Source of the DNA: a virus
Length of the DNA: 25,316 nt
Virus record (IMG/VR): IMGVR_UViG_3300007735_000526
Coordinates: 1 to 25,316 of that record
Strand: one strand, 5' to 3'
Positions 1 to 25,316 of this stretch are shown one piece after another; the first letter of the stretch is position 1, and each line of letters opens with the position of its first letter. Below the pieces are notes generated by a model, which made no database searches, was not told the origin of the DNA, and saw only the letters and a list, made by a program, of their open reading frames with translations. Position numbers and translations under genes: made by a program.

Positions 1-149
1 AAAAGATAATTAATGAGATTATTTTTGATAGCATCCTTAGTAGTATATGTGGATTGAAATGCATTAGGTGCGTTAAAAGGAAGATTCACTCCAACCGCTA
101 CACCTGGTTGAGTATCAATTGGAAATATTTTTTTAGCTCCGAATGCCAT
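1..149 (-). CDS. gp25-like baseplate wedge protein, 5' part only
   Basis: The N-terminal ~49 residues are visible (MAFGAKKIFPIDTQPG...) and the gene runs off the left edge of the window. The opening Phe-Gly-Ala-Lys-Lys followed by a PxD and a short beta-rich stretch, with an NxxAFxSTYTT segment, is the type of N-terminus seen in T4 gp25/GPW baseplate wedge proteins of marine T4-like phages; that is family recognition by eye. The start codon overlaps the stop of the upstream gene by one base (TAATG), so the two are translationally coupled. Role if correct: inner baseplate wedge, needed to start sheath assembly. The fragment is too short to exclude another baseplate protein. Confidence 0.6.
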   Translation of the reverse strand, partial: MAFGAKKIFPIDTQPGVAVGVNLPFNAPNAFQSTYTTKDAIKNNLINYL

Positions 150-505
150 TATTTATTCATTAATCCCATTATTTGATCTAATCCTAATTCACCTTCAGGT
201 AATTTTCCATTGACTGGGTCAATTGGTCCTGTTGGTCTAAAAGGTATATTTTCTGTTGTTGCCATACCTCCACTCTGCATATCTTCAAGTATATTTCCAA
301 ACATAGCCCTACGTTCAGCAGGAGTTAATTGTTTAGGTTGAGTTTTAGTTGGATTTATTATTGTTTCTGTAACTTGACCATATCCGCCTGTTCCTATTGG
401 AACTTTAGGGGCTTTAACAGCTTCTAATAAAATATCACGTAATTCTTCTTGAATTACTTCTCTTACTGATTCTTTGATGATTTTTTTAAATTTGGTAATA
501 TCCAT
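149..505 (-). CDS. small virion-associated protein, unknown
   Basis: 118 residues. The first ~30 residues form a charged amphipathic helix (MDITKFKKIIKESVREVIQEE), followed by a Pro/Gly-rich linker and a C-terminal segment with repeated Pro and Gly. No catalytic motif or membrane segment is seen. It lies between a structural gene (19 nt upstream) and the gp25-like gene (1-nt overlap), so a minor baseplate or assembly role is inferred from position only. Proteins with this helix plus disordered tail are common next to baseplate genes of T4-like marine phages. Confidence 0.7.
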   Translation of the reverse strand: MDITKFKKIIKESVREVIQEELRDILLEAVKAPKVPIGTGGYGQVTETIINPTKTQPKQLTPAERRAMFGNILEDMQSGGMATTENIPFRPTGPIDPVNGKLPEGELGLDQIMGLMNK

Positions 506-523
506 ATGTTATAAATATTGAAA

Positions 524-1516
524 TTAATAAGCTTTTAAATTATCTCTATCAATTATTAATTTAAGTTCATTTATTAATAATTTATTTTGAGTTGTGAATG
601 ATAATTCAGTTTCTATTAATTTAATACCACTTTGATTCTTACCCACAGCTCTTTTGCGATTAACTGTTGGAGTGTAAGGTATTTCTTCAATTTCTATTAT
701 AAAACCAGCATATGTTGTTTGGTTTTGGGTTTGTTCAGCTTTAGTTTGAAGAATTGAAATTGATATTAAATTAGGATCTATAGGATTAATACTAGATACT
801 AAATTTGGATTACACTGCTTGATTTTAGCGTCTATTGCTGTTAATATTGCTATTATAGTTTGTATATATCCATTAGTTATTGATATAGATAAAGAAGCAG
901 AAGCAATGGAACCTGATATTTTAGGTAAACGAGGTGTACCATCATTCTGAAATAGAAGTTTGTTTATTGTGTCTTCTAAATCACTTAAAGATGAAGCTAT
1001 AAATCCAGGTAATCCTGCCTGTCCACCAGGAATTACTTTAGCTGAAGTTGAAATTATAGTTTTGCTTGTTTTTATAGCGTCTATAGCAATTTGACTTACT
1101 TCAAGAAATGTATTTAAACCAGTCACGGCTTTAGTTAAAGTATCTAATTGTTTACTAATTTTATTTAATTGTGATATTAAAGCATTACGTTGTTCTAATA
1201 TTTTTAATAATTTAGAATTAGTAGGACATCCATCTTTAGATAATATTTTTTCTTTTAAATTTCCTAATTGTTCTTGAGCAATAGATGTTCCTAATTCTTT
1301 AGCTATATTTAAAGCTATTGGTGTTAATACAGTATATATTTTTTTACCTATAGATGTTATAGAATTACTCAATTTAGCACTACCTTGAGGTTTTAATGAG
1401 TTAGGGATAGCATTTTGAATAGAAGATAAATTTACATCTAATATTTTATTAGAATCATTTTTAATCTGTTCAGCAGCTTGTTTTCTTATATTTTCTATAT
1501 CTAAAGGTGATTTCAT
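524..1516 (-). CDS. phage structural protein, long helical
   Basis: 330 residues. Strongly helical, with few charged clusters, many Ser/Ile/Leu and a mid-protein segment around residue 95 (GCPTNSKLLKILEQRN) typical of virion proteins encoded beside baseplate genes in marine T4-like phages. The C-terminal ~60 residues are predicted beta-rich (GFIIEIEEIPYTPT). No enzymatic motif is visible. Its ATG overlaps the stop of the upstream hub-like gene by one base (TAATG). I infer a structural, probably baseplate-associated role from composition and neighbours; I cannot assign a T4 homologue. Confidence 0.7.
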   Translation of the reverse strand: MKSPLDIENIRKQAAEQIKNDSNKILDVNLSSIQNAIPNSLKPQGSAKLSNSITSIGKKIYTVLTPIALNIAKELGTSIAQEQLGNLKEKILSKDGCPTNSKLLKILEQRNALISQLNKISKQLDTLTKAVTGLNTFLEVSQIAIDAIKTSKTIISTSAKVIPGGQAGLPGFIASSLSDLEDTINKLLFQNDGTPRLPKISGSIASASLSISITNGYIQTIIAILTAIDAKIKQCNPNLVSSINPIDPNLISISILQTKAEQTQNQTTYAGFIIEIEEIPYTPTVNRKRAVGKNQSGIKLIETELSFTTQNKLLINELKLIIDRDNLKAY

Positions 1517-2757
1517 TACACTGTTTTAATATATTTTGATTTGGTATTATCTAAATTAGTGTCTATTTGATTTAATGTTGTTATTAATTGAGAAGATACA
1601 GCATTTAATGGTCCCAAAGGAGTACCAGGAGGAGTACTAACTAATGTACTACATATTTGCATAAATGATTGTAAATTTTGTATCAATGTTTTTAATAGAG
1701 TAACTGTTGTATCACCTAATAAGACAGGTTCTGTAGCATCTTTAGATCCTAAATATACATTAGTTGATTGGATTATAGTATCTGGAGCATCAATATTGAT
1801 TGATGTTATAGCATTTAAATTAATTGTTTTTTTAGAACTTAATAATATATGATCTTGAGTAGTATTAAATACTAATCGTCCTGAATTTAGGATGATTTGT
1901 GGATTATCTTTGTATTCTTTAGGATTAGTTGGTGAATCTGATTTATAGCTTACATAACTAATACTTGAAGCATCTAATGGGATTTTTTGTGTACTAGTAC
2001 TATATATTGAAGATAAATCTTTATTTATATCTTCAGTTATAGGTATCCAACCTTCATTGCTTGAATTTAATGGTTGCCCATTACGTAATATTATTATTGG
2101 GTCGCCATTAGTACCAGTTGATGACCATATGTTTTTATCTTTGACAGTTGAACCAAAACGTATACTATTACCCCATCTTCCTTCTTGTATTACATCTCCT
2201 TCAAATGGTAATAATGGATGTATATTAGAACGTTCTTTAAATGTTTGTCCTAAAAATATTTCAGTACTTTGATCAGTTACACGCCTAACACTACCTACTT
2301 CAGTTTGAGGATAGTCTTTAATTTGAGAAGGTGGGGGTGTATTAGGATTTTCAGGATAAGCATTATGATGAGGATGGTTCCATAATGAAACTACACTAAC
2401 ATAATATGAACGAGTAGCATTATACGTTAATCCAATTCCAGTACTAGGTAATGAAATTAAAAATACAATTTCATTTATAAGAGGATAATTCTTAGTATTA
2501 GGATATAAAGGATAAGCTATTGAATAATCTCCTGAAGTTGCTTCTTTTGGATTACTTACTAATTGATATTCAATAGCACCTAATCCATTCCATTCTCCTA
2601 ATTCTTTAAATCTAGGATGAGAATCAGTAAGTATAATACTTTTAACTCGAACTGGAACCATCTGGTTACTAAAAGCTGCTAATGACTGAGCTAAATTAAC
2701 CTGGTTTTGATTATTTTGAGTTCTATTGAATGATGAAAATCCATATTGTGTAGACAT
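1516..2757 (-). CDS. gp5-like baseplate hub/spike structural protein
   Basis: 413 residues. Around residue 185 there is a GDVIQEGRWGNSIRFG motif followed by SSTGTNGDPIIILRNG, the pattern of the OB-fold/gp5-C-like region in hub and spike proteins of T4-like marine phages. Further on, the segment with repeated short beta strands (ILSSKKTINLNAITSINIDA) resembles the intertwined beta-helix of spikes. The last ~70 residues are helical. No lysozyme catalytic motif is seen, unlike T4 gp5. Stop and start codons of neighbours overlap by one base at both ends. Role: central tail spike or hub, inferred. Confidence 0.55.
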   Translation of the reverse strand: MSTQYGFSSFNRTQNNQNQVNLAQSLAAFSNQMVPVRVKSIILTDSHPRFKELGEWNGLGAIEYQLVSNPKEATSGDYSIAYPLYPNTKNYPLINEIVFLISLPSTGIGLTYNATRSYYVSVVSLWNHPHHNAYPENPNTPPPSQIKDYPQTEVGSVRRVTDQSTEIFLGQTFKERSNIHPLLPFEGDVIQEGRWGNSIRFGSTVKDKNIWSSTGTNGDPIIILRNGQPLNSSNEGWIPITEDINKDLSSIYSTSTQKIPLDASSISYVSYKSDSPTNPKEYKDNPQIILNSGRLVFNTTQDHILLSSKKTINLNAITSINIDAPDTIIQSTNVYLGSKDATEPVLLGDTTVTLLKTLIQNLQSFMQICSTLVSTPPGTPLGPLNAVSSQLITTLNQIDTNLDNTKSKYIKTV

Positions 2758-3092
2758 TATTTATTTTCTTGTATTTTATCAATTTCTGCTAATAATTGTG
2801 CTTTCTCTTCATCACTAATACCAAATCCTCCATCATCAGAAGTATTATTTATTGCTCGTTGAATAATAGTAGCCATTTTAATTAGTTGCTCATCATTTTT
2901 AACACTTATTTCTAAATATTCTTTAATTAATGGAACTATTAAAGTGGCATCACCTATATCATTTATTAATGGCTTTAATTCAGATATTAATGCTGATATT
3001 TGTTTTTCTTTCTTCTTCTGGTTATCGTATATTTCTTCTAAAATATCATTAAATTTCTTTTTACCGAAAATTATAGTTTCTAATGAACTCAT
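2757..3092 (-). CDS. small helical structural-cluster protein
   Basis: 111 residues, highly charged with long helices (KKKFNDILEEIYDNQKKKEKQ) and an acidic tail that includes a GGFGISDEEK turn. Heptad-like spacing of Leu/Ile suggests coiled-coil assembly. It overlaps the hub-like gene by one base and lies just downstream of the late sigma gene. No family assigned; a baseplate chaperone or minor virion component is possible from position. Confidence 0.65.
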   Translation of the reverse strand: MSSLETIIFGKKKFNDILEEIYDNQKKKEKQISALISELKPLINDIGDATLIVPLIKEYLEISVKNDEQLIKMATIIQRAINNTSDDGGFGISDEEKAQLLAEIDKIQENK

Positions 3093-3121
3093 ATATCGTA
3101 TTTTGATAATAAATATTATAC

Positions 3122-3850
3122 TTAAAAATTTGTATAACCATATTCTAAATAAAATACATATTTGTCTTTAAATATGCTATATAATTTATCAGCTATTTTA
3201 GTAATTTTAGATGTTTTTACATCAATCATTTCACGAATATAAATATAAAGTGCTTTTTTATTAAATACATCTAAACTATCTCGTTTACGAAATAATTCTA
3301 AAATAGCATCTGCAATTTGAGCTTCTGATTCTTTAGGAAATAATTCAAATATATTATCAGTACAATATTCAATATATTTATCCATAAATTTAGATAAATT
3401 ACTATCTTTAATTTGTGGTTTTGTATCATCTAATTGGTATGAGAATTTCTCATCTTCTTCAATAGTTGATACTGGAGATGTTATGATACGTTTATTATAA
3501 TTAGTTTGATTTGATAATATCAAGTATCTTTTAGCTATTGTTCCAAAATAAGAAAATGCTTTAGTACCTTTAGTTTGGTCATATAGATGTAATTTACTGA
3601 GTAAAAATGTGATTACTTCATGTTGTAAATCTTCAATATTATCTACTTCAGTATAATAAAATTTAAATGTATGTATAATATTTTCTGTTAGTTTGAAAAA
3701 AGCATGATGTATTTTATCATTATATAATATATTACGTTCAACTATATCATTACTAGAAACATATGCTACAATAGCATCCTCAGTTTCTTGGGTGAAATAT
3801 ACATTAGAATTTTTCTTTTTTCTTTTAGTTTTTACTTCTTTCTCTTGCAT
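3122..3850 (-). CDS. gp55-like late-transcription sigma factor
   Basis: 242 residues. After a basic N-terminus (KTKRKKKNSN) there is FTQETEDAIVAYVSS and a sigma-70 region-2-like core: two helices (residues ~45-65 and ~70-90, DNIEDLQHEVITFLLSKL) and the HLYDQTKGTKAFSYFGTIAKR segment, which corresponds to the -10 recognition part (region 2.3/2.4) of T4 gp55-type sigma factors. No region 4 is present, as in gp55. Known role of the family: directs host RNA polymerase to late promoters together with the sliding clamp. It lies at the head of the structural cluster that it would be expected to activate. I saw no clear TATAAATA late promoter upstream of these genes. Confidence 0.8.
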   Translation of the reverse strand: MQEKEVKTKRKKKNSNVYFTQETEDAIVAYVSSNDIVERNILYNDKIHHAFFKLTENIIHTFKFYYTEVDNIEDLQHEVITFLLSKLHLYDQTKGTKAFSYFGTIAKRYLILSNQTNYNKRIITSPVSTIEEDEKFSYQLDDTKPQIKDSNLSKFMDKYIEYCTDNIFELFPKESEAQIADAILELFRKRDSLDVFNKKALYIYIREMIDVKTSKITKIADKLYSIFKDKYVFYLEYGYTNF

Positions 3851-3851
3851 C

Positions 3852-4148
3852 TTATATATTCTTAATATTAAAATGATTCAATACTTCTTGTATTGATTTC
3901 ACTGTTTCGAAGAAAAATCCTATTTCATCATCACTTTCAAATGAACCTTTAATATCTACCTCTTTAATTTTTTTATCTGAATGAGATATAATTTCAGATA
4001 ATTTATTTAAATAAGTCATATATCCAGCTAATATTTCTGTTTGTTTATTAGTTATATCTTCTAATTTTTCATTTTTACGTAATAAATTATAAGTTGTATA
4101 ACTTAAAACTAATATAAGTATGGATAAAACGATGATTGTTGTTATCAT
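3852..4148 (-). CDS. single-pass membrane protein, unknown
   Basis: 98 residues. Residues 3-22 form one hydrophobic membrane helix (ITTIIVLSILILVLSYTTY), followed by a coiled-coil stretch and a conserved-looking KGSFESDDEIGFFFETVK motif near residue 70. Small proteins with this layout are recurrent between the late-sigma and nuclease/hydrolase genes of marine T4-like phages. It overlaps the upstream HD gene by ATGA, indicating coupling. The C-terminal part probably faces the cytoplasm; function unknown. Confidence 0.7.
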   Translation of the reverse strand: MITTIIVLSILILVLSYTTYNLLRKNEKLEDITNKQTEILAGYMTYLNKLSEIISHSDKKIKEVDIKGSFESDDEIGFFFETVKSIQEVLNHFNIKNI

Positions 4149-4927
4149 ATACTATCTAGTAAATTTTTAAGACCCTCAGATTTAATACCTCCTAAGGCTT
4201 TTGTTTTAGATGTTTTGTTATTTCCTTTATTTGTTTCTAATGAGAAATTTTTCTTTGGTTCTACTGTAGTATTTTCTTTAAACTTAGGTAACCATTCCAT
4301 CTCAAATTCAACTCTAGCAGCTAATAAATCGGCTTGATGTACAATATAAGGTAATGATGTTCTTGGTTTTTGTTCAGGCATAAAAGCTATTAGATATTTC
4401 TTATTAGCTTCATCGTATAAACCATCATGAGTCTGGATAGTAATCATTTCATTAAATGAATATTTAATATCATGAGACTGAAGTAAATATAAACTTCTAT
4501 CTGGAACAGATGCAAATTCTAAACGACTGTTAAATGTATAATCTTCTCCTAACTTATCTTTACGCCATTGGTCTGTCTGGGGAATATATGATTCATATTG
4601 TTCATTTCCTATTTTACCTAAATCATGATTTAAGGCTGAAAATACTAATTCTTCTAAAGTATAAGTAGTTGTATCTACTCCATATTTAACCCATACATTA
4701 TGTATGTCTAAAGAAGCATCTATAACTCTTAAAACATGATCTACATATCCTCCAGGAAAAGCACTATGATATTCTTTCTTATGAGAAGCTGGCATTAACA
4801 TAATACGGTCAGCATATTTCTCATAAAATGCTTTTAATTTAGATTTACGAGGTTCTGAAATGTAAATATCAATTCTAGACATTAATTCATTCCAGTTATC
4901 TTGGATTTGTTCTGCTGTTAAATTCAT
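4145..4927 (-). CDS. HD-domain phosphohydrolase
   Basis: 260 residues. Metal-binding HD signature is visible: FPGGYVDHVLRV (first His, ~residue 67), ALNHDLGKIG (HD dyad, ~residue 102), a later QSHDI and THDG, and HQADLLAARVEFE (final Asp). This arrangement is that of HD-superfamily hydrolases acting on nucleotides or on RNA ends. The C-terminal ~50 residues are Lys/Asn rich and probably disordered. Substrate cannot be told from sequence; nucleotide salvage or host-signal hydrolysis are both plausible. It overlaps the membrane-protein gene downstream by 4 nt. Confidence 0.8.
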   Translation of the reverse strand: MNLTAEQIQDNWNELMSRIDIYISEPRKSKLKAFYEKYADRIMLMPASHKKEYHSAFPGGYVDHVLRVIDASLDIHNVWVKYGVDTTTYTLEELVFSALNHDLGKIGNEQYESYIPQTDQWRKDKLGEDYTFNSRLEFASVPDRSLYLLQSHDIKYSFNEMITIQTHDGLYDEANKKYLIAFMPEQKPRTSLPYIVHQADLLAARVEFEMEWLPKFKENTTVEPKKNFSLETNKGNNKTSKTKALGGIKSEGLKNLLDSI

Positions 4928-4941
4928 AACTTGTTTTTTTA

Positions 4942-5142
4942 TTAAATGGTTGGATTTAGTTCATGTCCTGTTCTTGGTTCTTGTTCTATATATGCTTTTA
5001 TATCTTCGACTAACTGTTTCATATTGTTATTCAATTCTAAAAAGTCATCTATATTTCCACCTCTTTTCATGATGAAATCCATTTTTGTTAAATTAGATTC
5101 TAATCTTTCTAATTTTGTTCTTATAATTTCTCTATGTTTCAT
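4942..5142 (-). CDS. small helical protein, unknown
   Basis: 66 residues, two predicted helices (REIIRTKLERLESNLTKMDF and FLELNNNMKQLVEDIKAYIE) joined by a Gly-rich turn, with a short polar tail. Probably a small helical hairpin that dimerises. It lies 14 nt upstream of the HD hydrolase and is likely in the same operon. No family recognised. Confidence 0.6.
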   Translation of the reverse strand: MKHREIIRTKLERLESNLTKMDFIMKRGGNIDDFLELNNNMKQLVEDIKAYIEQEPRTGHELNPTI

Positions 5143-5174
5143 ATTTTTATATTTTATATTATAAACGTTAATAT

Positions 5175-5630
5175 TTAGAAGTTACGGTCTTTTTCTTGGG
5201 TTTCCAAACTTTCTTTAGCAAAATCTAAAATTTTCTTTAAAACAGCACATTTCTCATATTCTTCAATACTGGAAAAATAATTTATTGATGTTATAAGGGA
5301 AATGATTAGGTAACTATGTTTAGTTCTAGCTTTTATAGCTTGTTTATGATTTTCATCATCTATATTAATTAACGATAAAAACATATATGCCCTATTATAT
5401 ACAATATAATCCCCAGCTTCATTTAGAGCATCAAAGTCATAATGAGGATCGTTTTTAAGTATTTTTCCTATTTGTTGTTTAAATGTATTGTTATTTTGTA
5501 TTAATTTTTCAAACATACCAACCCAAAATAACGGTTTCTCATATAATTCGATAATAGCGTTATCTTCCTCATTTAGGGGTTTATTTTCGTTTTTATAGTC
5601 GAATAAAGTAAATATTTTATCTATATCCAT
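5175..5630 (-). CDS. helical phage protein with UVR-like motif
   Basis: 151 residues, all-helical in appearance. The C-terminal segment SIEEYEKCAVLKKILDFAKES resembles the UvrB/UvrC (UVR) interaction motif, a short helical hairpin used for protein contacts. The middle contains a hydrophobic helix (HSYLIISLITSINYF) that is amphipathic enough to be buried instead of membrane-spanning. It is the first gene after the terminator at 5657-5682 and has a TATATTTA box about 10 nt before its ATG, so it may start the HD/sigma transcription unit. Function unknown. Confidence 0.65.
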   Translation of the reverse strand: MDIDKIFTLFDYKNENKPLNEEDNAIIELYEKPLFWVGMFEKLIQNNNTFKQQIGKILKNDPHYDFDALNEAGDYIVYNRAYMFLSLINIDDENHKQAIKARTKHSYLIISLITSINYFSSIEEYEKCAVLKKILDFAKESLETQEKDRNF

Positions 5631-5656
5631 GTATATAAATATATGTTAAAATAAAA

Positions 5657-5682
5657 AAACACTAATGTTTCCATTAGTGTTT
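5657..5682 (-). terminator. Rho-independent terminator after HNH gene
   Basis: A perfect 11-bp stem (AAACACTAATG / CATTAGTGTTT) closes a GAAA tetraloop on the minus strand and is followed by TTTTATTTT. It lies 5 nt past the stop of the HNH gene and ends the RNA-rich transcription unit that begins near 7995. Confidence 0.85.
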
Positions 5683-5686
5683 AATT

Positions 5687-6139
5687 TCAATAAATATATT
5701 CCATGATTGTTATTCCATTTTCTTTTTCTAAATAATGAAATTCTGAATGGCAATTACGGCATAATATTGTACATTTTTTAATTTCATTTTGAATCTTTTC
5801 AATATTATATTTAGAAGCATTTCCTAATTCAAAACTTTTTTCTATAGGGTTTATATGATGAAAATCTAACATATACCATCTAGATTCATTACATTTTTTA
5901 CAAGAACATGTTTTTTTATAATCATTTACAAAATCTCTTCTTTTTTTATTTTGTTTTATTTTATTTAAACGATTTTGTTCTTTTATATATTCTTTATTTT
6001 TTTCTCTCCAATTTTCACAATATTGTTTATCCTTTTCAGGATGTTTTGTTTTATATTTTTTTATTCTATTATTATGTTTTTCTTTATTATTTTGGTAATA
6101 ATTAGTATAATATTTTTTTGTTCCTGATTTTTCTTCCAT
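5687..6139 (-). CDS. HNH endonuclease
   Basis: 150 residues. N-terminal ~75 residues are an extremely basic helix rich in Lys, Asn and Tyr (DNA-binding extension with repeated NKEY/NKEK motifs). The nuclease part has the zinc-finger HNH pattern: SCKKCNES (C-x2-C), MLDFHHINP (catalytic His-His), then a late ILCRNCHSEFH (C-x2-C and final His). Such free-standing HNH enzymes are common homing nucleases of phages. It lies 42 nt downstream of the tmRNA gene and ahead of a strong terminator. Target site unknown; the tmRNA locus is an obvious candidate. Confidence 0.85.
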   Translation of the reverse strand: MEEKSGTKKYYTNYYQNNKEKHNNRIKKYKTKHPEKDKQYCENWREKNKEYIKEQNRLNKIKQNKKRRDFVNDYKKTCSCKKCNESRWYMLDFHHINPIEKSFELGNASKYNIEKIQNEIKKCTILCRNCHSEFHYLEKENGITIMEYIY

Positions 6140-6181
6140 ATTATATTTTATAATAAATATATGGAAGAAAGGGGAACTGTG

Positions 6182-6566
6182 TGGAGCCGGTAGGAATCGA
6201 ACCTACGTCCAAACAATAAGTCTAAATCAACTCATTCACAAGCTTAGTCTCGTTTTCTAACTAGACAAAATATCAGGTTTGATATTAAAGATGAAACCCA
6301 CCTGCAAACAACCTAGAACGATTTGGGTACGGTGTCGTTCTAATACCCTTAAAGCTTCTGTTGCTAGGCACTAAGCATTTAGCCCCGGTTGTTAATTAGG
6401 CAGCTACTGCGTAATCAACACTAACGAAAGACATTGCGTCTTCGAAAGTCCAAGTAGATAATTCTACGTTTGCGTTTGTTGTTTGATAGGTGATTAAGGA
6501 TTTCCAATCTAATCCTGCTTGCATCATTTTTCTCTACTTCGATTGCTGTCAAAACCGGTCGGCCCC
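6182..6566 (-). ncRNA. ssrA: tmRNA (transfer-messenger RNA)
   Basis: Both ends of a tRNA-like domain are seen: 5' GGGGCCGACCGG... pairs with 3' CGGCTCC in a 7-bp acceptor stem (one G-U), with a canonical T-arm (GTAGG TTCGATT CCTAC) and an A discriminator; CCA is not encoded. Between them is a reading frame with resume codon GCA (6473-6471) in an ACGCAAACGTAGAA context similar to E. coli ssrA, ending TAC GCA GTA GCT GCC TAA (stop 6398-6396). The predicted tag has 25 residues, starting ANVELSTW and ending VDYAVAA. Downstream, GGGTA/TACCC and AGAACGA/TCGTTCT interleave as a pseudoknot, as expected for tmRNA. Role: rescues stalled ribosomes with SmpB and marks the product for proteolysis. It follows a 57-aa ORF by only 5 nt. 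Confidence 0.95.
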
Positions 6567-6571
6567 ATATT

Positions 6572-6745
6572 TTATTTTAATTTTCTTAACACTAACACCT
6601 CTGAATGAATACTAACTAATAACAGTAATGTCCACCAAGTAGTGTCTATGTGTTGTAGTAGTTGTTTATTAAATGAAGCAAAGAGTAAAAATATAAGCAT
6701 TGCCATGTTAATAAATAAACCAAGGATAAAACTAAACTTTTTCAT
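6572..6745 (-). CDS. small two-helix membrane protein
   Basis: 57 residues: a Lys-Lys start, a first membrane helix (FILGLFINMAMLIFLLFA), a short polar loop with QHIDTTWW, and a second helix (TLLLLVSIHSEVLVL) ending in basic residues. Its stop lies 5 nt before the 5' end of the tmRNA. It is read from an AT-rich, SD-less leader as usual for Bacteroidetes. Function unknown; holin-like size and topology are possible but not diagnostic. Confidence 0.65.
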   Translation of the reverse strand: MKKFSFILGLFINMAMLIFLLFASFNKQLLQHIDTTWWTLLLLVSIHSEVLVLRKLK

Positions 6746-6751
6746 AATATT

Positions 6752-6823
6752 TTATTTTATTAAGTAATCTGTTGCGTATGTCATTAATGGTGAATTTTCT
6801 TTATGTCTTACTTTATATCCCAT
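6752..6823 (-). CDS. possible 23-aa micro-ORF
   Basis: ATG GGA TAT AAA... gives a 23-residue basic peptide (MGYKVRHKENSPLMTYATDY, then LIK) that ends 6 nt before the next ORF. It fills the gap between the CAU tRNA and the 57-aa membrane protein. Supported only by placement and lack of other content; could be chance. Confidence 0.3.
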   Translation of the reverse strand: MGYKVRHKENSPLMTYATDYLIK

Positions 6824-6845
6824 TATACTACAAAGCCATTTTTAG

Positions 6846-6920
6846 TTGCGGGGGTGGGAATCGAACCCACCTAGTCCAAGCTTATGAGACTTGTGTGTGC
6901 ACCAGCTCATCTTCCCCGCA
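6846..6920 (-). tRNA. tRNA with CAU anticodon (Met or Ile2), irregular D-arm
   Basis: Acceptor TGCGGGG/CCCCGCA, T-arm GTGGG TTCGATT CCCAC and an anticodon arm CAAGT-CTCATAA-GCTTG are all present, giving anticodon CAT. The D-loop has AGCTGGT, but I cannot form a normal 4-bp D-stem (GATG faces ACAC). CCA is not encoded. Either a diverged phage tRNA or one with impaired folding. CAU tRNAs may be initiator Met, elongator Met or Ile2; the anticodon stem lacks the three G-C pairs of an initiator. Confidence 0.75.
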
Positions 6921-6926
6921 ATACCT

Positions 6927-7112
6927 TTACGCTACATAAAAACCAGTAAATGATGGCTCTAATACGCGTGCTAAATTTCTTACTTCTGAATCAATTATTG
7001 ATCCATTTTTACTATATCCCTGCCATGTACTACCAGGTCTGATAGCTCTTAAAACTGTTCTTACTCGTTTTCCTTTAACTTCGCTATCGCGGTAAATTAC
7101 TATTCGTTTCAT
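6927..7112 (-). CDS. small basic protein, unknown
   Basis: 61 residues from the ATG at 7112 (MKRIVIYRDSEVKGKRVRTV...). An upstream in-frame ATG at 7160 would lie inside tRNA-Gly, so the shorter form is chosen. The protein is basic and probably beta-rich with IRPGSTWQGYSKNG in the middle; no known motif. It sits between tRNA-Gly and the CAU tRNA on the same transcript, so its mRNA would be released by tRNA processing. Confidence 0.6.
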   Translation of the reverse strand: MKRIVIYRDSEVKGKRVRTVLRAIRPGSTWQGYSKNGSIIDSEVRNLARVLEPSFTGFYVA

Positions 7113-7125
7113 AAAATTGAAAATT

Positions 7126-7200
7126 TGGAGCAGGTAGTCAGAATTGAACTGACATCTCAAGTTTGGAAGACTAGAGCACTAACCGTTATGCTATACCTAC
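7126..7200 (-). tRNA. tRNA-Gly(UCC)
   Basis: Acceptor GTAGGTA pairs with TACCTGC (one G-U); T-arm GTCAG TTCAATT CTGAC; anticodon loop CTTCCAA gives anticodon TCC. Discriminator T is followed by an encoded CCA, unlike the other tRNAs here. One T-T mismatch in the anticodon stem. It would read GGA/GGG codons, and GGA is common in AT-rich genes. Confidence 0.85.
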
Positions 7201-7204
7201 ATTT

Positions 7205-7263
7205 GCTTGTCTTTCCAAGCTGTCAACTACTTACAAGACCTGTTAACTGCAGCACTATCTTGT
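7205..7263 (-). ncRNA. pseudoknot plus hairpin upstream of tRNA-Gly
   Basis: On the minus strand ACAAGA (7263-7258) pairs with TCTTGT (7238-7233), and GTTAAC (7247-7242) pairs with GTTGAC (7227-7222); the two helices interleave as an H-type pseudoknot. A hairpin GCTTG-GAAAGA-CAAGC (7220-7205) follows, 4 nt before tRNA-Gly. There is no ORF here. It may be a processing signal or a further small RNA; no family recognised. Confidence 0.45.
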
Positions 7264-7286
7264 CAATCCTCTTATAGTCGATTTTG

Positions 7287-7466
7287 TAGTCAGGACAGGA
7301 TTCGAACCTGTATTCTCATAGAGTGACCAACTCTACTTGTACTGAGAATCTATGTTATTTTTTGAACTTGTACTTTGTTCTAAATAACAGCTCGCTTTTT
7401 CCGCTTGTCATAACGCCAACAAGGTCATTGCTAAGTGTAGTGCGTCTACCATCCCGCCACCTGACT
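7287..7466 (-). ncRNA. tRNA-like RNA A (tRNA-Leu-like scaffold, large insert)
   Basis: 180 nt. The ends form a tRNA: acceptor AGTCAGG/CCTGACT, a class-II D-arm GCG-GGATGGTAGA-CGC, T-arm ACAGG-TTCGAAT-CCTGT. No normal anticodon arm follows the D-arm. Instead ~115 nt of helices appear: CTTGT/ACAAG, GTTATTT/AAATAAC enclosing GAAC/GTTC, then a long arm directly before the T-arm (ATTCTCA/TGAGAAT around TAGAG-TTGGTCA-CTCTA). The loop GGTCA (7328-7324) can pair with upstream TGACC (7427-7423), giving the same upstream-loop-to-variable-arm contact as the other members. A TAG or GGT triplet could be read as anticodon in some folds, but neither sits in a good 5-bp/7-nt arm. No encoded CCA. Confidence 0.7.
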
Positions 7467-7494
7467 ATAAAAAAATAAACCTACTGTCCTCTAA

Positions 7495-7644
7495 GTGAAA
7501 TAAGTTACTCAACCTCCTATTCACAATATTATTGCTACTACATTTGGAATATCTACTATAGATATTAAGTCTTATATTAACCTAAACTAAACACATCTTA
7601 GAACTGTGTTGTAACCTTTCCAAAGTTTTGTCTATACGGGTTAC
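7495..7644 (-). ncRNA. series of four hairpins, no ORF
   Basis: Between the lipoprotein gene and tRNA-like RNA A there is no gene (7467-7709) but four successive inverted repeats: GTGAA/TTCAC (7495-7524), an 8-bp perfect AATATCTA/TAGATATT with a 3-nt loop (7548-7566), AACACA/TGTGTT (7589-7610) and GTAACC/GGTTAC (7611-7644), the last two abutting. This density suggests a structured RNA transcribed with the unit. No known family recognised. Confidence 0.45.
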
Positions 7645-7709
7645 TTCCTCAGCATTGCCAAACCTTGTAATCATGTTACCGTTTAGTATTAATCAGTAAG
7701 TTTAAAAAA

Positions 7710-7856
7710 TTACTTTACAGAAGTTGTATCTGTTTTCATAGTGTCCGTAACTACATGTGTTGTATCCACAGTTGGTGTGTTATTTGATACATTAGACGTG
7801 CAAGAAACGGCAAACATGGTTGCGAACGCGATTGTAGCGAAAATTGTTTTTTTCAT
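7710..7856 (-). CDS. small lipoprotein
   Basis: 48 residues: MKKTIFATIAFATMFAVSC is a lipoprotein signal peptide with lipobox AVSC (Cys19), followed by ~29 Thr/Val/Asp-rich residues. The codons of the signal part are richer in G+C than neighbours (GCGAACGCGATTG), hinting at acquisition from a bacterial host. Expected to be anchored in the host envelope; superinfection exclusion or host-surface change are typical roles of phage lipoproteins but not shown here. It is the first gene after the promoter at 7995-8026 and is preceded by a structured leader. Confidence 0.75.
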   Translation of the reverse strand: MKKTIFATIAFATMFAVSCTSNVSNNTPTVDTTHVVTDTMKTDTTSVK

Positions 7857-7886
7857 TTTATTTGTTTTTAATTTAAATTTATAGTT

Positions 7887-7974
7887 AAGGTGATTAAGGC
7901 TTATAACGGGTGGTACACGAAACCGCCATTTAACCTATTCATAAGTACCTGTTAGGTACCTTAATCTTGACCTT
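7887..7974. promoter_or_regulatory. branched structured leader of lipoprotein gene
   Basis: Outer helix AAGGT and ATTAAGG (7887-7899) pairs with CCTTAAT and ACCTT (7959-7974). Inside are hairpins GGTGG/CCGCC (7909-7927) and GTACCT-GTT-AGGTAC (7945-7959). The promoter at 7995-8026 would place it in the 5' leader of the lipoprotein mRNA (minus strand). However, the one G-U pair and the TTTTTTAT run after the outer helix favour the plus strand, where it would look like an antisense RNA with its own terminator. Riboswitch-like in shape; no known class matched. Confidence 0.5.
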
Positions 7975-7994
7975 TTTTATCATTTCTTATACGA

Positions 7995-8026
7995 TAAATA
8001 TAACATCTTATTTTTGAAAAACCAAA
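7995..8026 (-). promoter_or_regulatory. Bacteroidetes-type promoter
   Basis: Minus strand -33 TTTG (8026-8023), 20-nt spacer, -7 TATATTTA (8002-7995). Drives the lipoprotein/tRNA/tmRNA unit. The -33 box begins just past the stop codon of the GIY-YIG gene. Confidence 0.8.
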
Positions 8027-8027
8027 C

Positions 8028-8486
8028 TTACTTATACTTTTCTCCAATTTTTGTTATAATATCTTTAGCTTCATTTATATTAATCTTAAAAAACTCACGC
8101 CGGTCATTTACTCTGTACTCATCTAAATATGAATGTATTTCTTTTTCTAAAACCATACCTTCATGACATTTAAATACAAACTCAACTTTATAAGGCAAAG
8201 CCACTCCAGTTGCTCTAGATATTTCTTTTGCTCTTTCTTCTGGAGGAGTAGATGTATAACCAATTTTTATTAGGTCAGGTATAGATTCATTAGATAAAAC
8301 ATATATCCAATATCTTCCCTCACTTTCAATAGATGAAATAAATTTCTTTCTATTAGTATAATATATAACATCTTCCCATCCTTCTTCAATGCTAGGTATT
8401 AATGTATAATATGCTGCCTCCCTACCTAAAATATCATCTTTTGTACTTATATATTCTTGTGCCTCTTCAGGCGTTAAATATTTCAT
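8028..8486 (-). CDS. GIY-YIG superfamily protein (T5orf172-type)
   Basis: 152 residues. From residue ~58: RYWIYVLSNESIPDLIKIGYT followed by PPEERAKEISRATGVALPYKVEFVF and a C-terminal EKEIHSYLDEYRVNDRREFFKI. This is the T5 orf172/MUG113 branch of the GIY-YIG nuclease fold: (W)IYVL...IKIGYT replaces GIY...YIG, R85-like Arg and a late Glu (KEIH) are the catalytic positions. N-terminal ~55 residues are a separate cap. Its ATG is immediately after the 3' end of a tRNA (1 nt), so its mRNA 5' end may be set by tRNA processing. Likely DNA-nicking or homing-related; a regulatory DNA-binding role is also known for this branch. Confidence 0.8.
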   Translation of the reverse strand: MKYLTPEEAQEYISTKDDILGREAAYYTLIPSIEEGWEDVIYYTNRKKFISSIESEGRYWIYVLSNESIPDLIKIGYTSTPPEERAKEISRATGVALPYKVEFVFKCHEGMVLEKEIHSYLDEYRVNDRREFFKININEAKDIITKIGEKYK

Positions 8487-8487
8487 G

Positions 8488-8561
8488 TGGACCCTACAGG
8501 GCTTGAACCTGTGACCCCCTGATTATGAGTCAGGTGCTCTAACCAACTGAGCTAAGGATCC
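8488..8561 (-). tRNA. tRNA-Met(CAU), elongator type
   Basis: Canonical cloverleaf: acceptor GGATCCT/AGGGTCC, D-arm AGCTCAGTTGGTTAGAGC, anticodon arm CTGAC-... with loop CTCATAA (anticodon CAT), variable GGGGTC, T-arm ACAGG-TTCAAGC-CCTGT, discriminator A; no encoded CCA. Closely resembles bacterial elongator tRNA-Met; Ile2 (lysidine-modified) cannot be fully excluded. Confidence 0.9.
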
Positions 8562-8576
8562 AAAAACCAACTTTTA

Positions 8577-9377
8577 TTAGTTGGCGTATTCTAATGCTAA
8601 ATCGTATAATTTCTCATTTAAAATCATGTCTTGGCGGAAATTTTTAATTTTACGAGCTTTACGGTTTTTGTTAGCGTAGCTGTAATTAAACATTCCATTT
8701 ACTAATTTCTCTTGAACAACATTAAATATACTCCATAAATCGTCTCCCTGATCTTCAATTCTAGTTGGTGTTAATAAACCATTTATATCAACACTGATAT
8801 TAGATAATTCATTTTCTGGAAAACGAGTTGATAATGCTTTAGTAGCAAATTCTTCAGCTTGGGCTCGATTTAATTTAGTCAATTTAAATTTATTCATCGA
8901 TTCAACAGTTAATGGTAATCTTTCAACCATTTCCTTAATTGTAGTTTGTAATGTTTCAAAATCATAACCGTAATGGCGGATTCTCATGTCTTCAAATTCT
9001 TGAGTTGAAACTACTAATCCATTTTCACATATCCTACGAAATAAACCAGCTGTAAATGTAAATGCGTTTTTTCCATCATGACTATTTGTTAATAGAATTT
9101 GTGGATAAACAACATCACCATCCTCACCATCAATCATTATATCGTTGTTACGAAACACAACTAAATGTTTTTGATATCCTATTTGTTTACGAGCTTTTAC
9201 TTCTTTAACATCTACCACATTCCATCCTAGTAAAGCCATGTCATCAATAACACGATTAGTTGGAATATGTGAATACTTTTCAGATGTTGAATCAGCTCCT
9301 TGTTCAGTGAATACAGAAGGTGCTTTTTTTCTGATTTGATCTTGAGTTAAAAACTCAGTGTTGTTGATGTTTAACAT
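8577..9377 (-). CDS. DUF932 (phage/plasmid-like) protein
   Basis: 266 residues. The segment PTNRVIDDMALLGWNVVDVKEVKARK (given here in part), then YQKHLVVFRN, PQILLTNSHDGKNAFTF and LFRRICENGLVV is the signature order of DUF932 proteins carried by many phages and plasmids. Biochemical role unknown. The last 40 residues are basic (NKNRKARKIKNFRQ). It has its own promoter (9403-9434) with a 26-nt leader, and the tRNA-Met lies 15 nt past its stop. Confidence 0.85.
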   Translation of the reverse strand: MLNINNTEFLTQDQIRKKAPSVFTEQGADSTSEKYSHIPTNRVIDDMALLGWNVVDVKEVKARKQIGYQKHLVVFRNNDIMIDGEDGDVVYPQILLTNSHDGKNAFTFTAGLFRRICENGLVVSTQEFEDMRIRHYGYDFETLQTTIKEMVERLPLTVESMNKFKLTKLNRAQAEEFATKALSTRFPENELSNISVDINGLLTPTRIEDQGDDLWSIFNVVQEKLVNGMFNYSYANKNRKARKIKNFRQDMILNEKLYDLALEYAN

Positions 9378-9402
9378 AACCTTTTATTTTTTTATTTATA
9401 CC

Positions 9403-9434
9403 TAAATATAAGTTAGTTGTTTTGAGAAACCAAA
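9403..9434 (-). promoter_or_regulatory. Bacteroidetes-type promoter for DUF932 gene
   Basis: -33 TTTG (9434-9431), 20-nt spacer, -7 TATATTTA (9410-9403), followed by GGTATAAATA. Begins 1 nt past the stop of clpP. Confidence 0.85.
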
Positions 9435-9435
9435 C

Positions 9436-9981
9436 TTACTTTAAAATAATTTTATCAATTATTCCATATTCTAATGCTTCTTCAGCATTCATATACCAAT
9501 CTTTATTTTTAGATTTAATAGATTTTAAATATTTTTTAGTTAAACTAGTATGTTTAAAAAGTAATGAATCACATATATTTTCAATTCTTTCCAACTCATG
9601 TAATTCATATTTATGATTAGTTAATTTAATAGTTCCTAAATCTAAACTACCTTCATGATACATGAATGTAGAATTAATACTAGCAGTACGATAATGACCT
9701 ACAGCCATTATTATAAACCCCATAGACATAGCAGCACCATAACATATAGTATGTACTGGAGTGATGCTATTTATTATAGCATCAATAATACCTAAACCAC
9801 GGTAAGTATCACCACCATATGAATTAATTATGAGACTAATAGGTTCCCTTTTATTTATATTTTTATTATTATCTATATAATTTATTTCATGTATAAAATG
9901 TATAATATCATTTGAATTTTCCTCATTAATATCACCTAATGTTATTATTCGATGTTTTATTTCTTCATCATTTTTTTTCAT
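9436..9981 (-). CDS. clpP: ClpP-like serine protease
   Basis: 181 residues, close to the usual ClpP length. NSYGGDTYRGLGIIDAI is the oxyanion/handle region; catalytic Ser86 in GAAMSMG, His109 in MYHE and Asp161 before NAEEALEYGIIDKI give a full ClpP triad. The N-terminal loop used for ATPase docking is short. Known family role: tetradecameric protease that degrades substrates delivered by an AAA+ unfoldase. No ClpX is in the window, so it may use the host's. Last gene of the operon starting at 12187. Possible link with the tmRNA-tagged proteins of the same phage. Confidence 0.88.
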   Translation of the reverse strand: MKKNDEEIKHRIITLGDINEENSNDIIHFIHEINYIDNNKNINKREPISLIINSYGGDTYRGLGIIDAIINSITPVHTICYGAAMSMGFIIMAVGHYRTASINSTFMYHEGSLDLGTIKLTNHKYELHELERIENICDSLLFKHTSLTKKYLKSIKSKNKDWYMNAEEALEYGIIDKIILK

Positions 9982-9991
9982 GATTTATGTT

Positions 9992-10096
9992 TTAATATTT
10001 CCTATTAAACTCTTTGTTTGCTTTGTATGCTACAATTAATGTAAGTGTTAGGAAAGTCCCCCCAACAATAGCGGCTGTTATTATACTTGTTATCAT
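9992..10096 (-). CDS. 34-aa single-pass membrane peptide
   Basis: MITSIITAAIVGGTFLTLTL then IVAYKANKEFNRKY: one membrane helix of ~22 residues followed by a short basic tail, the usual orientation of small inner-membrane proteins. It fills exactly the gap between clpP and the 4-TM protein (4 nt from the latter). Supported by composition and spacing only. Confidence 0.6.
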   Translation of the reverse strand: MITSIITAAIVGGTFLTLTLIVAYKANKEFNRKY

Positions 10097-10100
10097 TTTA

Positions 10101-10433
10101 TTAAAGTGTTTGTATTAATATAATTATGATGCTCAATAGTAAGCATATTAGTGTTTTTACGTTTACTGGTTCTTTAAATAACATTATACTCATCAATGTA
10201 AATACTATTATCCCAATTCCAAAACCAATTATTCTACTAGGCCATATTTGACCGTTATGGTATCTGACAATATACTCCACTGATTTAATGTAGCATATGG
10301 ATATAGGGATACTTGATAGGATTGTTAATATCGGATACTTTTGCATCAGGTGATATTTAATATTTCCTTGTAGTTGTATGAATGTTAGCACCTGTGCTAT
10401 TAATCCGTATATAATTCCTATTAGTAAATTCAT
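10101..10433 (-). CDS. four-TM small membrane protein, SMR/DMT-like
   Basis: 110 residues with four hydrophobic segments (about 3-20, 33-50, 65-84 and 91-109). Length, spacing and the helix-4 sequence (VKTLICLLLSIIIILIQ) after a short KEPVN turn recall small multidrug-resistance/DMT-fold proteins such as EmrE. The conserved helix-1 Glu of EmrE is not evident (QVLTFIQLQGN instead), so proton-coupled drug export is doubtful; a phage-specific relative is more likely. Stop/start overlap by one base with the 74-aa gene upstream. Confidence 0.55.
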   Translation of the reverse strand: MNLLIGIIYGLIAQVLTFIQLQGNIKYHLMQKYPILTILSSIPISICYIKSVEYIVRYHNGQIWPSRIIGFGIGIIVFTLMSIMLFKEPVNVKTLICLLLSIIIILIQTL

Positions 10434-10657
10434 TATTTTAAATTAAATTTTTTTTTAAAATCTTCATCGTTTCCCACAATATAAGAAATAATTAAAATCA
10501 TTAAATTTATAATACCTAAAATAGTCATTAGAAAAATAAGTGAAATATTTTCTTTTAAATTTGTTAATTTTAAATACCATTCATAGATTATTGGTCCCAT
10601 TGCAGTTTGTAATATTAACATAATTGTTAATAAACATCTAAATGTTGATACTTTCAT
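10433..10657 (-). CDS. two-TM small membrane protein
   Basis: 74 residues: helix 1 around residues 8-24 (LLTIMLILQTAMGPIIY), helix 2 around 40-62 (ISLIFLMTILGIINLMILIIS), basic C-terminus KKKFNLK. TAATG overlap with the 4-TM gene suggests the two proteins act as a pair, perhaps hetero-oligomeric. Unknown function. Confidence 0.65.
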   Translation of the reverse strand: MKVSTFRCLLTIMLILQTAMGPIIYEWYLKLTNLKENISLIFLMTILGIINLMILIISYIVGNDEDFKKKFNLK

Positions 10658-10662
10658 ATTTT

Positions 10663-11073
10663 TTAATATTTATGTACGGTTTCACAATTTTTAAAATCAA
10701 TCTCCCCATCAACGATAGTAAGTTTTGCTACTGATTTAGCACCATAACCATGACCTTTAATAGCATCTTCTAGTGTATTGGATAGATCACCTGCTGCATA
10801 ATCAGCATAAACATTAGTATATCTTACTTCTTCTTTAGATTCTAGTAACATGAATACGTCTAAAAAGCTATTGTTATCAGATGTATCGTATTTGCCATTT
10901 TTTGTTGTTGGGAAACATGAAAATCTTACACTTTCAAAAATTAAAGGATATTTACCCTCTATTTTCTTCTCACCAATAAGAAATGTTTTTTGACCATCTC
11001 TAGTTTCTAGCTTAGTTTCAGGATTAGCTTTGAAGTATTCATAATCGAATGGTACTTTTTTAATTTGTTTCAT
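10663..11073 (-). CDS. hypothetical protein, paralogue of 19535-19939
   Basis: 136 residues. Starts KKVPFDYEYFKANPETKLETRDG and contains DVFMLLESKEEVRYTNVY and GAKSVAKLTIVDGEIDF; each block aligns by eye with the 134-aa protein at 19535-19939 (KVPFNYEYFKSNPNTELETKNG, DIFMLIEVKETVNYVNVY, AISVAKIVTVNGKMTGF). A small alpha/beta domain of a phage-specific family with unknown role. ATGA overlap with the upstream gene. Confidence 0.7.
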   Translation of the reverse strand: MKQIKKVPFDYEYFKANPETKLETRDGQKTFLIGEKKIEGKYPLIFESVRFSCFPTTKNGKYDTSDNNSFLDVFMLLESKEEVRYTNVYADYAAGDLSNTLEDAIKGHGYGAKSVAKLTIVDGEIDFKNCETVHKY

Positions 11074-11675
11074 GGCTTTAAAATTTTAGTTATTAAAATT
11101 GAATTGTTTTTGTTGATTTTCGGTCTTAAATAATCACCTTGTGGTTCTTCGTAATCGTTTTCCATTTCAACTTCTACTTTTAATTGTATTGGTTTTTGTA
11201 TGGATTGTAAATAAGAAGCTACAAAAATATTCATACAATTATTTGCTTCTGTTCTGTGTTCAAATCCAGCGGTAAATGCGACATTTAATGCTTTTTCTAT
11301 CTCTTCCAAACTAAACATTTTATTAGTAATAGATTGGTGTGCTTTGAAACCTTTAATAAAACTTTCAATATCGGATTCTGATACACCGATAAACTCCATT
11401 TGTTTTGGCTCACACAAATCGAATGCCAACGACTCAACATCAACCCATCCATACTTATCTCTAAGTATTTGTTTTACTTTATCTGAATAATATAATGATG
11501 GCATAGAATCCAGACCTGCAATTATTTTTTTACAATTACCATCAGATGAATTATAAAATACTTCATCCACAATTATATTATGAGTGAAGTCATAATATTT
11601 ACTTCGAGGAGTTCTTTCTCCATCACTAACCAATATATTTCTACTATCTTTTAGTAGAATGAGTGTGTGTTCCAT
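11070..11675 (-). CDS. hypothetical protein of Bacteroidetes-phage type
   Basis: 201 residues, MEHTLILLKDSRNILVSDGE start, a central acidic half with FDLCEPKQMEFIGVSESDIE and helical segment KMFSLEEIEKALNVAFTAGF, and a basic C-terminus. This N-terminal/central layout is common among hypothetical genes of Bacteroidetes phages; no biochemical motif is seen. Overlaps its neighbour by 4 nt and lies 2 nt past the AT-hook gene. Confidence 0.65.
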   Translation of the reverse strand: MEHTLILLKDSRNILVSDGERTPRSKYYDFTHNIIVDEVFYNSSDGNCKKIIAGLDSMPSLYYSDKVKQILRDKYGWVDVESLAFDLCEPKQMEFIGVSESDIESFIKGFKAHQSITNKMFSLEEIEKALNVAFTAGFEHRTEANNCMNIFVASYLQSIQKPIQLKVEVEMENDYEEPQGDYLRPKINKNNSILITKILKP

Positions 11676-11677
11676 AT

Positions 11678-12187
11678 TTATATTTTTTTACGACGACCTC
11701 TTGGTTTCGGTGTTTTAATTCGGTTTTTTATTTCTTCTCGTTGCTCTGGAGTGTATTTAGATGGGCGACCTTTTTTACCACCTTTTTTCTCTAATTTGGC
11801 CTGTTCACGCTTAACTCGTTCTTCATCAGATAATGGCCTGCGCCCTTTCTTACCTGGTGTTTTAATTGGTTTTTCTTTAATTTCCTTGATATTTTCAGTT
11901 ATATCTAAATTTCGTATTCCTAAAACAAATGGATGTACAATAACTTGATCTAAATTGTAGTTGTATATTGACCCATCATTTTTATATACTTCAAATCCAC
12001 CATCTGGGAATGTTTTTTTATCTCCTGGCATGTACATGTCTTTTAAAATGAAATGTTCACTTGGTCTGTCAAAATAATCAGCCGGTAATACTCTTACAAA
12101 TTTAGCGAAATTCTTAAATTTGGATTCTACATCCTCATATACCTTATATGGTATGTAACCGTCTTTTAGTTTTTCTGTTATTCTCAT
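11678..12187 (-). CDS. AT-hook DNA-binding protein
   Basis: 169 residues from the ATG at 12187 (MRITEKLKDGYIPYKVYEDV). A longer form from 12223 is rejected because it would run through the promoter at 12193-12224. After an N-terminal alpha/beta domain, the last ~60 residues carry three AT-hook-like basic blocks (KKGRRPLS, KKGRPSKYT, KPRGRRKKI), which bind the minor groove of AT-rich DNA. The ATG is only 5 nt from the -7 box, so the mRNA is probably leaderless. First gene of the operon that ends with clpP; a host-takeover or nucleoid-acting role is inferred. Confidence 0.7.
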   Translation of the reverse strand: MRITEKLKDGYIPYKVYEDVESKFKNFAKFVRVLPADYFDRPSEHFILKDMYMPGDKKTFPDGGFEVYKNDGSIYNYNLDQVIVHPFVLGIRNLDITENIKEIKEKPIKTPGKKGRRPLSDEERVKREQAKLEKKGGKKGRPSKYTPEQREEIKNRIKTPKPRGRRKKI

Positions 12188-12192
12188 CTTTC

Positions 12193-12224
12193 CAAATATA
12201 AGTATATATTTTGGGGTAGCCAAA
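12193..12224 (-). promoter_or_regulatory. Bacteroidetes-type promoter, consensus -7
   Basis: -33 TTTG (12224-12221), 20-nt spacer, -7 TATATTTG (12200-12193), the exact TAnnTTTG consensus. The start codon begins 5 nt downstream of the -7 box. Confidence 0.85.
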
Positions 12225-12561
12225 CTTTTTTTAGAAATCCCCTTTTTGTGAATTTATGGTTTTTTGGAAATTTGGGTAATTCGAAAATGTGGGTAAATGA
12301 GTGGTGTGGTTGATGGATGGGGTAAGGTATATTTGTATATACAATCGGCGCGTAAAAATTATAAAGGATCTATTTTTACATATAACCCCCCAAACACATA
12401 TATATACCGTATATGGATAACAACGCGCGTGGGAGAATAATATATAATAATCACATTATATGTACGTACGTACGGCCCATATAAACAGGATAAAACGACG
12501 TAAATAATAAATACATAACCTACCCCACAATTATTGGGTTTGTGTTTTTTTCAACTTTTAG
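12225..12561. other. 337-nt non-coding region of unusual composition
   Basis: No gene is seen. On the plus strand it runs from G-rich (12260-12330, many GGG/TGG) to C-rich (CCCCCC near 12386, CCTACCCC near 12519) and contains words rare elsewhere in this AT-rich window: GGCGCG, ACGCGCG and a TACG triple repeat (12462-12474). A plus-strand TATATTTG (12328-12335) lacks a good -33 box. Candidate replication or packaging site, or simply a divergent spacer. Confidence 0.35.
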
Positions 12562-12673
12562 CAGTCAGGACAGGATTCGAACCTGTAATTGTGGTAACGA
12601 ACTGAGAACATCGCTTCCGGCTGCGAGTTACCACCCTTGTTCATTGGTGCGTCTACCATTCCGCCACCTGACT
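12562..12673 (-). ncRNA. tRNA-like RNA B (anticodon arm replaced by pseudoknot)
   Basis: 112 nt. Same ends as RNA A: AGTCAGG/CCTGACT acceptor, D-arm GCG-GAATGGTAGA-CGC, T-arm ACAGG-TTCGAAT-CCTGT, discriminator G, no CCA. Where the anticodon arm should start (CCAATGAACAAGG) no 5-bp/7-nt arm forms. A long helix GTGGTAAC (12634-12627) / GTTACCAC (12598-12591) lies before the T-arm with TCGC/GCGA inside, and GAACA upstream can pair with TGTTC (or GAAC with GTTC next to the second strand), giving an interleaved pseudoknot. D and T loops keep the bases for the tRNA elbow. Could not be read as a normal decoding tRNA. Confidence 0.75.
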
Positions 12674-12678
12674 ATATT

Positions 12679-12819
12679 TCACTTGAATGATATGTTGAAT
12701 ATGGAACTAATCCCTCCTGTACAAATGATACTCAAAAGTAGCAGTCCTAAGAAAATAACAATATAATAAAAAGGGTCAGTGTAGAAGTCATGCCACCAAA
12801 CTTTTATTTTCTTTTTCAT
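12679..12819 (-). CDS. 46-aa membrane protein between tRNA-like RNAs
   Basis: MKKKIKVWWHDFYTDPFYY then a ~22-residue membrane helix (IVIFLGLLLLSIICTGGISS) and a short tail. Starts 16 nt after the 3' end of RNA C with leader TAAAAATTAAAATA and ends 5 nt before the 5' end of RNA B. The strongly basic N-terminus and single helix indicate an inner-membrane protein. Too short for family assignment. Confidence 0.65.
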   Translation of the reverse strand: MKKKIKVWWHDFYTDPFYYIVIFLGLLLLSIICTGGISSIFNISFK

Positions 12820-12834
12820 TATTTTAATTTTTAG

Positions 12835-12946
12835 TAGTCAGGACAGGGTTCGAACCTGTATTTGTGATAACGAACTGAGAACATCGCTTCCGGCTGCGAG
12901 TTACCACCCTTGTTCATTGGTGCGTCTACCATTCCGCCACCTGACT
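12835..12946 (-). ncRNA. tRNA-like RNA C, near-copy of B
   Basis: 112 nt, almost identical to RNA B. Differences are informative: the second strand of the variable-arm helix reads GTTATCAC instead of GTTACCAC, changing a G-C to a G-U pair so that the helix is kept; the T-loop/stem reads TTCGAACCCTGT. Same acceptor, D-arm, pseudoknot and absent anticodon arm. Discriminator A, no CCA. Confidence 0.75.
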
Positions 12947-12953
12947 ATATCGT

Positions 12954-13121
12954 TCACCATCTTACATAAATGCTAAACACTGCAAGTGAAATAGCAAATA
13001 CGTGTTTTGTCGTTAGGGATTCAGTTCGTTGGTAGGAGATGCCTAGTTCAAACCACCACTCTTTAAAATTGTACCATTGGTCGGCATCACTTAACGTATG
13101 CCACATACATTCAATTTTCAT
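12954..13121 (-). CDS. 55-aa protein between tRNA-like RNAs
   Basis: MKIECMWHTLSDADQWYNFK, a Trp/Phe-rich middle (EWWFELGISY) and a hydrophobic C-terminal helix (VFAISLAVFSIYVRW), suggesting a tail-anchored or peripheral membrane protein. Leader TAAAAATTAAAGAT after RNA D matches the leader of the 46-aa gene, and its stop lies 7 nt before RNA C. Unknown function. Confidence 0.6.
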   Translation of the reverse strand: MKIECMWHTLSDADQWYNFKEWWFELGISYQRTESLTTKHVFAISLAVFSIYVRW

Positions 13122-13136
13122 ATCTTTAATTTTTAG

Positions 13137-13279
13137 TAGTCAGGACAGGGTTCGAACCTGTATAACCTATAATAGTTGGTGTAAGTTATTTAATCCATTA
13201 GATAAGGTAATCAATCCACTAACCAACATTGACAATCCCTCTCTTCTAACTTCTGCGTTTACCATTCCGCCACCTGACC
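13137..13279 (-). ncRNA. tRNA-like RNA D
   Basis: 143 nt. Acceptor GGTCAGG/CCTGACT (the first pair is G-U where the other copies have A-U), D-arm GCG-GAATGGTAAA-CGC, T-arm ACAGG-TTCGAAC-CCTGT. The inner region is unrelated in sequence to B/C but repeats their topology: variable-arm helix ATAACTT (13189-13183) / AGGTTAT (13168-13162), whose loop ACCAAC (13180-13175) pairs with upstream GTTGGT (13227-13222). No standard anticodon arm found. Discriminator A. Confidence 0.7.
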
Positions 13280-13286
13280 AAAAATT

Positions 13287-13370
13287 TTATATAAAAAATA
13301 AATGATAAATAATAAAAGGCGGCAATCCAATTATAAGGATTCTCACAAAGAAACGTGTTACTTTGTCCAT
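13287..13370 (-). CDS. 27-aa membrane peptide
   Basis: MDKVTRFFVRILIIGLPPFI then IYHLFFI: essentially one hydrophobic helix with a basic N-terminal turn. Its ATG follows the stop of the 66-aa gene by one nt and its stop is 7 nt before RNA D, the same spacing as for the 46- and 55-aa genes. The regular placement supports it. Confidence 0.5.
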   Translation of the reverse strand: MDKVTRFFVRILIIGLPPFIIYHLFFI

Positions 13371-13371
13371 G

Positions 13372-13572
13372 TTATGCAGTTATTTTACCATCAATTAAAT
13401 TGCCATCCCATTGTTCATAGATTGATTTGATTAAATCTAAGTCATAGCAATCTTCCCATGCTGAATCGCCACCGAATACGCATTCACCTCCATAAGTTCC
13501 GATTTTACAAATTCCAAAATGTCCTCCAATGTATTGGAATAATTCGTAGTCTAATTTGTTTACTTGTGTCAT
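13372..13572 (-). CDS. small acidic protein, unknown
   Basis: 66 residues from the ATG at 13572 (MTQVNKLDYELFQYIGGHFG). A longer form from 13620 is rejected because its start would lie in the terminator-like hairpin at 13599-13619. Rich in Gly and Asp with CKIGTYGGECVFGGDSAWED; two Cys might bind metal but there is no known motif. Heads the unit RNA D - 55 aa - RNA C - 46 aa - RNA B. Confidence 0.6.
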   Translation of the reverse strand: MTQVNKLDYELFQYIGGHFGICKIGTYGGECVFGGDSAWEDCYDLDLIKSIYEQWDGNLIDGKITA

Positions 13573-13591
13573 GTTAGTTTTTTTAAAAGTT

Positions 13592-13619
13592 AAAAAAATG
13601 CAGTTGTTAGGATGCTGCA
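13592..13619 (-). terminator. hairpin with T-run (terminator or attenuator)
   Basis: TGCAG/CTGCA stem with an 11-nt loop followed by seven T on the minus strand, between the 71-aa gene and the 66-aa gene. A 5-bp stem is weak; may allow partial read-through into the tRNA-like RNA unit, for which I see no separate promoter. Confidence 0.5.
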
Positions 13620-13630
13620 CCCCTTTTAAA

Positions 13631-13846
13631 TTATATTATAACAAACCCAGATTTTATAAACCCATTACCATCAATAACTATTTGAGTTCCGTCTTGCATA
13701 ATCTTAGTATCTAAATAATCAGTTTGTAAACACCCATAAAATGAATAAGTAAATTTAACCATTTGAAAAGCTAAAACTCCTTGCTTCAACAGTTTTTTAT
13801 CTGTATTTTTTACAATGTTTAGTTTTTCAATTTTAATTTGTTTCAT
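13631..13846 (-). CDS. small protein, unknown
   Basis: 71 residues: basic N-terminal half (MKQIKIEKLNIVKNTDKKLL) and a C-terminal beta-rich half (DGTQIVIDGNGFIKSGFVII). Own promoter at 13871-13902 and AT-rich leader. No family recognised. Confidence 0.6.
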   Translation of the reverse strand: MKQIKIEKLNIVKNTDKKLLKQGVLAFQMVKFTYSFYGCLQTDYLDTKIMQDGTQIVIDGNGFIKSGFVII

Positions 13847-13870
13847 AACCTTTTTATTTTTTTATTTAAC

Positions 13871-13902
13871 TAAAGATACGAACCATGTTCCGTTTAGCCA
13901 AG
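13871..13902 (-). promoter_or_regulatory. promoter for 71-aa gene and RNA D-B unit
   Basis: -7 TATCTTTA (13878-13871), 20-nt spacer, -33 CTTG (13902-13899) in place of TTTG. Leader GTTAAATAAAAAAATAAAAAGG as in the other modules. Confidence 0.75.
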
Positions 13903-13958
13903 TTTGTTTTTTAAGGTTAATATAGGTCTTAAACCCATTTACAATAATAAATTATTTG

Positions 13959-14078
13959 TACCCCATATAGGAGTTGAACCTATCATTCCATCCAGCCGCT
14001 AAACCAGATCGCAAACCATTATGCTGGAGTTCAGGCCATAGACATTTAGCGCTATCTATATTCCTCATCTCATGGGGC
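13959..14078 (-). ncRNA. tRNA-like RNA F (different acceptor, same pseudoknot)
   Basis: 120 nt. Acceptor GCCCCAT pairs with ATGGGGT (one G-U), T-arm ATAGG-TTCAACT-CCTAT, discriminator A, no CCA. In the anticodon position a hairpin ATAGA/TCTAT has loop CGCTAAA (14051-14045), which pairs perfectly with TTTAGCG (14003-13997); this lies directly 5' of GCTGG (13996-13992), the second strand of helix CCAGC (14027-14023)/GCTGG. The result is a perfect interleaved pseudoknot of 7 + 5 bp. The D-arm is not canonical. Only 3 nt separate it from RNA E, so the two are cut from one precursor. Confidence 0.65.
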
Positions 14079-14081
14079 TTG

Positions 14082-14186
14082 TAGTCAGGACAGGATTCGA
14101 ACCTGTAAAGTACCCTTGTTCAATTTTTTAAGGAGGGGCACTATCTAATCTGGAACAATAGCGTTTACCAATTCCGCCACCTGACT
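14082..14186 (-). ncRNA. tRNA-like RNA E (compact pseudoknot form)
   Basis: 105 nt, the shortest member. Acceptor AGTCAGG/CCTGACT, D-arm GCG-GAATTGGTAAA-CGC, T-arm ACAGG-TTCGAAT-CCTGT. Hairpin CTAT/ATAG stands in for the anticodon arm; its loop TTGTTC (14158-14153) pairs with GAACAA (14121-14116), directly followed by GGGTAC (14115-14110), which pairs with GTGCCC (14141-14136). Two 6-bp helices thus stack coaxially in an H-type pseudoknot. No 7-nt loop with U33 and anticodon. Discriminator A, no CCA. Confidence 0.75.
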
Positions 14187-14192
14187 ATATTT

Positions 14193-14238
14193 GCTCCGTA
14201 TAAACCCTTCTTATAGTTAAGACAAAAAACTACGGAGC
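14193..14238 (-). other. 8-bp stem with inner hairpin before RNA E
   Basis: GCTCCGTA (14238-14231 on the minus strand) / TACGGAGC with a 30-nt loop that holds CTTA/TAAG. It ends 6 nt before the 5' end of RNA E and may guide its processing. Confidence 0.45.
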
Positions 14239-14303
14239 GAATGTTTTTACTTTAAATTGATCAATTAGCTTTGCTTTGTTTTGGGACGGCCTCTTTTAAT
14301 TTC

Positions 14304-14405
14304 TTATCCTGCAGCTAATTTTTCTGCCCTTGCTGCCAATACGGCTTGGCGTTTACTAGTTGATACTGTTGGGCGACCTCGTTTTGTTGTTTGTGTTGTA
14401 CTCAT
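14304..14405 (-). CDS. small AT-hook protein, apparently truncated
   Basis: 33 residues: MSTTQTTKRGRPTVSTSKRQ, then AVLAARAEKLAAG and TAA. KRGRP is an AT-hook core. Directly after the stop the same frame continues EIKRGRPKTKQS to a second TAA at 14265-14267, giving another KRGRP AT-hook. So either a nonsense mutation has truncated a two-hook, ~46-residue protein, or the first TAA is read through. Own promoter at 14428-14459. Located just upstream of RNAs E and F. Confidence 0.6.
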   Translation of the reverse strand: MSTTQTTKRGRPTVSTSKRQAVLAARAEKLAAG

Positions 14406-14427
14406 AACCTGATTTTTTAATTATTAT

Positions 14428-14459
14428 TAAATATACGAATTGTGTTTTGTTTAGCCAAA
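14428..14459 (-). promoter_or_regulatory. Bacteroidetes-type promoter (AT-hook gene, RNAs E/F)
   Basis: -33 TTTG (14459-14456), 20-nt spacer, -7 TATATTTA (14435-14428). Confidence 0.85.
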
Positions 14460-14723
14460 CTAGTTTTTAAATTGTTCGAACCATTCTTTGAAAGGTATTT
14501 TATTACCTGTAGTGATACGATAATCTAAATAATCATCAAAATAACCTCCTTTACCATCTTCACCTAAAAAATCTTTTGATATTTGATCTAAAGTATACAT
14601 TCTTTCTGCTTGCCATTTAGCACCATTTTTCAAACCATTGTAATAAGCTACTCTTTCTCTAGGATTTATAAAATTTACTTTATTACAAACTTCTTCTAAT
14701 GTTTCTTGTTTATTTGTAACCAT
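14460..14723 (-). CDS. hypothetical phage protein
   Basis: 87 residues, acidic/basic mixed, with ERVAYYNGLKNGAKWQAERMYT near the middle (given in part) and an aromatic C-terminus (PFKEWFEQFKN). The NG.K.GAKWQAERMY stretch recurs in small proteins of Bacteroidetes phages; function unknown. Own promoter (14747-14778) and AT-rich leader ending AACAAAATG. Confidence 0.65.
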   Translation of the reverse strand: MVTNKQETLEEVCNKVNFINPRERVAYYNGLKNGAKWQAERMYTLDQISKDFLGEDGKGGYFDDYLDYRITTGNKIPFKEWFEQFKN

Positions 14724-14746
14724 TTTGTTTTTATTTTTTATTTACC

Positions 14747-14778
14747 TAAAGATACGAATCGTGTTTTGTTTAGCCAAA
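14747..14778 (-). promoter_or_regulatory. promoter module copy 1
   Basis: -33 TTTG (14778-14775), 20-nt spacer, -7 TATCTTTA (14754-14747). The ~65 nt from here to the ATG are nearly identical to the modules at 15040, 15337 and 17910. Confidence 0.85.
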
Positions 14779-14785
14779 CTAGTTT

Positions 14786-15016
14786 TTACAAACTAAAATT
14801 AGCTGTAAATTCATTATACAAGGCATTATATATATTAACTTTAAAGCCATTTTCTTCACAAAACTTAATTAAATTATTTTGTTCTTCTTTACTAATTGAA
14901 ACATTAAATTTAATTCGTCTATAACCTTTTCTCTTATCATTATAATAAGCGATATGCTTATATTTTGCTTTTAATAAAGCTTTTAACTCATTCCATGTTT
15001 TAGTATTCATAACCAT
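14786..15016 (-). CDS. small basic protein, unknown
   Basis: 76 residues (start at 15016; ATG two codons later is also possible). Basic helix TWNELKALLKAKYKHIAY, then beta strand RRIKFNVSISKEEQNNLIKF and FKVNIYNAL: a compact alpha/beta fold. No family recognised. Confidence 0.6.
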   Translation of the reverse strand: MVMNTKTWNELKALLKAKYKHIAYYNDKRKGYRRIKFNVSISKEEQNNLIKFCEENGFKVNIYNALYNEFTANFSL

Positions 15017-15039
15017 TTTGTTTTTATTTTTTATTTACC

Positions 15040-15071
15040 TAAAGATACGAATCGTGTTTTGTTTAGCCAAA
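15040..15071 (-). promoter_or_regulatory. promoter module copy 2
   Basis: -33 TTTG (15071-15068), 20-nt spacer, -7 TATCTTTA (15047-15040); sequence from the -33 box to the leader is identical to copy 1. Confidence 0.85.
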
Positions 15072-15078
15072 CTTGTTT

Positions 15079-15315
15079 TTATTCTGTTACTAACTCCATG
15101 TCTGAGTATTTGATAGTAGCTATTGATCTGATTCCCATCATATTGTAAGTATACAATGTTATTTTTTTACTTCCCATTTTCTCAATATTCATTTGATCAA
15201 ATGGTCCTGTTGTAATGTAACTATTCATTATAGTAAATGTTTTTCTATCAATTAATGGGTTATTAGTTTTAACTGTAAATTTTACACCCGGTACTAAATC
15301 ATTTCTTGTAACCAT
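15079..15315 (-). CDS. small beta-rich protein, unknown
   Basis: 78 residues: MVTRNDLVPGVKFTVKTNNP, then alternating hydrophobic/polar strands (FTIMNSYITTG, KKITLYTYNMMG, IATIKYSDME), suggesting an SH3/OB-like barrel. Own promoter module (15337-15368). Confidence 0.6.
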   Translation of the reverse strand: MVTRNDLVPGVKFTVKTNNPLIDRKTFTIMNSYITTGPFDQMNIEKMGSKKITLYTYNMMGIRSIATIKYSDMELVTE

Positions 15316-15336
15316 TTTCTTTATTTTTTATTTACC

Positions 15337-15368
15337 TAAAGATACGAATCGTGTTCCGCTTAGCCAAA
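15337..15368 (-). promoter_or_regulatory. promoter module copy 3
   Basis: -33 TTTG (15368-15365), 20-nt spacer, -7 TATCTTTA (15344-15337). Spacer variant GTGTTCCGCT is shared with the modules at 17910 and 18102. Confidence 0.85.
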
Positions 15369-15400
15369 CTAGTTTTAAGAACGGAAAAGTATTGTAAGAA

Positions 15401-15424
15401 AAAGCCCTAAATTAATAGGGCTTT
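15401..15424 (-). terminator. Rho-independent terminator
   Basis: 9-bp stem AAAGCCCTA/TAGGGCTTT with a 6-nt loop, followed on the minus strand by TTCTTAC. Lies between the 52-aa gene and promoter module 3 and ends the upstream unit. Confidence 0.8.
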
Positions 15425-15450
15425 GTTGTTTTAGGTATTAGTTGATATTG

Positions 15451-15609
15451 TTACATATTGCTGTCCAAAAGTTTTATACTCCTGTAAATCGGTATAAATA
15501 ATAGCCAATAGGTTGTCACTAAATGCATCTCTAAATGATGCTTATCTTCAAATGCTTTATCAAAACTTTTAACGTACATTCTTCTTTTGTGTTCTGTTCT
15601 TTTTATCAT
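15451..15609 (-). CDS. 52-aa protein with C-terminal hydrophobic helix
   Basis: MIKRTEHKRRMYVKSFDKAF, His-rich EDKHHLEMHL, then hydrophobic VTTYWLLFIPIY and a polar tail RSIKLLDSNM. Probably membrane-associated through the C-terminal segment. Starts 22 nt after the DUF3127 gene and is followed by a strong terminator, which supports it as the last gene of that unit. Confidence 0.6.
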   Translation of the reverse strand: MIKRTEHKRRMYVKSFDKAFEDKHHLEMHLVTTYWLLFIPIYRSIKLLDSNM

Positions 15610-15630
15610 TTGTTTGAGTATTTTTTAGTT

Positions 15631-15903
15631 TTAAAAAGGTATATCATTAGTTAATTTCCATGCTTGCAAATCTGTATAATATCTCCCATTGTATTCACGG
15701 CTTTTTATCTGTATATCTACTTCAAACATTTGCCCAATATTAGAATTAGTCAATTTGCCTAAAGCATCTTTGAATAATTTAATCGAGTGTGATTGGCTAA
15801 AGTCTTTAAATGATTCTTCAAAAATTGCTTCCTGAAAAGTGAACTTCCCTTTTGTTTCTTGTGGCTTTAACTCGATTAGTTTGCCTTTGAATTTTGATTC
15901 CAT
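15631..15903 (-). CDS. DUF3127-family OB-fold protein
   Basis: 90 residues. MESKFKGKLIELKPQETKGK start, central FKDALGKL and the C-terminal signature SREYNGRYYTDLQAWKL match the DUF3127 family of Bacteroidetes, small OB-fold proteins resembling single-stranded DNA-binding proteins. The usual WxK(Q/K) strand and acidic C-terminal tip of classical SSB are not obvious; the protein ends TNDIPF, and an -PF end is the tip used by SSB to recruit partners. Likely ssDNA binding in replication or repair. Confidence 0.75.
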   Translation of the reverse strand: MESKFKGKLIELKPQETKGKFTFQEAIFEESFKDFSQSHSIKLFKDALGKLTNSNIGQMFEVDIQIKSREYNGRYYTDLQAWKLTNDIPF

Positions 15904-15909
15904 TGTTTT

Positions 15910-16116
15910 TTATTGTTTAAAAGTTTTTAATACTGTTTCCCACACTACATCAAATGATACACTATCATTAAACCCTGCTTCCCTTTTTGCTTTTGAAAGC
16001 CATTGTTGCCTTTTACTAACTGAATCTTCTAAATATTCTATTTTTTCTTTAAGAGATTTTATTTCTAATTGCTGTTTAACAATTAATTCATTTAATTTAC
16101 TTATATGGATACTCAT
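15910..16116 (-). CDS. coiled-coil protein
   Basis: 68 residues, an uninterrupted heptad stretch (LNELIVKQQLEIKSLKEKIE) followed by SKRQQWLSKAKREAGF and SFDVVWETVLK. Common layout of small hypothetical proteins in Bacteroidetes and their phages. Its leader directly follows the GTATAAC end of the cassette at 16146-16605, so it may be the gene that was at the array insertion point. Confidence 0.6.
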   Translation of the reverse strand: MSIHISKLNELIVKQQLEIKSLKEKIEYLEDSVSKRQQWLSKAKREAGFNDSVSFDVVWETVLKTFKQ

Positions 16117-16161
16117 TGTTGTTTAAAAGTTTCGTTTATTTAGATGTTATACGCAAATTTT

Positions 16162-16569
16162 TTAACCATCAACAGCCGTCAATGTTCTACCAAAACATTT
16201 AACCTTTTGCCCATCTTTAAAATGACTTGCTTTTTCTAAAAGTTCGTTCATAATATCATTGATGTTAAAATGGTGCGAGAAACCCATTTCAATTTCATAG
16301 TTGCCATTTCTGTCAATTTCACAACCCATTGCTTTTTCTACGCTTTCTGTCAGCAATTCTTTGTAAAAGTCCGTATCAATATTCATATCCTTCACAAGAA
16401 TATGGGTTGTGAATTTTCGGCTTTGGATTCCACACATTGACACTTCTGATGGGTTTCCATTCCCTAATTGAAATTGTCCAAACATAAGCAAGTCATTATC
16501 ATCGCACCAGTGGTAATCAGTAGGTGAAATGTTCCCTTTTTCTCTTTTTTCTGCTACAAATACTTTCAT
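16162..16569 (-). CDS. cassette-borne hypothetical protein
   Basis: 135 residues, MKVFVAEKREKGNISPTDYH with WCDDNDLLMFGQFQLGNG and an acidic helical C-terminal half; one Cys-Gly motif (KVKCFGRTLTAVDG). No family recognised. The gene is flanked by 23-nt inverted repeats (TTATACGC.. at 16605 and ..GCGTATAA ending at 16147) that match in 21 positions, i.e. one cassette unit of the attC-like array. Base composition is more GC-rich than the surrounding phage genes, suggesting foreign origin. Confidence 0.7.
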   Translation of the reverse strand: MKVFVAEKREKGNISPTDYHWCDDNDLLMFGQFQLGNGNPSEVSMCGIQSRKFTTHILVKDMNIDTDFYKELLTESVEKAMGCEIDRNGNYEIEMGFSHHFNINDIMNELLEKASHFKDGQKVKCFGRTLTAVDG

Positions 16570-16599
16570 TTTGTTTATTTAAATGGTTAAAAAATCAGC

Positions 16600-16654
16600 G
16601 TATAACAGCACCTATGCGCCATTAAAACGAGCGCATAGCTGCAAAACGTTAGGT
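16600..16654 (-). repeat. attC-like recombination site 1
   Basis: Minus strand order: R'' ACCTAAC (16654-16648), spacer GTTTT, L'' GCAGCTATGCGC (16642-16631), 11-nt loop, L' GCGCATAGGTGC (16619-16608), T, R' GTTATAC (16606-16600). L'' and L' pair at 11 of 12 positions. This is the architecture of an integron attC site, with RYYYAAC at one end and a GTT-box at the other. Confidence 0.6.
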
Positions 16655-16660
16655 GCAATG

Positions 16661-16837
16661 CTAATCCAATACACCTGCAAGCCAAATTGGACAAAATATT
16701 AACCAGTACAAAAATCGTTCTTGTAAACTGACAGCCAAATTGTCTTTCCCTATTTTCTTACAATCGTTCCTCCAAATCAGATAGAACGGTATAAAAAGAA
16801 CGATTTGCAATAACAAGCATATTAATATTTTATTCAT
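16661..16837 (-). CDS. cassette-borne two-TM protein
   Basis: 58 residues from the ATG at 16837 (MNKILICLLLQIVLFIPFYL), a basic loop WRNDCKKIGKDN and a second hydrophobic segment (FLYWLIFCPIWLAGV). The longer in-frame start at 16873 lies inside the cassette end sequence and is rejected. Flanked by inverted repeats GTTAGGTGCAATGCT (16648-) and AGCACTGCACCTAAC (to 16871). Its stop lies only 7 nt from the R'' box of attC-like site 1, the usual economy of integron cassettes. Confidence 0.65.
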   Translation of the reverse strand: MNKILICLLLQIVLFIPFYLIWRNDCKKIGKDNLAVSLQERFLYWLIFCPIWLAGVLD

Positions 16838-16948
16838 CTTTTCAATTTTTGTGAGAAGCACTGCACCTAACAAGGTATTGCTAAAAGCAGGGCATTCTTT
16901 GTTAATTACTCTTTTACAGTTAATAGTTTAGTTTCGTTTATTTAGATG

Positions 16949-17152
16949 TTAGCGGAAATGCTTTGCACACTCTTCTGTAACAATTTTTAATGAGTTCAAA
17001 TATCCATCATACAATCCTCTATCATATAATCCAGCATCATCTTCATCAGGAAATAATTTAAGCCTTTCTTGTAGCTTGGAAATAAGCACTTCCGCTAACA
17101 AGCGGTTAGCGTCATTGCCGTTTTCGTGGTTTATTGAAGTTTTATTTTCCAT
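16949..17152 (-). CDS. fusion ORF crossing a cassette junction
   Basis: 67 residues from the ATG at 17152 (MENKTSINHENGNDANRLLA...). The first 17 codons lie inside attC-like site 3 of the preceding cassette; the frame then passes its G/TTAGCGG junction (17099/17098) into the next cassette and ends KIVTEECAKHFR, 3 nt from the R'' box GCTAAC of that cassette. The cassette part alone (LISKLQERLKLFPDEDDAGL...) has no good start, so translation may depend on the upstream cassette. A longer ORF to 17275 exists but would run through the whole preceding site. Function unknown; helical and acidic. Confidence 0.5.
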   Translation of the reverse strand: MENKTSINHENGNDANRLLAEVLISKLQERLKLFPDEDDAGLYDRGLYDGYLNSLKIVTEECAKHFR

Positions 17153-17227
17153 ATCAAAATTTGTTTTTAAGTTAAAGTTTTGTGTTCCAAAGTCGGCAAC
17201 GAACGCCAACCGCCCTACCGTTATCGG
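17093..17227 (-). repeat. attC-like recombination site 3, long spacer
   Basis: Minus strand: R'' CCGATAAC (17227-17220), spacer GGTAG, L'' of 21 nt (17214-17194, starts GGCGGTTGGCG), ~73-nt variable region, L' of 19 nt (17120-17102, ends CGCTAACCGC), TT, R' GTTAGCGG (17099-17092). L'' and L' are complementary with few mismatches. The variable region contains the ATG of the fusion ORF. Confidence 0.55.
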
Positions 17228-17231
17228 AAAT

Positions 17232-17519
17232 TCATTTTTCTCCCACTGCACTAAGACGGTCAAGTTCAGCAGCAATCAAAGCACCTGCAATTATCAATCG
17301 TTGCTTGTAAGGCTTTGAAATCATTTTATCCCAAATCTGTTCATCCCAATTCATAGGAGCTGTGTAGTTTGGAATGTCGAGTTCAGGCACACAAAGCCTT
17401 TCTACTGCAAATGCTAATTGACAACTTGAATTATATTCAATATCTAATTCCGTTGTTCTGCCGTGTTTTAGGATTTGTTCCTCACGTTCTTTTTTGATTA
17501 ATTCAATTCCTGTTTCCAT
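17232..17519 (-). CDS. cassette-borne conserved hypothetical protein
   Basis: 95 residues: METGIELIKKEREEQILKHG, then TTELDIEYN, PMNWDEQIWDKM and the C-terminal RLIIAGALIAAELDRLSA. The pattern (I/LIxxER.EQ...HG...W...W...K....L..AGALIAAE.DRL) is that of a widespread small phage/bacterial hypothetical family. All-helical, probably dimeric. ATG lies 48 nt into the cassette (after G/TTATCGG at 17568/17567); the stop is 4 nt from the R'' box of site 3. Function not known. Confidence 0.7.
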   Translation of the reverse strand: METGIELIKKEREEQILKHGRTTELDIEYNSSCQLAFAVERLCVPELDIPNYTAPMNWDEQIWDKMISKPYKQRLIIAGALIAAELDRLSAVGEK

Positions 17520-17560
17520 TTTAAAATTTGTTTATTGCCCACCCACGAAAAATGAACTAT

Positions 17561-17658
17561 CCGATAACACGGGTTTGGCGTAATGCCACAGATAGTTTGT
17601 GCCAAAAATTAAAGTTCGTGCAAGGTGGCACTAACGCCAAGCCCGAAATCGTTAGCAG
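17561..17658 (-). repeat. attC-like recombination site 2
   Basis: Minus strand: R'' CTGCTAAC (17658-17651), spacer GATTT, L'' of 21 nt (17645-17625, CGGGCTTGGCG...), 35-nt variable region, L' of 20 nt (17589-17570, ...CGCCAAACCCG), T, R' GTTATCGG (17568-17561). The L arms pair over ~18 positions. Same order and spacer lengths as sites 1 and 3. Confidence 0.6.
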
Positions 17659-17665
17659 TAATAAG

Positions 17666-17887
17666 CTAATTGTCGTAAAGTTTTAGCCATTCTTGCGAAT
17701 CTTCTCTTAACCCTTTTAGCGTTTGCTTTTCTATTGAATTAACTATTTTATTGTACATTTCTACTGCTCCAGCTTGGTAAGCATTCAATAAGTCAGTTGT
17801 ACAAAACCGCTTACTACTGCTAACATCGGCTATTAAATCATTGCCGTAATTATGTTTATTCATAGCTTCGTAATCTCTATCATCCAT
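17666..17887 (-). CDS. hypothetical protein fused across cassette boundary
   Basis: 73 residues, MDDRDYEAMNKHNYGNDLIA then VSSSKRFCTTDLLNAYQAGA and a helical, acidic tail. The first ~22 codons come from phage DNA behind promoter module 4; the reading frame then enters the cassette at GATG/TTAGCAG (17824/17823). The stop is 8 nt from R'' of attC-like site 2. The cassette end repeats GTTAGCAGTAATAAGC/GCTTACTACTGCTAAC flank the cassette part. Function unknown. Confidence 0.6.
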   Translation of the reverse strand: MDDRDYEAMNKHNYGNDLIADVSSSKRFCTTDLLNAYQAGAVEMYNKIVNSIEKQTLKGLREDSQEWLKLYDN

Positions 17888-17909
17888 TGTTTTTTATTTT
17901 TTATTTACC

Positions 17910-17941
17910 TAAAGATACGAATCGTGTTCCGCTTAGCCAAA
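17910..17941 (-). promoter_or_regulatory. promoter module copy 4, drives the cassette array
   Basis: -33 TTTG (17941-17938), 20-nt spacer, -7 TATCTTTA (17917-17910). It stands upstream of the first cassette, in the place a cassette promoter would hold. Confidence 0.8.
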
Positions 17942-17948
17942 CTAGTTT

Positions 17949-18098
17949 TTAACGGTCTTTTAAACGTTTAAAAACATCAATGTTTGCCATGATCTTTTTC
18001 CTTAAAGAAATAGATTTCTCATCCAAGAATTTCAAATATTCTTTCTCACTTTTGAAACCCATTTTTTTCCAATCCATTTTACTTACTTTCTTTTTCAT
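17949..18098 (-). CDS. small basic helical protein
   Basis: 49 residues: MKKKVSKMDWKKMGFKSEKE, then YLKFLDEKSISLRKKIMANI and DVFKRLKDR. Highly basic helix, possibly nucleic-acid binding. The ATG is 4 nt downstream of the -7 box of its promoter (18102-18133), implying a leaderless mRNA unless translation starts at Met8. Confidence 0.6.
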   Translation of the reverse strand: MKKKVSKMDWKKMGFKSEKEYLKFLDEKSISLRKKIMANIDVFKRLKDR

Positions 18099-18101
18099 AA
18101 C

Positions 18102-18133
18102 TAAAGATACGAATCGTGTTCCGCTTAGCCAAA
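18102..18133 (-). promoter_or_regulatory. Bacteroidetes-type promoter
   Basis: -33 TTTG (18133-18130), 20-nt spacer, -7 TATCTTTA (18109-18102). Confidence 0.8.
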
Positions 18134-18149
18134 CTTGTTTCCCGAGCAG

Positions 18150-18511
18150 TCTGATAGCCTACTAAGTAATAGCTGGCTTTAAAATTTTAATTAGTAGAAA
18201 ATTGTCATGTCATTTATAACATGTTTTTCTTTCATTCCACTATGTCTTGCCCAGGTTCATCGGCACAACCTAGTATAATTTAATATACGTTCGTGTTGTT
18301 TTTTATCCTGGAGTTTAATCATATTAGGCCTGTTAACTCAACCAGGCATTCATTGTTATAGTAGATATTTTAGTTGATTACCTGTATCCAGCAGGTCATA
18401 CATTTTATATTTGACTCCTTGTTTATTTAACCGTTCGACATGCCATTGCCTTGCTACTAGATTGGGCTACACTAAGGTAAACCAAGACGAATATAAACTT
18501 GTTGTCCAATA
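18150..18511 (-). ncRNA. large structured non-coding RNA candidate
   Basis: ~360 nt without a credible ORF, behind a promoter-like pair at 18512-18542. Hairpins seen: ACCTG-7 nt-CAGGT (18380-18396), GCCTG/CAGGC (18328-18347), AGGTT/AACCT (18253-18271), CATGT/ACATG (18206-18223), and a long-range CTACTAA/TTAGTAG (18197-18191 with 18165-18159) near the 3' end. Large ornate RNAs such as GOLLD and ROOL are known from phages, often near tRNAs; I cannot show membership in either. Confidence 0.5.
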
Positions 18512-18555
18512 TAAATATAGCGAAATAGAGGAAGATACCAAGAATGGTATCCTCC
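18512..18555 (-). promoter_or_regulatory. terminator hairpin overlapping a promoter
   Basis: Hairpin GATACCA/TGGTATC (18551-18534) with outer GAGG/CCTC, then -7 TATATTTA (18519-18512). A CTTG lying in the hairpin (18542-18539) stands 19 nt before the -7 box and can serve as -33. Would end transcription from the RecA-like gene and start the RNA below. Confidence 0.5.
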
Positions 18556-18582
18556 TTTCATAATAAAAAATAAAGCAACTTA

Positions 18583-18655
18583 AACGCATATCGGCTAGGG
18601 TCGCAACTTATATCGACTTAGACAAGTCATTAGTTGTTTAATACCCTTACGCGTT
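18583..18655 (-). other. long irregular hairpin after RecA-like gene
   Basis: Minus strand helices nest in order: AACGC, TA(A)GGGT, CAACT, GACTT, 4-nt loop GTCT, AAGTC, AGTTG, ACCCTA, GCGTT. It begins 2 nt after the stop codon. 3'-UTR structure, terminator or small RNA; no U-run follows directly. Confidence 0.55.
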
Positions 18656-18656
18656 T

Positions 18657-19466
18657 TTATTCGTCATCTCCCTCATTAACTATTGTACCATAATAGATAG
18701 ATGATTCATTTAATTGATATCCGAATTTTAATCCGGCATTTCCATTTCTATTTTTACTGAATGTAATATAAGTTCCTCCACCATCACTTTCTTTCTCACG
18801 TCTCATTTCCCCCATAGCATCAAACATGTGTTTTAATTTATTCGATCCTACGAATACATTATTTTTAGTCACTTGTTGAATAATAAGAAATGATGTGAAT
18901 TTATTTGTCTTATTATCACCCTTATTATTCTTAACACACACATCTACTAACCATGACTCGGCTGTTTTTCTATCCCAATTATTATCATCACGCACTCCAT
19001 CCATAATTTCTGCTGCTGAATCGATTAAAACACAATCATATCCTTGATTGAGTACTTGTTCGATTACGTCTTTTGTATTGTATTCTAAATAATCTGACAT
19101 AAATAATGTATCAACTACACCAAATTGTTTAAAACGTTCCGTATATTTAAACATTTGTTTACGTCCCATTTCGCCTGAAATGAATAAACATTTACGTCCC
19201 CTATTTTGAATTGATGCTAATACATCTAATAAAACTGTTGTTTTACCAACACCCGGGTCGCCAATCATCATGTAATTGCTTGCACATGGAATACCACCTT
19301 CTGATGATAAAATCGAGTCAAGTGTTAATCCACTCTTCATTGTATCCATCATTCTTGGATCAATGTTGATGTCTTTTAACTTAACAATACTATCAAAATT
19401 AATGATAGATGGTACGTAAGTTACATTTTTTGTTGATGGACGACCGCGTCTTTTTTGTTCTTGCAT
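18657..19466 (-). CDS. RecA/RadA-like ATPase with N-terminal AT-hook
   Basis: 269 residues from the ATG at 19466 (MQEQKRRGRPSTKN). An upstream start at 19502 lies within the promoter and is rejected. KRRGRPS is an AT-hook. Walker A GDPGVGKTT (residues 69-77), FISGEM after strand 2, Walker B DCVLIDS (Asp149), then FLIIQQVTK (sensor/L2-like) and a C-terminal FSKNRNGNAGLKFGYQL. The order matches RadA/KaiC/DnaB-type RecA folds; no zinc finger or Lon-like domain of RadA is present. Probable role: recombination or branch migration on phage DNA. Own promoter at 19491-19522. Confidence 0.8.
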   Translation of the reverse strand: MQEQKRRGRPSTKNVTYVPSIINFDSIVKLKDINIDPRMMDTMKSGLTLDSILSSEGGIPCASNYMMIGDPGVGKTTVLLDVLASIQNRGRKCLFISGEMGRKQMFKYTERFKQFGVVDTLFMSDYLEYNTKDVIEQVLNQGYDCVLIDSAAEIMDGVRDDNNWDRKTAESWLVDVCVKNNKGDNKTNKFTSFLIIQQVTKNNVFVGSNKLKHMFDAMGEMRREKESDGGGTYITFSKNRNGNAGLKFGYQLNESSIYYGTIVNEGDDE

Positions 19467-19490
19467 AAAACCTTTATTTTTTATTATACC

Positions 19491-19522
19491 TAAAGATACC
19501 AAGCTGGATTTGAGTAACCAAA
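19491..19522 (-). promoter_or_regulatory. Bacteroidetes-type promoter for RecA-like gene
   Basis: -33 TTTG (19522-19519), 20-nt spacer, -7 TATCTTTA (19498-19491); leader 25 nt. Confidence 0.85.
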
Positions 19523-19534
19523 CAAGTTTTTCAA

Positions 19535-19939
19535 TTAGTAAACATATACTGTTTCAAATCCAGTCATTTTACCATTAACAGTAACAATTTTTGCTACTGA
19601 TATGGCATTTCGTTCAGCCATTATTATAGCCTCATCAAGATCATCATGCGTTACACCAAATGTATTATTATACACATTAACATAATTCACTGTTTCTTTA
19701 ACTTCTATTAACATGAATATATCTTTCACATTTGGTTCACCTTCAAACCATTTTCCATTTATACTTGTAATTATAATACCTACTTCACTATCAAATATTA
19801 ATTTAGAATTAGGCATATTATATAATACTGATTCACCAATAAATCTAACTGCTTCACCATTTTTGGTTTCTAGTTCAGTGTTTGGGTTAGATTTGAAATA
19901 TTCGTAATTGAATGGTACTTTTGTGTATTTTTTTATCAT
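19535..19939 (-). CDS. hypothetical protein, paralogue of 10663-11073
   Basis: 134 residues. Shares with the 136-aa protein the blocks KVPFNYEYFKSNPNTELETKNG (given in part), DIFMLIEVKE, NYVNVY, a DLDEAI...A helix and SVAKIVTVNGK. The N-terminal and C-terminal thirds are most alike, the middle has diverged. A small phage-specific domain of unknown role. Its promoter contains an unusual GC palindrome. Confidence 0.7.
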   Translation of the reverse strand: MIKKYTKVPFNYEYFKSNPNTELETKNGEAVRFIGESVLYNMPNSKLIFDSEVGIIITSINGKWFEGEPNVKDIFMLIEVKETVNYVNVYNNTFGVTHDDLDEAIIMAERNAISVAKIVTVNGKMTGFETVYVY

Positions 19940-19955
19940 AATTTTTTTATTTACT

Positions 19956-19987
19956 TAAAGATAACATGGCCCCTTAGGGGGGCCAAA
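19956..19987 (-). promoter_or_regulatory. promoter with palindrome in spacer (operator candidate)
   Basis: -33 TTTG (19987-19984), 20-nt spacer, -7 TATCTTTA (19963-19956). The spacer holds GGCCCC-5 nt-GGGGCC (19968-19984), a GC inverted repeat in a very AT-rich region. Placed between the two boxes it could be a repressor site. Confidence 0.75.
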
Positions 19988-19995
19988 TTTTTCTT

Positions 19996-20592
19996 TTAAT
20001 TAAAAAATTCTCTTTCCCAATTTGATTTAGCAATATGATATTTATTGTTCATATCCCATTTAACTATTGAATTAATTTTATTCATTTCTTTAAGAAATTC
20101 TAAATCCCAATAAAATTTATAAGGTGATTTACAATTATTGTGTTTATATAAATCAATTTTATTATTAAATCTCTTTCCACTTGGTGTAATAATCTCTCCA
20201 GTATGTTTAATTACTTTTTTATTGCCATTTATGTATATTCTGAAATATTCACAATCAATAACATTTTCTTTATCAAAGTATAATAATGAAATGAATGAAG
20301 TTAAAATTTTAGATGAATCATACTCATACATAATTACCTTCCCATTAGAATATATTTCCATAGATTTTAGATCAGATGTGCCTTCATATGTGTAAATTGT
20401 CCAAGTCGTAGGTAAATTATCCCAAATATTATAATTAACTACTAGACGATTTAGGTCATCATAATAATACTTTCTTAAAACATGTTGTATTGTGTCATAT
20501 GATTCTTTAACTTTAAAAGAATCTAAATTCATTTTAGGTAATTCTTGATTTCGAAATCCATCAATAAACCCTTTAATTTGATTACTTTTCAT
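19996..20592 (-). CDS. hypothetical protein, beta-rich
   Basis: 198 residues. N-terminal helix (MKSNQIKGFIDGFRNQELPK), then repeated beta strands with YYYDDLNRLVVNYN, EIYSNGKVIMYEYD and YINGNKKVIKHTGE, each an (x)YxxNG(x)V-type hairpin as in wybbled repeat proteins, and a C-terminal helix ending WEREFF. No motif for enzymatic activity. Own promoter at 20614-20645. Confidence 0.6.
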   Translation of the reverse strand: MKSNQIKGFIDGFRNQELPKMNLDSFKVKESYDTIQHVLRKYYYDDLNRLVVNYNIWDNLPTTWTIYTYEGTSDLKSMEIYSNGKVIMYEYDSSKILTSFISLLYFDKENVIDCEYFRIYINGNKKVIKHTGEIITPSGKRFNNKIDLYKHNNCKSPYKFYWDLEFLKEMNKINSIVKWDMNNKYHIAKSNWEREFFN

Positions 20593-20613
20593 TGTGTTTA
20601 TTTTTTATTTAAC

Positions 20614-20645
20614 TAAAAATATGAATTAATGTTTGGGTAACCAAA
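20614..20645 (-). promoter_or_regulatory. Bacteroidetes-type promoter
   Basis: -33 TTTG (20645-20642), 20-nt spacer, -7 TATTTTTA (20621-20614). Begins 6 nt past the stop of the 52-aa gene. Confidence 0.75.
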
Positions 20646-20651
20646 CAAGTT

Positions 20652-20810
20652 TTAAAAGACGTCTGAATAGATTAATTCACCATTCATGTCCCATTCACTA
20701 TGACCTTTTTCATCATTATAGTAATAACATTGACAATCTTCATTCTCGTAATGGAATTTAGCTTCAACTCCATATTTACTTTTAATTAAATCTAAAATGT
20801 TTTGGTTCAT
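20652..20810 (-). CDS. 52-aa acidic protein
   Basis: MNQNILDLIKSKYGVEAKFH, then YENEDCQCYYYNDEKGHSEW and DMNGELIYSDVF. Beta-hairpin type with a CQC motif; acidic. Preceded by TATATTTA (20840-20833) and the common AT-rich leader. Short but well placed between two promoter modules. Confidence 0.6.
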   Translation of the reverse strand: MNQNILDLIKSKYGVEAKFHYENEDCQCYYYNDEKGHSEWDMNGELIYSDVF

Positions 20811-20832
20811 TGTGTTTATTTTTTATTATACC

Positions 20833-20858
20833 TAAATATAACATCATGTTTTTACAAA
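20833..20858 (-). promoter_or_regulatory. weak promoter candidate
   Basis: -7 TATATTTA (20840-20833) with the usual leader; the only TTTG (20858-20855) is at 14 nt instead of 20, and TTAG stands at the regular distance. Confidence 0.45.
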
Positions 20859-21068
20859 GCCTAATTGGTTTTTGTGATGGGGGTATATATTCTGTCGATG
20901 GGGAGGGGTTTGGAGCGTTCAAAATGTTTTTTACCCACCTCAAAAATTCACATTCCCATTACATACAACTCGTTTCACATACTATTATCTCTCATTATCT
21001 CCCGAACCACACTTTCACCCCTGTTTGTCACCCATTACCATTTTTCTACATACAGTTATAAGATGATT
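20859..21068. other. non-coding spacer with strand-composition switch
   Basis: No gene supported. On the plus strand 20876-20920 is G-rich (GGGGG, GGGGAGGGG) and 20935-21050 is C/T-rich with repeated CCCAC, CACTTTCACCCC words, resembling the composition switch in 12225-12561. Plus-strand ORFs here look like chance. Confidence 0.35.
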
Positions 21069-21296
21069 TTAAATCGATTTACCATATGTTTTTATAATAT
21101 CATTATTGTTGTTTTCTAATGTACTTATCGCTTTATTTAGTTCTATTATCATTTGTAGGTCATGTTGGGTGTCTGGGATGGGGTTGGAGTATGCTGGATT
21201 ATTATTATATGTTTCTTGTTCTGTTATGGATTTTTCTACAAATGATTGTTTGTATTCTTCTCTCAGATTTTTTAGTACTTGTATTACTTGTTCCAT
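21069..21296 (-). CDS. small helical protein, unknown
   Basis: 75 residues, two helices (EQVIQVLKNLREEYKQSFVE and DLQMIIELNKAISTLENNNN) joined by an Asn/Pro/Tyr-rich linker. Starts 2 nt before the 136-aa gene ends, so co-transcribed from 21732-21763. Unknown function. Confidence 0.6.
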   Translation of the reverse strand: MEQVIQVLKNLREEYKQSFVEKSITEQETYNNNPAYSNPIPDTQHDLQMIIELNKAISTLENNNNDIIKTYGKSI

Positions 21297-21298
21297 TC

Positions 21299-21709
21299 TT
21301 ATTTTTCTAGGGTTATTTTAATTAATTGTCTTAAACAAGCTAGTTCTGCTTCTTCGTATGTGTCTTTTGTTCCCCAATCATAAACTAATTCTTTATTTTC
21401 ATCGGATATCATTTCTACAATCCTATATCCATAATTTTGATAGTCATTTAGAAATGGATACCCAAATAAAAAATACTTCTCTCTAAACCATCTAAATACT
21501 TGATTAAATGTTGGTATTTGTATCCATTTATCATCATAAGATACTTCAATGATATCATTAATGTTTACAGTTGGTGGGTCACCATCAACTTCAATCCATT
21601 TCCACATAATACAACCATTCGGATTACCCACCTTTAAACATGGTTCATCAAATCCTAATTCTTTTAGTTCAAGTGATTCTTGATATGGTACAAATTCTTT
21701 TTCTATCAT
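21299..21709 (-). CDS. conserved Bacteroidetes-phage hypothetical protein
   Basis: 136 residues. MIEKEFVPYQESLELKELGF, DEPCLKV, PTFNQVFRWFREKYFLFGYP and the C-terminal DTYEEAELACLRQLIKITLE are the hallmarks of a small family frequent in phages and prophages of Bacteroidetes. Compact alpha/beta, no catalytic motif known. Own promoter overlapping the terminator of the next gene. Confidence 0.75.
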   Translation of the reverse strand: MIEKEFVPYQESLELKELGFDEPCLKVGNPNGCIMWKWIEVDGDPPTVNINDIIEVSYDDKWIQIPTFNQVFRWFREKYFLFGYPFLNDYQNYGYRIVEMISDENKELVYDWGTKDTYEEAELACLRQLIKITLEK

Positions 21710-21731
21710 GACTTGTTATTTTTTATTTAAT

Positions 21732-21777
21732 TAAAGATAAAAAGAAAGAACCAGAATTCCAAACAAATCCTGATTCT
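21732..21777 (-). promoter_or_regulatory. overlapping terminator and promoter
   Basis: Minus strand terminator: AGAATCAGGATT (21777-21766) pairs fully, with three G-U, with AATTCTGGTTCT (21758-21747), followed by TTCTTTTTATC; it ends the lipoprotein gene. The promoter uses TTTG (21763-21760) from the hairpin loop/stem, 20-nt spacer, and -7 TATCTTTA (21739-21732). Confidence 0.8.
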
Positions 21778-21787
21778 TTTTTAAATT

Positions 21788-22003
21788 TTATTTATTTTGA
21801 TGAATAATATTCTTACAATTACCTTTATGTTCCATATCAATTATGGTACCATGGTCATTTTCAATATAATAATACTCACATCCCTCAAGTTCAAGTATCG
21901 ACAACTCAGCATCCATACTTATTCTATACTTTGTACTTGATTTAGGTACATTAGGTTCACGACATGAAGTAATGAATAATGTTGCTATTAGTAATTTTTT
22001 CAT
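21788..22003 (-). CDS. small lipoprotein
   Basis: 71 residues. MKKLLIATLFITSC is a short lipoprotein signal with Cys14. The mature part has LELEGCEYYYIENDHG and HKGNCKNIIH, with paired Cys, a layout seen in a small lipoprotein family of Bacteroidetes phages. Likely outer or inner membrane anchored; superinfection exclusion is possible. Ends in the terminator above. Confidence 0.75.
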   Translation of the reverse strand: MKKLLIATLFITSCREPNVPKSSTKYRISMDAELSILELEGCEYYYIENDHGTIIDMEHKGNCKNIIHQNK

Positions 22004-22105
22004 TGTTTTTGTTTTAATTATTATAAAAATGCCACTTATTCTATTACCCTTTTATATCGTGGCTAACCTGCTTATCTTAAAATACGAGTTTTTCAAGGGT
22101 ACAGG

Positions 22106-22621
22106 TTATTTCTTTTTTAATTGTTCTCTATACCATTTAGCACCATCAATAAATGATTTCCAAGATTCAGGTATTTTATCTAATTTATTTGGATTTATTA
22201 TTTTTTCTATCTCCTCATCTGATATTTCTGTTTGATTTTGATTACCAAGTTTAATACAACAATCTAAACACATTGAATGAACTTGTTTTTGTTCATTACA
22301 ATTAACACATTCTTGTAAAGGAATATCATATAAACCATCTTTAGAATCTTCTTCCATTATTTCTACAATGAGTTGTTTTTGATTTGATTTACCACCAAAA
22401 TATTTTTCACAATTACTAATAAACTCAGATTGAGTTAAACCTGTATTCATAAATGAATTTTCATTTTTCCAAATTTCTTCAATTTCTCTACCTGTTAGTG
22501 AACTTGTTAATCTTTCATAACCAAAGTATTTTTCTCTTAAAGAATGTTGTTCATCATAAGGAGATAAATTATTCCACCAAGCTATTGCTTGTTCTCTTGT
22601 TGATGATTCTATTGATGTCAT
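22106..22621 (-). CDS. conserved phage hypothetical with Cys cluster
   Basis: 171 residues. STREQAIAWWNNLSPYDEQH and GREIEEIWKNE near the N-terminus belong to a family common in Bacteroidetes phages; the middle has ECVNCNEQKQVHSMCLDCC, a C-x2-C...C-x2-C pattern likely to bind zinc; the C-terminus SFIDGAKWYREQLKKK resembles the end of other small phage proteins. Starts by ATGA overlap with the 50-aa gene upstream. Confidence 0.7.
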   Translation of the reverse strand: MTSIESSTREQAIAWWNNLSPYDEQHSLREKYFGYERLTSSLTGREIEEIWKNENSFMNTGLTQSEFISNCEKYFGGKSNQKQLIVEIMEEDSKDGLYDIPLQECVNCNEQKQVHSMCLDCCIKLGNQNQTEISDEEIEKIINPNKLDKIPESWKSFIDGAKWYREQLKKK

Positions 22622-22770
22622 AGTTTATTTTTTTTGCATTCATTAATAATTTCTAAAACATTTACACAAATCCATAATGTTAAACATACAGCAATTAATG
22701 TTGAGTGTTCATTATGGAAAGGAGTATTAAATATTTTATAAATGATTAAATAAAAAATAATGTCTTTCAT
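22618..22770 (-). CDS. 50-aa membrane protein
   Basis: MKDIIFYLIIYKIFNTPFHN, then EHSTLIAVCLTLWICVNVLE and IINECKKNKL. One clear membrane helix (residues ~23-40) and a hydrophobic N-terminus. Its TGA overlaps the ATG of the 171-aa gene (ATGA), strong support for a real, coupled gene. Confidence 0.7.
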   Translation of the reverse strand: MKDIIFYLIIYKIFNTPFHNEHSTLIAVCLTLWICVNVLEIINECKKNKL

Positions 22771-22773
22771 ATT

Positions 22774-22977
22774 TTAAATTTTTTTAATATCATCAAATGA
22801 TAAACTTACGATTGTTCCACCACTTAATACTTTAGTAAAGTGAGGATTGTTTTTATCAGTCCATCCATTTAATTGAGCATACAAGCCATTTCTGTTTTCC
22901 CAAACTTTAACGGCTTTTAAACCAGTTACAGCGATATACGCTTTAAAATCTTTAATTAATTGACTTTCTTTTACCAT
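22774..22977 (-). CDS. small basic protein, unknown
   Basis: 67 residues, MVKESQLIKDFKAYIAVTGL, then AVKVWENRNGLYAQLNGW and SGGTIVSLSFDDIKKI: beta-rich with basic patches. Own promoter 23003-23034. Confidence 0.6.
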   Translation of the reverse strand: MVKESQLIKDFKAYIAVTGLKAVKVWENRNGLYAQLNGWTDKNNPHFTKVLSGGTIVSLSFDDIKKI

Positions 22978-23002
22978 AACCTTTTATTTTTTTATTTATA
23001 CC

Positions 23003-23034
23003 TAAATATACGAACAATGATTTGGTTAGCCAAA
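23003..23034 (-). promoter_or_regulatory. Bacteroidetes-type promoter
   Basis: -33 TTTG (23034-23031), 20-nt spacer, -7 TATATTTA (23010-23003). Starts 2 nt past the stop of the 63-aa gene. Confidence 0.85.
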
Positions 23035-23035
23035 C

Positions 23036-23227
23036 TTATTGGTTAGTAATGATAAATTCAATTATTTGAGATTGCAATTTAGATTTGACATCATCTCCAT
23101 TTTCATCAAATATATCCCAAGAATAATGACCACTATTATCATCTTCCATTTGCATAACAGTGTAATCTTTACCTTCAAACTCTACATTCCATGTAGTTTC
23201 TACTTGTACTTTTTCTAGTTTATTCAT
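23036..23227 (-). CDS. small acidic protein, unknown
   Basis: 63 residues, MNKLEKVQVETTWNVEFEGK, acidic beta strands (DYTVMQMEDDNSGHYSWDIF) and a C-terminal helix. Overlaps the upstream 51-aa gene by 8 nt. Confidence 0.6.
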   Translation of the reverse strand: MNKLEKVQVETTWNVEFEGKDYTVMQMEDDNSGHYSWDIFDENGDDVKSKLQSQIIEFIITNQ

Positions 23228-23375
23228 TATTAAACAGTTTATTTATTTCGTTATTAATATACTCATCCATACTCATTTGTGTTAATCCTAAAGCACCTTT
23301 TTGTCCATTTAAATGAGCATTCTTCAATAATTGTTCTAATTCATTCTTAGATAATGTAATACTATTCTCTTCCAT
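23220..23375 (-). CDS. 51-aa helical protein
   Basis: MEENSITLSKNELEQLLKNA, HLNGQKGALGLTQMSMDEYI and NNEINKLFNNE. Helix with Leu repeats. Starts 1 nt after the 115-aa gene ends and overlaps the next by 8 nt, typical coupled phage spacing. Confidence 0.6.
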   Translation of the reverse strand: MEENSITLSKNELEQLLKNAHLNGQKGALGLTQMSMDEYINNEINKLFNNE

Positions 23376-23376
23376 T

Positions 23377-23724
23377 TTAATTCTCATTTAAATATTCAAC
23401 CATGTGTTTACCTTGCTCTGTTAAACTATATAATATATCTCCATTTTCATTAACTGATGTTTTAACTACATCTTTATCAACTAAATTATCCAATATATCT
23501 CCAATATATTTAAGACTAGCTTTCTTATACAATTGTTCAAATTCAGTATCAGTTAATATAAATGTTTCTTCTTTACCAAGAATATAATTATTATATTTTT
23601 GCTCACACTCTTCTAAAATATATTCTTGTAAATGATCTAGTAATACATCTGGTGTTTCTAATTCTTCAGATTCTACAATAGTATTAATTATACTGTCTGT
23701 GTATTCTTTAATTTCTTTATTCAT
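23377..23724 (-). CDS. possible winged-helix protein
   Basis: 115 residues. Acidic N-terminal helices, then a C-terminal segment GDILDNLVDKDVVKTSVNEN followed by LYSLTEQGKHMVEYL, which reads as recognition helix plus wing (LTEQG is the usual last-strand/helix turn of wHTH domains). Possibly a DNA-binding regulator, though the recognition helix is acidic. Promoter in the 79-bp repeat. Confidence 0.55.
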   Translation of the reverse strand: MNKEIKEYTDSIINTIVESEELETPDVLLDHLQEYILEECEQKYNNYILGKEETFILTDTEFEQLYKKASLKYIGDILDNLVDKDVVKTSVNENGDILYSLTEQGKHMVEYLNEN

Positions 23725-23727
23725 GTT

Positions 23728-23806
23728 TTTTTATTTATACTTAAATATAAAAAAAAGCTTGGTAAATTCCAAGCTTAATTTTAAATATTTTTTAGTTTGA
23801 TAAAGG
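23728..23806 (-). repeat. 79-bp direct repeat, copy 1 (thyA end, terminator, promoter)
   Basis: Identical in all 79 positions to 24959-25037. On the minus strand it holds the last codons of thyA (CCTTTATCAAACTAA), a perfect terminator AAGCTTGG/CCAAGCTT with T8 (23776-23755), and a promoter whose -33 CTTG (23773-23770) lies in that hairpin, 20 nt before -7 TATATTTA (23749-23742). Confidence 0.9.
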
Positions 23807-23824
23807 TGCTTTAATTGTTGGGTG
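23792..23824 (-). pseudogene. orphan ThyA C-terminal tail, copy 1
   Basis: In one frame the minus strand reads HPTIKAPLSN-stop, the conserved end of thymidylate synthase, without any thyA sequence before it. It overlaps, in a different frame, the end of the 73-aa gene. Confidence 0.75.
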
Positions 23825-24032
23825 GGAAAGGATATTGTTTCCACTCTTTTACTCTTCCTAAGACTATATGACGAGCATATAATTGATTTGATTTAGGGTC
23901 AATTCCAAATTCAAAACGAGTATATGCATTAATGATATTATCATCATCATATGTTAAAATGTCATTACGAGTCTGTTCTGTAAGTTGATAACTATCAACG
24001 TTTTGTTTTGTTAAAATAACTAAATTTTCCAT
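23811..24032 (-). CDS. hypothetical protein
   Basis: 73 residues, MENLVILTKQNVDSYQLTEQ, DDDNIINAYTRFEFGIDP and YARHIVLGRVKEWKQYPFPPNN at the end. The last codons lie in the orphan ThyA tail read in another frame, so the C-terminus may be an accident of the block junction. Beta-rich; unknown role. Confidence 0.6.
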   Translation of the reverse strand: MENLVILTKQNVDSYQLTEQTRNDILTYDDDNIINAYTRFEFGIDPKSNQLYARHIVLGRVKEWKQYPFPPNN

Positions 24033-24044
24033 AACTTATATTTT

Positions 24045-24212
24045 TTAATTATTAGGTTTAGTTTGTCTTACCTCTTCTTCATCAATAAGTTGGTTGAGTT
24101 CTTCTTCAACCCATTCTGCATTTTCTTGTGATATTGATAATTCTTTTAATTTTTCAAGCAGTTCATTTTTGTTTTGTTCTGCTTCTTCTCTTGACCATTT
24201 TTTGTTTTCCAT
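24045..24212 (-). CDS. 55-aa acidic coiled-coil protein
   Basis: MENKKWSREEAEQNKNELLE, KLKELSISQENAEWVEEELN and QLIDEEEVRQTKPNN: one long acidic helix with heptads. Between two ORFs with 5- and 12-nt gaps. Unknown role. Confidence 0.6.
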   Translation of the reverse strand: MENKKWSREEAEQNKNELLEKLKELSISQENAEWVEEELNQLIDEEEVRQTKPNN

Positions 24213-24217
24213 TTTTT

Positions 24218-24424
24218 TTAATAATTTTTAATTTTTAACGATAAATCTTCTTCATTTGAAATTTCAAATTCACGATAATCACTACAATTGTCCATAGAAT
24301 TTAATTTATATGTATGGTAATTATCGCTATACACGTTTATTGCTATAATGATATTAGGTTTTTGATTCACATCCGTTTTGATATAAACCGTATCACCTAT
24401 ATTAAACTGATTATTTATTTTCAT
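24218..24424 (-). CDS. small beta-barrel protein, unknown
   Basis: 68 residues: MKINNQFNIGDTVYIKTDVN, then IIAINVYSDNYHTYKLNS and an acidic tail. The FNIGDTVYI start and hydrophobic strands resemble SH3-like/KOW-type small barrels. ATG follows the stop of the orphan ThyA tail 2 by 2 nt. Confidence 0.6.
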   Translation of the reverse strand: MKINNQFNIGDTVYIKTDVNQKPNIIIAINVYSDNYHTYKLNSMDNCSDYREFEISNEEDLSLKIKNY

Positions 24425-24426
24425 AA

Positions 24427-24462
24427 CTAATTTGATAAAGGTGCTTTAATTGTTGGGTGTGA
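24427..24462 (-). pseudogene. orphan ThyA C-terminal tail, copy 2
   Basis: Minus strand reads SHPTIKAPLSN-stop (TAG) with no thyA body before it. 29 bp (24431-24459) are identical to copy 1 (23796-23824). Confidence 0.75.
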
Positions 24463-24729
24463 TTATCTTCCAAACGGCCATCCTGCAAAATCATCAGAAT
24501 CCATTACAGATTCAATCAAGGAAACACAATAATCTTCCTCAAGAGAAGTAAATATTATTTTATCTATATCATATCCCTCGGGATGTTTTTTAGCATAAAA
24601 CAACATAGCGCCATTTTCTGGTAGTGTGTAATTAGGATTGTTATTCATTGGTTTAATGTACTTATCATAAACTTGATGTGCTGTCATTTGCACAAACAAT
24701 TCTTGTAATTCATTATTGGTATTTTCCAT
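24463..24729 (-). CDS. hypothetical protein
   Basis: 88 residues, MENTNNELQELFVQMTAHQV, then YDKYIKPMNNNPNYTLPENG and KKHPEGYDIDKIIFTSLEED. Acidic, mixed alpha/beta. Its stop abuts the orphan ThyA tail 2. Unknown role. Confidence 0.65.
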   Translation of the reverse strand: MENTNNELQELFVQMTAHQVYDKYIKPMNNNPNYTLPENGAMLFYAKKHPEGYDIDKIIFTSLEEDYCVSLIESVMDSDDFAGWPFGR

Positions 24730-24732
24730 AAC

Positions 24733-24939
24733 TTAAACGGTTTTAATTTCAACTACTATTTTTTTACCATCAACAAACAAAGGAATACTAATTGAGTCAT
24801 CTGTTGGATGATACATTTTAGGAAATTGTTTGATTTCATACTCCTGTTTTGTTTCTGGTGTTCCTCCAATCGTTTCCCACATTTGGAATGTTTCTTGAAT
24901 CTTTGTTGCGATTCGTTCTATTTGTTTTGATTTTTCCAT
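24733..24939 (-). CDS. small hypothetical protein
   Basis: 68 residues: helix MEKSKQIERIATKIQETFQM, then beta strands (KMYHPTDDSISIPLFVDGKK, IVVEIKTV). First gene after thyA in the inserted block, driven by the promoter in repeat copy 2 (24973-25004). Unknown role. Confidence 0.65.
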   Translation of the reverse strand: MEKSKQIERIATKIQETFQMWETIGGTPETKQEYEIKQFPKMYHPTDDSISIPLFVDGKKIVVEIKTV

Positions 24940-24958
24940 AATTACTTTGTTTATTTAG

Positions 24959-25037
24959 TTTTTATTTATACTTAAATATAAAAAAAAGCTTGGTAAATTC
25001 CAAGCTTAATTTTAAATATTTTTTAGTTTGATAAAGG
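24959..25037 (-). repeat. 79-bp direct repeat, copy 2 (end of thyA)
   Basis: Second copy of the 79-bp repeat. Includes the last codons of the real thyA, its terminator hairpin (25007-24986) and a promoter with -33 CTTG (25004-25001) and -7 TATATTTA (24980-24973). Confidence 0.9.
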
Positions 25038-25316
25038 AAAGTAAATTTTAGGATGAGATTGATAGTTATATAGTTGTATATCATCCTCCATTAAACACTT
25101 ACAAAAATTATCATCTGAAAAGCCTCTCAGTATTGCTTGAGCATCTAATGGACCTACACCACATTCACCACTTTCAGTTGGCCACCATTCTGTGTTTATA
25201 TTGAGCTTAGGTAGTGGGTATGGTTCTCTACTTATTTGTTCTTTTACTCCATCTAGATGGTTATTATAAATGTGCACATCTCCAAGATTACAGATAAGCT
25301 CATCAGGAATCATGTT
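25023..25316 (-). CDS. thyA: thymidylate synthase, C-terminal part
   Basis: 97 residues up to the window edge; the catalytic Cys region lies outside. LGDVHIYNNHLDGVKEQISR (dUMP-binding D-x-H-x-Y motif) followed by EPYPLPKLNI and the end QSHPKIYFPLSN are characteristic of ThyA. Reaction: dUMP plus methylene-tetrahydrofolate to dTMP, for phage DNA synthesis. The tail HPKIYFPLSN differs from the more canonical HPTIKAPLSN found twice as orphan tails downstream, suggesting that this thyA end was replaced. Followed by a strong terminator. Confidence 0.92.
   Translation of the reverse strand, partial: NMIPDELICNLGDVHIYNNHLDGVKEQISREPYPLPKLNINTEWWPTESGECGVGPLDAQAILRGFSDDNFCKCLMEDDIQLYNYQSHPKIYFPLSN

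Follow-up and report, generated by a model that had tools for sequence, protein, structure and literature searches.

In classical integrons a gene cassette carries its attC stem after its gene, the crossover takes place at G^TT, and whole cassettes are gained or lost next to attI. Clusters of attC cassettes without an integrase (CALINs) have also been described in phages. Qi et al. (2023) listed 17 phage CALINs, some of them in virulent phages and one in Polaribacter phage P12002L, read their sites as ordinary integron attCs, and ascribed divergent directions to mosaicism; for the virulent phages, no recombinase linked to the arrays was reported (PMC9892861). Two further results concern the strand and the enzyme. 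Bouvier et al. (2009) found that attC sites with inverted extrahelical bases undergo top-strand recombination with the crossover in the R'' box (PMC2727003), and the IntI-specific patch has been credited with the move to recombination of single-stranded DNA (PMC7790495).

Here we analysed a viral record of 25,316 bp (IMGVR_UViG_3300007735_000526; hereafter the window), which very probably carries two short integron-like cassette arrays of phage location and reversed polarity that would be mobilised by a tyrosine recombinase. Families of head maturation protease and ssDNA-binding protein mark the window as phage DNA, five related contigs of 131-174 kb carry a terminase, and the host is probably a member of the Bacteroidota. 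A sequence-only reading of the window had proposed five units with inverted GTTA/TAAC ends, and indeed five such one-gene units are found at 16128-17856 (Table 1), with shuffling in their support: the window holds four strong units, whereas 200 dinucleotide shuffles averaged 0.58 and never exceeded 3. A first unit scan across all loci was too permissive and returned many chance stems. All cassette genes lie on the minus strand, and the array is richer in GC (35.6%) than its flanks (29.1 and 28.1%), as had been claimed. Stems at the three complete junctions were reached by 0, 0 and 1 of 200 shuffles, and exactly these junctions, which the same reading had called attC-type, were matched on the minus strand only by a leave-out covariance model of 38 sites, none of them from the window, with E-values, to be taken as rough, of 5e-11 to 3e-8. 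The proposed 5-nt spacers were present on one side of each site, while the other side has 0-1 nt, making the spacers asymmetric. Three attC sites, where a CALIN takes at least two, and no integrase in view give a CALIN-type array as suggested, judged by our own model rather than by IntegronFinder. Comparison of the array DNA with annotated phages gave no match, and no Rfam family matched the attC sites.

Table 1. Cassettes, recombination sites and attI-like sequences of the two arrays in the window.
Feature	Position	Strand	Details
attI-like end of array 1	16128..16145	+	AGTTTCGTTTATTTAGAT, then G^TTA; no adjoining recombinase gene
Cassette 1	16146..16606	-	Inverted 25-nt arms, 92% complementary; gene 16162-16569, 135 aa, DUF7715
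attC, cassettes 1/2	16599..16655	-	48.4 bits, E 4.6e-11, leave-out model
Cassette 2	16648..16871	-	15-nt arms, 93% complementary; small membrane-protein-like ORF 16661-16873; common to L099
Truncated attC half, far end of array 1	16872..16929	-	No stem above shuffles
Second attI-like copy, start of array 2	16930..16947	+	AGTTTCGTTTATTTAGAT; 22-nt exact repeat with 16128-16149
Cassette 3	16948..17099	-	Inverted ends 15/16; gene at about 17158-16949, with its start codon in attC
attC, cassettes 3/4	17092..17227	-	37.8 bits, E 3.3e-8, leave-out model
Cassette 4	17220..17568	-	Inverted ends; gene 17232-17519, 95 aa, many-phage family
attC, cassettes 4/5	17561..17658	-	43.9 bits, E 7.6e-10, leave-out model
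Cassette 5	17651..17824	-	16-nt arms, 94% complementary; ORF 17666-17887, start codon in attC remnant
Half-attC remnant (one stem arm + T-GTTA), far end of array 2	17825..17856	-	Read directly from sequence

The product of cassette 1 belongs to Pfam family DUF7715 (E 8.8e-11), and relatives of the cassette 4 protein occur in 41 viral contigs. At the far end of array 2 the covariance model gave a weak partial match (17817-17856, 8.3 bits). The cassette 3 ORF, MENKTSINHENGNDANRLL, has a reading frame that runs through the attC arm and box. Start codons inside attC are frequent among inverted cassettes (about 18 of 95 sites; for example window 16948-17158 and L240:14016-14312), and the first residues of such proteins are therefore encoded by the hairpin arm and box. 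Several other features lie elsewhere in the window. A tmRNA and tRNAs (6179-6566, 5687-6139 and 8028-8486) are encoded beside HNH-like and homing-endonuclease-like genes, Rfam tRNA matches at 13137-13279 and 14082-14186 span 143 and 105 nt of DNA where the model has 71 nt, as though inserts were present in these tRNA genes, and a 50-nt repeat of 90% identity (17899-17948 and 18091-18140, 192 nt apart) is located upstream of short phage genes.

Although the five units are real, they do not form the single array that had been described. The junction at 16872-16946 is not an attC site and consists of an attC half and then AGTTTCGTTTATTTAGAT, the 18-nt sequence also found at 16128-16145, and there are therefore two arrays, comprising cassettes 1-2 and cassettes 3-5. 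The 126-kb phage contig L099, which is related to the window over 21.3-22.4 kb, confirms the cassette boundaries: 16146-16934, including cassette 1, is common to both at 99.9% identity, a box marks the exact point at which the homology stops, and L099 has an extra cassette here, with a 59-aa gene and a stem of its own, between cassette 1 and an attI-like end identical to AGTTTCGTTTATTTAGAT. The half-attC sequence at 16872-16929 also precedes cassette 2 in L099. The sister model R1 located one more attC in the L099 phage (L169:14237-14363); apart from the window and G001, it matched nothing in some 716 kb of further phage DNA, and a scan with the 20-nt attI-like end matched only the known relative. 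Each gene is flanked by inverted ends of 12-25 nt, as hairpin-ended transposons or MITEs would also display, yet it is scarcely credible that the units are such elements rather than site-specific cassettes, and we rejected this reading: no target duplications were seen, the units adjoin one another head to tail and are separated by attC stems, a single attI-like sequence serves as the point of insertion, and in relatives a tyrosine recombinase is adjacent.

The family to which the attC sites belong is represented in dozens of viral contigs as well as in genomes of Bacteroidota, most contigs in the comparison being metagenomic. A phylum scan, in which 13 candidates were scored per genome, gave at least 14 of 395. 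Fifty-two non-redundant sites share the geometry TAAC-Gnnnn-20-bp stem-T-GTTA, and G9, T40, A48 and T54 are nearly invariant though the search did not require them. In an independent set of 130 sites, chosen without the model, these four bases occurred 118, 119, 122 and 122 times, respectively. The sites of the model were picked for good stems, and their covariation is therefore partly selected. As in classical integrons and CALINs, the attC is a hairpin that is bounded by two outer boxes, has unpaired spacers and keeps one conserved base fixed in one of its arms, and there is one gene per cassette, a head-to-tail order and a new cassette beside attI.

Unlike in classical integrons, the genes are inverted relative to their sites, as judged from sequence comparison: the stem lies 5' of the gene and travels with this downstream gene, the crossover (TAA^C) falls in the box that follows the gene, and the genes face attI. 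Moreover, the ends of the phage cassettes pair over about 15 nt. Several observations point to this polarity. The attC stem is linked to the downstream box, a linkage that overturned an interpretation of the locus as a canonical array in gene orientation. Homology blocks ended 53 times on the TAAC side and 5 times on the GTT side (pairs counted both ways), the first set of ends having given 11 and 1. In recombinase-bearing phages every callable cassette (94/94) had its gene on the model strand. Fold energies favour the gene strand at 114 of 115 sites, aided by a G.T at arm position 11 that is present in 92 of the 115. Conversely, two attC sites of class 1 integrons fit the model better opposite their gene (11.3 vs 3.6 and 10.3 vs 5.5 bits); the first 20 kb of R751 had no integron annotated and was unusable as a control. 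In the window itself the genes neither end at their own attC nor read away from attI. Homology blocks between loci break on the TAAC side rather than at the G^TT that, read in gene orientation, belongs to the R' box. P12002L, with five model matches that are all on its gene strand, appears to be of the same inverted type. These phage sites are a natural counterpart of the state engineered by Bouvier et al. (2009), whose sites were laboratory mutants without a recombinase of their own.

Chromosomal arrays of the Bacteroidota with the same site family have classical polarity, with the downstream gene on the opposite strand at 27 of 28 sites, and in Dyadobacter psychrotolerans such an array lies beside a 361-aa recombinase. 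Integron-like loci of this kind, with the same attC family and classical polarity, were observed in Bacteroidota chromosomes at L185:462-4957, L267:6521-15137, L273:8371-12750 and L277:7278-11553. The recombinase at these four loci is larger (355-497 aa), lacks the patch and reads towards the array.

No tyrosine recombinase was found in the window, in agreement with the earlier reading, or in the 126-kb L099 contig and 32 further relatives, suggesting that the arrays are either filled in trans, by an enzyme of the host or of a co-infecting phage, or are leftovers, the enzyme having been lost. Other phages do carry one. In phages L101 and L103, and at the Bacteroidales MAG locus L240, a tyrosine recombinase of 266-274 aa is located at the attI end of the array. 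These enzymes most closely resemble XerA (4a8e and 5hxy) and have no IntI patch (about 45 residues); unlike XerA, they sit beside attI and cassette arrays. Recombinases beside such arrays score below the TIGR02249 cut-off, and in a small tree, to be read with long-branch caveats, the patch-less recombinases group with IntI1 and not with Xer. In viral contigs there are 74 relatives of the L240 enzyme, some on contigs that are 310-465 kb in length and contain a terminase, and the 183 attC matches around these relatives are all upstream and all on the recombinase strand. At least one attC match was present in 54 of the 63 loci with enough sequence, and 340 kb downstream of L240-type recombinase genes contained no attC match. 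Just upstream of the recombinase gene an attI motif, AAC-TA.TATAT, was found at 49 of 52 loci as compared to 55 of 914 background stretches. A search of viral contigs with the L103 recombinase returned only itself. The window, whose attI-like sequence differs from this motif, has two attI-like copies without a recombinase, whereas in relatives attI is about 50 nt upstream of the recombinase gene. DUF7715 cassettes are present in L101 and L103 as well as in the window, which fits exchange. The likely recombinase is the XerA/IntI-like enzyme that adjoins arrays in cultured Polaribacter phages and in more than 50 phage contigs of up to 465 kb. Separately, several contigs of G009, the genome of L212, contain many short fragments, some of them with stops, that match the integron-integrase model at its C-terminal end only.

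These enzymes also bear on whether the window simply holds an ordinary CALIN, that is, a piece of classical array with genes in the usual orientation that was moved in by a host IntI. Its attC architecture is integron-like, phage CALINs are known, and in a published assay IntI1 recombined 5 of 6 of their sites (PMC9892861), but we consider such an origin improbable in view of the four lines of evidence for inverted polarity, the lack of the IntI patch in enzymes beside such arrays, and the result that none of the 10 host genomes bearing the attC family had a TIGR02249 match over the IntI cut-off.

Cultured North Sea phages, which carry related integrases, provide a direct view of cassette differences at one position. 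Polaribacter phage Freya_1 has an empty site, TTTACAAC/ACCCCTATAAC (also given as TTTACAAC/ACCCC), 49 nt before its integrase, and inserts lie exactly at this site in Freya_6 (2216 bp) and Freya_10 (4942 bp), such that isolates of one cultured phage have 0, 2.2 and 4.9 kb of cassettes at one site. Freya_6 and Freya_10 share their far cassettes at 99.9% and diverge directly after TTACCAAC. The attC covariance model did not detect the Freya sites, suggesting that they form a divergent subtype. The authors who described these phages read the integrase as indicating a temperate life style and made no mention of integrons (PMC8776804). The boundaries of the cassettes, their polarity, their gain next to attI and the recombinase linkage in relatives are established at the level of sequence.

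It might nonetheless be argued that homologous recombination between phages alone has shaped these loci and that the sites are relics on which no recombinase now acts. The window and its clade have no recombinase, each window array has decayed to a half site at its far end, and the 22-bp repeats could recombine. Even so, this seems unlikely to us, as the window and L099 differ by one whole cassette cut at boxes, and homology leaves unexplained why Freya phages gain cassettes exactly at an empty attI beside a recombinase.

We instead favour site-specific movement of cassettes with reversed polarity. Each cassette comprises, in order, an attC stem, a box, a gene and a box. It would probably leave and enter an array in circular form, through the action of a tyrosine recombinase whose recognition target is the gene strand of attC when folded. 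Strand exchange at TAA^C, the complement of G^TTA, would place the new cassette beside the attI-like site. Because the stem travels 5' of the gene, the genes point towards attI, the reverse of classical integrons, and are co-directional with the surrounding phage genes. We infer that the linked recombinase, encoded in related phages by the patch-less XerA/IntI-like gene about 50 nt downstream of attI, carries out these steps, that its DNA substrate is a folded single strand, and that the enzyme acts in trans on the window phage. More broadly, it is reasonably probable that Bacteroidota phages possess an integron-like platform of their own, in which a patch-less recombinase inserts reversed-polarity cassettes at an attI in its 5' region.

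The sequence-only reading was supported in part, namely in its claim of integron-like cassette arrays without an integrase in a phage genome; it missed the inverted polarity, the two arrays each with an attI-like end, and the recombinase beside the arrays of relatives. Its suggestion that cassettes in a lytic-type phage would be new does not stand, since Qi et al. (2023) had already described CALINs of virulent phages (PMC9892861), with which the window shares attC cassette clusters and the lack of an integrase. An IntI with its specific patch was found neither in the window or its clade nor among the array-linked recombinases. The system of the window works like an integron, but is not one by the IntI-based definition, failing on both IntI and orientation. 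The full texts searched, subscription papers and preprints aside, contained no inverted-polarity cassettes, attC-linked patch-less recombinases or phage-encoded platforms, and within this literature the inverted polarity, the patch-less linked recombinase and the Freya cassette differences at one site appear to be new.

If these conclusions are true, the IntI patch would be dispensable for recombination at hairpin attC sites. Possession of an integrase gene has been taken to mark a phage as temperate (PMC8776804); the 'lysogeny integrases' annotated in such phages may instead be cassette recombinases, a warning that an integrase gene in a phage may mean something other than a temperate life style. 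The cultured Polaribacter phages, with both empty and filled sites, make the system directly testable. Finally, integron-like gene capture would extend to phage-encoded systems, including those on contigs of 310-465 kb with a terminase.
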